From NCBI RefSeq assembly GCF_944327235.1, contig NZ_CALVHE010000001.1:1-64000 (forward strand): DNA of 64,000 nt, given 5' to 3'. The notes under the pieces were generated by a model. It was not told the DNA's origin. It was given only the letters and a program-made list of their open reading frames with translations, and made no database searches. Every line of letters begins with the position of its first letter. The first letter of the stretch is position 1. Below are positions 1-64,000 of the stretch, one piece after another. Made by a program: the position numbers and the translations under genes. The stretch comes from an uncultured Desulfovibrio sp. Lineage in GTDB: Bacteria; Desulfobacterota; Desulfovibrionia; Desulfovibrionales; Desulfovibrionaceae.

Positions 1-2
1 AT

Positions 3-65
3 CACCGTCATGAGGATATCTACAAACTCCTCCTCAAGATGCTCAGAGAGAATCCTCTCTGCTAG
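3..65 (+). CDS. possible 3' end of a gene entering from the left edge
   Basis: Reading from base 3, an open frame of 20 codons ends at TAG (63-65). The peptide is charged and looks protein-like (HRHEDIYKLLLKMLRENPLC). Nothing identifies the family, and the other frames over this stretch are less protein-like. It could be chance, because only 63 bases are visible. Confidence 0.28.
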   Translation, partial: HRHEDIYKLLLKMLRENPLC

Positions 66-142
66 TCATGACCCAAATTTTTTTCATGTTACAGCTGGAA
101 AAAAGCATAAAAAAACACTGTAGACACACCAACATCCCAGCC

Positions 143-171
143 TTTAAACAGGAATTCACGCACGATAGATT
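143..171 (+). promoter_or_regulatory. tentative sigma70-type promoter for the XRE regulator
   Basis: TTTAAA (143-148), a 17-base spacer and TAGATT (166-171) lie about 80 bases upstream of the regulator start in an AT-rich stretch. The -35 box is weak, so this is only a candidate. Confidence 0.3.
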
Positions 172-251
172 TTATAAATCAACATATTGCGCGTAATAAG
201 CTGTTCTCCCACGGCGCTGTTCCTGCGAAAATGAAGAAAGGAGGCGTTAAT

Positions 252-638
252 ATGAATTCCAAGGATGTTAGTAAGCTTGCCGCACAGGTTGGCCGCGTCA
301 TGGCCCGGCGACGCAAAATGTGCGGGATGACACAGGCCATGCTGGCCGAGAAACTCGGCATCACGCAAGACTCGCTTTCACGCATGGAAAAGGGCGTCAT
401 GGCCCCCAAATTTTCCCGTCTGCCGGAAGTGGCGCACTTTCTGGACTGTCGCGTAGCGGATCTTTTTCGCGAGGCCAGCCCCGAATCGGACGACTGGGCT
501 GCGGCCATAGCCGAGGAGTTGCGGGATCTGTCTCCCGACGGCCGCGAGCTTATCCTGAACCTCGTTCGGGAGATCGCCCGCTCCCTGCGCAAGATGCAGG
601 AAAGCCGAACGAAGGGATTTGACAGCAGCGAGGGCTAG
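252..638 (+). CDS. XRE-family helix-turn-helix transcriptional regulator
   Basis: A 128-residue protein with a Cro/C1-type HTH in its first 70 residues (GMTQAMLAEKLGITQDSLSRMEKG). The C-terminal half is acidic then helical and resembles no effector domain I know. The start at 252 is chosen because AAAGGAGG (237-244) is correctly spaced before it; an in-frame ATG at 231 lies upstream of that ribosome binding site. The gene stands alone, and its target is unknown; autoregulation would be usual for the family. Confidence 0.82.
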   Translation: MNSKDVSKLAAQVGRVMARRRKMCGMTQAMLAEKLGITQDSLSRMEKGVMAPKFSRLPEVAHFLDCRVADLFREASPESDDWAAAIAEELRDLSPDGRELILNLVREIARSLRKMQESRTKGFDSSEG

Positions 639-757
639 GCATAGTTTTCCATTCAGTCATCCGGGCCGTGCACAGCTCATGACCGGTCTGCGCGCTGCGG
701 GCAGGAACCGCCGACAGCAGCCACGCGTGTGCATTTTTCTTACAGGAGCAAGAGGGC

Positions 758-1714
758 ATGAGCAAAGCCTTTCATCACGTTTACGGCCCGGTCCCTTCCC
801 GCCGCCTCGGACGCTCGCTGGGCGTGGACGCCCTGACATTCAAGACCTGTTCCTTCGATTGCGTCTACTGCCAGCTTGGCCATACCACCAACCATACGGT
901 CGAACGCAAGGAATACGTGGCAGTCGACGACATCCTCGATGAAGTCAGACGCAAACTTGCCGTCGATACGCCGCAGTACATCAGCTTCGCCGGCTCAGGA
1001 GAACCGACCCTCAACAGCCGGCTTGGCGACATCATCCGAAACATCAAGATCCTGACGGATGTGCCGGTGGTCGTCATCACCAACGGCTCACTGCTCTGGC
1101 GTGCCGATGTCCGCTCGGATCTGGCGGCGGCGGATGTGGTCATCCCCTCTCTGGACGGCGGCAGCGCCGCACAGCTCGATGCGGTCAATGCGCCGGAGGC
1201 TTCCCTGGGATTCCAGCAAATCGTGGACGGCCTCATCCGCTTCCGCAAGGAGTTCCGCGGGCAGATATGGCTGGAGATCATGCTGCTCGGCGGCATGAAC
1301 GATGACGATGCCTCCATAGACGCCCTTGCCCGACTCGTGGCGGATATCCGCCCGGACAAAGTCCAGCTCAACAGCGTCTGCCGGCCTCCGGCGGAACGCA
1401 GCGCCCAGCCTGTCCCGATGGCGCGGTTGCGGGCCATCTGTGAACGCATGGCGGCGGAAGTCCCCTGTCCGGTGGAGATCATCGCCACGCATCTGGACGA
1501 CGAGGCCCACACGACCTTCCGGACCCAGGTACAGGAAGAAGACGTGCTGGCGACCATCGCCCGGCGTCCCTGCACCGTCAACGATGTGGCCGCCGGATTG
1601 GGCATCCATCACAACGAGGCCCTCAAGCATCTGGAAATGCTGGTGGCTGACGGCAAGGCCGTCACCCAGACGCGCGGAGATCAGCTCTATTACGCCGCCG
1701 TGGAAACGGCCTGA
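758..1714 (+). CDS. radical SAM protein with C-terminal winged-helix region
   Basis: A 318-residue radical SAM protein. The cluster-binding CxxxCxxC is at residues 31-38 (CSFDCVYC), after a conserved YGPVPSRRLGRSLG opening typical of the COG0731-type Fe-S oxidoreductases. A SAM-contact segment (SFAGSGEPTL) follows. The last 60 residues (TVNDVAAGLGIHHNEALKHLEMLVADGKA) look like a winged helix. The reaction and substrate of this subfamily are not evident from the sequence. The gene is monocistronic and ends at a strong terminator. Confidence 0.85.
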   Translation: MSKAFHHVYGPVPSRRLGRSLGVDALTFKTCSFDCVYCQLGHTTNHTVERKEYVAVDDILDEVRRKLAVDTPQYISFAGSGEPTLNSRLGDIIRNIKILTDVPVVVITNGSLLWRADVRSDLAAADVVIPSLDGGSAAQLDAVNAPEASLGFQQIVDGLIRFRKEFRGQIWLEIMLLGGMNDDDASIDALARLVADIRPDKVQLNSVCRPPAERSAQPVPMARLRAICERMAAEVPCPVEIIATHLDDEAHTTFRTQVQEEDVLATIARRPCTVNDVAAGLGIHHNEALKHLEMLVADGKAVTQTRGDQLYYAAVETA

Positions 1715-1730
1715 TCCCACCGTGACAGAC

Positions 1731-1766
1731 AAACGGCGTCCGTTTGGCTTGAACGGACGCCGTTTT
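1731..1766. terminator. bidirectional intrinsic terminator
   Basis: A perfect 14-bp stem (AAACGGCGTCCGTT / AACGGACGCCGTTT) around a 7-base loop, with A and T tracts on its two sides. It lies between the convergent radical SAM and metallophosphoesterase genes and can serve both. Confidence 0.9.
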
Positions 1767-1807
1767 CATCATGCTCACCGACCTGCTCCACAATGGCGTT
1801 CGCCGCT

Positions 1808-3052
1808 TCAGGAGTCCGTCTCGTCTCCGACCCGACGCAATATCAACAGCAGGATCTCCCCAGGAACTCCCAGCCGGTAGGGGAAACCGCCCCACAGGCC
1901 GCATCCGCTGGACACGACAAGACGAGAATCCTCGTCCCCGTAGAGACCGCGCACATAACCGCCATTGAAGGCGGCCACCAGCCAGTCCACGCCCAGGATC
2001 GAACCGCCGTGCGTGTGCCCGGACAGTTGCAGCGCAACCTTGCCCCGCACGGCGTCAAAGAGGGTAGGCCGATGGGAAAGCAGGATGACGGGCAGGCGCT
2101 CCTTCGTGCCGTCCGGGCGCGCGGAGAGCGCATGGGAGTCCAAGCCGCGCGGCAGCGTGCTTTCCAGGTCCGGGCCGGGCAGGCCGAAACGGGCGGCAGC
2201 GGGATCGGTCACGCCGGACAGGACGAATTCCCTGTCCGCGTGCCTCACGATGACATGCATATTATCGAGCATCGTGATGCCCGTATGACGCAGCAGGGGC
2301 TTCCAGGCCGGATAGTCGGAGTAGTATTCATGGTTGCCCGTGCAGGCATACGTGCCCAGCGTTGACCGCAGATCGGCCAGCGGACGGATATCGTCAGCTC
2401 GCAGGGCCGGAGAACCATCCATGATGTCCCCGGTCAGCAGGATGATGTCCGGCCGGGCCGCGTTGACCCGCTGCACCAGTTCCTCAGCCCATGCACGGCT
2501 GAAGGTGCGGCTGAGATGCAGGTCGCTCAGATGCGCCAGCCGCAGACCGTCCAGTTCCGGCGGCAGAGAGCGCACGGGCAGTTCCACCTCCCGCACGGCG
2601 GGTACGCGCAGAGCCGTAGGGATGGCCACGGCAGCCAGAAGAAGAGCCAGCAGACACAAGCCCAGAGAAAGACGCCCGTCCCAGGGACGCAGACGGCTCC
2701 AGAGCCTGCCCGCACCACAACGCTCAAGCAGCCAGCAGATGCACAGCAGGGCATCCCGCCCCAGACTCAATGCGGCAAACAGCAGCACGATGCCCAACGG
2801 GATACCCGTGCCGACCTGGAACCAGCGCGGCACTTCCGGCGAATAGGAGCCGAAAAAAAGACGAAAAAATAAAAGCTTGCAGGCCCCGGCGACTGTCAGC
2901 GCGGCCAGCGGGAGCCGCAGGGAGAGGGAAAGATGCGTGCGCCACAGCACGCGCACCAGAACATACAACGTCAGCAGGAGGGAAAAGAACGTCAGCATAC
3001 GATCAGGAATATAAAAAGAGACGAAGGGAGCCGCAACTCCCTCCGTCCGCAT
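1808..3052 (-). CDS. membrane-anchored metallophosphoesterase
   Basis: A 414-residue protein. About four hydrophobic helices fill residues 15-160. A calcineurin-like phosphoesterase domain follows with all metal-binding motifs: HLSDLHL, LTGDIMDG, TGNHEYY, LLSHRP and SGHTHGG. This arrangement matches YkuE/YaeI-type phosphoesterases; the substrate is unknown. Neither candidate start (3052 or MLTFF at 2998) has a clear ribosome binding site. It follows ridA on the same strand after about 60 bases that hold a short GC-rich hairpin, so it may be partly co-transcribed with the tyrP-like gene and ridA. Confidence 0.85.
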   Translation of the reverse strand: MRTEGVAAPFVSFYIPDRMLTFFSLLLTLYVLVRVLWRTHLSLSLRLPLAALTVAGACKLLFFRLFFGSYSPEVPRWFQVGTGIPLGIVLLFAALSLGRDALLCICWLLERCGAGRLWSRLRPWDGRLSLGLCLLALLLAAVAIPTALRVPAVREVELPVRSLPPELDGLRLAHLSDLHLSRTFSRAWAEELVQRVNAARPDIILLTGDIMDGSPALRADDIRPLADLRSTLGTYACTGNHEYYSDYPAWKPLLRHTGITMLDNMHVIVRHADREFVLSGVTDPAAARFGLPGPDLESTLPRGLDSHALSARPDGTKERLPVILLSHRPTLFDAVRGKVALQLSGHTHGGSILGVDWLVAAFNGGYVRGLYGDEDSRLVVSSGCGLWGGFPYRLGVPGEILLLILRRVGDETDS

Positions 3053-3113
3053 GTCTTTTGCGTCAGATCAACGCAGAGCCTCCGCGTCAACAGGCGCGGA
3101 TGCCTCCGCTTGC

Positions 3114-3494
3114 CTAACGGGTGGCGATGGCCTCCACTTCAACCAGCGCTCCCAGCGGCAGACCGGCCACGGCCACGCAGGAACGAGCCGGGTAGGGCGC
3201 GGCAAAGTATTTCTTGTAGACCTCATTGACGGCGGGGAAGTTGGCCATATCCGTGATAAAGACGACCGTCTTCACCACGTTTTCCGTCCCAAGACCGGCT
3301 TCGGCCAACACGGCGGAAAGGTTCTTCAGGGCTTGCTCGGCCTGAGCCGCCACGTCGCCTTCCACCATTTTGCCCGTTTCGGGCACAAGGCCGATCTGGC
3401 CGGAAAAGTAGCAGGTCTCACCGGAACGGATTCCCTGACTGTAGGGACCGACAGCGGCAGGGGCCTTGGACGTGTTGATCAGTTCCTTGCTCAT
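3114..3494 (-). CDS. ridA: RidA family reactive-intermediate deaminase
   Basis: A 126-residue YjgF/YER057c/UK114 protein of normal family length. Typical motifs are APAAVGPYSQGI near the N terminus, VFITDMANFPAVNEVY, and the C-terminal PARSCVAVAGLPLGALVEVEA, which contains the arginine that binds the imine substrate. RidA hydrolyses 2-aminoacrylate and related enamines released by PLP enzymes. AGGAGAA precedes the ATG. It starts 10 bases after the aromatic amino acid permease gene and is probably translated from the same mRNA. A second, diverged paralogue lies at 53909-54298. Confidence 0.92.
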   Translation of the reverse strand: MSKELINTSKAPAAVGPYSQGIRSGETCYFSGQIGLVPETGKMVEGDVAAQAEQALKNLSAVLAEAGLGTENVVKTVVFITDMANFPAVNEVYKKYFAAPYPARSCVAVAGLPLGALVEVEAIATR

Positions 3495-3504
3495 GCGTGT
3501 TCTC

Positions 3505-4743
3505 CTATTTGAAGGCAGGCAGATAGTTCAGTACGGTCAGGGTATGGCACACCGCCACGCCGATACCGTACACCAGCAACAGAGGGATGGCCCAGCTTGC
3601 GCCGGGCATACGATACAGCGCTTCGCCTCCCTTGCGGCGACTGACATGCAGCAGCATGGCCGGGACGATGACCGACCAGATGGCCGCCGCCAGACCGGCC
3701 CAGCCGATGGCCGCCAGAAAGCCGTCCGGCCAGATGAGACCGCCCAGCATGGGAGGCAGGAAGGTCACCAGCATGGTCAGTGTACGCCCACGCCGGGAAT
3801 TGTCAAAGTTGCACAGGTCCGCCATGTAGTCGAACAGCCCGAGCCCCGCGCCGAGAAAGGATGTGGCGATGGCGAACAGGGCAAAGAATTCCAGCATCTT
3901 CTGGATGATGTACCCCAGCGAGGAGCCGGAAGCCTGCACCAGATCCCCCACGTTGCCGCCCGCCGCGATGACGGCGCGGAAGGCCTCGCGGTCCAGGATG
4001 CCGTCAGCGGCAATGATCCAGACAAGATAGCAGAGCAGGGCAATGAAGGTGCCGTTGCGCAGGCAGGCATTGATGATGCGAGGTTCCTTGCCCAGATATT
4101 TGATGAGGCTGGGCACCGAGGCATGGAAGCAGAAGGAGGTCAGATACGTGGAGACCGCGCCGAACAGGAAGATGAATTCCCCGCTGTCGGCCTGTTCCCC
4201 CCAGATATGCCCCATGTCGGCATTGCCGATCATGCCGCCCACGGAGAGGAAAAAGGTGATGATCATCCCGCCCATGAGCACCACGGAAAGCCGGTCCACC
4301 ACCTGCGAGCTCCACCAGACGCAAGCCGTCAGCAACAAGGAAAAGATGAGGCTCGTCAGCACTCGCGGCGGCGTATAGCCCCAATTGGACTGCATGGCCT
4401 GCTGCACCACCGAGCCGCCGCCGCTCACATAGGCATAGACCAGCGTATAGAGCACAAAGGCCACGGCAAGCCCGTTGATGAGGCTCCACGCCGGTCCCAG
4501 CGTCCGGTTGACCATGGTATGCAGGCTGTCGCCGGGCTCAAAGCAGAGGTTGACCTCCAGGATAGCCTGACTGGCGCGCAACATGCAGAACCAGGAAACA
4601 AAAATGACCACCAGCGACCAGTTGAACCACATGCCCGCGGAGATCATGGGCAGGCCCAGCATCCCGGCGCCGATGGCCGTACCGGCCACGACCATGGATC
4701 CCCCCATGACTTTCTGAAAATTCGGGCCAAAAAAAGAACGCAT
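3505..4743 (-). CDS. aromatic amino acid permease (TyrP/Mtr/TnaB family)
   Basis: A 412-residue integral membrane protein of the HAAAP family. It opens with the diagnostic VVAGTAIGAGMLGLPM and has about eleven hydrophobic helices. Homologues import tyrosine or tryptophan with protons; which substrate applies here cannot be read from the sequence. GAGGAGGAAAG just upstream of the ATG at 4743 fixes the start. The same frame stays open far upstream, antisense to the ettA gene, but that stretch is not permease-like. ridA follows 10 bases downstream, suggesting amino acid catabolism. Confidence 0.88.
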   Translation of the reverse strand: MRSFFGPNFQKVMGGSMVVAGTAIGAGMLGLPMISAGMWFNWSLVVIFVSWFCMLRASQAILEVNLCFEPGDSLHTMVNRTLGPAWSLINGLAVAFVLYTLVYAYVSGGGSVVQQAMQSNWGYTPPRVLTSLIFSLLLTACVWWSSQVVDRLSVVLMGGMIITFFLSVGGMIGNADMGHIWGEQADSGEFIFLFGAVSTYLTSFCFHASVPSLIKYLGKEPRIINACLRNGTFIALLCYLVWIIAADGILDREAFRAVIAAGGNVGDLVQASGSSLGYIIQKMLEFFALFAIATSFLGAGLGLFDYMADLCNFDNSRRGRTLTMLVTFLPPMLGGLIWPDGFLAAIGWAGLAAAIWSVIVPAMLLHVSRRKGGEALYRMPGASWAIPLLLVYGIGVAVCHTLTVLNYLPAFK

Positions 4744-4835
4744 GCGTTGTCTTTCCTCCTCATTGCCGCCGAATTGCGGCCAAAGGGCATCTTGGCAGAG
4801 AGGAGAGGGCAAATCAAGAGGGCGCTGCCGCGCGC

Positions 4836-4864
4836 TTGAAAATCCACGCGATGCCGTATATATT
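4836..4864 (+). promoter_or_regulatory. sigma70-type promoter for ettA
   Basis: TTGAAA (4836-4841), an exact 17-base spacer and TATATT (4859-4864), 50 bases before the ettA start. It is in the gap between the divergent permease and ettA genes. Confidence 0.65.
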
Positions 4865-4914
4865 GGACAACCTTGGCGACCATACGGCCGCCCAATCCGA
4901 CCTTTGAGGAAAGC

Positions 4915-6597
4915 ATGAGCAACGAACCGGACAAGATTATTTATTCCATGATTCGCGTGTCCAAGCGGCACGGACAGAAGGAAGTGCTCAAGGATATCTC
5001 GCTCTCCTACTTTTACGGAGCGAAGATCGGCGTGCTCGGTCTGAACGGCGCAGGCAAGTCCAGCCTGCTCAAGATCCTGGCAGGCGTCGATCAGTCCTTT
5101 GACGGCAAGACCGTGCTCGCGCCCGGCTATACCATCGGCTATCTGGAGCAGGAGCCCCTTCAGGGCGAGACCCGCACTGTGCGGGAGGTGGTGGAAGAGG
5201 GCGTGGCCGAGCTCATGGCCATCGCCCGCGAATTTGAAGCCATCAACGCCAAGTTTGCCGAGCCCATGGAGCCGGAGGAGATGGACGCCCTCATCGCCCG
5301 GCAGGCGGAAGTGCAGGAGCTGATGGACCACAAGGGCGTCTGGGATCTGGACTCCAAGCTGGAAATGGCCATGGATGCCTTGCGCTGCCCGCCCGGGGAC
5401 ATGAGCGTGGCCCACATATCGGGCGGCGAACGTCGCCGCGTGGCCCTCTGCCGTCTGCTGCTCCAGAACCCCGACATCCTGCTGCTGGACGAACCCACCA
5501 ACCATCTGGACGCCGAGTCCGTGGCCTGGCTGGAGCGCTATCTCTCCACCTTCCCCGGCACGGTCATCGCCGTCACCCACGACCGCTATTTCCTCGACAA
5601 CGTGGCGGGCTGGATACTGGAACTGGACCGCGGCCGCGGCATCCCGTGGAAGGGCAACTATTCCTCCTGGCTCGAACAGAAGCAGAAGCGTCTGGCGCAG
5701 GAAGACAAGGCCGAGGCCGACCGCCAGAAGACCCTTGCCCGCGAGCTGGAATGGATACGCATGTCCCCCAAGGGCCGTCATGCCAAGGGCAAGGCCCGCA
5801 TCAACGCTTATGAAGCCATGCTTTCCCACGAGAGCGAGAAGCGCGCGCCGGATCTGGAGATCTACATCCCGCCGGGACCGCGCCTCGGCAAGAGCGTCAT
5901 CGAGCTTAAGGGCGTGAGCAAGAGCATGGGCGACAAGCTGCTCATGGAGAATGTGGACGCTCTCGTGCCCGCCGGCGCCATCGTGGGCATCATCGGCCCC
6001 AACGGCGCGGGCAAGACCACGCTGTTCAAGCTCCTCACCGGGCAGGAAAAGCCGGACGCGGGCACCATCACCATCGGCGATACCGTCAAGTTCGCCTATG
6101 TGGATCAGGGGCGCGAATCCCTCACGCCCGGCAAGACCGTCTATGAGCTCATCAGCGACGGGCACGAGACCATCAAGCTGGGCAGCAGGGAAGTGAACGC
6201 CCGAGCCTACTGCACGCGTTTCAATTTCCACGGCGCGGATCAGCAGAAAAAGGTGGACGTGCTCTCCGGCGGCGAACGCAACCGCCTGCACCTTGCCCGT
6301 ATGCTCAAATCCGGGGCCAACGTCCTCCTGCTGGACGAACCGACCAACGATATCGACGTGAACACCATGCGGGCCCTTGAAGACGCGCTGGACAACTTTG
6401 CCGGTTGCGTGCTCGTGGTGAGCCATGACCGCTGGTTTCTCGACCGTATCGCCACCCACATCATGGCCTTTGAAGGCGACTCGAAGGTGGATTTCTTCGA
6501 GGGGAACTTCACGGAATACGAGGAAGACCGCAAGAAGCGCCTCGGCAAGGATGCCGATACGCCGCATCGCCTGAAATTCCGCCGCCTTACCCGGTAA
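4915..6597 (+). CDS. ettA: ABC-F translational throttle ATPase EttA
   Basis: A 560-residue soluble protein with two ABC ATPase domains: Walker A GLNGAGKSS and GPNGAGKTT, signature SGGERRR and SGGERNR, Walker B LLLDEPTNHLD and LLLDEPTNDID. An EttA-type arm and the P-site interaction motif region (KGRHAKGKARINAYE) lie between them. There are no membrane segments. EttA binds the ribosomal E site and couples the first elongation steps to the ATP/ADP ratio. TGAGGAAAGC gives the start at 4915; an in-frame TTG at 4873 lacks such a site. Confidence 0.93.
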   Translation: MSNEPDKIIYSMIRVSKRHGQKEVLKDISLSYFYGAKIGVLGLNGAGKSSLLKILAGVDQSFDGKTVLAPGYTIGYLEQEPLQGETRTVREVVEEGVAELMAIAREFEAINAKFAEPMEPEEMDALIARQAEVQELMDHKGVWDLDSKLEMAMDALRCPPGDMSVAHISGGERRRVALCRLLLQNPDILLLDEPTNHLDAESVAWLERYLSTFPGTVIAVTHDRYFLDNVAGWILELDRGRGIPWKGNYSSWLEQKQKRLAQEDKAEADRQKTLARELEWIRMSPKGRHAKGKARINAYEAMLSHESEKRAPDLEIYIPPGPRLGKSVIELKGVSKSMGDKLLMENVDALVPAGAIVGIIGPNGAGKTTLFKLLTGQEKPDAGTITIGDTVKFAYVDQGRESLTPGKTVYELISDGHETIKLGSREVNARAYCTRFNFHGADQQKKVDVLSGGERNRLHLARMLKSGANVLLLDEPTNDIDVNTMRALEDALDNFAGCVLVVSHDRWFLDRIATHIMAFEGDSKVDFFEGNFTEYEEDRKKRLGKDADTPHRLKFRRLTR

Positions 6598-6617
6598 GAC
6601 GGCAAGGAGAGAAGTTC

Positions 6618-8333
6618 ATGTTTCACATTAACTATAAAACGCCGCGCCCGTGCAGTGCGTCTCGACGGCATGGACGCGCTCTGCCGCTGGCCGTGCTGGC
6701 CCTGTGCGGGCTGCTGACGGGCAGTCCCGCGCCTGCGCAGGCCGCCGCAACGCCGGAGGTCGCAACCATGCCGACAGGTGCTTCAACGTTCCCGAAAGAA
6801 AGTGAGGGAGCGACGCCGTCCGCAGCCGCAAAAACCGCACCCGGGGCATCTCTTGATGCGCCTGTGGCCTCACAGCCTGCTGAACAGACGGACCGTGAAG
6901 CAGGGGAGACCTTCAGCCAGCCGCGGACGGTGGAACTGTTCCCGGCCGGAGCGCAGATCACCCTTGAAGAAAAGATCATGGCCGCCAGCCGTGACGGACA
7001 AGCCGTCCTGCGCCTGCTCCTGCCGGATGGCGCGGCCAATGTCGTGCCCGATGTGCCGGGGCAAAAGGTGCTTGGCTGGACGCTGACGCCCGTTGCCGCC
7101 CGGCCGCAGGGCAAGGTCGCTGAACGTCGGCGCGAGCTGCTGGACAGGCTGGATGAGCTGGAAGGCCGCATAGCGGCGCTCAACGCACGCATGGAGCTGC
7201 ACAAGCAGCTTCCCGGCGGGGCAAACGGCGAAGCCGTGGAAGATCTGGATGCGTTGGCGGGAAAGACCGTGCCCGCTCTCATGGCCGAACGCCAGAAGCT
7301 CACGCGCGAGCAGGAACAGCTCCGCAAGCTCGTGAACGCCGTCCCGGCGCTTTCGGAGCAGGGGAAACTGCTGGAGATCCGGCTGGCCGCGGCGCCTGAC
7401 GGCCCTGTGCAGGTTCATTGCTCCTACATGCTGCATAATTGCGGCTGGCAGCCGCGCTACAGCGTCAATGCCCGCCCCGGTACGGGCAAGGTGGACATCA
7501 GCCTTTCCGCGGAAGTCTGGCAGTATTCCGGCCAGGACTGGGACAAGGCCCGGCTGTCGCTGGTCACCCGTACGCCCGGTTCGCTCGGCCCGGATGCTCT
7601 GCCGGACTGGATCATCGAGCCCTTTTCACCGGAGGCCGCCCGCCCGGCCGGGATGCCCCGGCACGCCAAGGCTGTTCCGCTCATGGCCGCCGCCGCGGAC
7701 AACAGCGGCATCCCCGTCTCGGAAGAGGGCGCTTTTGTCCGCTGGGAAGTCCCCTCGACGGGTCTTGCGCAGGGCAAATCCATCCTCAACGTAACGAGCG
7801 AGGAATGGACGGCTCCCATGCAGTGGCTGGCCCGCCCGTCGGCAGGGGAGAACCGTGTCTGGATGACGGCGGAATACGCCTTTGCCGATCGTCCTTCCTG
7901 GCCGACCGGTCTCATGGAATGCCGCATCGACGGACAGTATGTGGGTACAGGCACCTTCCGCCCCGAAGCCGGCAAGGTGAAGCTCTTTTTCGGGGCTGAT
8001 CCGCGTGTGACCGTCAAGACCATCAACGAGACCCGCAAGGAAAACGAAAGCGGCATCATCAATGCCCGCCGTTTCTGGCGCTGGAGCTGGCGCTACGCCA
8101 TCCGCAACGAGCGGCCGGAAGAAGTGCGGGTGCGCGTGGAGCGCCCCCTGCCGCGCAGCGTAGATGAGCGCGTGACGCTCAAGCTGGAGGGCACCCCCGC
8201 ACCGACCACGGATCAGGACGAAGGCATCCTCTTCTGGGAAGTGAAGGTCCCCGCACGCGGCAACAGCGATATCCGGCAGAATGTGGAGATCACGGCCCCT
8301 GCCGACATGAAGCTCGCGCCAGTCGCCCCCTAA
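6618..8333 (+). CDS. exported DUF4139 domain protein
   Basis: A 571-residue protein with a signal peptide: a basic start, then a hydrophobic core near residues 24-40, with a likely cleavage after AQA. A Pro/Ala/Thr-rich spacer follows, then a short N-terminal beta domain (TVELFPAGAQITLEEKI), a coiled-coil stretch (residues 165-240) and a long C-terminal region with the DUF4139-like YMLHNCGWQPRYSV and WDKARLSLVT segments. The family includes MuiA-type proteins; its molecular role is unclear. GGCAAGGAGAG precedes the ATG. It lies 20 bases after ettA and ends at a strong terminator. Confidence 0.78.
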   Translation: MFHINYKTPRPCSASRRHGRALPLAVLALCGLLTGSPAPAQAAATPEVATMPTGASTFPKESEGATPSAAAKTAPGASLDAPVASQPAEQTDREAGETFSQPRTVELFPAGAQITLEEKIMAASRDGQAVLRLLLPDGAANVVPDVPGQKVLGWTLTPVAARPQGKVAERRRELLDRLDELEGRIAALNARMELHKQLPGGANGEAVEDLDALAGKTVPALMAERQKLTREQEQLRKLVNAVPALSEQGKLLEIRLAAAPDGPVQVHCSYMLHNCGWQPRYSVNARPGTGKVDISLSAEVWQYSGQDWDKARLSLVTRTPGSLGPDALPDWIIEPFSPEAARPAGMPRHAKAVPLMAAAADNSGIPVSEEGAFVRWEVPSTGLAQGKSILNVTSEEWTAPMQWLARPSAGENRVWMTAEYAFADRPSWPTGLMECRIDGQYVGTGTFRPEAGKVKLFFGADPRVTVKTINETRKENESGIINARRFWRWSWRYAIRNERPEEVRVRVERPLPRSVDERVTLKLEGTPAPTTDQDEGILFWEVKVPARGNSDIRQNVEITAPADMKLAPVAP

Positions 8334-8356
8334 TGGCAAAAACGATATCGTATCTT

Positions 8357-8390
8357 GGGAGCCGCCTTTTGCCGGGCGGCTCCCTGTTTT
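8357..8390 (+). terminator. intrinsic terminator after the DUF4139 gene
   Basis: A perfect 10-bp stem, GGGAGCCGCC / GGCGGCTCCC, with an 8-base loop, followed by TGTTTTT. It separates the ettA unit from the radA operon. Confidence 0.88.
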
Positions 8391-8462
8391 TCCAAGGGCC
8401 CCCCACGGACGGACAGTGCCGCGGCACTTGCCTCTCAGCGCCTTTTTCCGTAGGTTTGCTGC

Positions 8463-9815
8463 ATGGCAAAAACGCGCGAAGTCTACATCTGTTCCGCCTG
8501 CGGCGCGCAGACCCTGCAATGGCGGGGCCAGTGCCCCGGCTGTCATGAGTGGAACACACTGCAGGCCGCTGCCCAGCCCCGCGCCGCTGCCGCGCGACCA
8601 GCTTCCGCCGCTGCCGCCCGTACGCCGGGCAGCCGTCCCCAGCCCCTGCGGGATGTTTCCGACTCGGGGCACACCCCCTATGCCAGCGGCATCGAGGCGC
8701 TGGACCGTGTTCTCGGCAAGGGGCTCGTGCCCGGCGCGGCCCTGCTGGTGGGCGGCGAACCCGGCATAGGCAAGTCGACCCTCCTGCTTCAGGTGGCCGG
8801 ACTCGTGGCCCGGCAGGGCAGGGATGTGCTCTATGCCAGCGGCGAGGAGTCCCTCCCCCAGATCAAGGCCCGCGGGCAACGACTTGAAGTATTGCATGAA
8901 CGATTGCTGGCCATGGCCACTTCCAGCGTGGAAGAAGTCATCGCCGCCGTGGAAAGCGCTCCGCCGACCCTGCTGGTGGTGGACTCCGTCCAGACCCTGA
9001 CCAGCCTCGAGGCTGACGGTCTGCCCGGTAACGTCAGTCAGGTAAGGGCCGTGGCCACCGCTCTGCTGGAGTGCTGCCGACGCACCGGGACAACGCTCAT
9101 CCTCGTGGGACATGTCACCAAGGATGGCGTGCTGGCCGGACCGCGTATGCTGGAACACATGGTCGATACGGTCATCTCCGTGGAAGGGGACCGCCGCCAG
9201 CTCTTCCGTCTGCTGCGCGTCTTCAAGAACCGCTTCGGCCCCAATGAAGAGCTCCTCGTCTTTCGCATGGGGCAGCGCGGCATGGAAGTGGTGGACGATC
9301 CTTCCACCTTCTTCCTCGGCGCACGCGACCCGGAGCTGTCCGGTACGGCCGTGGTCATGGCCGTGGACGGGCAGCGGCCTCTGGCGGTGGAAGTGCAGGC
9401 CCTTGTGGCGCGTACCTTTCTGAGCATCCCGCGTCGGGCGGCTCTGGGTTTTGACGCCAACCGGCTCCATCTGCTGCTGGCCGTGCTGGAAAAACGCCTC
9501 AAGCTCAACTTCGGGCAGGTGGACATCTACGCCAAGGTGGGCGGCGGCATGAAGCTCCAGGAGCCGGGGCTCGATCTGGCGCTGGTAGCGGCCGTACTGT
9601 CCTCCTACTATGACCTGCCGCTGCCGGAAAAATGCGTCCTCTGGGGCGAGGTCGATCTCAACGGCCAGATCCGGCCGGTCGCCGCTCAGGATCTGCGGCT
9701 CCGACAGGCACAGCGCCTTGGTTTTTCCCCCATCATCCATCCGGCGGCGGACAAGGGCGGCATATCCACTCTTACCCAGCTGCAACAGCGGCTTTTCCAC
9801 CGCCGCAATCCCTGA
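8463..9815 (+). CDS. radA: DNA repair protein RadA (branch-migration helicase)
   Basis: A 450-residue protein with the complete RadA layout: an N-terminal zinc finger (Cys10, 13, 24, 27), a RecA-like ATPase with Walker A GGEPGIGKST, the RadA-specific KNRFGP motif, and a C-terminal Lon-protease-like domain. RadA extends strand exchange intermediates during recombinational repair. It heads a run of closely spaced genes through dapB. The CYTH gene starts 7 bases after its stop. Confidence 0.96.
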   Translation: MAKTREVYICSACGAQTLQWRGQCPGCHEWNTLQAAAQPRAAAARPASAAAARTPGSRPQPLRDVSDSGHTPYASGIEALDRVLGKGLVPGAALLVGGEPGIGKSTLLLQVAGLVARQGRDVLYASGEESLPQIKARGQRLEVLHERLLAMATSSVEEVIAAVESAPPTLLVVDSVQTLTSLEADGLPGNVSQVRAVATALLECCRRTGTTLILVGHVTKDGVLAGPRMLEHMVDTVISVEGDRRQLFRLLRVFKNRFGPNEELLVFRMGQRGMEVVDDPSTFFLGARDPELSGTAVVMAVDGQRPLAVEVQALVARTFLSIPRRAALGFDANRLHLLLAVLEKRLKLNFGQVDIYAKVGGGMKLQEPGLDLALVAAVLSSYYDLPLPEKCVLWGEVDLNGQIRPVAAQDLRLRQAQRLGFSPIIHPAADKGGISTLTQLQQRLFHRRNP

Positions 9816-9822
9816 GGCTTTC

Positions 9823-10449
9823 ATGAGCTGTGAAGTGGAACGCAAATATCTGGATGTGGACTTTTCCCGCCTGCGGGAACGGCTGACCGCTCATGGCGCC
9901 CACAGCGAGGGCGTCCATTTCGAGCGCAACATCCTGTTCGACAAGGACGAGGAGCTGTTCGGCAGCCAGCGCCTGCTCCGCCTGCGCAGTCGGCAATGGG
10001 CCGACCATGAGGACCACATCCTTACCCTCAAGTTGCCGCCCCTCGCCGCGCGCACTGCCGCCGAGACCGGATTCAAGATCCGGGAGGAGCGTGAATGCCC
10101 CGTAGCGGACAGACAGACCATGCAGGGCATCCTGGAAGGGCTGGGCTATCTTCCTGTGGCCCGGTATGAAAAGTTCCGGGAAAGCTGGCAGGTCGACGGG
10201 GTGCATGTGGATATGGACATCCTGCCTTTCCTTCAGATGGTGGAGCTGGAAGGCGAGGCGGAACGCATCCGGAAAGTTGAAGTGCTGCTTGAACTTGACA
10301 AGCGGCCGACCAGTGCCGACTCTTACCATGTACTGCACAAGCGCTGGCGCGTGGAACAGGGTCTGCCGCCGGAGCGTTCCTTTGTCTTTTCCCCCTGTCA
10401 GGCGGCGCAATGGCGTGCCGCGCTGCATCTGCCGCCAGAGGAGGACTGA
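9823..10449 (+). CDS. CYTH domain protein (class IV adenylate cyclase / thiamine triphosphatase fold)
   Basis: A 208-residue protein opening with the CYTH signature ExExK (CEVERKYLDV). It contains the expected charged strands of the tunnel fold (LLRLRSRQW, HILTLKLPP, FKIREERE, YEKFRESW, VHVDMDILPFL, VELEGE). The family acts on triphosphates with divalent metal. Whether this one makes cAMP or hydrolyses thiamine triphosphate or polyphosphate cannot be told. The start at 9823 follows CTGAGGC. It sits 7 bases after radA and 3 before clpS, so it is part of the same transcript. Confidence 0.82.
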   Translation: MSCEVERKYLDVDFSRLRERLTAHGAHSEGVHFERNILFDKDEELFGSQRLLRLRSRQWADHEDHILTLKLPPLAARTAAETGFKIREERECPVADRQTMQGILEGLGYLPVARYEKFRESWQVDGVHVDMDILPFLQMVELEGEAERIRKVEVLLELDKRPTSADSYHVLHKRWRVEQGLPPERSFVFSPCQAAQWRAALHLPPEED

Positions 10450-10452
10450 GCC

Positions 10453-10770
10453 ATGCCGGCCCCATACAGACCGCAAGACGAAAGTGACGGGCAAAGCCTG
10501 GTAAAAGAGCGTGTCCGGGAGCCGCAGCGCTTCGTGGTGCTGCTGCACAATGACGACTACACCAGCATGGATTTTGTGGTGGATGTCCTGCAGGGGATCT
10601 TCAACAAGAACAGGGAAGAAGCCACGCGCATCATGCTGTCCGTGCATGAGAAAGGCGTAGGGCGTTGCGGCGTCTATACCGCGGAGATAGCCGAAGCCAA
10701 GGTCCGTCGCGTGACGCAGAAGGCACGCGCGGCGGGATTCCCGCTGCGCTGCACCATGGAGCCGGAATAA
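10453..10770 (+). CDS. clpS: ATP-dependent Clp protease adaptor ClpS
   Basis: A 105-residue ClpS with the core FVVLLHNDDYTSMDFVVDVL, whose NDDYT loop and following residues form the N-degron pocket, and the conserved VHEKGVGRCGVYTAEIAE. It delivers proteins with destabilising N-terminal residues to ClpA. It starts 3 bases after the CYTH gene and ends 3 bases before clpA. Adjacent clpS-clpA is common; the aat gene directly after clpA completes the N-degron pathway in one operon. Confidence 0.96.
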   Translation: MPAPYRPQDESDGQSLVKERVREPQRFVVLLHNDDYTSMDFVVDVLQGIFNKNREEATRIMLSVHEKGVGRCGVYTAEIAEAKVRRVTQKARAAGFPLRCTMEPE

Positions 10771-10773
10771 GAC

Positions 10774-13170
10774 ATGTTGAGCAACGACGTTCAGGAAGTC
10801 CTGAAGATCGCCGTCATGGAAGTGCAGGAACGGCAGCACGAGATGCTGACCGTGGAGCACATCCTCTACGGCATGACCGCCACGGTGCGCGGCTGCCTCA
10901 TCCTGGAGGGCAGCGGGGTGGACGTGCCCTTGCTGCGCGAACAGCTCGAGCATTTTTTTCAAACGGAGATGGAGAGCGTCCGCCCGGCCAATCAGCTGGA
11001 GATCATCCAGACGCCGGGCGTGCAGCGTCTGCTGGAACGGGCCGTGGCGCATATCCGCTCCGCCGGGCGGGAGACCGTGGATGTGGGCGACATGCTTGTT
11101 TCCCTCATGGAAGAGGAAGGGAGCTATGCCGTCTATTATCTGCGCAAGCAGGGTGTGGAACGGCTGGACGTGCTGACCTTCATCTCCCACGGGCTGGAAG
11201 ACGGCAGCGGCTCCAAAGGCGTTCGGGAAAAGGCGGAGGACGACGAGGAAGGCCGGGAGGACGATCCCCTGGCCCGCTATACCACGGACCTTACGGCCCG
11301 CGCGGCCGCCGGCGGCATCGATCCCCTCATCGGACGGGAAATGGAGCTTGACCGCGCCATCGAAGTGCTGTGCCGCCGCCGCAAGAACAATCCTCTTTTC
11401 GTGGGCGAGCCCGGCGTGGGCAAGACCGCCCTTGCGGAGGGCCTTGCCCTGCGCATCCACGAGGGCAAGGTGCCGCCGCGCTTCCGGGAGGCCCGCCTCT
11501 TCGCGCTGGACATGGGTCTCGTGCTGGCTGGCACGCGCTATCGCGGCGACTTCGAGCAACGCCTGAAAAAGATCATGGATGCCTTGAAGCATGTGCCGCA
11601 GGCCATCCTGTTCATCGACGAACTCCACACCATCGTGGGAGCGGGCGCCACGTCCGGCGGGTCGATGGATGCCTCCAACCTGCTCAAGCCTCTGCTGGCC
11701 AGCGGCGATCTGCGCTGCATCGGCTCCACCACCCATGAGGAATACCGCAACCATCTGGAGAAGGACAGGGCGCTCGTACGACGCTTTCAGCGCATAGATG
11801 TGCGTGAGCCCGGCATCGAGGACTGTCTGGCCATCCTGGAAGGCCTGCAGAGCCATTATGCGGACTTCCATCAGGTCCGCTATGCCAAGCCCGTCCTCCG
11901 GGCCATGGTGGAGCTTTCCAGCCGCCATGTGCGGGAGCGCCTCCTGCCGGACAAGGCCATCGACGTCATGGACGAGGCCGGGGCCGCCGTCCGTCTGCGG
12001 CAGCCGGACGAGGACGGCAAGCGCCCGGCGGTGACCCTGCGTGATGTGGAGCGCATCGTGGCCCGCATGGCCGGCATCCCCGAACGCAGCGTCAGCGGCG
12101 GGGAAAAAGACCGCCTGCGCCATCTGGAACGCGACCTCAATGCTCGCGTCTTCGGACAGGAGGCCGCCATCTCGCTGGTGGTGCGCGCCATCCTGCGCTC
12201 GCGCGCCGGACTGGGCCAGAGCGGACGCCCCGCCGGGGCCTTCCTCTTCTACGGGCCCACCGGCGTAGGCAAGACCGAGGTTGCCCGATCGCTGGCGCAG
12301 TGTCTGGGGGTGGATTTCCTGCGCTATGACATGAGCGAATACATGGAAAAACACGCGGTCTCCCGCCTCATCGGCGCGCCTCCGGGCTATGTGGGCTTCG
12401 ATCAGGGCGGTCTGCTGACCGAGGCCGTGCGCAAATCCCCGTATTCCGTGGTCCTGCTGGACGAGATGGAAAAAGCGCATCCTGACATCTTTAATGTTCT
12501 GCTTCAAGTCATGGACTACGGCACGCTGACCGACACCACGGGCCGAAAGACGGACTTCTCGCACGTGGTGCTGATCATGACCAGCAATGCCGGGGCCTTC
12601 GAGATGTCCGCCGCCAGCATGGGCTTTGCCACGCCCGCCGCTGTCCGTACGGACGGTCCGGATGCGGAGGACGGGAAAGGAAGGACATCGGAAGCCGCGG
12701 CCCGCAAGGGGCGCAAAGCGCTGGAACAGCTCTTCACGCCGGAATTCCGCAACCGTCTTGATGCGCTGGTGCCGTTCGGTAGCCTGACGCAGCCCATGAT
12801 GCTCCGCATCGTGGACAAATTCGTGGAAGAGGTGGCCCAGAGCCTGACCGAACGCCATGTCCACCTTACGCTGGACGAGGAGGCCCGGCGGCATCTGGCC
12901 CAAAAGGGATTCGATCCCCGCATGGGCGCGCGCCCGCTGCGCCGCCTGCTGCGGGATGAACTGGAAGACCCGCTGGCGCAGGAACTGCTGTTCGGCCGCC
13001 TGCAAAAGGGCGGCGAGGCCGTGCTCGTCCTGCGGGACGGCAAGCTGCATCTGGACATCTCCCGCAAGGGACCGGCCTGTGCGGAAGCTGCCGCCGCGGG
13101 TGGTGAAGCCCGCAAGACGCCGCGTCCGCGCCCGTCCACGAGGCGCACGAAAAGAGATGGGCATGAGTGA
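10774..13170 (+). CDS. clpA: Clp protease ATPase subunit ClpA
   Basis: A 798-residue HSP100 unfoldase. A Clp N domain (residues 1-140) is followed by an acidic linker and two AAA+ modules: Walker A GEPGVGKTA then GPTGVGKTE, with Walker B segments ILFIDELHT and VLLDEMEKAHPD. The ClpB middle coiled coil is missing, which marks it as ClpA. An extra Arg/Lys-rich tail ends the protein. No clpP lies in this window. The last 8 bases overlap the aat start. Confidence 0.95.
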   Translation: MLSNDVQEVLKIAVMEVQERQHEMLTVEHILYGMTATVRGCLILEGSGVDVPLLREQLEHFFQTEMESVRPANQLEIIQTPGVQRLLERAVAHIRSAGRETVDVGDMLVSLMEEEGSYAVYYLRKQGVERLDVLTFISHGLEDGSGSKGVREKAEDDEEGREDDPLARYTTDLTARAAAGGIDPLIGREMELDRAIEVLCRRRKNNPLFVGEPGVGKTALAEGLALRIHEGKVPPRFREARLFALDMGLVLAGTRYRGDFEQRLKKIMDALKHVPQAILFIDELHTIVGAGATSGGSMDASNLLKPLLASGDLRCIGSTTHEEYRNHLEKDRALVRRFQRIDVREPGIEDCLAILEGLQSHYADFHQVRYAKPVLRAMVELSSRHVRERLLPDKAIDVMDEAGAAVRLRQPDEDGKRPAVTLRDVERIVARMAGIPERSVSGGEKDRLRHLERDLNARVFGQEAAISLVVRAILRSRAGLGQSGRPAGAFLFYGPTGVGKTEVARSLAQCLGVDFLRYDMSEYMEKHAVSRLIGAPPGYVGFDQGGLLTEAVRKSPYSVVLLDEMEKAHPDIFNVLLQVMDYGTLTDTTGRKTDFSHVVLIMTSNAGAFEMSAASMGFATPAAVRTDGPDAEDGKGRTSEAAARKGRKALEQLFTPEFRNRLDALVPFGSLTQPMMLRIVDKFVEEVAQSLTERHVHLTLDEEARRHLAQKGFDPRMGARPLRRLLRDELEDPLAQELLFGRLQKGGEAVLVLRDGKLHLDISRKGPACAEAAAAGGEARKTPRPRPSTRRTKRDGHE

Positions 13171-13923
13171 GGTCCCGCCGGAACGCCCGGCCGATCTGGT
13201 GGCAGCCTATGCCGAGCAATTCCCCCCTCTGGAGGCGGCACGAGAGGACGGGCTGTTGTGCCGCGGCGGCGATCTGCATCCGGTGCGCCTGCTGGCCGCT
13301 TACAGTCGGGGCATTTTCCCGTGGTACAGTGAGGGGATGCCGCTGCTCTGGTGGTCGCCCGCGCCGCGCTGCATCCTGCCGCTGGACAAGTTCCGCCTGC
13401 CCCGGCGCAGCATCCGGACGTTGCGCAAGGCGGGCTTCCGCCTGACCTGCGATACGGTCTTTGCGGAAGTCATGCTGCAATGTGCCGGGCCACGCCGCCG
13501 AGAACGGGGCACATGGATCACGCGCGACATGTTCCGTGCCTATGTACGGCTGCATGAAATGGGCTATGCCCATTCCATCGAGACCTGGCAGGGGGATGCG
13601 CTGGTAGGGGGGCTATACGGCGTGTCGCTGGGAAGGGCCTTCTTTGGCGAATCCATGTTCCACCGGGCGTCCGAAGCCTCGCGCGCGGCCCTGACAGGTC
13701 TGGTGGATCTGCTGCGCCTGCGGGGCACGCTCCTGCTGGACTGCCAGCAGGACACCCCGCACATCATGGGCATGGGGGGCGAGCTCGTCTCCCGCGCAAC
13801 ATTTGAAGAATTGCTTGAACGATCCGTACAGCAGGCGGCGGATCCCGCCTGTCCGTTGCGCTGGCAGCCCTGGCGCGAACGCTATGTCCATGACGGCCGG
13901 CAGTGGCACGAGGTCAACCCCGC

Positions 13924-13927
<4 letters not shown>
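13163..13927 (+). CDS. aat: leucyl/phenylalanyl-tRNA-protein transferase
   Basis: A 254-residue Aat with the family motifs [59 protein letters not shown] and [14 protein letters not shown]. The enzyme transfers Leu or Phe from tRNA to proteins starting with Lys or Arg, creating the degron read by ClpS. The start is at 13163; the in-frame ATG at 13157 is too close to the AAAAGAG site. It overlaps clpA by 8 bases and uvrB by 4 (ATGA), so translation is probably coupled. Confidence 0.94.
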
Positions 13928-18038
<4,111 letters not shown>

Positions 18039-18074
18039 GCCCGGCACGTCCATGATCAAAGGAGAGACGACATT

Positions 18075-18857
18075 ATGGCAACGCCGCTTATCATCATGGG
18101 AGCCGGCGGGCGCATGGGACGCACCATCGCCACGCTGGCCGAAGAGGACGATACCTACAGCCTTGCGGCCCTGGTGGATCGGGCCGATCATCTGGACCAG
18201 CTCCGCGCCGGGAACGGCTGCCTGATCACCGACGACCTGCGCGCTGCGCTCGCCCACTGCGCCGATGCCGTGATCATTGATTTCACCGCCCCGGAAGTCA
18301 GCCTGAATACCGCACGGCAGGCCGCTGAAAGCGGTCATGCCGCCGTCATCGGTACAACGGGCCTTGATGAGGCGCAGCGGGCCGAACTTGCGGAACTTGC
18401 CCAAAAAGCGCCCTTGTTCTGGTCATCCAACATGAGCGTGGGCATCAATGTGCTGCGCAAGATCCTGCCCGAATTGACCAAGGCGCTGGGCGACAAGTAC
18501 GACATCGAAATGGTGGAACTCCACCACAACCGCAAAAAGGACTCCCCCAGCGGTACGGCCCTGACCCTTGGCGAATGCCTCGCAGAGGCGCGCGGCTGGA
18601 AGCTGCCCGACGTTCGCTGTTCGGCGCGTGATGGCATCATCGGTGAGCGTCCCAAAGCGCAGATCGGCATCCAGGCCATCCGGGGCGGCGATGTGGTTGG
18701 CGTCCATACGATCTACTTCATGGGCCCCGGCGAGCGTATCGAGGTCACCCATCAGGCCCATTCGCGCGAGACCTTTGCCCAGGGAGCCCTGCGGGCCGCC
18801 GCCTGGCTCAAGGGTCGTGCCGCCGGTCGCCTCTACGGGATGCAAGATATTTTCTAG
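18075..18857 (+). CDS. dapB: 4-hydroxy-tetrahydrodipicolinate reductase
   Basis: A 260-residue DapB with the N-terminal Rossmann motif GAGGRMGRTI, the catalytic ELHHNRKKDSPSGTAL region and a C-terminal VTHQAHSRETFAQGALRAA. It reduces HTPA with NAD(P)H in lysine and diaminopimelate synthesis. AAAGGAGAG precedes the ATG. It is the last gene of the radA run, 36 bases after ligA. The upstream pathway enzyme aspartokinase is encoded separately at 54481-55704. Confidence 0.95.
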   Translation: MATPLIIMGAGGRMGRTIATLAEEDDTYSLAALVDRADHLDQLRAGNGCLITDDLRAALAHCADAVIIDFTAPEVSLNTARQAAESGHAAVIGTTGLDEAQRAELAELAQKAPLFWSSNMSVGINVLRKILPELTKALGDKYDIEMVELHHNRKKDSPSGTALTLGECLAEARGWKLPDVRCSARDGIIGERPKAQIGIQAIRGGDVVGVHTIYFMGPGERIEVTHQAHSRETFAQGALRAAAWLKGRAAGRLYGMQDIF

Positions 18858-18865
18858 ATTTTTTC

Positions 18866-18894
18866 TTGATATTTTCCCTTTGGTACGATAGGGA
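18866..18894 (+). promoter_or_regulatory. candidate promoter for the 140-aa gene
   Basis: TTGATA (18866-18871), a 17-base spacer and TAGGGA (18889-18894). The likely leader of about 145 bases contains a perfect 8-bp hairpin (AGAAAGCA at 18966 / TGCTTTCT at 18984). The hairpin has no T run, so it is probably a leader structure and not a terminator. Confidence 0.35.
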
Positions 18895-19043
18895 GAAAAG
18901 GTACGTGAAAAAATAAGGGGTTTGGAGCAGGCTCAAGCGCAACGGAACGCCCACGCCAATGTGATAGAAAGCAGAAAACCAGATGCTTTCTCTGTAGGTG
19001 CTTTTCCGTGCATCCTGTCTGCTCCCAATTTACCGGGGGGAAC

Positions 19044-19466
19044 ATGCCACAGGTCGCCGCTCGCATCAATGAGGACCAGGAACGCTGGCTCAAAGATTAT
19101 TTCCGCACCAAGAGCGCGGGAGCGGAATTTATTCTCCCGTGGGCTGTGGATACGTTTTTCCGGGCCATCACCAACATCAAGACCCTGTTCACCGGCGCCG
19201 AGCTGAAAGCCATAGTGGAAGCGCACAAGGATATGCGGCTTATGCCGGATAATTCCCGCTTGTCCTATCTGTTGTTGCGGGTACATGATGCCTGTGAGAT
19301 AAATCATGTGCACATGCGCCACGGTGCCAGCAAATCCAGTCTGGAAAGCAAGCTCAAATCTCTGGATGACACACAGGCAACAGCGCTCATGGTCTGGGCT
19401 TCCGCTTTTTGGGTCAGCCGCAATTGTTCGGCTGAAAGCCTGGACGAATATATCCGCGCGTACTAG
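19044..19466 (+). CDS. hypothetical protein, 140 aa
   Basis: A soluble, mostly helical 140-residue protein I do not recognise. It has no signal peptide, membrane segment, Cys cluster or nucleotide-binding motif. The central LLLRVHDACEINHVHMRHG is His-rich. The start at 19044 is supported by CCGGGGGGAAC; an in-frame ATG at 19008 lies upstream of this site. It stands alone between its own leader and a strong terminator, and its composition matches the neighbours. Confidence 0.65.
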   Translation: MPQVAARINEDQERWLKDYFRTKSAGAEFILPWAVDTFFRAITNIKTLFTGAELKAIVEAHKDMRLMPDNSRLSYLLLRVHDACEINHVHMRHGASKSSLESKLKSLDDTQATALMVWASAFWVSRNCSAESLDEYIRAY

Positions 19467-19498
19467 ACTTCCAGAGATTTTTATAACATTCGACGCGA

Positions 19499-19534
19499 AC
19501 AGCACAGTGGCAAAAGCTGCTGTGCTGTTTTTTT
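19499..19534 (+). terminator. intrinsic terminator after the 140-aa gene
   Basis: A perfect 9-bp stem ACAGCACAG / CTGTGCTGT with a 12-base loop, followed by six or more T residues. Confidence 0.9.
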
Positions 19535-19577
19535 GTGCTCGGAACTCTCGTTAAGCGGAGAGAGAGAGAATAGAGAA

Positions 19578-19736
19578 TAGAGCGCTTTGCCTTTGAAAAG
19601 GCAAAGTGCGAGGTGGAGCACAGCGCCGCCCGACCGAAAGTGAGCGGAAAACCGTGCTTTTTCCGCGAAACGCCAGACCGTATGGAGGGCGTATGGTTTG
19701 GGAAACGCAAAGCGTTTCAAACTAAAATGCTCTAAA
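19578..19736 (-). repeat. TTTAGAGC/GCTCTAAA-bounded intergenic repeat, copy 1
   Basis: A 159-bp element ending in GCTCTAAA (19729-19736) and starting with TAGAGCGC. It reads in the opposite direction to copies 2-4. It contains hairpins TTTGCCTTTGAAAAGGCAAA and AACGCAAAGCGTTT and the GCGGAAAA...TTTTTCCGC pair. It lies between the terminators of two convergent genes, and its last A residues form the T tract of the cheA terminator on the other strand. Confidence 0.8.
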
Positions 19737-19768
19737 AAAACGGGCATCACCCGTTGAGGTGACGCCCG
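19734..19768 (-). terminator. intrinsic terminator of the chemosensory operon
   Basis: On the minus strand, stem CGGGCGTCACC / GGTGATGCCCG (one non-Watson-Crick pair) is followed by seven T residues. It lies 28 bases after the cheA stop. Confidence 0.9.
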
Positions 19769-19795
19769 TCTCAGGCACGATAACAGATTGCTCGG

Positions 19796-22774
19796 TCAGA
19801 TGGTGAATTCCTCGCACCCCGAAGACTCGGAAGAGGAGGCACGGGAAACGCCCTTGGGCGGCTCATTGCCCAAGCTGTTGCTGGCCTTGGACGTGGACAT
19901 CACATAGATCTCATGCGGATCGAGGATGAGGATGACCGAACCGTCGCCCATGATGGTCGCCCCGGAAATGCCCTTCAAATCGCCAAGGTAAGCCCCCAGA
20001 GGCTTGATAACGATTTCCTGCCGTTCAAGCAGACGATCCACCACCAGACCCAGACGGCGGTCGTTATCATGGATCACCACGACGGAGAGCACTTCAGGCA
20101 GCGGATCCGTACGCGGCAGATCCAGCATCTCCGCCAGTTCCACGATACCCAGCACTTCACCGCGCAGGGTGACAGCCTTACGTCCCTTCACGTCCGTCAG
20201 GCGGCTGCACTCGATCTTGGTCGTTTCCGAGACCGCATCCAGGGGGATGGCATAGGTCTGGCCGGACACATTGACCATCAGGGCGTCAATGATGGCCAGC
20301 GTCAAGGGCAGACTCAGCGTGAAACGCGTGCCCTTGCCCAGTTCCGTATTGGTACTGACGCTTCCCTTGAGGTTCTTGATGTTGGTACGCACCACGTCCA
20401 TACCCACACCACGACCGGAAATATCCGTAATCTTGTCCGCGGAAGAGAAGCCAGGAGCGAAGATAAGTTCAACCGCTTCGCGATCATCCAGTTGCGCGGC
20501 TTCTTCAGCCGTGATGATCCCCTTGCGGATGGCCACCTCGCGCATCTTTTCGGGGTCGATCCCCTTACCGTCGTCCTCGATCTCGATGGCGACGGAGTTC
20601 CCCTTGTGGAATGCCCGCAAGGTCACGCGGCCCTTGGGAGACTTTCCAGCGGCCACACGCACATCTTCCGGTTCGATGCCGTGGTCGACGGAGTTACGGA
20701 TAAGGTGCACCAGCGGGTCGCCGATAGCCTCCACCACGCTCTTGTCCAGTTCCGTTTCCTCGCCTTCCATAACGAGATCCACTTCCTTGCCGCTCTTGCG
20801 GGAAAGGTCGCGCACCAGACGGGGGAAGCGGGAAAACACGGAAGAGACCGGCACCATGCGCACCTTCATGATGGTATCCTGAAGGTCGTCGGAAATGCGC
20901 GCCATGGCGTAGGTCGTTTCCGAAAGGCTCTGCGCCACCTGCGAAATGTCCACATCCGTCCCGCCGGATTCCAGGGAACGGGCGATGAGGGCATAGCGGT
21001 TGCGGTTGATGATGAGCTCACCGATGAGGTTCATGAGGTGGTCAAGACGCTCATGATCCACGCGGATGGACGAGCTTTTTTGCGCCGTCTCCGTAGCCGG
21101 CTTGGCAGCGGGTTTGGCGGCGGACGCCGCAGGCTTGGCCGCCGGGGCGGCAGGCTTGGCAGCAGCCGCTGGAGCAGGCGCGGCAGGCTTGGCCGCGGCG
21201 GCGGGTGCAGCGGGAGCAGCCGCTGCGGCAGCGGGCTTGGGTGCAGGCTCAGCGGCGGGAGCAGCCGCTGCGGGCTTTTCCGGCTCAGCTGCGGGAGCTG
21301 CGGCTTCAGACGCCGCGGGAGCGGCTTCACGCTTCTTTTTCACCGCTGCCGCCGCCATCTCTTCGATAATGGCGGTCTCCTGCGAAATGAGGTCCACCAT
21401 CAAGGAAAAGTCGATACCCTGAGAACGTCCCTGATCGACGATGCCGGCGGTCCGCTCAGCGTATTCCTTGACGTCGTTGAAGCCCACAAAGCTGCTGGCA
21501 TTCTTGATGGCCGTCAGACAACGGAAAAGAGCATCTTCGGAATCTTTGTGCGCCCCGTCCTTGCGCAGCGTGGCAAGCGCGGCATTGATGATCTCAAACT
21601 GCTGCTTGATCGTCGCCTGGAAGGCATCCAGATCGTCTCCTTCCGCACCCATGGGGATAATGACCGGCGTCACCACATCCACAGGCTTGCCGTCGCCGGC
21701 TTCTCCGGCCTTGCCGCCTTTCTGGGCAGCGATCAGCGCAGGGGGGAGGGCGACCTCCTCACCAGCCACCGCCTTTTTCAGCTGCGTCAGGATAGGTTCG
21801 GTATCAAAAGGCCGCGTCTTACCGCTGGCAACGTCGATTCGACCGACGAGCGCCTCCATGACGTCCACGACCAGCAACAGCAGGTCTATGAGCTCATGGG
21901 TCGGCGTCATTTTGCCCTGGCGGACATTATTGAGCAGCGTTTCCGCTTCATGCGTCAGGGCATTCAGTTCATTATAGCCGATGATGCCGCTGTTTCCCTT
22001 CATATTGTGGAAAAAGCGGAAAAGGTCATTGACCAGATCTCCCTGCCCGTCGCCTTCTTCCAGCTGCAGCAAGCCGTCATTGAGGTTGCCGGTAATCTCG
22101 AGAGACTCATCAATGAAGTCCTTGAGATGGGCCTCCCCAAAGGCGTTGAGCGCGTACTCTTTCGTATCCGGCAGGCTGGCGACCCACTCCTTGCTGCTCA
22201 TGCCCGGGCTTTCTTCCGCCCCAGAGGCTTCAGACGAAGGCGCCGCCGGAGCCTCGGCAGCAGGTGCGGGAGCCTCGGGAGCAGGGGCAGCCTCGACTTC
22301 CGGTGCGGCCTCCACGGCGGCAGGAGCCGGTTCCGCGGGCGCTTCCGCCGGTGCGGCCTCAGCAGCGGGAGCCGCCGCCTCGCCGTTCATGATGGCTTCG
22401 ATCTGGGCAATGATGTGGTCGATCTCCACATCCCCTTCGGAATTCGTCGCCTCAAGATTCTCGACCATCTGGCGCAAGGCATCGGTAGAGGAAAGGATCA
22501 CGTCCATGATCTCGGGCGTGACCACCATGGTCCCCTTACGCAGTTCGTCCAGAATATTTTCTGACTTGTGGGCAAGCTGATTGATGCGATTCAGCCCAAG
22601 AAAGCCCGACGCCCCTTTCAGGGAGTGCATGGGCCGGAAAATATCATTGAGAAGCGCAAGATTGTCCGGAGCCTTTTCCAGCTCCAGCAAGTTCGGCTCG
22701 ATAGTTTCCAGATGCTCCTTGGCTTCATTGATGAAGTCGGCAAAGAGTTCCGGATCAAAAAAATCTTGACTCAT
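19796..22774 (-). CDS. cheA: chemotaxis histidine kinase CheA with three Hpt-like regions
   Basis: A 992-residue kinase. Hpt 1 has phospho-acceptor His50 (MHSLKGASGF). Hpt 2 has His256 (FFHNMKGNSGI). A third Hpt-like region around residues 380-475 has Thr421 at the equivalent position (LTAIKNASSF) and cannot be phosphorylated on His. Ala/Pro-rich linkers separate them (132-190 and about 485-570). The dimerisation, HATPase (GRGVGMDVVRTNI) and CheW-like domains follow. No CheY-binding P2 domain is apparent. It is the last gene of the operon, ending at a terminator. Confidence 0.94.
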   Translation of the reverse strand: MSQDFFDPELFADFINEAKEHLETIEPNLLELEKAPDNLALLNDIFRPMHSLKGASGFLGLNRINQLAHKSENILDELRKGTMVVTPEIMDVILSSTDALRQMVENLEATNSEGDVEIDHIIAQIEAIMNGEAAAPAAEAAPAEAPAEPAPAAVEAAPEVEAAPAPEAPAPAAEAPAAPSSEASGAEESPGMSSKEWVASLPDTKEYALNAFGEAHLKDFIDESLEITGNLNDGLLQLEEGDGQGDLVNDLFRFFHNMKGNSGIIGYNELNALTHEAETLLNNVRQGKMTPTHELIDLLLLVVDVMEALVGRIDVASGKTRPFDTEPILTQLKKAVAGEEVALPPALIAAQKGGKAGEAGDGKPVDVVTPVIIPMGAEGDDLDAFQATIKQQFEIINAALATLRKDGAHKDSEDALFRCLTAIKNASSFVGFNDVKEYAERTAGIVDQGRSQGIDFSLMVDLISQETAIIEEMAAAAVKKKREAAPAASEAAAPAAEPEKPAAAAPAAEPAPKPAAAAAAPAAPAAAAKPAAPAPAAAAKPAAPAAKPAASAAKPAAKPATETAQKSSSIRVDHERLDHLMNLIGELIINRNRYALIARSLESGGTDVDISQVAQSLSETTYAMARISDDLQDTIMKVRMVPVSSVFSRFPRLVRDLSRKSGKEVDLVMEGEETELDKSVVEAIGDPLVHLIRNSVDHGIEPEDVRVAAGKSPKGRVTLRAFHKGNSVAIEIEDDGKGIDPEKMREVAIRKGIITAEEAAQLDDREAVELIFAPGFSSADKITDISGRGVGMDVVRTNIKNLKGSVSTNTELGKGTRFTLSLPLTLAIIDALMVNVSGQTYAIPLDAVSETTKIECSRLTDVKGRKAVTLRGEVLGIVELAEMLDLPRTDPLPEVLSVVVIHDNDRRLGLVVDRLLERQEIVIKPLGAYLGDLKGISGATIMGDGSVILILDPHEIYVMSTSKASNSLGNEPPKGVSRASSSESSGCEEFTI

Positions 22775-22832
22775 ACCATACCTACTTGGCTTGAGAGTAT
22801 GCCATTCAGGCGCACTTGCCTAGTTATATCGG

Positions 22833-23201
22833 CTAGCCAAGCAGCATCTTTATGTTGCGGACCATTTTTTCTGGCTGGGCGGGCTTCACCATGTACAGGT
22901 TGGCCCCGAGCGCCATGCCGGTCTGGATGTCCTTCTCCTGGCCTTCTGTGGAAAGCACGATGATGGGAATATCCTTATAGGCATCCTGAGCGCGGATGTT
23001 CTTGATGAAGGTAAAGCCGTCCATGCGCGGCATATTGACGTCGGAAACGATAAGATCCACCTGCTCCAGGCTGTACAGCTTTTCCATGGCGTCAAGACCG
23101 TCTTCGGCGGTGCTGACACGAAAGCCCTCGGCCTTGAGCACAAAGGCCACAAGATTGCGAATCGTCTTGGAATCGTCCACCACCAGTATATGCTTGCTCA
23201 T
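22833..23201 (-). CDS. cheY: CheY-like single-domain response regulator
   Basis: A 122-residue receiver domain with the acidic pair Asp9-Asp10, phospho-acceptor Asp54 (IVSDVNMPRMDG), Thr85 and Lys106. No output domain is attached, as in CheY. It is the presumed phosphorylation target of the CheA encoded next. It could act on the flagellar motor or, as in other alternative Che systems, on another output; the sequence does not decide. Confidence 0.92.
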   Translation of the reverse strand: MSKHILVVDDSKTIRNLVAFVLKAEGFRVSTAEDGLDAMEKLYSLEQVDLIVSDVNMPRMDGFTFIKNIRAQDAYKDIPIIVLSTEGQEKDIQTGMALGANLYMVKPAQPEKMVRNIKMLLG

Positions 23202-23292
23202 GTCGTGCCATCCTCGTGCAAAGGCGTTTGAAGCTGAGTCTAGAGAGTTTCAGGGGGCTTGGCAAGTCTGCCGGATAACTGAAAGCTTCCGG

Positions 23293-24045
23293 TCAGCGGC
23301 ACAGGATCTGCCCGATGCGTTCCGGCGCCAGAATGCCGTAAAGATGCTCGCCGATGCGGGCGAGCGCATAGAGACATTCCGCGGCTTCACCGAAGTGGGT
23401 CTCGGGATTCCAGTTGAGTTCCTGCTGCTGCACGGTATAAATATTTTCCACTTTGTCAATGATAAGGCCTATCTGTATCCCCCCGCAGGGGCAGACCACC
23501 ACCAGACTGTCCGCATTGTAGCGGGGGGCGGCGTCACTGCTGACCAGCATACACAGGTGGACCAGCGGCGTGAGCCTTCCGCGCAGATTGATGACGCCCG
23601 CCACATGCCGTGGCGCGCGCGGCAGCAGTGCCAGCGGCATATGCCGCAGGACCTCGCTGATGGCCATGATGGGCAGCAGGAAGGACGTTCCGGCGATGCG
23701 AACGGACACCAGCTGGATCTCGGAAGCGGAAAAAAGCAAACGACGCTGATCCTCCACCGCATCGACAGGCTCCGCTTCCTCTGTCGCGGCGGCAAAAGAA
23801 CGCTCCGCAGCCGATGACGCCGTCACGAGTGCAGGGGCCGGAGACGCGGCCACAGGCTGAACGGCGGCCCCCCCTTGCATCAACGGTTCGGGCGCGGTGA
23901 TGACGGGGATGCCCGCCAGCGCATCAGGGCCAAGATATTTTTCCACAAAGGACTGTTCCGCACGCGAAAGAGGCGCGGTGGCCGCATCCTTGCCGGAAAG
24001 ATGCAAATCCAGATCGGCAAAATATTCGGCAGGAGTTTTCACCAT
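23293..24045 (-). CDS. cheW: CheW-like scaffold protein with N-terminal extension
   Basis: A 250-residue protein. A CheW domain occupies about residues 110-250 (LVSVRIAGTSFLLPIMAISEVLR, VAGVINLRGRLTPLVHL, IGLIIDKVENIYTV). It couples receptors to CheA. The first 110 residues are an Ala/Pro-rich extension not seen in standard CheW. The start at 24045 has a GGAGGTG site and overlaps the 3' end of the ParA gene by 7 bases; the long upstream frame inside the ParA gene is rejected. Confidence 0.88.
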   Translation of the reverse strand: MVKTPAEYFADLDLHLSGKDAATAPLSRAEQSFVEKYLGPDALAGIPVITAPEPLMQGGAAVQPVAASPAPALVTASSAAERSFAAATEEAEPVDAVEDQRRLLFSASEIQLVSVRIAGTSFLLPIMAISEVLRHMPLALLPRAPRHVAGVINLRGRLTPLVHLCMLVSSDAAPRYNADSLVVVCPCGGIQIGLIIDKVENIYTVQQQELNWNPETHFGEAAECLYALARIGEHLYGILAPERIGQILCR

Positions 24046-24815
24046 AATTTCAGCACCTCCTCGGCCATGTCGGCGTATGCGCACGCACCGCGGGACTTGG
24101 GATCTATATCAAAAATAGTGCAACCCAGAGCGCTGGCCTCACGGAAACGCGTGTCCACGCCGATGACGGTCTCAAAAATAGCGCCATCCATCTTCTTCTG
24201 CAGCAACTCCAGCACATGCATACAGGCTTTGGCCCTTTTGTCATACATGGTGGCCACGGCCCTGTAGCGGATGGGCGACGGCAACACCTTGTTCAGCGTA
24301 TGCAGCGAATCAAACAACAGACGCAGGCCGTGCAGAGCCAAAAAATCCGTCTGGATGGGAATGATCAGCAGATCGCTGGCCAGCAAAGCATTGACGAGCA
24401 TAAGGCACATGTGCGGCGGACAGTCCAGCAGGATAAAATCGTACCTGTCGCGCACCTTGCGCACAGCGCGTGCAAGAATCGTTCCCTTGCACGTCCTGTT
24501 ATGCATGACATCTTCCAGATCGTTCAGGCGAATACTGCCTGGAGCGATATCCATGCCCGAAATGGCCTGCGTATGGATGAGCTGTTCCCAAACGGCAGGC
24601 CACTCGCTTTCTTTAGCGGTAAAAAGTTCATACAGGCTGACGGTGACCGTTTCAGGATACAGACGCGCATGTAGCGTTGCGCAGGCATGAGGATCCAGAT
24701 CCAGAATCAGGACCCGCTTGCCCAAGCGCGCCAGAGCGCCGCCAAGACTGAGCGAAGTGGTCGTTTTGCCCACTCCGCCTTTCTGGTTGGCAACGGCAAG
24801 GATCTTGGCGGCCAT
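24039..24815 (-). CDS. ParA/Soj-family ATPase of the chemosensory operon
   Basis: A 258-residue ParA ATPase with the deviant Walker A KGGVGKTTT (signature lysine present), DLDPHACAT and the Walker B-like FILLDCPPHMCLM. There is no N-terminal HTH and no partner parB nearby. In other bacteria, ParA proteins inside che operons (ParC, PpfA) position chemosensory arrays at the pole or midcell and help them segregate. That role is inferred from the neighbours. Confidence 0.88.
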   Translation of the reverse strand: MAAKILAVANQKGGVGKTTTSLSLGGALARLGKRVLILDLDPHACATLHARLYPETVTVSLYELFTAKESEWPAVWEQLIHTQAISGMDIAPGSIRLNDLEDVMHNRTCKGTILARAVRKVRDRYDFILLDCPPHMCLMLVNALLASDLLIIPIQTDFLALHGLRLLFDSLHTLNKVLPSPIRYRAVATMYDKRAKACMHVLELLQKKMDGAIFETVIGVDTRFREASALGCTIFDIDPKSRGACAYADMAEEVLKLW

Positions 24816-24819
24816 GACC

Positions 24820-26376
24820 TCAGCTCATCTTGCGATAGACAATGGTGCCGGTATGGTGCTCCGGCTTGAACGCACGGCTGATATTGTGCAGCGATTCGGA
24901 ATGACCGATAAGCAGCATACCGTTGGGTTCAAGATTGTCGTAAAACGCGCTGATGACCTTACGTTTCATATCATCGTCAAAATAAATGATGACATTACGG
25001 CAAAAAACGATTTGCGACTTTTCCACGCGCCGCAGCTGGTCCTTGTCGCTCAGATTGATCTGGCCAAAGGAAACCAGCTGTTTCAATTCCGGCTTGATCT
25101 TATAGACATTGCCGTCCTTGGTGAAATAGGCGGAAACGATCTCCGGCGGCGTGGTACGCAGGGCATACTCATTGTAGATGCCTCGGCGGGCGGCCGCTAG
25201 AACGGCTTCCGAAAGGTCGTTGGCGGTGATCTTGATATCCCACGAACGGATCTCCGACTTCAGCACTTCATACAGGATGATCGCCAACGTATACGGTTCT
25301 TCACCGGTACTGCACCCTGCCGACCAGATACGCAGGCGCTTGCGGCCTGTCTTGCGGCACTCGTCGATGACTTCCTTGAGCACATAGTCCTGAAAGACCT
25401 TGAGCTGCGGCGGATTACGGAAAAAGCTCGTTTCGTTGGTCGTGACCACTTCGAAAAGGCGGTTGAGCTCTTCCTTACGGCTGTTGTCGAAACGAAGAAA
25501 ATTGTAATACTCGCTGTAGGACTTGAGGTTCAGTTCCTTGATGCGGTTGGAGAGTCGGTTTTCCACCAGATACTTACGGTTTTCCGCAATGAAGATACCG
25601 CACACCTGATAGATGAAGTCCCGCAACTGCAGAAATTCTTCGTCGGATATCTGCAAGTCCTTGCGAAAGGGCGTAGATGAGCCGGACAACATGCCACTGC
25701 CGGGAGCAGGGCGAAAGGCTGACGTAGGCGAGGGCGTACGCGGCCCGCCCAGAGCATTCTGCGTCCGAAAAGAAGAGGTGGGCGCGGAGGAGGGCGATGT
25801 CTGACCTGCCGGCCGGAATGGAGTAGAGGGCATCATCCCCGTGCGCGCCTGCGAGTCCTGGGCTGTACGGCTCAAGCTGCTCAACGGGGAGCGCAGTCCG
25901 CCAGTCCCCGCCGTGTTTGCGCCGCCTTGCTGCCCCAGAGTGGAACGGAAAGGAGAGGATGTCGTGCCAAGCCCGGATGTGGCCGTTCCCGCTCCTGCCC
26001 CTGAAGGCACCGCTGGACGGGAAAAGGCCGAGGGACGGGCGGGCGAGGAAAGACCAGAGGAAAAACTGCCTGTCTGGCCGGCCCCGGTGGCCCCCCCTAG
26101 TCCTGTGCCGCTGCGCAAGCCGGAAGAAAAGGCGGATCCGCTCCCCAACGCGCTGCCGCTGGTCTGGCTGCCGAACGAGGAACGAAAAGGAGATTCCGGC
26201 TTGTCGGAACCGGCGCCCAGTCCTGACCCCAGCGTACTGCCGGTCGTTCCCGTTGTGGTGCGCAAGGAAGAAAAGGGACGAGGAGCCTCGGCAGGCTTGC
26301 GCAGAGAAGAATCCTTGTCCTTTTCTGACGAGAGCTTGCCGTCACCACTTAAAAAAGAAGGGCGCTGCTGGCTCAT
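24820..26376 (-). CDS. cheR: chemotaxis protein methyltransferase CheR with disordered N terminus
   Basis: A 518-residue protein. The last 270 residues are a standard CheR: N-terminal helical domain (ISDEEFLQLRDFIYQVCGIF), SAM-binding IWSAGCSTGEEPYT, and FCRNVIIYFD. It methylates glutamates on chemoreceptors. The first 235 residues are Gly/Ser/Pro/Thr-rich and probably disordered, about doubling the usual size. It starts 5 bases after the HEAT gene and ends 4 bases before the ParA start codon. Confidence 0.92.
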   Translation of the reverse strand: MSQQRPSFLSGDGKLSSEKDKDSSLRKPAEAPRPFSSLRTTTGTTGSTLGSGLGAGSDKPESPFRSSFGSQTSGSALGSGSAFSSGLRSGTGLGGATGAGQTGSFSSGLSSPARPSAFSRPAVPSGAGAGTATSGLGTTSSPFRSTLGQQGGANTAGTGGLRSPLSSLSRTAQDSQARTGMMPSTPFRPAGQTSPSSAPTSSFRTQNALGGPRTPSPTSAFRPAPGSGMLSGSSTPFRKDLQISDEEFLQLRDFIYQVCGIFIAENRKYLVENRLSNRIKELNLKSYSEYYNFLRFDNSRKEELNRLFEVVTTNETSFFRNPPQLKVFQDYVLKEVIDECRKTGRKRLRIWSAGCSTGEEPYTLAIILYEVLKSEIRSWDIKITANDLSEAVLAAARRGIYNEYALRTTPPEIVSAYFTKDGNVYKIKPELKQLVSFGQINLSDKDQLRRVEKSQIVFCRNVIIYFDDDMKRKVISAFYDNLEPNGMLLIGHSESLHNISRAFKPEHHTGTIVYRKMS

Positions 26377-26381
26377 GATAA

Positions 26382-28316
26382 TTACTCCTGTTCAGCCTGA
26401 ATGGCGGCAACGGCTTCGGCAGCCGCGTGCTGAATCTCAGGATCTTCATGATCCATCATGCTCAGCAACACGCTGAAAGCGACATTGCCGCCAATCTTGC
26501 CCAACACCTCAATGATCTTGAAGGTGAGCATGGGGCTGGAATGTTCCAGCATGGACGCCAGCGTCGGCACCGCATCAATGGCCTTGTTGAGCCCCAGCGC
26601 CTCGACGGCGCGGATACGCACCCAGTCATTGTCATCATTGAGGGCTGTCATCAAGTGCGGCATGACGGACGGCGTGCCGATCTGGCCGAGCAGATTGACG
26701 ACAGCGGCGCGGACGTCCTTGTTTTCATCAAAGAGACGAGGGATGATGCGCGGCAAATAGCGTTCGGCCTCGATACCGAGATTGAGGAACGCCTCCACAG
26801 CCATCTGCCGTACGCGCGGGCTCTGATCCTCCAGAGCATCGGTGATCTCGCTGAGGTTTTCCGTCACGCTGTAACGCCCCATGGCATAGACAGCCATAAG
26901 GCGTTGCATGTCGTCATCGCTGTTCATGCGTTCACGGAACCGCTGATTGAGGATGGGGCTGTGCAGGTTGATGCAGGCCTCAAGGGCCATCTCCTGCACG
27001 TCCACATAGCGGTGATCGAGCTGGCTGAAAGCCACCGTGCAGGCATCTTCGCAACCGTGCTGATTACCAAAGAAGATAAGAGCGCTCTTGAGGATCTCCG
27101 GGTCATCGCAACGAGCGACGACATCCTTGAAGAAGGGGATATCCTCGGTCGTCCCCAGCTGGGAAAGTTCGGCCATGCCCGCGCGCTGCAGTTCGCTGCC
27201 CAGATCCCAGAAAATGCTTTTGATGACCTCGACAGGCCGGTGATCCCCCATGAGCTGGCAGGCTTCCATGGCGATCATGATATGCAGATCATCCCCGCTG
27301 GTCAGCGCATCACGGATGACGTCATTATAACCGATGGAGGCGATGGCACGGATGGTCGCCTCATACAGTTCGGGCGACTGATCGGGGTCGAGACGGCAGG
27401 CAAGATCGAATACCGCCTGCGAGGCTTCCCCGTCCCCCATGAAGCTCAGCCCCTGCAGGGCTGCCATGAGGATATCCTCATCATTGTCCGTCAGGGCATC
27501 CAGGAGATAGACGCGCAGGCGCTCCTGGAGCTTAGGCGTCAGCAGCGACAGGGACTGTCCCCCGAGGATCTGGACGATGGCCTTGACGGTCTTGTGCCGC
27601 AAGGCCACGCTGACATTCTCCAGCGACTTGAACAACAGAGGGATGGTCTTGATGTCGCCCACGCTGCCGATGGCGTCAATGATGGCGGAACACACCAGAG
27701 GCGAGACATCCGGCAACACCTGCACGAGGGCCCGGATGGTGGATTCGTCATTGATGCGGCTCAGGGCTTCCACCACGGCGAACTGCACCCACTCCTCGTC
27801 CTCCATCATGGCCTTGGCCAGATAGTCCACAGATTCGGGGAAGCCCAGCGTGCCCAAGCTCACCGCCGCCTGATAGCGGACGTTGACCTCGGGATCGTGC
27901 AGCAGCACTTCGCCCAGCAAGGGGACCGCAAGGTGATCCTGCGTGTATCCCAGAATATCGGACACGAAAATGCGGACATCCGGATCCTCGTCATGCAGCC
28001 ATTCGCGCAGAGCACGCATGTTGTCCACGCCGATCTCGCGCAGAATATCCATGGCCACATTGCGGATGGGAGCGTCGTCATGGCGCAGCAGCGGCAACAC
28101 AGCATCCACGGTCCGTGCGCCGCGGATCTTGCGCAGGGCGTACTCCGCCGCTTCCTGTATGCCCAGATTTTCACTGGTCAGATGTTTGCACAGATAGGGG
28201 AGGGCCTCCTCAAGGCCCGCGTCACCCGCGGCAAACGCACCGCTGCGAATGGCGTCACTGTCTTCGCTCTGAAGATTTTCCAGTATCTGATGCACATTGG
28301 TAGACGAGTCGAGCAT
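26382..28316 (-). CDS. HEAT-repeat protein of the chemosensory operon
   Basis: A 644-residue, entirely alpha-helical protein made of about 20 HEAT/PBS-lyase-type repeats, with recurrent segments such as VRYQAAVSLGTLG, WVQFAVVEALSRI and DVRAAVVNLLGQIG. No catalytic motif, signal peptide or membrane segment is visible. Such solenoids bind proteins. Its position between cheR and cheB suggests a scaffold for the array or adaptation enzymes, but this is inference. Confidence 0.88.
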   Translation of the reverse strand: MLDSSTNVHQILENLQSEDSDAIRSGAFAAGDAGLEEALPYLCKHLTSENLGIQEAAEYALRKIRGARTVDAVLPLLRHDDAPIRNVAMDILREIGVDNMRALREWLHDEDPDVRIFVSDILGYTQDHLAVPLLGEVLLHDPEVNVRYQAAVSLGTLGFPESVDYLAKAMMEDEEWVQFAVVEALSRINDESTIRALVQVLPDVSPLVCSAIIDAIGSVGDIKTIPLLFKSLENVSVALRHKTVKAIVQILGGQSLSLLTPKLQERLRVYLLDALTDNDEDILMAALQGLSFMGDGEASQAVFDLACRLDPDQSPELYEATIRAIASIGYNDVIRDALTSGDDLHIMIAMEACQLMGDHRPVEVIKSIFWDLGSELQRAGMAELSQLGTTEDIPFFKDVVARCDDPEILKSALIFFGNQHGCEDACTVAFSQLDHRYVDVQEMALEACINLHSPILNQRFRERMNSDDDMQRLMAVYAMGRYSVTENLSEITDALEDQSPRVRQMAVEAFLNLGIEAERYLPRIIPRLFDENKDVRAAVVNLLGQIGTPSVMPHLMTALNDDNDWVRIRAVEALGLNKAIDAVPTLASMLEHSSPMLTFKIIEVLGKIGGNVAFSVLLSMMDHEDPEIQHAAAEAVAAIQAEQE

Positions 28317-28342
28317 GATCGTGTCCTTGAGTAGGGGGTCAA

Positions 28343-29599
28343 CTAACCTTTTACGCAGGCCATTATTGCCTTGGCGATATCTTCGACATCAAGAATCTGA
28401 TCGGCCAGCCCCGCATCCACGACCGCCTTGGGCATACCGTAGACGACGCAGGAAGCCTCGTTCTGGGCAATCAGGTAACCGCCTCTCTGCTTGAGCACCT
28501 TGGCGCCCTCGCATCCGTCGGACCCCATGCCGGTAAGCATGACGCCCAACACCCGCCGGCCCAGACCATTGCCCGCCGTTTCCATAAGCACATTGACGCT
28601 GGGCTTGTACAACGCGGAAGTCGGTTCCGTCGTCACCAGCACTTCCGGAAGCGGTCCGCGCATCTGGATGCCGATATGTTTGCCGCCCGGACAGACATAG
28701 GCATGTCCGTTCTGGATCTTGTCGCCGTTGGCGGCTTCCGTTACCGAGATCTGGCAAACACTGTCGAGGCGTTTGGCAAAGGGCCCGGTAAAGGTCGCCG
28801 GCATGTGCTGGGCCACCAGAATGCAGGCGGGGAAATTGGCGGGCAGTGCGGAAAGGATCTTCTGCACCACCGGCGGCCCCCCGGTGGAGACGCCGATGAC
28901 GACGATATCATGCGCTCCGCTGCAAGGACGGATGATGCCGCCTGCCGATGCTGCGGCGCCCGCGCCTGCCGCCGGGGAGGAAGTCCGCAACGACGGGCGG
29001 GGGGAAGCCGTACTCTGACGAGAGGCGGCGGATGCGCTGCCGGACAGGCTGCTCACACCGGACGTCCTGCCCAGACCGGAAGAAAGGGAAGTCGGGCGCG
29101 CGGCGCTATTCGTAGCGCTACCGAGGGAGGAGGCGCTGCCGGCGGAAGAGGAAAGGGGAGAGCCGCGTCCGGCTTCAAGATTGGTCCGCGTATAGCGCAG
29201 GCGAAGGAATGCCTTGCGCCGGGCAATGGACTTGACCTTATGGCGCAGCTCGACGCCGAAATCTTCCTGATCGGCGCCGCTCACCTTGGCAATGAAGTCA
29301 AGCGCTCCGTATTCCAGAGCCTTGAGGGTCGTCTCCGCCCCTTCGGCCGTCAGAGAGCTGACCATGAGCACGGGCAGGGGGTTGGTCCGCATCAGTTCCT
29401 TGAGCGTCGCCAGCCCGTCCATGCGCGGCATTTCCACATCCAGGGTGATGATGTCCGGCTGCAGCTGGGCAACCTTGGCCAAACAGTCCTGTCCGTCCTT
29501 GGCGGTACCGCAAACGGTGATCTCAGGATCTTTTTCCAGCAGAGCCACGATGGCGCTGCGCATAAACGTAGAATCGTCAACGACAAGAACTCGTACCAC
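28343..29599 (-). CDS. cheB: chemotaxis response regulator methylesterase CheB
   Basis: A 418-residue protein with an N-terminal receiver domain (VVDDS, phospho-acceptor Asp54 in LDVEMPRMDG), a Ser/Gly-rich linker of about 80 residues (roughly 145-225) and a methylesterase domain with the catalytic serine (GVSTGGPPV), histidine (AQHMPATF) and aspartate (LTGMGSDG). It demethylates or deamidates chemoreceptors. The start is GTG at 29599, 7 bases after GGAG. It is the first gene of the operon. Confidence 0.94.
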   Translation of the reverse strand: MVRVLVVDDSTFMRSAIVALLEKDPEITVCGTAKDGQDCLAKVAQLQPDIITLDVEMPRMDGLATLKELMRTNPLPVLMVSSLTAEGAETTLKALEYGALDFIAKVSGADQEDFGVELRHKVKSIARRKAFLRLRYTRTNLEAGRGSPLSSSAGSASSLGSATNSAARPTSLSSGLGRTSGVSSLSGSASAASRQSTASPRPSLRTSSPAAGAGAAASAGGIIRPCSGAHDIVVIGVSTGGPPVVQKILSALPANFPACILVAQHMPATFTGPFAKRLDSVCQISVTEAANGDKIQNGHAYVCPGGKHIGIQMRGPLPEVLVTTEPTSALYKPSVNVLMETAGNGLGRRVLGVMLTGMGSDGCEGAKVLKQRGGYLIAQNEASCVVYGMPKAVVDAGLADQILDVEDIAKAIMACVKG

Positions 29600-29642
29600 G
29601 GGAAAGCTCCAGAGCTAAAGTAGTTCATCGCTCAACAAAAAA

Positions 29643-29671
29643 AATCTACCGCAGATAAAAAAAATTGACAA
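29643..29671 (-). promoter_or_regulatory. sigma70-type promoter of the chemosensory operon
   Basis: On the minus strand TTGTCA (29671-29666), a 17-base spacer and TAGATT (29648-29643), giving a 5' leader of about 37 bases before cheB. It is back to back with the tRNA-Pro promoter. No sigma28-type flagellar consensus is apparent. Confidence 0.65.
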
Positions 29672-29684
29672 ATGAAAAAAAGGC

Positions 29685-29713
29685 TTGCAATTCTTCCCGC
29701 GTTGGGCTAGGTT
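29685..29713 (+). promoter_or_regulatory. promoter of tRNA-Pro
   Basis: TTGCAA (29685-29690), a 17-base spacer and TAGGTT (29708-29713), 11 bases before the mature tRNA start. Confidence 0.65.
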
Positions 29714-29724
29714 CTTTTTCGCAA

Positions 29725-29802
29725 CGGGATGTGGCTCAGTTTGGCTAGAGCGCAGCGTTCGGGACGCTGAGGCCGCGCGTTCAAATCGCGCCATCCCGAC
29801 CA
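29725..29802 (+). tRNA. tRNA-Pro (anticodon CGG)
   Basis: A full cloverleaf: acceptor CGGGATG / CATCCCG, D stem GCTC / GAGC with GG in the loop, anticodon stem CAGCG / CGCTG around loop TTCGGGA (anticodon CGG, codon CCG), T stem GCGCG / CGCGC with loop TTCAAAT, discriminator A and an encoded CCA tail. It is a single-gene unit with its own promoter and terminator. Confidence 0.96.
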
Positions 29803-29810
29803 GAAAAATC

Positions 29811-29841
29811 AAGGGGTTATGCGAAAGCATGACCCCTTTTT
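29811..29841 (+). terminator. intrinsic terminator of tRNA-Pro
   Basis: Stem AAGGGGT...ACCCCTT extended by ATGC/GCAT around a GAAA tetraloop, ending in five T residues, 8 bases after the tRNA. Confidence 0.88.
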
Positions 29842-29949
29842 CGTTTGCTCTCGCAACATTTTTCGATGGGGCTACCGCAGATCCCCTCCTCAGATCTCCT
29901 CAAATCAAAAAGCAACGCCATCAGAAGAGGGCCGCAGGATCCATCAATC

Positions 29950-30100
29950 TTAGAGCATTTTCCGCTTGAAACGCTTCACGTTCCAAGCATACGGTTGGCG
30001 TTTCGCGGAAAAAAACGCGGTCTTTCCGCTTGGCTTGGGCCAGGCGGCGCTGTTGCCGTCGCCTCGCGCCTTGCTCTTTTCAAAGGCAAAACGCTCTAAA
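29950..30100 (+). repeat. TTTAGAGC/GCTCTAAA-bounded intergenic repeat, copy 2
   Basis: A 151-bp element from CTTAGAGC to ACGCTCTAAA. It shares with copies 1, 3 and 4 the GTTTCGCGGAAAAA-ACGCGG segment and the TTTTCAAAGGCAAAACGCTCTAAA-type end. It lies in the 395-bp gap between tRNA-Pro and plsC; nothing else gene-like is in that gap. Confidence 0.8.
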
Positions 30101-30175
30101 AAAATTGCCTCCGTCACCTCGACCCACCATAGGAAAATCTCTCACGGGGACCGAATCCGGCATACAGACATAAAG

Positions 30176-30201
30176 AAAGGGACGCATAGCGTCCCTTTTT
30201 T
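30176..30201. terminator. bidirectional intrinsic terminator at the end of the plsC operon
   Basis: Perfect stem GGGACGC / GCGTCCC around ATA, flanked by AAAGAAA on the left and TTTTTT on the right. It lies about 40 bases after the plsC stop. Confidence 0.8.
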
Positions 30202-30236
30202 CAAGTGCAAATCAGCGAAACGAAACAGCTTACGAC

Positions 30237-31076
30237 TCACGCCGCACCGTTTACGCCGTCCTCGGCCTCCCAACGGGCAAGGTGATCGCGAATGAACGCG
30301 CAGATGGCGCCATGTTCCGCCTTGCCGTTGCCGCTGATGGTCATGGCCTCCCCAAAAACAAAGCGTACCGGCATACCGGGCCGTACCGGGCCCAGCTCCT
30401 TGACACGCTTTCCCTTGCCCCAGGCATCCGTCTTGAGGGCCAGCGGCACCACAGGAACGCCCGCCTTACGCGCAAGCTTGATGCCGATAGTGTTGAAATG
30501 TTCTTCGCTGAACTGCCGGGAGCGCGTACTCTGCGGAAAGACGATGACGGAGATGCCCTTTTCCAGCAGGCGCTGCCCGCCCTCCAGTACGGCGGCCAGA
30601 TCCTGACGGGGATTGACCCGCTCCACGACGATAGGATCACGCGAGCGCATGACCGCCCCGAAAAAGGGCATGGTGGTGAGGCTCTTTTTGACCACAAAGG
30701 TCACAGGCCGAAACGGACGGATGATGCTGGGGAGCAAAAAAGTCTCCAGGGTGCTCATGTGGTTGCCCACAAAGAGACACGGCCCGTCAAGCTGTTCAAA
30801 ATGCCGCATACCGTCCACGAATATGGGACACCCCAACCCCTCCATCAATTCTGCGACCCAGGCGCTGGCATGTACCCAGGCCGCATCCGTGCACTCGCCA
30901 CGAGCGGCTTTGGCGCACAGCCAGCGCACAGGCCCCAGAAAAAGCCGGTAATAAAAACCGCAGGAGCGCAGCAGGCCCGGCGACGGGACCGCAGGCAGGG
31001 CAGAGCTGCGGTAGCTGTCCTCCGTCAGGAACTTGCGGCTGAAAAAACTGTCGTCAAAGGGCATGGGCATTTTCAT
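30237..31076 (-). CDS. PlsC-like 1-acyl-glycerol-3-phosphate acyltransferase, variant motifs
   Basis: A 279-residue protein with the PlsC acyltransferase fold: NHMSTLE (residues 105-111), a substrate-binding segment near 147-152, FPQSTRS (180-186) and a VPVVPLAL strand. The usual catalytic NHx4D is NHx4E here (His106, Glu111) and the EGTR motif is QSTR. It may use an unusual acceptor or have altered activity. No clear transmembrane anchor is present, only amphipathic segments near residues 33-60. It starts 3 bases after rarA. Confidence 0.82.
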   Translation of the reverse strand: MKMPMPFDDSFFSRKFLTEDSYRSSALPAVPSPGLLRSCGFYYRLFLGPVRWLCAKAARGECTDAAWVHASAWVAELMEGLGCPIFVDGMRHFEQLDGPCLFVGNHMSTLETFLLPSIIRPFRPVTFVVKKSLTTMPFFGAVMRSRDPIVVERVNPRQDLAAVLEGGQRLLEKGISVIVFPQSTRSRQFSEEHFNTIGIKLARKAGVPVVPLALKTDAWGKGKRVKELGPVRPGMPVRFVFGEAMTISGNGKAEHGAICAFIRDHLARWEAEDGVNGAA

Positions 31077-31079
31077 CCG

Positions 31080-32345
31080 TCAGCCATCCTTGTGAATTTT
31101 ATGTATCCTGCGCCACCACTGACTCAGGCGCGCCTCATCCCCGCAGTCCTTTGGCTGGTAGAAACGTCGCCCCTGCACTTCGTCCGGCAGATAGACCTGC
31201 TCCACATACCCCTCAGGATAATTGTGCGGATATTTATAGTCCTTGCCGTACCCCCACTCCCGTTGCAGCTGGGTCGTGGCGTTGCGCAAGTGCAGCGGCA
31301 CAGGCGGCACGCCGTTGAGCTTCACCTCGCGCTGAGCATTGAGATAGGCGGCATAGCTGGAATTGCTCTTGCGAGCCAGCGCCAGATAGACGACGGTCTC
31401 CGCCAAGGGGATGAAGCCCTCAGGCATACCCACGAATTCCACGGCCTGCTGACAGGCCACAGCCAGCGGCAGCGCCTGCGGATCGGCCAGGCCCACATCC
31501 TCGGACGCCGACAGGATAAGACGACGGCAGATGAAGCGGGGATCCTCGCCTCCTTCCAGCAGGCAGGCCAGGTAGAAGAGAGCCGCGTCCACGTCGCTGC
31601 CGCGGATGGACTTGATGAGCGCCGAGGCCAGCTCATAATGATTGTCGCCATCCTTGTCATGCCGGGCCAGCATTTCCGGCAGGGCGGCCTTGAGCGATTC
31701 GGCATGGCGGCTTTCTTCCGGAAGGGCGGCCGCATACTCCACCAGATTGAGCAGGGTACGAGCATCGCCGCCCGCCGCGGCCGCCAGCACTTCCCGGGCG
31801 GCGTCATCCAAAACGATATGCAAGGATTCCGCGCCGCGCCGCGCAAGCTCCATAAGCTCCGTCCGCCCCAGCGGGCGCAACCGCAGCACATGCAGGCGCG
31901 AAAGGAGCTGCCGCGTCACGCTGAAGGAGGGATTTTCCGTCGTGCTGGCCAGCAACGTCAGCTCGCCGGATTCCAGCAACGGCAAAAAGAAATCCTGCTG
32001 GGCCTTGGAAAAACGGTGCAGTTCGTCCAGCACCAGCACCTCCACCCCAGCCAGTGACCGCCGCAGATGCTGCAAGCCCGCTTCCGGCGCGCTGATGCGG
32101 AGATAACGCTTGCCGCTGGCGCGCGCCAGCAAGAGGGCCAGGGTGGATTTGCCGCAGCCGGGCGGTCCGAAAAAAAGCAGGCTCGGCAGGCGCGGAGCCT
32201 GCATGAAGGAGCGGATCTTGGCCGCAAGATGCGGCTGCCCAAGGAAAAGATCCAGACCATCCGGGCGCAGCCGCTCCGGAAGAGGGCGGGCGGAATCCTC
32301 GCCGCTGCTCAGGAGGGACGGTTGATCGTGAGATGCGAAGCCCAC
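31080..32345 (-). CDS. rarA: replication-associated recombination protein RarA/MgsA
   Basis: A clamp-loader-like AAA+ ATPase: Walker A FFGPPGCGKST, Walker B VLVLDELHRF, sensor ASTTENPSF, then the RarA tetramerisation domain (SALIKSIRGSDVDAALFYLACLLEGGEDPRFICRRL in pieces) and C-terminal YPHNYPEGYVEQVYLP. It acts at stalled replication forks. No ATG is available. GTG at 32345 is preferred because GGGGA lies 8 bases upstream; TTG at 32363 would add 6 residues. It overlaps the 3' end of rsmE by 37 bases. Confidence 0.92.
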   Translation of the reverse strand: MGFASHDQPSLLSSGEDSARPLPERLRPDGLDLFLGQPHLAAKIRSFMQAPRLPSLLFFGPPGCGKSTLALLLARASGKRYLRISAPEAGLQHLRRSLAGVEVLVLDELHRFSKAQQDFFLPLLESGELTLLASTTENPSFSVTRQLLSRLHVLRLRPLGRTELMELARRGAESLHIVLDDAAREVLAAAAGGDARTLLNLVEYAAALPEESRHAESLKAALPEMLARHDKDGDNHYELASALIKSIRGSDVDAALFYLACLLEGGEDPRFICRRLILSASEDVGLADPQALPLAVACQQAVEFVGMPEGFIPLAETVVYLALARKSNSSYAAYLNAQREVKLNGVPPVPLHLRNATTQLQREWGYGKDYKYPHNYPEGYVEQVYLPDEVQGRRFYQPKDCGDEARLSQWWRRIHKIHKDG

Positions 32346-33061
32346 CAGTGAATCCCCAGACAAAGTGTTGCCGCCGTCTCGCAGCGCAAGACCCGCTGCC
32401 CCAGACTGACCATGCGGAAAGAAGCCGCCCGCAGCGCCTCCAGTTCACGCGAAGAAAAGCCGCCCTCGGGGCCGATGACATAAAGGGTCGTGCCGGGCCG
32501 CCCCACCATATCAGGCGTCAGCATGGAGGAACCGTCCTGCAGCTCCCACGGCAGGATGCGCTGGTCCACCTGTTCGGACAAGGCAAGCACCTCACCGATC
32601 CCTCCGGACAGGGCGCGGATCTGCGGCAGCCAGAGGTTGCCGCACTGCTTGGCTCCGGCGATCATCTGATTCTGCCAAGAATCGCGAATATCGGCGGGCA
32701 GACGCCCCTGACTGTGATCCCCCTGCCAGAGCCAGACCTCCCATGCGCCCAGCTCCACGGCCTTTTCCATGAAAAAACCACGCCGTACGGCCTTGCTGAA
32801 GGCCAAGGCGATGATGGGCCGGGAGACGGGTTCAGGAGAGATGTCCACACTGCGGCAGACGAGACGCACCCGGCGCTTGCCGCACTCCACGACGGAGAAC
32901 AGACCGGCGCGTCCTCTGCCGTCCAAAAGGGTGACATCCGCCCCTGGACCAAGACGCAGGGACTGCGCCAGATGCACGGCCTCCTGTCCCTCCAGCAGGG
33001 CCTCGCCCTGCGGGGCGTCAGGCCAGCTCTCCGGCGCAAGATAAAAACGATGTTCGCTCAC
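32309..33061 (-). CDS. rsmE: 16S rRNA m3U1498 methyltransferase RsmE
   Basis: A 250-residue SPOUT-class methyltransferase with an N-terminal PUA-like region (HRFYLAPESW) and the C-terminal knot: LYVIGPEGGFSSRELEAL and VSLGQRVLRCETAATLCL. It methylates U1498 in the decoding region. It overlaps the upstream 573-aa gene by 4 bases and the downstream rarA by 37. Confidence 0.93.
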   Translation of the reverse strand: MSEHRFYLAPESWPDAPQGEALLEGQEAVHLAQSLRLGPGADVTLLDGRGRAGLFSVVECGKRRVRLVCRSVDISPEPVSRPIIALAFSKAVRRGFFMEKAVELGAWEVWLWQGDHSQGRLPADIRDSWQNQMIAGAKQCGNLWLPQIRALSGGIGEVLALSEQVDQRILPWELQDGSSMLTPDMVGRPGTTLYVIGPEGGFSSRELEALRAASFRMVSLGQRVLRCETAATLCLGIHWWASHLTINRPS

Positions 33062-34779
33062 GACAGGGCCTCGTCCTTATGGGTTCTTGCCTTGCGGACG
33101 GCCTTGAAGCCGTCCAGCAGAGATACCAGTTTGCCATAATTGCGCCGTATTTCAAGCCCGGCCTTGCTCAACTGTTCTTCCGCAGGCTCCATATACGTCC
33201 GCAGCATGTAGCGGTCGGACAAAATTCCCTCCACACACTTCATGATGGCGTCCACAAGATCCGGAAAGAACGTGGAGATCTCAAACTTGAGATCCGTGAG
33301 CTGGTCGAGCGCCTCGCGCATCATCTGACGGTAGGTGATGCGCGTCCCCTTGAAGGTACGCAGGCGCAGATCTTCCAGGATGCGTACGCGCCTTGCCTGC
33401 TGGATATAGCTGAAGCGCGTGCAGACCTCGCGGTGCAGCTCGCGCATGGTCTCAAAGGCCTCGTCGTTTTCCGGCGCATAAAGATAACGGGAAAGGACCT
33501 TGCTCACGTTGGAAAAGAATTCGTCGCTGTAGCTGATCATGCGGCGCTGATGCTTGGTCAGCCAGGCATAGAGGAACTTGAGCCGTTTTTCGTCGGTATC
33601 GGTATTTTCCACCACTTCGGTACGCTTGTAGACGATGCGGCCCGAATACTCACCGCGTACGATGTCGTTGAGCCGCAGGAACATATTGGTGGTGTCCTTG
33701 ATGATGTTGAGGCCCGGCAGCGGCTGCCCCGTCAAGGGATGCAGCACTTCCTGGAAAGCGACCGAAAGGGCACGATCCTGCCGGACATTGCTCTGATCGA
33801 AACTGTGCTGGCGGTAGGTGACACGGATGATGACGACCCGGCGGGATCTGTCGAGGAAAAAGCCGCCTTCCTCGATGCGCTCGATGACTTCTTCCTGATC
33901 CTCGTCCACCTTGACGAGCGCGATCTTTTCCAGCAGGGGATAGCGGCGGTTCTCGCCGTCCGCCGTATAGGTGGTGAGGGTTCGGTCCGTCTGCCCCAGC
34001 ACGCGCAGCAGGAAGCGCTCCCCCATCTTGTGCAGCTTGCGGGCGAAGAGGGCGGACGAGGTGCGGCGTTCGGACACGATGGGGAAGCCGTAAAGCTCCA
34101 TAAGATATTGATAGACGAACATGCGGTTGCGTTCGTACAGCTCGTTGTCGCCGTAGACGAACTTGCCGATGCGGATGCCGAAGCGCTTGAGCTCGCTGTC
34201 GATATCCGAGGGGAAGGAGGCGAAGATGCCGGCCAGATGGAACTGCCGCCCGGCATCAAGCGCCAGCACCTGCGCCCTGTCCATGCTGCAGAGATAGGGC
34301 ACGAGCGCCGGGTAGGTGTCCAGCAGGGAGGTGTCCGCCGTGCGGAACTGCTGCCGAAAAACGTCCTGATGCAGGCGCGGCAGGCGGGAAGCCAGGGTCT
34401 CCAGATTCTGGTGATAGACCTGGCTTTCCAGCGGGCAGCAGGGCACGCCCTCCACCTCGGTGATGACCGGATGCAGCTTGTCGTACTGGAAGATCTCGGA
34501 AAAATAATGCAGTTGCCGGGCAAAGGCCACCATGGCAAAGCCGGGCAGATCCTTGTGCTCGAACATATCGTTGTCAAAGGAAGGGAGCAGCTCACGCGAC
34601 TCCACCAGCGGGTAGCCCTTGGACTCCTGAAAAGGCTTGACCAGACAGAAACGAATATGTACCGCATCAAGAAAGGACTTGAGCTGGGCAAGGCTGCTGC
34701 ACGACAACGGCTCGGCAAGCGTTTCGGCGTCCTGCCAGGGCAGGCCGTTCTTGCTGAAAACTTCTTGCCATTTGAGCAT
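33058..34779 (-). CDS. conserved-looking hypothetical protein, 573 aa
   Basis: A large soluble protein I do not recognise. It is rich in charged helices (for example residues 420-560) with mixed alpha/beta sequence before them (VVIIRVTYRQHSFD). It has no signal peptide, membrane segment, nucleotide-binding loop or Cys cluster. It heads the rsmE-rarA-plsC unit and overlaps rsmE by 4 bases, so it is translated with them. Codon use matches the neighbours. Confidence 0.8.
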   Translation of the reverse strand: MLKWQEVFSKNGLPWQDAETLAEPLSCSSLAQLKSFLDAVHIRFCLVKPFQESKGYPLVESRELLPSFDNDMFEHKDLPGFAMVAFARQLHYFSEIFQYDKLHPVITEVEGVPCCPLESQVYHQNLETLASRLPRLHQDVFRQQFRTADTSLLDTYPALVPYLCSMDRAQVLALDAGRQFHLAGIFASFPSDIDSELKRFGIRIGKFVYGDNELYERNRMFVYQYLMELYGFPIVSERRTSSALFARKLHKMGERFLLRVLGQTDRTLTTYTADGENRRYPLLEKIALVKVDEDQEEVIERIEEGGFFLDRSRRVVIIRVTYRQHSFDQSNVRQDRALSVAFQEVLHPLTGQPLPGLNIIKDTTNMFLRLNDIVRGEYSGRIVYKRTEVVENTDTDEKRLKFLYAWLTKHQRRMISYSDEFFSNVSKVLSRYLYAPENDEAFETMRELHREVCTRFSYIQQARRVRILEDLRLRTFKGTRITYRQMMREALDQLTDLKFEISTFFPDLVDAIMKCVEGILSDRYMLRTYMEPAEEQLSKAGLEIRRNYGKLVSLLDGFKAVRKARTHKDEALS

Positions 34780-34882
34780 GTGTCACCTTCTCCGCGTAGT
34801 GAATGATTCTACGATATTTTTCTGTCGATTTCCAGCCCCCTGCCTGCCGTTTTTTACAAAAAATACGGCGAACACAGGATAG

Positions 34883-34911
34883 TTGCGGCCGGTCCCTTCC
34901 TCTGGTATCGT
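34883..34911 (+). promoter_or_regulatory. promoter of the GAF-mreB operon
   Basis: TTGCGG (34883-34888), a 17-base spacer and TATCGT (34906-34911) in the 192-bp divergent gap, about 60 bases before the GAF gene start. Confidence 0.5.
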
Positions 34912-34971
34912 AGCGCCGTCGTCCGTGATGACGGGCCATACCCTCAACATCGGTCATCCCCCCTCACACCT

Positions 34972-36021
34972 ATGAACAATATCCTTGAAAAGCACGTCCT
35001 GAGCATCGTCTGCAGCGTTTTCGACGCCTATTCCGCCGTTCTCTTCCTGCCGGAGGAAAACGCGGAAGGCGAGGGAGAGCTTCATCGTCTGGTTGCCGCC
35101 TTCAGCCTGGGGGACGGCATCGCGGAGGGCAGCACCATCCAGCCGGGCAAGGGGCTCGTGGGCTGGATCCTGCGCAACCGCCAGCCGCTGGTCGTGCCCA
35201 ATTTCGACAAGCATCAGAGTACGCTGGGCTATTACCGCGAAGGGGAAGAAGGCGGGGTCAAGGCCTTCATGGGATGCCCCGTGCCCACGGGGGGAGCGCT
35301 GTGCGTGGACAGCAAGCGCCAGTACTCCTTCACGGACAAGGACTACAAGATCCTGCAGATGTTTGCGGAGCTCATCACGCGCCAGCAGGCCGCGCAGGGC
35401 GTGGCGGAACCGCTGGGAGGGGACATCTCCCGCTATTTTGCCCAGCTCTGCGTCATCCAGAACCTGCGCTTCCACCATAAACGCTGGCCGCAGTTCATCC
35501 AGAATTATCTGAAAACAGTGGCAGCGGCCACGAATTTCGATTACTGCGCCTTTGCTTCGGTGGTGCGTCCCGGCGAAGCCTACTGCCTTGAATGCGAATC
35601 CGCCCCGCTGCTGCTCAACGAAGGAGAAATGCTGGAGTTCAGCATGAGCAGCGGCCTTGCGGGATGGGTGTTCAACAACGATCAGCCCGTTTTCGTGGAA
35701 GGCAGCAACGGCGGACAGGGGACCATGCTCTTTGCCAAGCTCCCGGACATGCCGGATTTCCAGGCCGTCATCTGTATGCCGGTCATCGTCAACAGGAGCA
35801 CGCGCTGCGTGCTCTGCCTTGCTCATACCGCTCCCCGTGAAATGGACGAGGCCCTGCGCAGCTTCGTCCAGCTGGCTGTGGATCATCTGGCCCTTTTCCT
35901 GGAAAACCTCTACCTCAAGACCAGGCTGCGCAACATGCTGCCGCGAGCGCAAGTCCACACCAGCGGTTCCCGCATGTACGATCCGGACAATGCGCCGCAC
36001 CCCCATGCCGGTGAAGAATAG
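34972..36021 (+). CDS. tandem GAF-domain protein upstream of mreB
   Basis: A 349-residue cytosolic protein with two GAF-like domains. The first, about residues 1-135, contains GKGLVGWILRNRQPLVVPNF and GALCVDSKRQYSFTDKDYKIL. The second, about 160-315, contains SSGLAGWVFNNDQPVFVEG. No kinase, cyclase or HTH output is attached, so it may be a sensory partner of another protein. Its stop is 2 bases before mreB, and it shares that gene's promoter. Confidence 0.82.
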   Translation: MNNILEKHVLSIVCSVFDAYSAVLFLPEENAEGEGELHRLVAAFSLGDGIAEGSTIQPGKGLVGWILRNRQPLVVPNFDKHQSTLGYYREGEEGGVKAFMGCPVPTGGALCVDSKRQYSFTDKDYKILQMFAELITRQQAAQGVAEPLGGDISRYFAQLCVIQNLRFHHKRWPQFIQNYLKTVAAATNFDYCAFASVVRPGEAYCLECESAPLLLNEGEMLEFSMSSGLAGWVFNNDQPVFVEGSNGGQGTMLFAKLPDMPDFQAVICMPVIVNRSTRCVLCLAHTAPREMDEALRSFVQLAVDHLALFLENLYLKTRLRNMLPRAQVHTSGSRMYDPDNAPHPHAGEE

Positions 36022-36023
36022 CC

Positions 36024-37049
36024 ATGCTGCCGCATCTGCTTCGCCGCTTTTTCGCCCAGGACATCGCCATGGACCTGGGGACAGCCAATACGCTGCTGTT
36101 CACCCGCAAGCATGGCATCGTCATCAACGAGCCCTCCGTGGTCGCCGTGGATGTCCAGAAGAACACAGTGCTTGCCGTGGGGAGCGAAGCGCGGGAATAT
36201 CTGGGACGGACCCCGCAGCGTATCCGGGCCATCCGTCCCATGAAAGACGGCGTCATCGCGGACTTTGACGTGACGCGGGCCATGATCGCCTACTTTGTGC
36301 GCAAGACCATCACCGGTCTGCGCCTGGTCAAGCCGTCCATGGTCATCTGCATCCCCACCGGCATCACGCAGGTGGAGAAACGCGCCGTCATCGATTCGGC
36401 ACATCTGGCCGGTGCGCATGACGTCTCACTGGTGGAAGAGCCCATGGGCGCGGCGCTGGGAGCGGACCTTCCCGTAGGCGAGCCGCTGGGCAATATGGTG
36501 CTCGACATAGGCGGCGGCACCAGTGAGGTGGCGGTCATCACCCTGTCCGGCATCGCCGTCTCCCAGTCGGTGCGTGTGGCCGGAGACGCCATGAACATGG
36601 CCGTACAACGCTATCTTCGGGATGTCTTTCGGCTTGAAGTCGGTGAAATAACGGCAGAAAACGTCAAAAAGATCCTCGGCAACGCTGTACCGCGCCCCGA
36701 TTCTCCCCGTCTGGAGGTTTCCGGCAAGGATCTTGTGGAGGGCGCGCCCAAAGTCATCACCATCGGTGAGGGGCATATCCGCGAGGCCCTCAACGAGTGC
36801 ATACAGGCCATCGTCGGGACCGTCCTGCGGACGCTGGAACGCACTCCGCCGGAACTGGCCGCGGACATCCACCGTAACGGTCTGCTCATGGCCGGGGGCG
36901 GTTCTCTGCTCCGGGGCCTGGATCAACGCATCGCGCGTGAAACGCGCCTCAAGGTCTTTGTGGACAAGGAACCGCTGACCACAGTGCTGCGCGGGACCGC
37001 CAAGGCCATGCTGGACCGCAAGCTGTATCAACCCGTTTTCATCAACTGA
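36024..37049 (+). CDS. mreB: rod-shape determining actin homologue MreB
   Basis: A 341-residue MreB: phosphate 1 loop AMDLGTANTLLF, phosphate 2 LDIGGGTSEVAVI, adenosine motif MAGGGSLLRG, and the N-terminal basic/hydrophobic helix (LPHLLRRFF) that could bind the membrane. It directs lateral wall synthesis. The usual mreC and mreD do not follow; an inositol phosphatase gene does, after 6 bases. Confidence 0.95.
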   Translation: MLPHLLRRFFAQDIAMDLGTANTLLFTRKHGIVINEPSVVAVDVQKNTVLAVGSEAREYLGRTPQRIRAIRPMKDGVIADFDVTRAMIAYFVRKTITGLRLVKPSMVICIPTGITQVEKRAVIDSAHLAGAHDVSLVEEPMGAALGADLPVGEPLGNMVLDIGGGTSEVAVITLSGIAVSQSVRVAGDAMNMAVQRYLRDVFRLEVGEITAENVKKILGNAVPRPDSPRLEVSGKDLVEGAPKVITIGEGHIREALNECIQAIVGTVLRTLERTPPELAADIHRNGLLMAGGGSLLRGLDQRIARETRLKVFVDKEPLTTVLRGTAKAMLDRKLYQPVFIN

Positions 37050-37055
37050 CGCGCC

Positions 37056-38405
37056 ATGTACGATCTTTCCTGCAATCTGTCCGCACTTACGGACAAAGTG
37101 GAAGCGCTTGTACGCCGCAGCGGCGACATCATCCTCGAACACTGGCGGCATCCCAGCCATGTACGCCACAAGGGCCGTACCGACCTTGTCACTGAGACCG
37201 ACGAGGCCGTGGAAGCCTTTCTCGTACAGGAGCTGCAACAGATCCTGCCGCAAGCGGGCATCCTTGCCGAGGAGGGCGATTCCTTCGGACCGGGCACTGA
37301 CGGGCTGTGCTGGATCATCGACCCGGTGGACGGCACGACCAATTTCGTCCACCGCCTGCCCCATGTCGGTACTTCCGTCGCCCTCTGGGACAGAGGTGAA
37401 CCGTTGCTGGGCGTGGTCAACGTGCCCATGTTGCATGAATGCTACCGGGCCTACCGCGGCGGCGGGGCCTTCCGCAACGGCGTCCGCCTCTCGGTCAGCG
37501 GAGCGGATCAGCTCACGGACAGTCTGGTGGCCACGGGCATCCCGTATGATGTCCGTGAAGGTTTACAGCACATCATGGCACAGCTTGCCGTCATCCTGCC
37601 GCAGGTGCAGAACCTCCGGCGCATGGGGGCGGCCTCCATCGATCTGGCCTATGTGGCTTCCGGCCAGCTGGACGCTTATTTTGAAAAGGGACTCAAACCC
37701 TGGGATGTGGCGGCCGGCATACTGCTCGTCACGGAAGCCGGGGGACGGATAAGCCGCAGCGACGGCGCTCCCTACAACTTTGGAGACGAGATACTGGCTA
37801 CCAACGGTCATGTGCATGAGGCCAACGGCCGCGCAGGCTGGTCCCTCGGCATAGAGCCGCCTGACGGCCTTTATCCCGTCAGGAAAAAAACAGACAGGCG
37901 GTTCAGTCCAGCAGCGAACTTTCCAGAACGGCATGTCGCACAAGCGGAGAAAGCAGCTCCCCGCCATGCAGGGCCAGTCCCCGGAACTCCTCCCGATCCA
38001 GCAGCAGACGCGTGGCGGTATCCTCGGCCATCAGGCGCATACGGGAAGAGGCGACTCGCAGCGAAAACAGGGAAACAAAGGCCAGATCCGTGGCCGGACA
38101 GGGCGGTAACGTGCCCAGCTCGCGCAGGCGACAGTCCCCCAGCCCCAGCCGCAGGGCCAGCGCCTCGACGCTGTCCAGCAAAGATGCCCCGGCAGGAACG
38201 GGACTGCGCGCAAAAAAGTCCCAACCGTGTGGACCTGCAGCCAGCAATATGCCTTCCCGGCTCCCCACCAGCAGACAGATTTCCCTATGGACAAGCCGTT
38301 GCTCCCGCACAAGGCGCTCGGCGAGACGGCAAAAAGGACGATTACGGGCATCGACGACTTCCAGCAGGGAGTGCGCGCCCGCCAGCAAGGAACGATTCCG
38401 CATGA
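37056..38405 (+). CDS. inositol monophosphatase family protein, ORF with unusual C-terminal run-on
   Basis: Residues 1-270 are a full inositol-1-phosphatase-like domain: EEGDSFG, WIIDPVDGTTNFVH and KPWDVAAGILLVTEAGG bind metal and catalyse. The family normally ends here. This frame has no stop and continues for about 170 Pro/Arg/Ala-rich residues, antisense to the Nudix-like gene at 37903-38403. It closes with a TGA overlapping the rimI ATG (ATGA, 38402-38405). The tail looks like antisense translation, so a lost stop codon or a sequence error near 37890 is possible. Confidence 0.75.
   Translation: MYDLSCNLSALTDKVEALVRRSGDIILEHWRHPSHVRHKGRTDLVTETDEAVEAFLVQELQQILPQAGILAEEGDSFGPGTDGLCWIIDPVDGTTNFVHRLPHVGTSVALWDRGEPLLGVVNVPMLHECYRAYRGGGAFRNGVRLSVSGADQLTDSLVATGIPYDVREGLQHIMAQLAVILPQVQNLRRMGAASIDLAYVASGQLDAYFEKGLKPWDVAAGILLVTEAGGRISRSDGAPYNFGDEILATNGHVHEANGRAGWSLGIEPPDGLYPVRKKTDRRFSPAANFPERHVAQAEKAAPRHAGPVPGTPPDPAADAWRYPRPSGAYGKRRLAAKTGKQRPDPWPDRAVTCPARAGDSPPAPAAGPAPRRCPAKMPRQERDCAQKSPNRVDLQPAICLPGSPPADRFPYGQAVAPAQGARRDGKKDDYGHRRLPAGSARPPARNDSA
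37903..38403 (-). CDS. degenerate Nudix-fold protein
   Basis: A 166-residue protein resembling Nudix hydrolases of the isopentenyl-diphosphate-isomerase-like group: LLEVVDARNRPFCRLAERLV, then HREICLLVGSREGILLA. The position of the Nudix box (PVPAGASLLDSVEALALRLGL) lacks the catalytic glutamates, so it is probably inactive as a hydrolase. Codon usage and composition favour this strand over the opposite reading. AGGTG lies 7 bases before the ATG at 38403, which overlaps the rimI ATG on the other strand. Confidence 0.62.
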   Translation of the reverse strand: MRNRSLLAGAHSLLEVVDARNRPFCRLAERLVREQRLVHREICLLVGSREGILLAAGPHGWDFFARSPVPAGASLLDSVEALALRLGLGDCRLRELGTLPPCPATDLAFVSLFSLRVASSRMRLMAEDTATRLLLDREEFRGLALHGGELLSPLVRHAVLESSLLD

Positions 38406-38863
38406 ATACACCTGAGACGGGTCTGACATTTCGCCGCCTGCACGCCGAGGACGCGCAGGCCATGTTCAGTCTGGAAAAACGCTGTTTCAGCCAGCCCTGG
38501 ACAGCGGAGCAGTGCCGCGCCGCCTTCCGTCAGCCGGCCTTTGCCGCCTTCGGACTGGTGGAGACGGCGGGACTAGCGGCCTACATATCCTTTTATCACA
38601 GCGCGGATGAACTGGAAATACTCAATATCGCCGTGTCGCCGGAGCGCCGCAGGCAGGGGCTCGGACGCCGGGTACTGGGAATGGCCTTGCAAGTAGCGGG
38701 GAAAATGGGTATCAAAAAGAGTTTGCTGGAAGTGCGAGAAAGCAATATTCCAGCCATTGGCCTGTACGAAAGCTTTGATTTTCGCCCGGTGGGGCGACGC
38801 CGCAACTATTACCGAGCCCCGGACGAGGATGCCCTGATCTACGAGCGCCTCGTCAGGGCCTGA
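38402..38863 (+). CDS. rimI: ribosomal-protein-alanine N-acetyltransferase RimI
   Basis: A 153-residue GNAT acetyltransferase: FRRLHAEDAQAMFSLEKRCFSQPWT at the start, the acetyl-CoA loop VSPERRRQGLGRRVL, and LEVRESNIPAIGLYESFDFRPVGRRRNYY at the end, the RimI pattern. It acetylates the N-terminal alanine of ribosomal protein S18. The ATG overlaps the stop of the preceding plus-strand ORF (ATGA). Confidence 0.9.
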   Translation: MNTPETGLTFRRLHAEDAQAMFSLEKRCFSQPWTAEQCRAAFRQPAFAAFGLVETAGLAAYISFYHSADELEILNIAVSPERRRQGLGRRVLGMALQVAGKMGIKKSLLEVRESNIPAIGLYESFDFRPVGRRRNYYRAPDEDALIYERLVRA

Positions 38864-38875
38864 ATGGATCCCATC

Positions 38876-39628
38876 ATGCAAAAGATTATTGCCGCCAACT
38901 GGAAAATGTACAAAACCCGGGCCGAAGCTCGTGAAACGGCTGCGGCCCTAGCCCGTCGCCTGACGGAAAAACAGCCTGATGGACGCCGGGTCATCGTCTA
39001 CCCGCCGTTCACGGCCATTGCCGAGGTGGCTGCGGCCCTTGAGGGCGTGTCTTGTGCGGCTACCGGCGGTCAGGATGTCTATCCCGCCGGAGAGGGGGCT
39101 TTCACCGGTGAGATCTCCCCCCGTATGCTGCAGGATGCCGGAGCGTCCTGGGTGCTGACGGGCCATTCCGAACGCCGCCACGTCTTGTTGGAAAGTGACG
39201 AACTCGTAGGCCGCAAGACGGCTTTTGCTCTTGCTCAGGGCCTTTCCGTCATGCTCTGCATCGGAGAGACCCTTGCCGAGCGGGAAAGCGGTCAGCTGCG
39301 TGCCGTTCTGCAGCGTCAGCTCCAGGCCGGTCTGGCGGAGGTCGCTCCCGCCGACGTCAGTCGTCTGGCCGTCGCCTACGAACCGGTCTGGGCCATCGGC
39401 ACCGGCAAGGTCGCCGGGCCGGAAGAAGCGAGCGAAGCCCACGCCATCGCCCGCGAGCTGCTGCGCGAGGTCATCGGGGCGGCAGGGGAGAGCACGCCGC
39501 TGCTGTACGGCGGCAGCGTCAAGCCTGCCAATGCCGCCGGTCTTCTGGCCCTTGACAATGTGGACGGCCTTCTGGTAGGAGGCGCTTCTTTGGACGCGGA
39601 TTCTTTCGCCCAGATCATCTTTGCCTAA
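38876..39628 (+). CDS. tpiA: triosephosphate isomerase
   Basis: A 250-residue TIM barrel with NWKMYK (catalytic Lys), TGHSERR (His), AYEPVWAIGTGKVA (Glu and loop 6) and the phosphate-binding LYGGSVKPANA. It interconverts DHAP and glyceraldehyde-3-phosphate. The start at 38876 (MQKIIAANWKMYK) matches the family; an ATG at 38864 would add four residues. It starts 12 bases after rimI and precedes secG, a pairing often seen in bacteria. Confidence 0.95.
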   Translation: MQKIIAANWKMYKTRAEARETAAALARRLTEKQPDGRRVIVYPPFTAIAEVAAALEGVSCAATGGQDVYPAGEGAFTGEISPRMLQDAGASWVLTGHSERRHVLLESDELVGRKTAFALAQGLSVMLCIGETLAERESGQLRAVLQRQLQAGLAEVAPADVSRLAVAYEPVWAIGTGKVAGPEEASEAHAIARELLREVIGAAGESTPLLYGGSVKPANAAGLLALDNVDGLLVGGASLDADSFAQIIFA

Positions 39629-39700
39629 TCCCGTCCGTGCCGTTGCAGAACGGCGCGGGACTTCAGGCAATGCCTGAAGAGGGATTTCCCGGAGGAAGCA

Positions 39701-40090
39701 GTGGAAACCCTTATCTTAACGCTTCACATCATTGTTTGCGTTCTCCTTGTCATCCTCATCCTCCTGCAGGCGGGCAAGGAAGGCATGGGCGTCATCTTCG
39801 GGGGAGGCGGAAGCACCTCCGTGTTCGGCAGCGCGGGCGCAGGGGGCATCCTTGCCAAACTGACGGCGTTCATGGCGATCATCTTCGTCATCACGTCCCT
39901 GAGCTATACCTATGTCACCAGCCCGCGTACGGCTTCCGATGAATCGCAGATCCTCAGCACGCCGCCGGTGAGCATCGAGGACAGCGCTCCGGCTGCTCCG
40001 CAGGCTCCTGCCGCCACGCCCGACGCCGCCACGCCTGCCGAGGGCGCGCCGACGGCCCCTGCGGCGGAAACGCCCGCCGCGGCGCAATAA
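39701..40090 (+). CDS. secG: preprotein translocase subunit SecG
   Basis: A 129-residue inner-membrane protein. Two hydrophobic helices (residues 2-22 and about 51-72) flank the conserved QAGKEGMGVIFGGGGSTSVFGSAGAGGILAK in pieces. An Ala/Pro-rich tail of about 45 residues extends it beyond the usual length. The start is GTG at 39701 with CCGGAGGAAGC upstream. A strong terminator follows, ending the mreB-tpiA run. Confidence 0.93.
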   Translation: METLILTLHIIVCVLLVILILLQAGKEGMGVIFGGGGSTSVFGSAGAGGILAKLTAFMAIIFVITSLSYTYVTSPRTASDESQILSTPPVSIEDSAPAAPQAPAATPDAATPAEGAPTAPAAETPAAAQ

Positions 40091-40110
40091 CCCTTCCAGC
40101 AGAACCTGAA

Positions 40111-40140
40111 AAAGCCGCGGCTTGTCCGCGGCTTTTTTTT
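40111..40140 (+). terminator. intrinsic terminator after secG
   Basis: Perfect stem AAAGCCGCGG / CCGCGGCTTT with loop CTTGT, followed by a run of T residues. Confidence 0.92.
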
Positions 40141-40155
40141 CCGAGAGGGTCCGCC

Positions 40156-41109
40156 ATGTCCCACAAGGCACACTCCGACGATAGCGGCAATTCCCGCTTC
40201 AATAATCCCTTTGCCTCGCTTGATCACAAGGCCTTTCCCCGCCGCGGGGGCCATGCTCCGACGGACGGAGCGTCCGCGTCCCACGGCAAGCGACGTCATG
40301 CCCCGAAGGATGACGACGCCGATGCCGCCTTGTTCCTGGCGGCCATGACCCGCGTGGAAAAAACGGCTCCTTCACGGACGGCCCGACAGGGCTTTTCGCT
40401 CGATGAGCACAGCGACCTCACGGAAAAGATGAAAAAAGCTCGTCAGCGCAGCACGGATGCAGCGGAACGCTCCGCATCCCCAGCCAACGCCAAGGAGACG
40501 CCTGCTCCCCTCACCATGCCGGACAGTCAGCCCATCAGCGAGGAAGAAGACGCCTTTTTGCTGGCCATGAAGCAAGTGGCCCCCCTGGCCGGTAAGGGAA
40601 GAGCCGTGGCCCCGGCCGTCAATCCTCAGTCGCCGCCTCCGGCGGCGGATACTTCCTTGCAGGATTTTCTGGACGGCAAACTGGAATTTGCGCTCTCCTT
40701 CACGGACGAATATCTGGAAGGGCATGTGGTAGGGCTGGACCCGCTCATCATGGGCAAGCTGCGCTCCGGGTCGCTCAGTCCGGAGGCGCACCTCGACCTG
40801 CACGGCCTCAACGTCCTGCAAGCCTTTGAAACGCTGCGCGGCTTCATGCGCGGCGCATGGTACAAGGGTCTGCGCACTGTGCTGCTCGTGCCCGGACGCG
40901 GCAAGAATTCGCCGGACGGCATAGGCATCCTGCGCGGCAAGCTGCAGACATGGCTGACGCAAGACCCGTTCAAACGTGTCGTACTGGCATTTTGCACCGC
41001 ACAGCCGCATGACGGCGGTCCCGGCAGCATCTACGTCCTGCTGCGCAAGTTTCGTAAAAAAGGGCGCATCTGCTGGGAGCGTATGCCGGCGGACGCCGAT
41101 CTGTTCTAG
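40156..41109 (+). CDS. Smr-domain protein
   Basis: A 317-residue protein. The last 100 residues are an Smr (MutS2-type) nuclease domain with LDLHGLNVLQAFETL and the VPGRGKNSPDGIGILRGKLQTWL loop. The first 200 residues are polar and probably disordered, with a short EEDAFLLAMKQV element found twice in related form (DADAALFLAAMTRV). Smr domains cleave RNA or branched DNA. ADDs no MutS core here. It follows the secG terminator by 15 bases, so a promoter inside or beyond that gap is needed. Confidence 0.85.
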   Translation: MSHKAHSDDSGNSRFNNPFASLDHKAFPRRGGHAPTDGASASHGKRRHAPKDDDADAALFLAAMTRVEKTAPSRTARQGFSLDEHSDLTEKMKKARQRSTDAAERSASPANAKETPAPLTMPDSQPISEEEDAFLLAMKQVAPLAGKGRAVAPAVNPQSPPPAADTSLQDFLDGKLEFALSFTDEYLEGHVVGLDPLIMGKLRSGSLSPEAHLDLHGLNVLQAFETLRGFMRGAWYKGLRTVLLVPGRGKNSPDGIGILRGKLQTWLTQDPFKRVVLAFCTAQPHDGGPGSIYVLLRKFRKKGRICWERMPADADLF

Positions 41110-41119
41110 GCATTCCCTG

Positions 41120-41401
41120 AGGGTCTGTTAACACAAATTTTACAAACCATTTCAATAGATAAGACAAATAAGCTGTATACGCTCCGCTTGCCCTTGGGGC
41201 AAGGGAGCCTCGTGTCCCTGACTCTTCCCACGGTAAAAGCGCGCTGGGGAAGGGATGGGGGGCTTGGGGGGAAGGGAGCGACCGAAAGGCGGCCCGCAGG
41301 GCCGTACCCGTTAGGCGACAAAGGAGCCTTACGGACATCGACAGCAGAGCGAGGGGTTTCCCTTCCCCCCAAACAGGCAACGAATAGTGTTGACAGGCCC
41401 T
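41120..41401 (+). repeat. MITE-like repeat, left arm of an inverted pair around fetAB
   Basis: A 282-bp element with imperfect terminal inverted repeats: AGGGTCTGTTAACAC at 41120 and GTGTTGACAGGCCCT ending at 41401. Its inverse copy lies at 43267-43541; blocks such as ACAAATTTT, AATAGATAAG, GACTCTTCCC, AAAGCGCGCTGGGGAAGGG and CTTACGGACATCGACAGC are shared. No transposase frame is present. It begins 10 bases after the smr stop. Confidence 0.8.
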
Positions 41402-41755
41402 AATGGCCCATGAAACGTCCCCGATCTGGAAAGGCCAGCGGAAAATGTGTCTCTTGGCCGGCAATGCGCCTTATTCTGAGTATGCTTTTCCCCATGACAG
41501 CTGACGCCCATCAAGAGCCATGCGAGGGAGAGGCGTCTGCCTCTGCAGAGCAGGGCAGGTAAAAAGTGAGCTGGATTTTTGCCGCTGGACGCGCAGGCAG
41601 CGGAAGATGTGTGGGTACCCGTTCGGGCGGCAGGTACGGCACAGCCTGCGCCGTCACTCCGAATGCTTTCCGCAGCTTCGACCGTGCGCCGTGATCATGC
41701 GCCACAGAGCCGCCTCCGTTCAACCCGCTCCATCATGCCATGAGGAAAAAGCCCT
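41402..41755. other. intergenic stretch without a recognisable gene
   Basis: This 354-bp stretch between the left repeat and the fetA remnant has no protein-like frame, RNA gene or clear terminator. The last 30 bases carry the fetA ribosome binding site (TGAGGAAAAA). The promoter of the ABC genes should be here but no good -35/-10 pair stands out. Confidence 0.5.
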
Positions 41756-41758
41756 GTG

Positions 41759-42392
41759 ATGCCCCATCCTCCGACCTTGCAGCCCATCCTGACTACCCAC
41801 GACCTTTCCTTTGCCGGGATCCGCTATCCCGACATCGCCTTTCAGCGGCAGGGCATCAACATCATCTGCGGTCCCAGCGGCTGCGGCAAAAGCACCTTGC
41901 TGCGCCTCTGCAACCGGACGCTCGTCCCCAGCACCGGCCAAGTCCGCCTTTGACGGTCAGGACATACGCGCCTGTGACCCGCTGCAACTCAGACGTGACG
42001 TCTTGCTGGCCGGACAGGAGGTCTTTCTCTGCGACGGCAGCATAGCCGACAACTTCCGGCAGTTCTATGCGCTGCGCGAGCTGCCGGAACCAAATCCCAC
42101 CGGTATGCGGCGCTTTCTTGATCTCTGCGCCTGCCCCTTATCCACGGACAGTCCGTGCGGCACGCTTTCCGGAGGAGAGCGCCAGCGGGTATTCCTGGCC
42201 GTATGCCTTTCCTTCGTACCGCGCGTCCTGCTGCTGGACGAGCCGACATCGGCTCTGGACGGCGACACGGCCCGCCGGTTCATGAACAATCTGCGTGACT
42301 TTGCCGCGCAGCACGGCATAAGCGTCATTCTTGTCAGTCATGATAGAGGATTGACCGCCAGTTTTGCCGACAACCTCTTGGAACTCGCCTGA
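41759..42392 (+). pseudogene. fetA: frameshifted FetA-like ABC transporter ATP-binding protein
   Basis: Codons 1-64 encode the start of an ABC ATPase with Walker A CGPSGCGKST, then stop at TGA 41951-41953. Removing one T from the TTT at 41949-41951 joins this to a second frame (DGQDIRACDPLQLRRDV...) carrying the signature LSGGERQR, Walker B VLLLDEPTSALD and the H-loop VSHD, ending at 42392. The repaired protein would be about 210 residues, the size of FetA. All other motifs are intact, so the lesion is recent or a sequencing error. Confidence 0.82.
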
Positions 42393-43242
42393 GTCGCCAA
42401 GGCTCCACTCCCTCTACAACGAACCTTCGACGATCATAGAATCCTCGCTGCTTTCCCAGATAATGCCCTTTTTGCTGGCCTACGTCCTCCTGCTCATGGT
42501 GGGCGGCATCATGAAAGCCTGTCGCATCGCGCAGACGCGCCTCCTGTTCATGGCCGGCTTGCGCATGACCCTTCAGCTCATCCTGGCCGGTTTTGTGCTG
42601 ACCTGGCTCTTTGCCCATCCGCATCCATTGCTGACAGTCGGATATCTGGCGCTCATGACGGGCTTCACCATCCGCACCGTGCTGGGACGTCATCCGCAGC
42701 TCAACCGCCGCTTTGCCTGCTGCGTGGCCTGCTGCCTTGCCTGCTGCGGCCTGCTTTCCACCGTATTTTTTGTGACCTGCATCGCGCGGCAAAACGCCTT
42801 CGATCCGCGATATGTCATCCCGCTGGGGGGAATGCTCATGGGAAATGCCATGACCGGCCTCAGTCTGGCGCTCAAAAGCTTTGAGACGGCCCTGCAAGGA
42901 CAGCAGGCACGCATCCGTACGCTGGTCAATCTGGGCGTGCGCCCGCAGCACATCCTCTTTCCACTCGTACGCACAGCACTGGAAACGGCGCTCCTGCCCA
43001 CGCTCAACTCCATGCTGGGCATGGGCATCGTCTTTTTGCCGGGCATGATGACCGGCCAGATCCTTGCCGGAGCCGACCCGGCCACGGCCATCCTGTATCA
43101 GGGCAGCATCATGATGGCCATTTGCGCCACTGTCTGCCTGACGGTGCTCAGCGCGCTGCTCTGGGGCTATCGCAGTCTCTGGGATGCGGACATGTGCATC
43201 CACCTGCCTGGAAATGACCGGCAGCCTGGGCAAAACGCATAG
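42364..43242 (+). CDS. fetB: FetB-type (UPF0014) ABC transporter permease
   Basis: An integral membrane protein of up to 292 residues with about seven helices and the UPF0014 hallmarks LRMTLQLILAGFVLTWLF, LGGMLMGNAMTG, ALETALLPTLNSMLGMGIVFLPGMMTGQILAG. With FetA, homologues export iron and protect against oxidative stress. The start is unclear: TTG at 42364 overlaps the ATPase gene by 29 bases, while ATG at 42463 leaves the first helix at the very N terminus. Neither has a clear ribosome binding site. Confidence 0.85.
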   Translation: MPTTSWNSPESPRLHSLYNEPSTIIESSLLSQIMPFLLAYVLLLMVGGIMKACRIAQTRLLFMAGLRMTLQLILAGFVLTWLFAHPHPLLTVGYLALMTGFTIRTVLGRHPQLNRRFACCVACCLACCGLLSTVFFVTCIARQNAFDPRYVIPLGGMLMGNAMTGLSLALKSFETALQGQQARIRTLVNLGVRPQHILFPLVRTALETALLPTLNSMLGMGIVFLPGMMTGQILAGADPATAILYQGSIMMAICATVCLTVLSALLWGYRSLWDADMCIHLPGNDRQPGQNA

Positions 43243-43263
43243 CGCGTTTCAAACCGAAATTGT
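43231..43263 (-). repeat. remnant of the TTTAGAGC/GCTCTAAA repeat
   Basis: AAAACGCATAGCGCGTTTC followed by AAACCGAAATTGTTC matches the final 35 bases of copy 1 (AAACGCAAAGCGTTTCAAAC, AAAATGCTC). The rest of the element is missing. It overlaps the fetB stop codon and runs directly into the right arm of the second repeat. Confidence 0.5.
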
Positions 43264-43266
43264 TCC

Positions 43267-43541
43267 AGGGCCAACACTATTCGTTGCCTGTTTGGGGGGA
43301 AGGGAAAGCCCTCGCTCTGCTGTCGATGTCCGTAAGGCTCCTGCATCGCCTAACGGACACGGCCTGCGGCCGCCCGTTGGGTCGCTGCCAGCGCGGGAGC
43401 GGGTTTCCCTTCCCCAGCGCGCTTTTATCGGGGGAAGAGTCAAAGACACGAGGCACCCTCGTCCCAAAAGCAAGCGATGCGCATACAGTCTTCTTGGCTT
43501 ATCTATTAAAATTGTTTGCAAAATTTGTGTTAACAGGCCCT
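43267..43541 (-). repeat. MITE-like repeat, right arm of the inverted pair around fetAB
   Basis: A 275-bp inverse copy of the 41120-41401 element. The outer end GTGTTAACAGGCCCT (43527-43541) matches the left arm's outer end on the opposite strand. The inner end is AGGGCCAACACTATTCG, three bases shorter than its counterpart. The middle has diverged more than the ends. No transposase frame is present. Confidence 0.8.
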
Positions 43542-43568
43542 AGTCCGCCCAAAAGAAGAGACAAATGA

Positions 43569-43913
43569 TCATTGCGGATAGCCGTCATGCTTCGGGACGA
43601 CCACGCCGCACCAGGTCCTGTAATCCAGCTTGTCCAAACCGGGGCAGGGCACATCCTTTGCCATGACGGCATACGGCATCACACCGGCATAATAGTAGAA
43701 GGCATCATCTTCTCCATACAGCCAGTATTCTCCATTGCCTATATTGTCCAACGTAACGGAGAAGGTAAAAAGAGAGGATTCTTTCGGGATGAAATATCCC
43801 CGGCTTGCGACGAGCGCACCTATATTGCCAAAAAAGTTTGTGCCCAACGACACATATAGCAGAAGTAAAAAGGATATCCACTTCAAGCTACGCACTAACT
43901 TTAAGGAAAGCAT
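43569..43913 (-). CDS. small membrane-anchored hypothetical protein
   Basis: A 114-residue protein with one N-terminal hydrophobic helix (residues 8-24, LKWISFLLLLYVSLG) that could be a signal anchor, then an extracytoplasmic part rich in Tyr with two Cys. I do not recognise it. CAGGAAAGAG precedes the ATG. Its DNA is lower in GC than its neighbours and it abuts the right-hand repeat, both consistent with acquired DNA. Confidence 0.55.
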   Translation of the reverse strand: MLSLKLVRSLKWISFLLLLYVSLGTNFFGNIGALVASRGYFIPKESSLFTFSVTLDNIGNGEYWLYGEDDAFYYYAGVMPYAVMAKDVPCPGLDKLDYRTWCGVVVPKHDGYPQ

Positions 43914-43981
43914 ATCTCTTTCCTGTCACGATACAAAACAGGCTTCTCCGCGCCAGCGCAGGTCATGCCGATAAAAGCGGG

Positions 43982-44401
43982 TCAGGCTTTCTCCCCGTCT
44001 GTCCTCCCGGCAGTCACCTTGCGGGAAAGCCTGTCCAGCAGCCGGTCGTAATACTGTTCGTCATCCAGATGCAGCACACGCTCATGGCGGGTCTTGGCGC
44101 GCATGACGAGCAGACGCAGTTTCTGCATCTGCCGCACGCGTTCCTGCTCGTCCTCGCACTGCTCCAGCATATCCGCCAGATTGGCTATATCCTTGCGATC
44201 CTGCATCTCCGGCGGCAGACAGCCAGCGTTGCGCAGCACCTTGTAGGCCATACGCAATTCCTGCGGGATATGGCTGTCATCTTCCAGTTGCAACGGGCGT
44301 CCCGCTCCGGGAAGATCATCGAACGCTCCCTGTTTCTGCGCTTCGGCAATGCGCTGCTCGGCAATGGACTGGATGACGCTCCACGGATTGGGCTGACTCA
44401 T
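43982..44401 (-). CDS. DUF1992 (DnaJ-like, YhdN/DNAJC28-type) protein
   Basis: A 139-residue soluble protein. The N-terminal half is the DUF1992 core: IAEQRIAEAQKQGAFDDLPGAGRPL, then PQELRMAYKVLRNAGCLPPE. The rest is a charged helix likely to form a coiled coil (about residues 70-130). The family has no established biochemical role and no J domain despite its name. Confidence 0.88.
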   Translation of the reverse strand: MSQPNPWSVIQSIAEQRIAEAQKQGAFDDLPGAGRPLQLEDDSHIPQELRMAYKVLRNAGCLPPEMQDRKDIANLADMLEQCEDEQERVRQMQKLRLLVMRAKTRHERVLHLDDEQYYDRLLDRLSRKVTAGRTDGEKA

Positions 44402-44597
44402 GCGTGCATTCCTTTTTCATTTTTCCGCTGGCCGGTATAGGCCAGGAAGATATCTTCGCCTGTCTCGCGGGTGAAGGATGCCCTCCACAGCAAGACTTCC
44501 GTTGCCTTCGGCAGAACATGCAGCCGCAGCGGTCATGCAAAGCGGCATCCATCGTGCACCAAGAGACGATGGAAACATCGAACAGAGACTGGGTCTG

Positions 44598-44694
44598 TCG
44601 TTTCGCGGAAAAACGCGGTCATTCCGCTTTTGGGGCCGGGCGGTGTGTGCCCTCGTCTCGCGTCAAGCCTTTTTCAAAGGCAAAACGCTCTAAA
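44598..44694 (+). repeat. TTTAGAGC/GCTCTAAA-bounded intergenic repeat, copy 3 (left end missing)
   Basis: A 97-bp partial copy from GTCGTTTCGCGGAAAAACGC to GGCAAAACGCTCTAAA. The left half found in copies 2 and 4 is absent. On the minus strand its terminal TTTAGAGC supplies the last Phe codon and the TAG stop of mutS. The remaining gap (44402-44597) holds nothing else recognisable. Confidence 0.75.
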
Positions 44695-47572
44695 ACGGCG
44701 GTTCGCCTTCATCCGCCGCATCGGCAGGAGGAAGAGCAAAGGAAAGCTCCGTGTTGGTCTGTTCCTCAGCGGGTGACGGATCAGCGATGTCCCCTCCATT
44801 TCCCGCATCTTCGTCAGGACGTGGCGGAATGCCCCAAAGCTGTTTCCATTCCGTCACCAGACGGAGCGCCTCCAGCGGGGTCAGCTTTTCCGGCTCCACA
44901 TCCCGCAGCAACAGGACCAGCGGGTGCTCCTGCGGCAACGTCCGGCAGGCTTCCTGAGGATCGACGGAAGCAATGCCCTTGCCCTTCTTCACCGGGGGGG
45001 CTTGCGGCAGCTCCAGGCCGGGCAGGGCAAGGGAAACCGGGGCCTCGCTGCGTCGTTCGCCCCTTCCGCGCTCCAGATCAGCCAGAATGGCGCGCGCCCT
45101 CTGCACCACGGAGGAGGGCACCCCGGCCAGACGAGCCACCTCCACGCCGTAACTGCGGTCGGACGGACCGGGGACCAGACGATGCAGGAACAGGATCTCG
45201 TTGTTATGCTCCCGAATGGCGATGTTCATGGTGAAAACGCCGGGGATGCGCCCCTCCAGCGCGGTCAGTTCATGATAATGTGTGGCAAAGAAGGTACGGA
45301 TGCCGCCAAGGCGGCCAGCCAGATTCTCCACAACGGCCCAGGCCAGCGCCACGCCGTCATAGGTGCTGGTCCCCCGGCCGATCTCGTCCAGGATGACCAG
45401 ACTGCGCCGGGTAGCCTGTCGCAGGATACGGGCGGTCTCCATCATCTCCACCATGAAGGTGCTTTGCCCCTGCGCCAGATTGTCCGATGCGCCCACCCGC
45501 GAGAACAACTTGTCCACAAGGCCGATGCGGGCTTCAGCGGCCGGGACCATACTCCCCATCTGGGCCAGCAGGCAGATGATGGCCACCTGTCGCAGGACAG
45601 TGGACTTGCCAGCCATGTTTGGCCCCGTGAGCAGGCAGAGACGCCGCCTGTCATCCAGCACCACCGTGTTAGGAACAAAATTGGCGCTGCCCACCATGGC
45701 CTCCACCACCGGATGCCGACCTTCACGCAGGAAGAGCTGCGTGGAGTCCTCCAGCTCGGGACGGCACCAGCCGTTTCGCCGCCCCACATGGGCCAGCGAC
45801 TGCCAGTAATCCAGCTGAGCCAGCACATCCGCCATGTGCAACAGGCGTTCCCGCTGGGCGGCCATATGCGCCCGCAAGGACACAAAGAGCGAATACTCCA
45901 GCTCCTTGCGCTTATCTGAAGCGGAAAGGAGGTTTTCCTCCAGCTCCTTGAGGGCCGGGGTCGTGAACCGTTCGGCATTGGCGAGCGTCTGCCGACGGAT
46001 GAAATGATCAGGCAGCGGCCCGGAATGAGCGGCCTTGCTGACTTCGTAAAAATACCCGAACACGCGGTTGTAGCCGAGCTTGAGCTTGCCGATGCCCGTG
46101 GCGCGCTGCTCCTCTTCAAGCATTTCCTGAAGTTTCTGCTCGCCATGCTCCACAAGGTCCATAAGCTTGTCCAGATCCGCATGATAACCCGGCTTGAACA
46201 GGCCGCCGTCCGTGATGACCGTGGGCGGACTGTCCACCAGGGCCTGCGTCAGCAGTTCCGTACAGTCCTCCAGCGAATCCCATCCGGCGCAGAGCTCATG
46301 CAGGGCGGCAGGCAGATCGTTGCCGAGGCTTCGTTCTTCCGTGACGTACTGCCCGTCCGTCGGCGTGATCAGGGCCGCATAGACATGCGGCAGGGCCGCA
46401 AGGCTGTTGCGCAGGGCGATGAAGTCACGCGGGGTAGCGCGCTCCAGCGTGATGCGCGTGGAGAGGCGCTCTATGTCGTAGACGGCATCCAATGCTTCGC
46501 GCATACGCTCCCGACGGACATCATCACCATGCAGGAAAGCCACGGCATCCTGGATACGGACGATGGGCCCACGCTCCCGCCACGGGTGGCGGAGCATGTC
46601 CTCCAGCAGACGCCCGCCCATAGGGGTCATGGTCTGATCAAGCACATGTCGCAGCGTGCCCTTGCCCTTACGTCCGTTCAGACGCGAAAAAACTTCCAGA
46701 TTACGTTCCGTCACGTCATCGACGAGCATACGCCGCCCCAGATCGAGCGGCTGAAAGGGCAGGAGATGCTCGGGAAGGCGCTTCTGCGTCTGCTCCAGAT
46801 AATGCAGCAGGCCGCCGCAGGCCCGCAGGAGCGCTTCCTTGTCCTGCAAGCCGAGCGCCTGGAGTTCCTGTACGCCTTGCGCCCGGAGCACCCGCTGCGC
46901 TGACCGGCCGGACTCGAAGGCCACTCGCGGCAGCCGCACAAGACGGATGCCTTCCAGCAGACAATGCGGCGGCAAGGTCATGTCTTCAGGCACGAGCAGC
47001 TCCCGCGGGGCCAGCTTCTGCGCCCATTGCCACAGCTCGTTTGCCCGGCGCAGTTCCACCCCCGACCACTGCCCGGTGGAGATATCGGCCCAGGTGAACG
47101 CTCCCCGGCCGCTTTCATCCAGCAGCAGCGCGCCAAGATAGTTATGGCTCTTGCTGTCCAGGTTGGCGTCGTCCAACACGGTGGCAGGCGTCACTACCCG
47201 CGTCACGGCGCGCTGCACAAGCCCCTTTGCCTGCCGCGGATCCTCCACCTGATCGCAAATGGCGACGTGGTAGCCTTTATCCACCAGCTGGGCAAGATAG
47301 CTCTGTGCGGCGTGCCAGGGCACCCCGCACATGGGGACGGGATTTTCGCTGTCCTTGCTGCGGCTGGTGAGAGCGATCTGCAATTCACGGGCGGCCGTGA
47401 CCGCATCGTCGAAGAAAAGTTCGTAAAAGTCGCCCATACGATAGAAAAGCAGGGCGTCAGGATGTTCGGCCTTGATACGCAGATACTGCTCGAACATGGG
47501 GGTCAGCTTTGCGCCGGACGGGATCTGGGCAGCGGAGGCGGAGGAAATGGAAGTATCGGACATGACGGACAT
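44690..47572 (-). CDS. mutS: DNA mismatch repair protein MutS
   Basis: A MutS of about 960 residues: mismatch-binding domain (TPMFEQYLRIKAEHPDALLFYRMGDFYELF in pieces), core and clamp, then the ABC-type ATPase with Walker A TGPNMAGKST, Walker B LVILDEIGRGTSTYDG and FATHYHEL. A C-terminal extension of about 100 residues is acidic. No start has a clear ribosome binding site; ATG at 47572 is used, with 47563 and GTG at 47605 as alternatives. The TAG stop lies in repeat copy 3. Confidence 0.95.
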   Translation of the reverse strand: MSVMSDTSISSASAAQIPSGAKLTPMFEQYLRIKAEHPDALLFYRMGDFYELFFDDAVTAARELQIALTSRSKDSENPVPMCGVPWHAAQSYLAQLVDKGYHVAICDQVEDPRQAKGLVQRAVTRVVTPATVLDDANLDSKSHNYLGALLLDESGRGAFTWADISTGQWSGVELRRANELWQWAQKLAPRELLVPEDMTLPPHCLLEGIRLVRLPRVAFESGRSAQRVLRAQGVQELQALGLQDKEALLRACGGLLHYLEQTQKRLPEHLLPFQPLDLGRRMLVDDVTERNLEVFSRLNGRKGKGTLRHVLDQTMTPMGGRLLEDMLRHPWRERGPIVRIQDAVAFLHGDDVRRERMREALDAVYDIERLSTRITLERATPRDFIALRNSLAALPHVYAALITPTDGQYVTEERSLGNDLPAALHELCAGWDSLEDCTELLTQALVDSPPTVITDGGLFKPGYHADLDKLMDLVEHGEQKLQEMLEEEQRATGIGKLKLGYNRVFGYFYEVSKAAHSGPLPDHFIRRQTLANAERFTTPALKELEENLLSASDKRKELEYSLFVSLRAHMAAQRERLLHMADVLAQLDYWQSLAHVGRRNGWCRPELEDSTQLFLREGRHPVVEAMVGSANFVPNTVVLDDRRRLCLLTGPNMAGKSTVLRQVAIICLLAQMGSMVPAAEARIGLVDKLFSRVGASDNLAQGQSTFMVEMMETARILRQATRRSLVILDEIGRGTSTYDGVALAWAVVENLAGRLGGIRTFFATHYHELTALEGRIPGVFTMNIAIREHNNEILFLHRLVPGPSDRSYGVEVARLAGVPSSVVQRARAILADLERGRGERRSEAPVSLALPGLELPQAPPVKKGKGIASVDPQEACRTLPQEHPLVLLLRDVEPEKLTPLEALRLVTEWKQLWGIPPRPDEDAGNGGDIADPSPAEEQTNTELSFALPPADAADEGEPPF

Positions 47573-47605
47573 GATAGAAGGATCAGGAAAAAGAGGAACA
47601 GACAC

Positions 47606-47643
47606 AGAGGGGCGACACCATCAGACGATGATGCCGCCCCTCT
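47606..47643 (-). terminator. hairpin between lapA and mutS
   Basis: On the minus strand, stem AGAGGGGCG / CGCCCCTCT with an inner CATCA / TGATG pair, followed by GTGTCTGTTCC and then TCTTTTT. The T tract is weak and distant, so it may only attenuate transcription into mutS or protect the upstream mRNA. Confidence 0.5.
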
Positions 47644-47667
47644 GAAAATCAACCATGGATGGGCCTG

Positions 47668-48174
47668 CTAGGGCTTGTCAGGATCGGGCGCCACGATATC
47701 TTCGACAGAAGAGGCCGCCTCAGCTTCCTTGGCGGACGTTTCCAGAGGCTTGGTATTGGCGGGCTTTTCCGTGGGGGTCTCAACAGGCTTTTCAGCGGGC
47801 TTTTCCTGCGCGGCGCCTTCCTTGCCCTGCCGGGCACGCTGGAAGAAAGACTGCTTCTTGCCCTCGGCAGCCAGCTGCTTCTGCAGCTTCTCCACTTCGC
47901 GCTCAAGCTGGCTGATGCGCCAGCGCGCCTTCATGAAGCGGGCCGTGCCGTGCATCTTGTCCCAGACAAGGAAACAGACGGACAGCAGCGCGCCCAGCGC
48001 AAAGGCGGCAAGGAGCATGAAATAGAGGGGCAAGGGGATGGAAGACATGGGCGCCGTGAAGAAGAGGTTCAGCGTCAACACCATGTCCTGAGACAGGGCC
48101 GCCTGGTTTTGGAACAGAAAAACCAGCGCCAGAAAGATTGCCACAACCAGAATCAGGACTTTAAGAAAGCGCAT
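47668..48174 (-). CDS. LapA/DUF1049-type membrane protein
   Basis: A 168-residue protein with two transmembrane helices (residues 4-23 and 48-70) in the LapA-like pattern, a cytoplasmic coiled coil (about 83-108) and a Glu/Pro/Lys-rich disordered tail. In E. coli LapA works with LapB in controlling lipopolysaccharide synthesis; no lapB is present here, so that role is only suggested. It starts 24 bases after the HIT gene. Confidence 0.8.
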   Translation of the reverse strand: MRFLKVLILVVAIFLALVFLFQNQAALSQDMVLTLNLFFTAPMSSIPLPLYFMLLAAFALGALLSVCFLVWDKMHGTARFMKARWRISQLEREVEKLQKQLAAEGKKQSFFQRARQGKEGAAQEKPAEKPVETPTEKPANTKPLETSAKEAEAASSVEDIVAPDPDKP

Positions 48175-48198
48175 AGCTCCTCCTCTCGGCGCTTTTCG

Positions 48199-48672
48199 TT
48201 AAAAACAGGCCCGCAGGGCCTTGTACGTCTCGCTGATGTGCTGAGGGATGGTCCGCACGTCATCCATCACGGCAATAAAGGACGAATCCCCGTTCCAGCG
48301 GGGCACAAGATGGAAATGCAGATGCTCTCCGATGCCCGCGCCGGCGGCCTTGCCGAGATTGAGCCCCACGTTGATCCCCTCACAGTTAAAGTGCTGCTTG
48401 AGGATCCCGCTGCATCGCTGCACAAGATCCATGATCTCATGGGCTTCCTCACGAGAAAGCTCCGTCAGTTCGGAAACATGACGGTACGGACAGACCATGA
48501 TATGCCCGTTATTGTAGGGATAACGGTTCATGATGACAAAGGCGCTCCCGCCACGGTACAGGACAAGGCGTTCCTCATCCTCCTGCGTGCTTTCCGGCAG
48601 GCAGAACACGCAGGTATCGGGCTTCGTCCCCAAAATATATTCGATGCGCCACGGCGCCCAGAGCTGTTTCAT
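48199..48672 (-). CDS. HIT-family nucleotide hydrolase/transferase
   Basis: A 157-residue HIT protein with the catalytic HLHFHLVPRW (HxHxHxx) and CVFCLPE and MNRYPYNNGHIMV segments typical of the AP4A phosphorylase-like branch. It probably hydrolyses or phosphorolyses AMP-linked nucleotides. It is the first gene before lapA and mutS on this strand. Confidence 0.9.
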   Translation of the reverse strand: MKQLWAPWRIEYILGTKPDTCVFCLPESTQEDEERLVLYRGGSAFVIMNRYPYNNGHIMVCPYRHVSELTELSREEAHEIMDLVQRCSGILKQHFNCEGINVGLNLGKAAGAGIGEHLHFHLVPRWNGDSSFIAVMDDVRTIPQHISETYKALRACF

Positions 48673-48761
48673 GGTTTGTGACTATACACCTCCTCCGCGC
48701 CGAGGGCAAGCCCGCAGGCCAATGCCCCTGACATGCGCGCAAAGATATCCTTACGGAGGGC

Positions 48762-51464
48762 CTACTTCCGCCCCGCATCAGGCTCGGACGCGTCCGCTTC
48801 GGCCAGTGCTGCCTGCACAAGATCGCGCGCCAGCTCCCATTGCGCTTCAGGGCTGACCGCCGTGCCGTTGAGCTTGGCAGCCAGCACCTGCCGCAGGATC
48901 TCGGTAAAGCGCGGACCGGGGCGGAGTCCCAGCGCGATGAGATCCGAACCGCCGATGTCCGCCTTTTCTCTGCGCCACTGGGTGATGTAGCGGGAAAAGT
49001 TCTTCTGCAGTCCTTCCTCATCAGTGGCGGCCATGAGATAGAGCAAGAACTCCAGCTCAAGCCCTTCCAGCATCTTCCAGAAACCGAAAACGTCCGTATG
49101 GGCGTCGCTTTGCTTGCGCTGCCAGCTTTCCAGCCGAGAGCAGAGGTAGCGCGCCTTCTCCCGCAGATGGAAGACCGCCGCCCGACGCTGCGGCGGCAGG
49201 CCGAGGCGTTCGTAGACGCTACGGGCGTCCTCGTAATTGAGATTGTGGCAAAGGGCCAGAAAATAGGCCAGCCAGTGCTGCACCGACTCTTCCAGGTAGA
49301 GCAGATGATACCAGCTTACCATTTCCCGCATACGCATGAGCGTCTCCCGTCGGGTAGGCGTGAGCGCGAGTTGCGGGCTTATGGCCTTGAGCAGCCCCAG
49401 CTCCTCCATACGGATGAAACAGGCCGGAGGATTGGGTTCGGTGCACATGTGGCTGTATTCATGGTAGATACGGGGACTGCTCAGCTTGTCCAGCAAATTG
49501 AGCGACAGAACGTTCTTGATGAGCTTTTCCGCCGCGGGGTCAAGATGGAAGCCATAACGTTGCTCAAAGCGCACGGCCCGCAGACAGCGCGTGGGATCTT
49601 CCACAAAGCTCAGAGTATGCAGGACACGGATATTCCCGTCCTTGATGTCCCGCTGACCGCCGAAAAAGTCCACCATCTGCCCGTAGGGAGAGCAGTCCAG
49701 CCGGATGGCGAGGGCATTGATGGTGAAATCGCGCCGGAACAGGTCCATCTTGATGGAAGAAAGCTCCACCGTAGGCAGGGCGGCGGGATACTCATAGTAT
49801 TCCAGTCGGGCCGTAGCCACGTCGATACGCAATTCCTCACCGTCCGGGCCGGTATAGATGACCACCGAGGTCATGAACTTCTGATGCTCGCGCACGCGCC
49901 CGTCCAGGGCTTCGGCCAGGGCCTTGGCCAGCTCGATGCCGTTGCCTTCCACCACCAGATCGATGTCCTCGTTGTCCCGATCCAGAAGGATGTCGCGCAC
50001 GAAACCGCCCACCACATACACGGGCAGCCCCAGCTTGCGGCCCAGATTGCCGGCCAGCTCCAGAATGGAACGCGTATGCGCCGAGAGCCTGTCGCGCATG
50101 AGCTTGGCCACATTGCGCGGCTTGATGACCGGCTGGTCATTTTCCTTGAGCTGCACAGGCTCGTTGGCAAAGACATTGATAAGGTCGGTGCGCGTCACCA
50201 CACCGATGACCTCATCATGCTCGATAATGGGGACGAGACGCTGCCGCGCGCCCACGATGATGGCTGAAAGCTCGCTCAACGGCGCTTCCGGCGGCAGCAG
50301 GGTGGGAGTACGGAGCATGTAGTTCTCCACCGTGAACTCGCCCAGTCCGTGCAGCCGGGCGCGCGAGGCCGTCTGCGCATCCAGAATGCCGCAACAGCGG
50401 CGCGTACCGGGCACGAAGACAGGCACGGCCTTGAGGCCGAAATGCAGCATGAGCTCATCGGCGGCGCGGATAGTCTTGTCCGACTCGATGCCCACGGCCG
50501 GCGTGGACATATAGTCCCTGGCGGTCTTGTCCTCCCCAAGCTGGCCGCGCAGATTGCGCACGATGGCGTCATGCACCTCATTGAGCATCATGTTGCGTAT
50601 GGAAGCCGAGGCTGCATAGGCATGTCCGCCGCCGCCCAGCTCCGCACAGACCGCGCCCACGTTGATGAGCTCCGTCCGGCTGCGGGCCACCACCTGGATA
50701 CGATCCTCCATGCGCCCCACGGCAAACAGCACCGTGAACTTCTCCATCTCCATGAGCCGGTGGGCCAGATAGGCGAAATCGCCCAAATAATGCTCCATCG
50801 ACGCTTCAGCGATGACGACGGCGATGCCGTTGATGGTATAGGTGCGGGCCGATTCCAGCAGACTGTTCAGCGCCCGTACATGCGCGCTGGTGAGCTCGTG
50901 GGCGGCCATGTCGTCGATATCGTTGACGCGCATCCCCTGCGTGAGGAGCCAGGCGGCGCTTTCAAAATCCAGCGGCGTGGTGGAGGAGTACGTGAACGAG
51001 CCGGTATCGCCATAGATGCCGAGGCCGAGCAGGGTGGCCTCGTCCGCATCCAGCCGGACATCAGCGATGGACAGCGCCTTGACGATAAGGCTCGTCACCG
51101 CTCCCACTTCGGCCCGATGCGTCACCGTGGCCACCACGTCGTCCCCGGAGTCGGGGTGATGGTCCCAGACCTCGATGCGCATCCCTTCCCGATCCAGCAG
51201 ACGCCCCACATGCTGCAGGCGGTCGCGTTGCCGGGTATCCACCACCACAAGACGCGTCACGGCATCCCAGTCGATCTCATCGCTCTCGCGCAGCGAATAC
51301 CGTTCTCTGTCCACGGTGGCGGCGATCTTCTGAAGACCGCGCTCCTGCGTCCCCGGGAAAAGCAGGGCGCAGGGGGCATACAGATGCCGGACGGCCAGCA
51401 TGGCGGCAAAGGCGTCAAAATCGGCATTGGCGTGGCAGGTGACAAGGGTGGAAACGACTGTCAT
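48762..51464 (-). CDS. DHH phosphoesterase - tandem CBS - tRNA nucleotidyltransferase (CCA/A-adding type) fusion
   Basis: A 900-residue fusion. Residues 1-310 form a DHH/DHHA1 phosphoesterase (NADFDAF, VVDTRQ, WDHHPDSGDD, GIYGDTGSF, GGGGHAYAAS). Residues about 315-435 are two CBS domains. Residues about 465-870 are a class II nucleotidyltransferase with GGFVRDILLDRDNEDIDLVV and FTINALAIRL. All catalytic residues are present. The last part should add A or CCA to tRNA 3' ends; the CBS pair may sense adenine nucleotides. Its ATG overlaps the xerD stop by 4 bases. Confidence 0.92.
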   Translation of the reverse strand: MTVVSTLVTCHANADFDAFAAMLAVRHLYAPCALLFPGTQERGLQKIAATVDRERYSLRESDEIDWDAVTRLVVVDTRQRDRLQHVGRLLDREGMRIEVWDHHPDSGDDVVATVTHRAEVGAVTSLIVKALSIADVRLDADEATLLGLGIYGDTGSFTYSSTTPLDFESAAWLLTQGMRVNDIDDMAAHELTSAHVRALNSLLESARTYTINGIAVVIAEASMEHYLGDFAYLAHRLMEMEKFTVLFAVGRMEDRIQVVARSRTELINVGAVCAELGGGGHAYAASASIRNMMLNEVHDAIVRNLRGQLGEDKTARDYMSTPAVGIESDKTIRAADELMLHFGLKAVPVFVPGTRRCCGILDAQTASRARLHGLGEFTVENYMLRTPTLLPPEAPLSELSAIIVGARQRLVPIIEHDEVIGVVTRTDLINVFANEPVQLKENDQPVIKPRNVAKLMRDRLSAHTRSILELAGNLGRKLGLPVYVVGGFVRDILLDRDNEDIDLVVEGNGIELAKALAEALDGRVREHQKFMTSVVIYTGPDGEELRIDVATARLEYYEYPAALPTVELSSIKMDLFRRDFTINALAIRLDCSPYGQMVDFFGGQRDIKDGNIRVLHTLSFVEDPTRCLRAVRFEQRYGFHLDPAAEKLIKNVLSLNLLDKLSSPRIYHEYSHMCTEPNPPACFIRMEELGLLKAISPQLALTPTRRETLMRMREMVSWYHLLYLEESVQHWLAYFLALCHNLNYEDARSVYERLGLPPQRRAAVFHLREKARYLCSRLESWQRKQSDAHTDVFGFWKMLEGLELEFLLYLMAATDEEGLQKNFSRYITQWRREKADIGGSDLIALGLRPGPRFTEILRQVLAAKLNGTAVSPEAQWELARDLVQAALAEADASEPDAGRK

Positions 51465-52426
51465 CGGGACTGGCTCCGGGGATGATGGGCACGATGGATG
51501 CTGCGCAGGCGTTCGGCCTGCACATGGGTATAGATCTCCGTGGCGCTGATGTCCGCATGGCCCAGAAGGACCTGGACGGACCGCAGGTCGGCGCCGCCTT
51601 CCAGCAGATGCGTGGCAAAGGAATGCCGGAAGGTATGCGGCGAGATCTCACGACGGATGCCCGCCGTCAGCGCGTATTTCTTGATGGCTTTCCAGACGTA
51701 CTGCCGGGTAAGTCCGTTGCCGGAACGGTTGACGAAGAGCAGATGGCTGTTGGGCGAAAATTCGGGACGGCAGTGGGCGATATAGTCCTGGAGCCGGGCT
51801 TGGGCCTCAGCATGAAGGGGCACCAGACGCTCCTTGCCGCCCTTGCCGAACACCCGCACGAGCCCGCGCTGCAGATCGAGATCCTCCAGCGTCAGCTCGC
51901 AGACTTCCGAGACCCGCAGACCCGCCGCGTACAGGACCTCCATAAGGCAGCGATCCCTCCGGCCGGACTTGTCGCGCAGATCCGGCTGGGCAAGCAGGCG
52001 CTCCATCTCCTCACGACTCAGCACTTCGGGCAGATATTGCGGCAGCCTGGGACTTTCCAGCAGGGCGGCGGGATTGGCCGACAGCACCTTTTCTTCCACG
52101 GCAAAGGCAAAGAAACTGCGCAGGGCCGACAAGCGTCTGGCCAGACTGCGCCCCGTATTCTGTCGTGAGCGCAACCAGGCCAGAAACAGCATGATGTCCT
52201 GTTCACCAAGCTGGACGGCCTGCCGAGAAGCGGCAGCCCCCCGGCCCATATCCCACTCGTCCAGATAGAGGAGGAAGAGCTCCATGTCCTGTCGGTAGGC
52301 TTCCACTGTCCGTACGGAAAGTCCCCGCTCGGCCAGCAAGGCATTGGCCCAGACGGGAACAGAGCGCGCCAGCGCATCACGCAGCTTTGCAAAGGGGACA
52401 GCGGGGGAGGCGGTGTTTTTCTCCAT
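51461..52426 (-). CDS. xerD: tyrosine recombinase XerD
   Basis: A 321-residue tyrosine recombinase with a SAM-like N-terminal DNA-binding domain and a catalytic domain holding AGLRVSEVCELTL (Arg), SPHTFRHSFATHLLEGGADL (His-x-x-Arg) and LGHADISATEIYTHV (His and the nucleophile Tyr). It matches XerC/D that resolve chromosome dimers at dif; XerD is slightly favoured by length and lack of mobile-element context. The ATG at 52426 has only a very close GGAG. It is divergent from folK. Confidence 0.92.
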   Translation of the reverse strand: MEKNTASPAVPFAKLRDALARSVPVWANALLAERGLSVRTVEAYRQDMELFLLYLDEWDMGRGAAASRQAVQLGEQDIMLFLAWLRSRQNTGRSLARRLSALRSFFAFAVEEKVLSANPAALLESPRLPQYLPEVLSREEMERLLAQPDLRDKSGRRDRCLMEVLYAAGLRVSEVCELTLEDLDLQRGLVRVFGKGGKERLVPLHAEAQARLQDYIAHCRPEFSPNSHLLFVNRSGNGLTRQYVWKAIKKYALTAGIRREISPHTFRHSFATHLLEGGADLRSVQVLLGHADISATEIYTHVQAERLRSIHRAHHPRSQSR

Positions 52427-52473
52427 CTCCGTATGGTAGCCTGCCTCCGCCGGAGGGGCAAGCCTCCGATGCT

Positions 52474-52503
52474 TTGACAGCCCTGCCCGTTGTACGCTAT
52501 TTT
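52474..52503 (+). promoter_or_regulatory. promoter giving a probable leaderless folK mRNA
   Basis: A perfect TTGACA (52474-52479), an 18-base spacer and TATTTT (52498-52503). The expected transcription start, 6-8 bases later, coincides with the folK ATG at 52510, and no ribosome binding site precedes that ATG. Confidence 0.6.
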
Positions 52504-52509
52504 TTTTAA

Positions 52510-53025
52510 ATGCTGTCTGCTGCTGCCGAACTGCCGGTCTATGTGAGCCTCGGTTCCAATACGCCTGATGCCGCGCATATGCTCGACGCCGCGAGCGCCG
52601 CGCTGGAACGCCTGGAGGGCCTGCGCCTCGTGCGGGCCGCCTCCCGCTACACGACCGAGCCGCAGGGCTACGCCCATCAGCCGTGGTTTGAGAATACCGT
52701 ACTGGAGCTGGCCGTGGATGCTGCCCGCTGGCAGTCGCGTGAGCTGCTGGCCGCCATGCTGGGCATGGAAGCGGCACTGGGAAGGCGGCGTGATCCGGAT
52801 CTGCGTTTCGGCCCGCGCAGCATCGACATGGACCTGCTCCTTTTCGGCAACGAAACGAGTACGGATATCCATTGCCTGCTGCCGCACCCGCGCATGTGCG
52901 AGCGGGCCTTCGTGCTCGTGCCGCTGGCGGAGCTCGCGCCGGATCTTCTCGTCAACGGCCGCAGCGTCTCCCAATGGCTGGAAAGCCTTGTCTGGCGCAG
53001 GGAAGGGCGGGCAATTTTTCAGTGA
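52510..53025 (+). CDS. folK: 2-amino-4-hydroxy-6-hydroxymethyldihydropteridine pyrophosphokinase
   Basis: A 171-residue HPPK with YVSLGSNTPDA at the start, YTTEPQGYAHQPWFENTV, and the ATP/magnesium motif RFGPRSIDMDLLLFG. It pyrophosphorylates the pterin in folate synthesis. No other folate gene is adjacent. Translation probably starts on a leaderless mRNA. Confidence 0.95.
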   Translation: MLSAAAELPVYVSLGSNTPDAAHMLDAASAALERLEGLRLVRAASRYTTEPQGYAHQPWFENTVLELAVDAARWQSRELLAAMLGMEAALGRRRDPDLRFGPRSIDMDLLLFGNETSTDIHCLLPHPRMCERAFVLVPLAELAPDLLVNGRSVSQWLESLVWRREGRAIFQ

Positions 53026-53092
53026 CCTTTCGGCAGGCCTGTGCTACACAGGGCGAGTGTTGCCGCGCCGTCCGCGCCGCCGCATCCCACCG

Positions 53093-53246
53093 TTAGAGCA
53101 ATTCCACATTGAAAATGTGGATTGCTCTGGTAGTCGCGAGAGCGACTACCAGCAACCGAACACACGGAAAAACCACGCTTTTTCCGTAGTGTGAGGGCAG
53201 CGTCAGCATTGAAATTGGACACAATTTCAATGCGAATCCGCTCTAA
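53093..53246 (+). repeat. TTTAGAGC/GCTCTAAA-bounded repeat, diverged copy 5
   Basis: A 154-bp element from GTTAGAGC to GCTCTAA with the ends of the family but a different interior. The interior folds into successive hairpins: CCACATT/AATGTGG, GGTAGTCGC/GCGACTACC, ACGGAAAAA/TTTTTCCGT and CATTGAAATT/AATTTCAATG. The end CTCTAAGGAG supplies the ribosome binding site of the YHS-like gene. Confidence 0.7.
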
Positions 53247-53255
53247 GGAGTATCT

Positions 53256-53552
53256 ATGTGGAAATGGCTTATTCTGGCCGTGGCGGTCTATGTGCTGTAC
53301 CGCATGTTTGCCAATGACTTCATGAAAAAAAAGCAGGCGGACAAAAAAGAAGACGCCGCCGAGATGGAACGCAAGGTCGCCGCCGGAGAAATGGTCAAGG
53401 ATCCGGAATGCGGGGCCTATGTCTCTGTGGATGAGAGCATTACCGTACGGGACGGCGAAAAGGTCTACCGCTTCTGCAGCTATGACTGTCGCGACAAGTT
53501 CCTCAAGCGCCTTCAGGAAGGCGGCCGGGAACTGCCCGCCAGAGAGGACTAG
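53256..53552 (+). CDS. membrane-anchored YHS-like metal-site protein
   Basis: A 98-residue protein: one N-terminal transmembrane helix (residues 2-18), a Lys/Asp/Glu-rich linker and a YHS-type domain (VKDPECGAYVSVDESITVRDGEKVYRFCS in pieces) with Cys residues in PECGAY, RFCS and YDCRDKF. YHS domains often bind metals such as copper; substrate not shown. AAGGAG, 5 bases before the ATG, lies in the end of repeat copy 5. Confidence 0.82.
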   Translation: MWKWLILAVAVYVLYRMFANDFMKKKQADKKEDAAEMERKVAAGEMVKDPECGAYVSVDESITVRDGEKVYRFCSYDCRDKFLKRLQEGGRELPARED

Positions 53553-53588
53553 ACCGAAACGGCAGCCATGCCGGACATGGCCGAGTCC

Positions 53589-53635
53589 GGAAAGGAACGC
53601 CCCGCTCGGGCGGAGCTTTCCGCCTCCTCTTTTTG
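53589..53635 (+). terminator. intrinsic terminator after the YHS-like gene
   Basis: Nested stems GGAAAG/CTTTCC and CGCCC/GGGCG, then CGCCTCC and a TCTTTTT run. Confidence 0.7.
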
Positions 53636-53908
53636 TCCTTTCTTCCGTACGAGGGACGGGATAGGGTTGAGGGAACAACCTTTGCCCTGCGGCCGATGAC
53701 CACTGACGGGATGAGACATGGAAGCGGCGTTGCCCGAACGGCAGCCCCGCTTTTTTCATAGTCGCTCCTGCCTTTCCCGCCCCCTGCCCAGAGCGACGAG
53801 TTCCGGCGGCGACCGGCGAGCCGGCGGGAAAGGGCATCCCCCTCCCCGCCAGCGCAGCAGCGCGCCAGACGCGCTTTTTTCCATGCGTTCCCGAAAGAGC
53901 CAGAGGCG
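53636..53908. other. gap before ridA2, with a second plus-strand terminator-like hairpin
   Basis: No gene is visible. GCGCG / CGCGC with a 5-base loop followed by six T residues (53860-53880) is a good plus-strand terminator but has no gene directly before it. It may be a back-up for the YHS-like gene or mark a lost gene. Confidence 0.5.
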
Positions 53909-54298
53909 TTATTTTCCCTGAGGCTGCTTGTAGGCAATGCAGTCCACTTCCACACGCAGATCGCTCATCATGGCCGCCTGTACGCACACTCTGGCCGGGG
54001 CGTGCTCCGCCGTGAAATACTGGGCATAGATCTTGTTGAACCCGGCGAAATCGCGCGGATCATCCAGAAACACCGTGACGCGCACCACATCTTCCAGCCC
54101 ATAACCCGCCAGTTCGAGCGCCGCCTTGAGATTGTCCAGCGCCACACGCGCCTGCACGCTGATGCTGCCGCTCACGATCTCCCCGGAAGCGTCACGGGGA
54201 ACCTGTCCGCTGACATACAGCCAGCCGTCAGCGGCAACAGCCTTGGCAAAGGGCAGGGCGCCGGGGGCCGAGGGGATTCCAAACCGTTTGATGGACAT
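53909..54298 (-). CDS. RidA family deaminase, second paralogue
   Basis: A 129-residue YjgF/RidA protein with SAPGALPFAKAVAADGWLYVSGQVPRD in pieces, VRVTVFLDDPRDFAGFNKIYAQYF and the imine-binding Arg in HAPARVCVQA. It differs strongly from the copy at 3114-3494, so it is an old paralogue with perhaps another substrate range. AAAAAAGGAGAG precedes the ATG. It has its own AT-rich promoter region. Confidence 0.9.
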   Translation of the reverse strand: MSIKRFGIPSAPGALPFAKAVAADGWLYVSGQVPRDASGEIVSGSISVQARVALDNLKAALELAGYGLEDVVRVTVFLDDPRDFAGFNKIYAQYFTAEHAPARVCVQAAMMSDLRVEVDCIAYKQPQGK

Positions 54299-54332
54299 AC
54301 TTCTCTCCTTTTTTATGGGGATGGGATTTTAT

Positions 54333-54361
54333 TTTATAAAATATTTCATAAAAAATTGCCA
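54333..54361 (-). promoter_or_regulatory. candidate promoter for the second ridA
   Basis: On the minus strand TGGCAA (54361-54356), a 17-base spacer and TATAAA (54338-54333), in the AT-richest part of the window. The -35 box is poor. Confidence 0.4.
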
Positions 54362-54368
54362 TGCCAGG

Positions 54369-54390
54369 AAAAAGGCCGCATATGCGGCCT
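54369..54390 (-). terminator. intrinsic terminator of the acpS-nnr-tsaE-lysC operon
   Basis: An 18-base perfect palindrome AGGCCGCATATGCGGCCT followed on the minus strand by TTTTCC, about 90 bases after the lysC stop. Confidence 0.75.
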
Positions 54391-54480
54391 GATCTTCCCA
54401 AAGCCCAACCAACCCGGACGGCGGCGTCCGCAGGCGTTACCCGCGCCGGCAGGAAGCGCCGCCGCGACCGGGGGCATATG

Positions 54481-55704
54481 CTAGTTGATGTCCCAATCCA
54501 GCCCAAACGTATCGTGCAGGATGCGCACGGCAAGCTCCACATACTTTTCCTGGATGAGGATAGTGATCTTGATCTCCGAGGTGCTGATCATCAGGATGTT
54601 GATGCCTTCCTGCGTGAGGGCGGCAAAGGCCCGGGCAGCCACGCCGGAATGGTTGCGCATCCCCACGCCGATGGCCGACACCTTGGCCACGTTGACGTCG
54701 TGCACCACTTCGGAAGCGCCGATCTTCCTCGCAACCTCGTCCATGATGGCCAGCGTCTGATTGAGGTCCTTGCGGGACACGGTGAAGGTGATGTCCGTAT
54801 GGCCGTCAAGGCTGGTGTTCTGCACGATCATGTCCACCAGCACGCCCTTTTCGGAGAGCGGACCAAAAACGGCAGCCGCAATGCCGGGCACGTCCGGCAC
54901 TTCATGCAGGGTCACGCGGGCCTGATCCTTGTCGTAGGCAATGCCGGATACAAGAAGAGCTTCCATGCTCGAATCCTCCTGGGTAACTAGGGTGCCGGGA
55001 TCATCCGTGAAGGTCGAGCGCACCCGTACCGGCACTTTGTACTTTTTGGCAAATTCCACGGAACGAATGTGCAGCACCTTGGCCCCCATGCTCGCCATCT
55101 CGAGCATCTCCTCATAGGCCACGCGATCCATCTTGCGGGCCGTGGAGCAAATATTGGGGTCTGTGGTGTAGACGCCGTCCACATCCGTATAGATCTCGCA
55201 TTCCACGGAGCCGAGCGCAGCGGCAAGCGCCACGGCGGACGTATCCGAGCCGCCCCGGCCCAACGTGGTGATACGCCCGTCCTCGGTGCATCCCTGAAAA
55301 CCGGCCACGACCAGCACGTCGTATTCTTCCAGAGCGGCGCGCAGCTTTGCGCTGTCGATATCCGTAATGCGCGCCCGGCCGTAGTCGTCATCCGTGGTCA
55401 TGGGAATCTGCCAGCCCAGAAGGGAACGCGCACGAACGCCCGCATCCTTGAGCAGCATGGTGAACAGGGCAATGGACACCTGCTCCCCGGTGGAAACCAG
55501 CACATCGCATTCGGCCTTGTCCGGCGTATTGGACCATTCATCCGCCAGAGCAAGCAGGCGGTTCGTCTCTCCCGAACGGGCAGACAGCACCACCACCATC
55601 TTGTTGCCCCTGGCCAGACCGGCAAGGACCTTTTCACGAACCTTTTTCATGCACTCCAGATTGGCTACCGAAGTGCCGCCAAATTTTTGCACGAGAATCT
55701 TCAT
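54481..55704 (-). CDS. lysC: aspartate kinase
   Basis: A 407-residue aspartokinase: VQKFGGTSVAN, the FQGCTEDGRITTLGRGGSDTSA loop in pieces, EIYTDVDGVYTTDP, and two C-terminal ACT domains (about 265-400) that bind lysine or threonine for feedback control. It makes aspartyl phosphate for Lys, Thr, Met and diaminopimelate. The start at 55704 (MKILVQKFGG) follows GTGAGAGTGGC. No homoserine dehydrogenase is fused. Confidence 0.95.
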   Translation of the reverse strand: MKILVQKFGGTSVANLECMKKVREKVLAGLARGNKMVVVLSARSGETNRLLALADEWSNTPDKAECDVLVSTGEQVSIALFTMLLKDAGVRARSLLGWQIPMTTDDDYGRARITDIDSAKLRAALEEYDVLVVAGFQGCTEDGRITTLGRGGSDTSAVALAAALGSVECEIYTDVDGVYTTDPNICSTARKMDRVAYEEMLEMASMGAKVLHIRSVEFAKKYKVPVRVRSTFTDDPGTLVTQEDSSMEALLVSGIAYDKDQARVTLHEVPDVPGIAAAVFGPLSEKGVLVDMIVQNTSLDGHTDITFTVSRKDLNQTLAIMDEVARKIGASEVVHDVNVAKVSAIGVGMRNHSGVAARAFAALTQEGINILMISTSEIKITILIQEKYVELAVRILHDTFGLDWDIN

Positions 55705-55738
55705 GCCACTCTCACGCCACCTGACTGCAACAAGTGAA

Positions 55739-56251
55739 TCACAGGGCAACAGGATCGACCCCTTGCAGGCTGGGCCATCCCTCTTGCAGCCGTTCAACCA
55801 GACGCTGTGCGGCCGGGCCCCTGGCCCGCAGCGTCACAAGGTGTTTCTCTTCGCATGAGTTCAGGCAGATGTCCAGATATTCCTTGGGCAGATCCGCCTC
55901 CGGCAGGGCTTCCCCCCATTCCACGAAACAGAGGCTCTTCCCGTCGTCCAGCGCATCCCATAATTCGTCGGGCGCACCGGCAGGACAGCGGTACAGATCG
56001 GCGTGCAGGACAGGGGGGCATGTGGGATAACTGTTGCACAAGGTGAAGGTCGGGCTGGAGATCTCCGCCCTGTCGCCGCCCGGCAGGGCTTCCACCACGG
56101 CGCGCGTGAGCGTGGTCTTGCCGCTGCCCAGATCCCCATGCAGCAGAAAGAGCCGCACGGCAGGGACATCCTGTACGGCCGCGGCAAGCGCGCCTCCCAG
56201 ACGCCTGGTGTCGTCAAGGGAAGCGAGCACAAGAGAACATTCCTTCAGCAT
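55739..56251 (-). CDS. tsaE: tRNA t6A biosynthesis ATPase TsaE
   Basis: A 170-residue P-loop protein with Walker A LHGDLGSGKTTLTRA, SSPTFTLCNSYP and FVEWGE. TsaE works with TsaB and TsaD to make t6A37 in ANN-decoding tRNAs. It overlaps the end of the nnr gene by 7 bases and is 34 bases before lysC. Confidence 0.94.
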   Translation of the reverse strand: MLKECSLVLASLDDTRRLGGALAAAVQDVPAVRLFLLHGDLGSGKTTLTRAVVEALPGGDRAEISSPTFTLCNSYPTCPPVLHADLYRCPAGAPDELWDALDDGKSLCFVEWGEALPEADLPKEYLDICLNSCEEKHLVTLRARGPAAQRLVERLQEGWPSLQGVDPVAL

Positions 56252-57909
56252 TTTCCGTCCCCCCCCGTCCGTGCCCGCTGCCCGCAGTGAGCCGCATGTA
56301 CGGACGGCAGGACATCTGCCAGCTCATGCGCCAGATTGCCGCGCGTCGGATATTTTTCCGCCACGGCACGCCCAGCCAGCGCGTGCCAGCTCACGCCCAC
56401 GGCGGCAAGCGTCAGCGCATCCACCGGGCAATCCCCCTCCAGCGTTCCGGCAGGGTGCGCCGCCCGCCGGGCCAACAAAGCGCCCATGCAGCCCGCCAGC
56501 ACGTCGCCGCTGCCGCCCACGGCCAGAGAGGGCACATCCCACGGACTCACGCACACAGGCCGCAGACGCTGCGCCCGCTGCTGTCCGATGAGGGTCCCGG
56601 CCCCCTTGAGCACGACACAGGCGGGCGTCAGGGAACACAGGGCCCGCAAGGCCTGCAGACGGTCAGCCTGTATCTGGGCGGACGTCGTGCCCAGCAGCGC
56701 CGCCGCCTCGCCCGGATGCGGCGTCAGCACATCCTGCTCCCGCAGGCCCCGCAAAAGTTCCGGCTCGCGGGCCAGCAGCACCAGCGCATCCGCATCCAGT
56801 ACGGCACAAGGCCGCTCCGCGCAGGAAAGCAGCGCGCGCAACAGAGCCTGCGCCGCCTCGCTGCGCCCCATGCCCGGCCCGATGACCAGCGCCTGCGCTC
56901 TGTCCACGCTCGCTTCGAGCAACAATCGCAGATTGCCCGACGGCAGCGACGGCCAGAGCCCCGGAGAAGTTCCCGGCATTTCCCGCACCATGATCTCCGC
57001 CAGACCATTGCGGACAGCCAGCCCATTGCCATAGGGCACAAGCGCGCCCGCCAGCCCGGCCCCGGCCCGCAGGACGGCCCGCGCGGCAAGGTGGGCCGCG
57101 CCGCACAGATCCTCCGCGCCGCCCACCACCAGCACATGTCCGTAGGAATTCTTGTATCCCTGTGGCCGGAAGGGCGGCAAATGTCTCAGGACCTCCGCAC
57201 TGAGCAGGCGGGCGGAACAAGGCGCCGTACGACGTACCGCCAGCGGGATGCCGATGGGCAGGGTGAGCAGGCGTCCCGTAAAAGGAGCGCTTTCCGGCAG
57301 GACAAGGCCATATTTGGCGGCTTCAAACGTTACTGTGGCGTGGGCGCGCACAGCTTCCGGCTGCGGCCGACCGCTCGCCGCATCCAGACCGGAAGGCACA
57401 TCCAGCGCAAGGACGAAGGCCTCACGCCGCAGAGCATTGATATGGCGGACAAGGGCAAGCATCTCCGGCCGCAACTCTCCGTGGAAGCCGGTGCCGAGCA
57501 GTCCGTCCACCACGATATGCGGCAGCTCCTGGCCCTTGCGACCGTCACCGGCAAGACAGCGCCCCACCGGCAGGAAGGAAACGCCGCAGCGTCGCGCCAT
57601 ACGCACATGCTGGCCGCACGCGCCCCGGTACTGTCCCAGGGGCCGCGTATGCCAGACGGTGGGCACGGCCCCCGCATCCAGCAGATGCCGCGCCAGAGCG
57701 GCAGCGTCGCCGCCGTTGTTGCCGCTGCCCATGAAGAGCCAGACCCGACGGCCCGCCAGCGGCACATGGCAGAGCTCCAGTGCCCGCAGGGCCGCGCGCG
57801 AGGCGTTTTCCATGAGCATGACTTCCGGCAGGCCCAGAGCAAAGGACGCTTCGTCCCATTGCCGCATCTCAGCCGGCAGCGGCAGGGGGGGCAGGGTGGA
57901 CATGACCAT
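56245..57909 (-). CDS. nnr: bifunctional NAD(P)H-hydrate epimerase / ADP-dependent dehydratase
   Basis: A 554-residue repair enzyme. Residues 1-235 are the YjeF-type epimerase with FMGSGNNGGDAAALAR and LDVPSGLDAASG. Residues 260-545 are the ribokinase-like dehydratase with VVGGAEDLCGAAHLAARA, VIGPGMG, DADAL, LTPHPGEAAALLG and VGGSGDVLAG. It restores damaged NADH and NADPH hydrates. GGAG lies 8 bases before the ATG at 57909, 2 bases after the acpS stop. Confidence 0.94.
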   Translation of the reverse strand: MVMSTLPPLPLPAEMRQWDEASFALGLPEVMLMENASRAALRALELCHVPLAGRRVWLFMGSGNNGGDAAALARHLLDAGAVPTVWHTRPLGQYRGACGQHVRMARRCGVSFLPVGRCLAGDGRKGQELPHIVVDGLLGTGFHGELRPEMLALVRHINALRREAFVLALDVPSGLDAASGRPQPEAVRAHATVTFEAAKYGLVLPESAPFTGRLLTLPIGIPLAVRRTAPCSARLLSAEVLRHLPPFRPQGYKNSYGHVLVVGGAEDLCGAAHLAARAVLRAGAGLAGALVPYGNGLAVRNGLAEIMVREMPGTSPGLWPSLPSGNLRLLLEASVDRAQALVIGPGMGRSEAAQALLRALLSCAERPCAVLDADALVLLAREPELLRGLREQDVLTPHPGEAAALLGTTSAQIQADRLQALRALCSLTPACVVLKGAGTLIGQQRAQRLRPVCVSPWDVPSLAVGGSGDVLAGCMGALLARRAAHPAGTLEGDCPVDALTLAAVGVSWHALAGRAVAEKYPTRGNLAHELADVLPSVHAAHCGQRARTGGDGKC

Positions 57910-57911
57910 AC

Positions 57912-58295
57912 TTATTTCTCCAGAATGACGACCGCCACGGCGTAATGTCGCTCGTGGCTAATGGAAACGTGCAGGCTCCGCGCCCCGAGCTGCTGCAGAC
58001 GCATCAGGGCCCGCCCCGCAAAAGAGAGGAGCGGCCTGCCGCCAGCATCGGCAAGGATCTCCACATCATGCAGGCCGATGCCCGCACTGAAGCCTGTCCC
58101 CAGCGCCTTGACCGCAGCTTCCTTGGCGGCAAAACGTCCGGCAAGACGGACCGCCGGCGGCAGTCCCCCGCCGGGGGCAAGCAGGGCAAGTTCCGCGGGA
58201 CTGAGGATCTTGGCGGCATACCGCGGGCCGAAACGTTCCAGCCCGGCAGAGATGCGCTCCACCTCCACGATGTCCGTCCCCATACCTACCAACAT
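57912..58295 (-). CDS. acpS: holo-[acyl-carrier-protein] synthase
   Basis: A 127-residue AcpS of normal length with GTDIVEVERI (metal/CoA Asp), LAGRFAAKEAAVKALGTG and a C-terminal HVSISHERHYAVAVV. It transfers phosphopantetheine from CoA to ACP. The start at 58295 follows GGGGGAGCAAAGGC. It is the first gene of the run to lysC and is divergent from ugd. Confidence 0.95.
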   Translation of the reverse strand: MLVGMGTDIVEVERISAGLERFGPRYAAKILSPAELALLAPGGGLPPAVRLAGRFAAKEAAVKALGTGFSAGIGLHDVEILADAGGRPLLSFAGRALMRLQQLGARSLHVSISHERHYAVAVVILEK

Positions 58296-58438
58296 GCCTT
58301 TGCTCCCCCGAAGCCGTCCGCGCATTGCCTTGCAACATTGCCCATTCCGACAAAAAAACATAGAATGGCCTACGCATTTGAACGTATCCCTTTACCGGCG
58401 TCAAGCGGCCCGGCCGATGACGCCACTCAGGAGCCATA

Positions 58439-59779
58439 ATGAGACTTTGCATCGTTGGAACAGGCTATGTCGGCCTTGTCAGCGCCGCCTGTTTCGCCGA
58501 AATGGGCAATACCGTCGTTTGTGTGGACGTCAATCCCGCCGTGGTGGCCAAGCTCAATGCGGGAAAGGTACATATCTTCGAGCCGGGTCTGGAAGACATG
58601 GTGCAGCGCAGCCGTGCGGATGGCCGCCTTACCTTCACCACCAGTCTTGAAGAAGGACTGGCCGAGGCGGAATGCGCCTTTATCTGTGTGGGGACGCCCC
58701 CCGGTGAAGACGGCTCCTGCGACCTGCACTATGTGGAGCAGGTCGCCACAGCCATCGGCAACCACATGCAGCATGAGCTGGTGGTGGTGGACAAGTCCAC
58801 CGTCCCCGTGGGAACGGCTGACCGCGTGCGGACGCTCATCGGTGAGGCATTGCAGCGGCGCGGCCTCGACATCACCTTCGAGGTGGTCTCCAACCCGGAA
58901 TTCCTCAAGGAAGGGGACGCCATCAACGATTTCATGAAGCCCGATCGTGTGGTGCTGGGCACGGGATCCGAAAAGGCCGCGGAGATCATGCGCGAGCTCT
59001 ACGCCCCCTTCGCCCGCACGCGGGACAAACTCATCGTCATGGGTGTCCGCAGTGCGGAAATGACCAAATATGCCGCCAACTGCATGTTGGCCACCAAGAT
59101 TTCCTTCATCAACGAGATCGCGACCATCTGCGAACGGGTAGGGGCTGACGTACGCGATGTGCGCACGGGTATCGGTTCGGACTCGCGTATCGGCTACCAG
59201 TTCATCTATCCCGGCGTGGGGTACGGGGGCTCCTGCTTCCCCAAGGATGTCAAGGCCCTTATCCATACGGCCGAACATGCCGGTCTCACGCCGACGCTCC
59301 TACATGCCGTAGAAGCCGTCAATGCCCGACAGAAACGCCACATGGCCGAGCGCATCAAGGAATACTTCGCGCCGCAGGGAGGCGTGAAGGGCAAGACGCT
59401 GGCCGTCTGGGGGCTGGCCTTCAAGGCCAATACCGACGACATGCGGGAAGCCGCCGCCATCAGCATCATTTCCGCCCTGACGGCGGAAGGTATGCGTATC
59501 CGCGCCTTCGATCCGGTAGCGGGGGACAATGCGCGCTCCATTTTCGCTGACAATCCGCTGGTCGAGATCTGCGATGAACAGTATGCCGTCTGCGACGGCG
59601 CACAGGCCCTGCTGGTCGTTACCGAATGGAACCAGTTCCGCAATCCGGACTTCCAGCGTATCCGCAGCCTGCTGACCGCTCCGCTGCTCTTTGACGGCCG
59701 CAACCTCTATTCGCCCTCGGCCATGGCCGAACGCGGCTTTGCCTATTTCTGCATCGGCAGAAAAAGCGACGCGGAATAA
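58439..59779 (+). CDS. ugd: UDP-glucose 6-dehydrogenase
   Basis: A 446-residue UDP-sugar dehydrogenase: NAD-binding GTGYVGLVSAACFAEMGN, STVPVGT, NPEFLKEGDAINDF, and the catalytic cysteine in YGGSCFPKDVKAL. It oxidises UDP-glucose to UDP-glucuronate for surface polysaccharide. CAGGAG lies before the ATG. It stands alone with its own terminator, so no polysaccharide cluster is visible around it. Confidence 0.95.
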   Translation: MRLCIVGTGYVGLVSAACFAEMGNTVVCVDVNPAVVAKLNAGKVHIFEPGLEDMVQRSRADGRLTFTTSLEEGLAEAECAFICVGTPPGEDGSCDLHYVEQVATAIGNHMQHELVVVDKSTVPVGTADRVRTLIGEALQRRGLDITFEVVSNPEFLKEGDAINDFMKPDRVVLGTGSEKAAEIMRELYAPFARTRDKLIVMGVRSAEMTKYAANCMLATKISFINEIATICERVGADVRDVRTGIGSDSRIGYQFIYPGVGYGGSCFPKDVKALIHTAEHAGLTPTLLHAVEAVNARQKRHMAERIKEYFAPQGGVKGKTLAVWGLAFKANTDDMREAAAISIISALTAEGMRIRAFDPVAGDNARSIFADNPLVEICDEQYAVCDGAQALLVVTEWNQFRNPDFQRIRSLLTAPLLFDGRNLYSPSAMAERGFAYFCIGRKSDAE

Positions 59780-59807
59780 AGCGGCCTTCCACAGTCACAC
59801 CTTGAAG

Positions 59808-59841
59808 AAAAGAGACAGGCTCCCCGCCTGTCTCTTTTCTT
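59808..59841 (+). terminator. intrinsic terminator after ugd
   Basis: Stem AGAGACAGGC / GCCTGTCTCT with a 5-base loop, followed by TTTCTTT. The last T residues are the first bases of repeat copy 4. Confidence 0.88.
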
Positions 59842-59988
59842 TAGAGCATTTTCAGTTTGAAACACTTCGCGTTTCAAACCATACGGCCTGACGTTTCGCG
59901 AAAAAACGCGGTTTTTCCGCTTGGTTTTGGCCGGGCTGAGCTGTGCCGCCGCCTCGCATTTTGCCTTTTTCAAAGGCAAAACGCTCTA
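59840..59988 (+). repeat. TTTAGAGC/GCTCTAAA-bounded intergenic repeat, copy 4
   Basis: A 149-bp copy from TTTAGAGC to ACGCTCTA. It contains hairpins TTTGAAAC/GTTTCAAA, GCGAAAAAA-ACGCGGTTTTTCCGC and TTGCCTTT/AAAGGCAA, in the same order and orientation as copy 2. Confidence 0.8.
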
Positions 59989-60282
59989 TCCGTTACAAGC
60001 CCCGGGCTTACCGCGCCGAACGCTCCCGGCGCAGGTCCTGCCGCCTGTCCTCAACCTGATCCCGACCTTCCTCCTTTCTCTCGGTTCCGCACAGCGTCGA
60101 TCCTGCACATGGACGACGCCAGCGCGGAGCCTCACATCCCCGCCCAACATTGACCGAGCGACGCTCTTTTTTCCTGAAAAAGCGCCCTCGTGTCATAAGA
60201 ACGTAACAAAAATTTCATATCTTCTCCAAAAAGCAGCAAAAAGACGCCTCTGTCTGTGGCAGGTGACGACTAGCGAAATGCC
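59989..60282. other. intergenic stretch without a recognisable gene
   Basis: This 294-bp stretch between repeat copy 4 and the small XRE gene holds no convincing frame or RNA. A weak GAGC/GCTC hairpin followed by six T residues lies near 60165. The last 80 bases are AT-rich. Confidence 0.5.
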
Positions 60283-60510
60283 TTACTCAAGCAGACCGGC
60301 CTCCCTGAGCAGGGCTATGGGATCGACCTCCATTTTTTGCGCAATGGTAAGAAATTCAATGACATCAAGCCTGCGTTCGCCGCTTTCATATTTCGATACG
60401 TATGACTGCGGCTTATCGAGATGCACAGTAAGGGTCCCCTGCGTAAGGCTGTATCTTTTTCGGCAAGGCTGGCTGAACTTACGAATACCCCCAAATAGAA
60501 ATTTTCCCAT
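60283..60510 (-). CDS. small XRE-type HTH protein, atypical N terminus
   Basis: A 75-residue protein whose middle and end ([21 protein letters not shown]) are a textbook XRE recognition helix and flank. The first helix and turn (residues 10-30) are poorly conserved: [13 protein letters not shown] replaces the usual GLTQxxLAxxL. No ribosome binding site precedes the ATG; instead GGAG-TTTT-CTCC forms a small hairpin. It may be a decaying gene. It is divergent from the methyltransferase gene, 20 bases away. Confidence 0.55.
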
Positions 60511-60530
60511 GTAAAAAGGAGAAAAACTCC

Positions 60531-61262
60531 GTGCTCATCCCACTGTTATCTTATGTGATGGACCGACTGCCTTTCGGCAATGCGCTGGAGGGAATCTCCC
60601 CCGCCATGTTGAAGGACTTCATGCGCAGGACGAAAGCGCCGCACTGGCATGAATACGCCATCCGGCAACGGCAGTGGCGCCGCCATGCCTGCACGGCCTG
60701 TCGCTGGCTCTGCGGCGTCCTGCCGCGTGATGCCGCCGTTTTTGAGCCGGGCTGCGGCAGCGCCGCCAATCTTCTCTGGCTGGGACAGAAGGGATTTCAC
60801 AGGCTGTCCGGTTCGGACATCTCGGCCGAAGCGCTGGAACTGGGCGTCCAGCTGGCGGGTAGCCTGCATCTGCCGCTTGAGGTCTGGCATGACGACGCCC
60901 TGCACCCGTTACGCCTGCCGCAGCAGCTGGACGGCATCCTTTCCGTCAACTGGCTGTACCACATCCCTGGCGTGGATCTTGGCGATTTCCTGCGGCGCTA
61001 CAGGTCCGCCCTCAAGCCGGGCGGTTACCTTGCCTGCGACATGGTGACCCGCCATTATGACCGCGTGCCGGGCAACCAGTGGCATTCCGATGACGGAAAT
61101 CTGCCTGAAGAACAGCGCCGCCCCTCGGAATACACGCTGCGGCTCGATCCCGAAGAGGTGCGGCAACTGGCGGAACAGAACGGCTACCGCCTCGTGCGCT
61201 CCACCTGCTTCGTGCTGAGCCGCCCGCAGCGCGCCGTCTACCTCCTGCGGCGCGAACCATAA
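60531..61262 (+). CDS. class I SAM-dependent methyltransferase
   Basis: A 243-residue methyltransferase with motif [17 protein letters not shown], an acidic [12 protein letters not shown] for the ribose, and [14 protein letters not shown] (motif IV region). The acceptor is unknown; an N-terminal Trp/His/Arg-rich segment ([15 protein letters not shown]) may help bind it. The start is GTG at 60531, 9 bases after AAAAGGAG. Confidence 0.82.
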
Positions 61263-61302
61263 GTGTACGGCGGGAAAAGCAAGCGCTCTCCCCGCCGTAC
61301 AC
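61263..61302. terminator. hairpin between convergent genes
   Basis: A perfect 12-bp inverted repeat GTGTACGGCGGG / CCCGCCGTACAC starting at the methyltransferase stop and facing the cupin gene end. It lacks a T tract, so it may stabilise 3' ends or terminate weakly. Confidence 0.5.
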
Positions 61303-61331
61303 GCACAAGATACACCGGCCGGATGGTCAGC

Positions 61332-61715
61332 CTATAACCAGCTGGGTTTCGGACCATCCTGCAGCACGACGGCATCGGACTGCGTGAAGTTGCCGAGGCT
61401 GCCCGCTCGAACCTGGATACACACATAGCGCAGCGGGCTGTCCCCGGCTGCCCGCAGGCAGCGCAGTCCCTGCGGGTCGATGCGGAAGCAGTCTCCCCGG
61501 CGTATCACGACTTCCTCGCCATCAACGTACAACTGGCCTGAACCGTCCAAGACAAGATAGATCTCTTCATTCTCCGTATGGGCATGAACAAAGGGGATGC
61601 TCACGCCGGCCGGGAGGGTATTGCAGGAGATCTCGGCTCCTGTGAGGTGCAGCAACTGATGGAGTTCGCTACGACCTTCGCCCATGTCGATGCTGGCAAG
61701 CAGATAGTGTGACAT
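61332..61715 (-). CDS. cupin-domain protein under MarR-type control
   Basis: A 127-residue single cupin with motif 1 PFVHAHTENEEIYLVLDG and motif 2 GDCFRIDPQGLRCLRA. The first metal-site His pair and Glu are present; the second His is replaced by Gln or Arg. The substrate is unknown. GGAG lies 6 bases before the ATG at 61715. A palindrome matching the marR operator lies just upstream, so the repressor probably controls it. Confidence 0.82.
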   Translation of the reverse strand: MSHYLLASIDMGEGRSELHQLLHLTGAEISCNTLPAGVSIPFVHAHTENEEIYLVLDGSGQLYVDGEEVVIRRGDCFRIDPQGLRCLRAAGDSPLRYVCIQVRAGSLGNFTQSDAVVLQDGPKPSWL

Positions 61716-61728
61716 CATGTTCTCCTTT

Positions 61729-61744
61729 AGTTCGATATCGAACT
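61729..61744 (-). promoter_or_regulatory. MarR operator upstream of the cupin gene
   Basis: The perfect 16-base palindrome AGTTCGATATCGAACT directly before the cupin ribosome binding site. It shares the TTCGAnnTCGAA core with the palindrome in the marR promoter. Confidence 0.7.
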
Positions 61745-61760
61745 TTAAACGTAAAAAAAA

Positions 61761-62180
61761 TTACCTCTCCAGACACTGGACAAGAAGCTTGTCCAGCATG
61801 TCCAGCTCCTGCGGCGCAAGGCGCTCGGCAAGCAACTGCTCCAGCCCCGCAGACACCCTGTCGAAAACCGGGCGGAGCGCTTCTCCATACGGGGTCAGGC
61901 ATACGCGCACGCTGCGGGAATCCCGCCCATCCGGCACCCGCTCCACAAAGCCGCCTTGCTCCAGCTTTTCCACCAGCGCGGTCACCGTGGATTTGCTGCG
62001 GCGCACCCGGCGGGCCAGCTCGCTCATAGGGCAGGCATCCTGCGCAAGCAAACAGGCCAGGATATCACCATGACTCGGAGCCAGCCCCGTCAACCCGGCG
62101 CTTTGCAATTCGGCCTGGATATAGGCGTTGCCCATTTCGCGCAGGCGGGAGGCATTGGCAAAGATGGAACGGTATGTCAT
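61761..62180 (-). CDS. MarR-family transcriptional regulator
   Basis: A protein of about 139 residues with a winged helix (CPMSELARRVRRSKSTVTALVEKLEQGGF in pieces, wing VPDGRDSRSVRVCLTPYG) and dimerisation helices at both ends. ATG at 62180 is chosen because the marR promoter (-10 at 62192-62187) would start transcription there, leaving a leaderless mRNA; ATGs at 62189 and 62201 lie inside the promoter. The operator between -35 and -10 implies autorepression. The ligand is unknown. Confidence 0.85.
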   Translation of the reverse strand: MTYRSIFANASRLREMGNAYIQAELQSAGLTGLAPSHGDILACLLAQDACPMSELARRVRRSKSTVTALVEKLEQGGFVERVPDGRDSRSVRVCLTPYGEALRPVFDRVSAGLEQLLAERLAPQELDMLDKLLVQCLER

Positions 62181-62186
62181 GGCGTC

Positions 62187-62215
62187 CATATAATTCGACA
62201 TCGAATTATTGTCAA
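62187..62215 (-). promoter_or_regulatory. marR promoter with embedded operator
   Basis: On the minus strand TTGACA (62215-62210), a 17-base spacer and TATATG (62192-62187). The 18-base palindrome TAATTCGACATCGAATTA (62191-62208) fills the spacer and touches the -10 box, so a bound repressor would block RNA polymerase. Confidence 0.75.
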
Positions 62216-62311
62216 CGACTTTCCGCTCTGAAAAAGGCCCTCCGAACGCGCAAGCGCCCGCATCACAAGATACGGGCACTTACGGGATACGGAAAATTTT
62301 ATTTTTTTCGT

Positions 62312-63352
62312 CTACTTGCCGAACGGACACACCGGATAGCGGCACTGCGGACAACCGGAGCAAAAGCCGCCATGCCCAAGCGCCGCGATGTCTTCCGTGC
62401 GTATATCCAGCCCGGCCAGCAGACGCGGCACCATCAGCTCAAAGATGCTGGCCTTGTGGTACATGACGCAGCCCGGCAGCCCCAGCACCGGGATACGCCT
62501 GCCTCCCATCTCCAGAAAAGCCAGCAGGAACATGGCCCCGGGGTAGACCGGCGCGCCGTAGGTCACGATCTGCGCTCCCGTGGCTCGGATGGAGGCGGGC
62601 GTCCTGTCGTCGGGGTCAACGGACATGCCGCCCGTCACGACGACCATGTCCGCGCCCTGGGCCACAAAATCCGTGATGGCCGCCGAGGTCATGGCCTCGT
62701 CATCGCTGGTGAGAGTCTGCCCCAGCACCGTACAGCCCAGATCGGCAAACTTCTGGCGCAGCACCGGCCCGAAAGCATCCTTGATGCGGCCGCTGTAGAT
62801 CTCGCTGCCCGTCGTCACGATGCCCACGGCAGCGGCGGCCAGCGGATGCACCCGCAGCACCGGCGAGCTGACCAGCTCTTCCAGACGGCACAGACGGGAC
62901 TCCTCGATCATGAGCGGCACCACACGGGTCCCGGCCACATCCTGTCCGGCTTCCACAAGCCGCATGGTGTGCAAGGTGGCCAGCGTGATCTCCCCTATGC
63001 CATTGATGGCGGTCAGCGTGGGCACATCCACTTCCAGGATGCCGCGACAGTCCGCCGAAAAGTTGATGCGCCCCTCCTTTGGTTCGCTCAGGCGCAGGTG
63101 CGGACCGCAGACCGCCGCGGCAATACGGGCGGCGGCATCATTTTCATGCACCATCCCCGGGCAGGGCGCATAGACGTAGAGGTGTTCCTTGCCCACATCC
63201 AGCAGGGTAGCGATATCCTCCTCGCGTACCACATGCCCCTTGCGAAACACCGGTCCCTTGCTTTCGCCGGGCACGATGCGGGTAATGTCATGACAAAGCA
63301 CCGTCCCGACGGCATCCCGCACATCAATGATCTTCATATCCAGTTTAGCCAT
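62312..63352 (-). CDS. molybdopterin-binding (MoeA/MogA-like) protein with C-terminal cysteine motif
   Basis: A 346-residue protein. An N-terminal MoeA-like region (VRDAVGTVLCHDITRIVPGESKG in pieces) precedes a MoCF/MogA-type domain (GIVTTGSEIYSGRI, TSDDEAMTSAAI, VVVTGGMSVDPDDRTP, GLPGCVMYHKASIFELMVPRLLAG). It ends in CSGCPQCRYPVCPFGK, four cysteines that could hold a metal or Fe-S site. This suggests a role in Mo/W-cofactor handling, not core MoeA. GGAGG precedes the ATG at 63352. Confidence 0.85.
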   Translation of the reverse strand: MAKLDMKIIDVRDAVGTVLCHDITRIVPGESKGPVFRKGHVVREEDIATLLDVGKEHLYVYAPCPGMVHENDAAARIAAAVCGPHLRLSEPKEGRINFSADCRGILEVDVPTLTAINGIGEITLATLHTMRLVEAGQDVAGTRVVPLMIEESRLCRLEELVSSPVLRVHPLAAAAVGIVTTGSEIYSGRIKDAFGPVLRQKFADLGCTVLGQTLTSDDEAMTSAAITDFVAQGADMVVVTGGMSVDPDDRTPASIRATGAQIVTYGAPVYPGAMFLLAFLEMGGRRIPVLGLPGCVMYHKASIFELMVPRLLAGLDIRTEDIAALGHGGFCSGCPQCRYPVCPFGK

Positions 63353-63522
63353 GCATCCTCCGAAAGAGCGCCCTCCCGGCGCAGAGGACATCTTAATCCA
63401 TTGCCGCCAAAGCGCAAGCCCGGCGGTCATGCGGATACGCCCGACACACCGTACGCACATTGACAGCGACGGTAATCTTTGCAAGATGAATCTGGCGGGC
63501 AAAGACCCGCAAGGAGCCCTTC

Positions 63523-64000
63523 ATGAAAAATGCTGCCCTTTTGCTTGCCCTGTCCCTGACGGTCCCTTTGACGGGCTGTTTCGGCGGAGAAAGCACGCCG
63601 CCTCCGCCGCCGCCCGGCCCGGTGGAGAGCTTTCTGATCAATGCCGCGCCGGGCGCCAGCACCACGGTGGATGATCCCCAGTTCGGCCCGCAAGTTCATG
63701 TACTGCTTGAAGACAACTTCATCTCCGCGTCGGGCGAGGATTGTCGCCGTGCCACCGTGCGCAGTCAGCGGCAGGAGGCCGAAGTGGTCGTCATCTGCCG
63801 GGACGGCCAGGGCGTCTGGCGTCTGGCCCCCCGCGTCTGGGGGCAGGGACTGACGCCGCCCCCCGCGGAAAAGGCCGCCCCGCAGGCAAAGCAGAACACG
63901 CCCGCCCCGACGGCGACCGAACAACCGGCAACTCGTCCGGCGGCAACGGATACGACGGCGCGACCTGCCGCTGAGACGGCTTCCGGCGCTCCGGCGGCGG
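63523..64000 (+). CDS. lipoprotein with Pro/Ala/Thr-rich tail, cut by the window end
   Basis: The first 159 codons of a lipoprotein: a 16-residue hydrophobic signal with lipobox LTGC (Cys19), then a Pro-rich spacer (TPPPPPPGP), a compact region of about 85 residues (VDDPQFGPQVHVLLEDNFISASGEDC in pieces, with Cys pair in EDCRR and VICRDG), then a Pro/Ala/Thr-rich stretch still open at 64000. AAGGAG precedes the ATG. I do not recognise the family. Confidence 0.75.
   Translation, partial: MKNAALLLALSLTVPLTGCFGGESTPPPPPPGPVESFLINAAPGASTTVDDPQFGPQVHVLLEDNFISASGEDCRRATVRSQRQEAEVVVICRDGQGVWRLAPRVWGQGLTPPPAEKAAPQAKQNTPAPTATEQPATRPAATDTTARPAAETASGAPAA

Follow-up and report, generated by a model that had tools for sequence, protein, structure and literature searches.

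A 17-nucleotide gap probably shifted an inositol monophosphatase gene into a frame antisense to a conserved Nudix-like gene in an uncultured Desulfovibrio

Gene content of the locus

The window, by which we mean the whole 64,000-nucleotide stretch analysed here (positions 1 to 64,000 of contig NZ_CALVHE010000001.1), belongs to a Desulfovibrio draft genome of 2.74 Mb in 155 contigs, with Candidatus Desulfovibrio gallistercoris and uncultured Desulfovibrio MAGs as the nearest named relatives. On the plus strand, an mreB-like gene (36024–37049; Pfam MreB_Mbl, 413 bits) lies upstream of a 449-codon open reading frame (37056–38405) that spans the whole inositol monophosphatase (IMPase) frame and its tail. 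Matches to Pfam Inositol_P and to relatives define a conserved part comprising codons 1–256 (37056–37823), while the reading frame, its codon score and the confidence of the structure model delimit a frameshifted tail of 193 codons (37824–38405) closing with TGA at 38403–38405. This stop overlaps the ATG of rimI (38402–38404), giving ATGA at 38402–38405; rimI itself (38402–38863) scored 106.2 bits against TIGR01575 (cut-off 86.4) and is followed by tpiA (38864–39628; Pfam TIM, 286 bits). On the minus strand, a Nudix-fold protein of 166 residues is encoded at 37903–38403 from the ATG at 38403, or one of 186 residues if the ATG further upstream in the ORF listing is taken. The long IMPase frame, the convincing 166-residue minus-strand protein and the ATGA at rimI had all been described in the first-pass annotation, and the reading frames together with the rimI match bear them out.

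The Nudix-like gene and rimI start head to head and have CATG (38401–38404) in common, so that the ribosome-binding region of each gene lies inside the coding sequence of the other; the same arrangement was seen at the related loci L062–L065, L156 and L003. Between the convergent IMPase and Nudix-like genes, the stretch 37854–37904 is predicted to form a hairpin (−21.7 kcal/mol, z −2.87) that lacks a downstream T run, and a terminator scan of this interval revealed no terminator-like site. An A7 tract noted earlier at 37884–37890 was found exactly there.

Pfam Inositol_P (PF00459) covers residues 12–243 of the phosphatase (E = 4.3e-65, 220 bits against a cut-off of 27), and identity to L062–L065 is 90–92% through residue 256. 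As in the IMPase family at large (PF00459; SuhB and IMPA1 structures), the acidic positions are kept and core residues 1–256 align with Desulfovibrionaceae orthologues at 53–92% identity: E72, D89, D92 and D217, which we take to be the conserved acidic metal-site residues, are invariant across 36 aligned sequences including that of the window. In contrast to the family, 193 foreign codons stand in place of the last residues, and the usual C-terminal end of PF00459 is absent from the window frame. The first-pass annotation had placed the end of the catalytic domain near residue 270; homology to relatives already stops at residue 256 (37823). The structure model gave pLDDT above 90 for most blocks of the core, with a last short helix at residues 254–262.

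Substitution ratios for the core, with codons carrying two or three differences omitted from both counts, were 0.06–0.10 (pN/pS) against five relatives, compared with 0.05–0.16 among the relatives themselves, and thus give no sign of long decay. Private residues numbered nine in the window core and 1, 4, 4 and 6 in the four nearest relatives. No second intact IMPase copy was found in the source genome, making the gene single-copy there. An IMPase match was missing from 17 of 36 same-genus genomes, which suggests that loss of or damage to this gene is tolerated in the genus.

The displaced end of the phosphatase gene

With MAFFT, the window could be aligned to L062, L064, L065 and L156 without interruption up to the end of codon 256 (37823), where a single clean gap of 17 nucleotides follows at 37824/37825, the exact break being uncertain by one base; L063, which was read separately, also carries the segment missing from the window. 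Beyond the gap, the +1 frame (37825–37854) reads TAAQAGPSA followed by TAG at 37852–37854 and resembles the C-termini of relatives, of which L062 ends in ...MRDLLQTAAQ... and L064 in MCDLLQTAAQACPHD, both with TAAQ at the matching place and a stop thereafter. Aligned with these ends, the old IMPase stop is not lost, as had been proposed, but still stands out of frame at 37852–37854. As 17 is not divisible by three, the frame misses this TAG as well as the next TGA (37862–37864) and continues for 193 more codons. The foreign tail reported previously therefore exists, but it starts earlier (37824, not 37880) and is longer (193 codons, not about 170).

Orthologue comparison, which the first-pass annotation had named beforehand as a possible refutation, came out as that refutation required, with the frames of orthologues closing shortly past the domain. 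The IMPases of L062–L065 (90–92% identical) and L156 (genome G068, 74% identical) stop 15–20 codons past codon 256, and a minus-strand gene follows after 31–585 intergenic bases. Among the 82 loci with an IMPase match, tail lengths could be taken from the 80 other loci that have a stop on the available contig, and there the tail beyond the equivalent of codon 256 never exceeded 42 residues (L096, Planctomycetota), compared with 193 in the window; it was at most 24 residues in 37 Desulfovibrionales-type loci, a group set by locus number (L062–L094, L110, L112, L156, L003) and not by taxonomy. One member of the 80, L112, scored −93, a best-segment artefact of a match broken inside the gene. This break, at 3001–3689 of the L112 locus in a Mailhella MAG, is perhaps another frameshift.

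An indel hiding the stop near the A7 tract had been suspected in the first-pass annotation, and the 17-nucleotide gap is an event of that kind, although about 60 bases upstream of the tract. Homopolymers are generally error-prone; nevertheless, the tract is located 30 bases beyond the old stop and 60 beyond the gap, and a change in its length cannot restore the family C-terminus, so that a lesion within the tract itself is hardly credible. An ancient tail lost in the relatives was likewise rejected, as the old C-terminus and stop remain visible out of frame.

A further alternative is an assembly or consensus error, in which the 17 nucleotides would be missing only from the MAG contig and the cells would carry a normal IMPase of the 271-residue class. 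The draft state of the genome (155 contigs), its being the only genome available and the normal constraint on the IMPase core are compatible with such an error, whereas a clean 17-nucleotide deletion outside any repeat or homopolymer would, from general knowledge, be unusual for a short-read assembly. We thus regard this explanation as unlikely, though worth keeping in mind. The searches turned up no other genome of this species, and the whole claim consequently rests on one assembly.

Selection over the antisense overlap

If selection had instead maintained the tail as a functional extension of the enzyme opposite the Nudix-like gene, a true 500-base antisense coding overlap as had been considered earlier, the 193 open codons ending precisely in ATGA at rimI would be readily understood. 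Against this, the tail was seen in none of the five close relatives, whose equivalent plus frames contain 1, 2, 2, 2 and 3 stops. The minus-strand gene gave a gap-free alignment of the window with these five relatives; L003, 48% identical in the Nudix-like protein, did not and was excluded from the substitution test. Over the 166-codon overlap, again with codons carrying two or three differences omitted from both counts, the minus frame gave pN/pS of 0.12–0.28, compared with 1.6–9.8 for the plus frame. Differences of the window fell mostly at third positions of minus-strand codons (39 of 64 against L062, 50 of 73 against L065), and since these face the second positions of plus codons, the opposite ratios of the two frames are explained. 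The proposed check of substitutions by codon position thus singles out the minus strand, and not the plus tail, as the one under selection across the compared sequences.

The tail itself scored −0.44 bits per codon, close to the −0.42 (SD 0.15) of the same antisense frame in 187 gene proxies from the source genome, while the IMPase core (0.26) and the minus-strand gene (0.13) had gene-like scores. Residues from about 272 onwards were almost all modelled with pLDDT below 50 (nearly all of 272–441), a prediction of disorder. According to a review of antisense proteins, codon usage alone is weak evidence against antisense coding (PMC7457138); the case against a coding tail is carried here by conservation and substitution patterns among the aligned loci, not by codon usage. 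Taken with the antisense-like codon score and the disordered model, they make a selected extension very improbable.

The converse proposal, that the long phosphatase is genuine and the minus-strand frame spurious, could draw on the fact that the window protein alone had no Pfam or NCBIfam match. It is scarcely conceivable in view of the purifying selection described above, of relatives of the minus-strand protein in 48 of 61 genomes (its own included), and of a confident structure model (pLDDT 90.6) matching YfcD. A profile built from a 24-member alignment retrieved YfcD (2fkb) with E = 8.7e-5, and the Foldseek match of the model to 2fkb had E = 2.1e-7. In the VIA structural comparison, 2fkb was matched with Z = 16.0 over 142 residues at 2.4 Å; further fold matches were DR0079 (2o5f, Z = 16.3) and, among the families listed, IPP isomerases (Z = 13.7–15.5). 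Pfam NUDIX was matched by five of the 24 members (best E = 4.3e-8), the window protein not being among them.

Nudix hydrolases carry the catalytic box G-x5-E-x7-R-E-U-x-E-E-x-G-U, and the window reads AGASLLDSVEALALRLGLG at this site. The box residues are not kept in the window protein, in the 24-member alignment or in the alignment with YfcD, and they are missing in nearly all genus members read. The protein is therefore probably not a classical Nudix hydrolase, judging by its residues. Its predicted Nudix fold resembles those of E. coli YfcD (2fkb), DR0079 (2o5f) and type I IPP isomerase, whereas, unlike them, the window protein and nearly all genus members read lack the catalytic R-E..E-E of the box. 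This YfcD/IDI-fold family of Desulfovibrio, kept even where IMPase was undetected, may be regarded as a candidate pseudoenzyme family.

Gene order and chance reading frames

The order of a plus-strand IMPase followed by an adjoining convergent Nudix-like gene was found in the window and 24 loci of the 82 with an IMPase match. At four loci (L072, L073, L077 and L074) the two genes apparently overlap tail to tail by 27–119 bases, with stops located mechanically. The plus-strand pairs mreB–IMPase and rimI–tpiA, which flank a single minus-strand gene (36024–39628), may constitute a conserved noncontiguous operon. Such an operon is described for S. aureus as menE-menC-MW1733-ytkD-MW1731 (PMC7154746). 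The likeness lies in plus-strand genes flanking a single minus-strand gene, as in many Desulfovibrio loci, and the difference in that the Desulfovibrio array is a candidate based on gene order.

At two D. piger loci (L071:3816–3819 and L090:3789–3792), where no Nudix-like match was found, IMPase overlaps rimI directly in an ATGA. The idea that the ATGA of the window is a remnant of this arrangement was rejected, given that the nearest relatives possess the Nudix-like gene and their IMPase ends normally. Instead, the motif arises because the second codon of rimI begins with A and the phases agree; at other loci, L062 (ATGG) among them, rimI starts differently.

The openness of the tail was compared with antisense frames of the 187 proxies, which are the longest non-overlapping ORFs and not annotated genes. 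Stretches of 165 codons were open in 4.9% of cases in the antisense phase of the tail, 5.3% in the third phase and 61% in the codon-aligned phase, the last value perhaps appearing too high because some proxies may lie on the wrong strand; at least one such stretch in the tail's phase was held by 23.5% of the proxies. Over the Nudix-like gene of the window, two of the three antisense phases are open, and G068 contains a similarly long chance frame of 263 codons in another phase. The open tail is thus uncommon but unremarkable and, with the old stop bypassed, calls for no special explanation. Nonetheless, 193 stop-free codons in this phase amount to a roughly 5% event, which counts against an accidental origin.

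Interpretation

The alignments show the gap, the old end lying out of frame, and selection acting on the minus strand rather than the tail. We consider it highly probable (roughly 0.93) that a lineage-specific 17-nucleotide deletion after codon 256 frameshifted an ordinary IMPase, and that the tail antisense to the Nudix-like gene is accidental. The deletion would shift the frame of the last IMPase codons, ribosomes would bypass the old TAG at 37852–37854 and read through the short intergenic stretch, and translation would continue over the antisense strand of the convergent gene to a chance TGA overlapping the rimI start. The product would presumably be a phosphatase whose core is mostly normal, followed by a disordered Pro/Arg-rich tail that probably contributes little or does some harm and is possibly trimmed by proteases. 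Since the gene is single-copy and its core has not decayed, the frameshift, if real, is best read as recent or tolerated. A more far-reaching scenario, in which the deletion turned the conserved noncontiguous array into one continuously translated stretch that couples rimI to the phosphatase and silences the minus-strand gene by antisense-RNA translation, appears quite improbable.

Like known frameshift or nonstop C-terminal extensions of bacterial enzymes, the window combines an indel at the 3' end and a missed stop with a low-complexity, non-homologous tail. It differs from them in that the tail runs antisense to a conserved gene over its whole length and ends on the next start codon; our literature search found nothing specific to this locus. 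What is seen here is a mutation of local extent, or a slip in the assembly, and does not represent a novel class of overlapping gene.

These findings dispose of one candidate antisense coding overlap of 500 bases. They also illustrate a route by which such overlaps may come about in a GC-rich genome, where open antisense frames are common and a small indel strikes the end of one of two convergent genes. For annotation they carry a warning, as the conserved gene on the minus strand would be suppressed by a gene caller that favours the 449-codon frame. Should the deletion prove real, the locus would provide a natural test of how much foreign sequence can be tolerated at the C-terminus of an IMPase.
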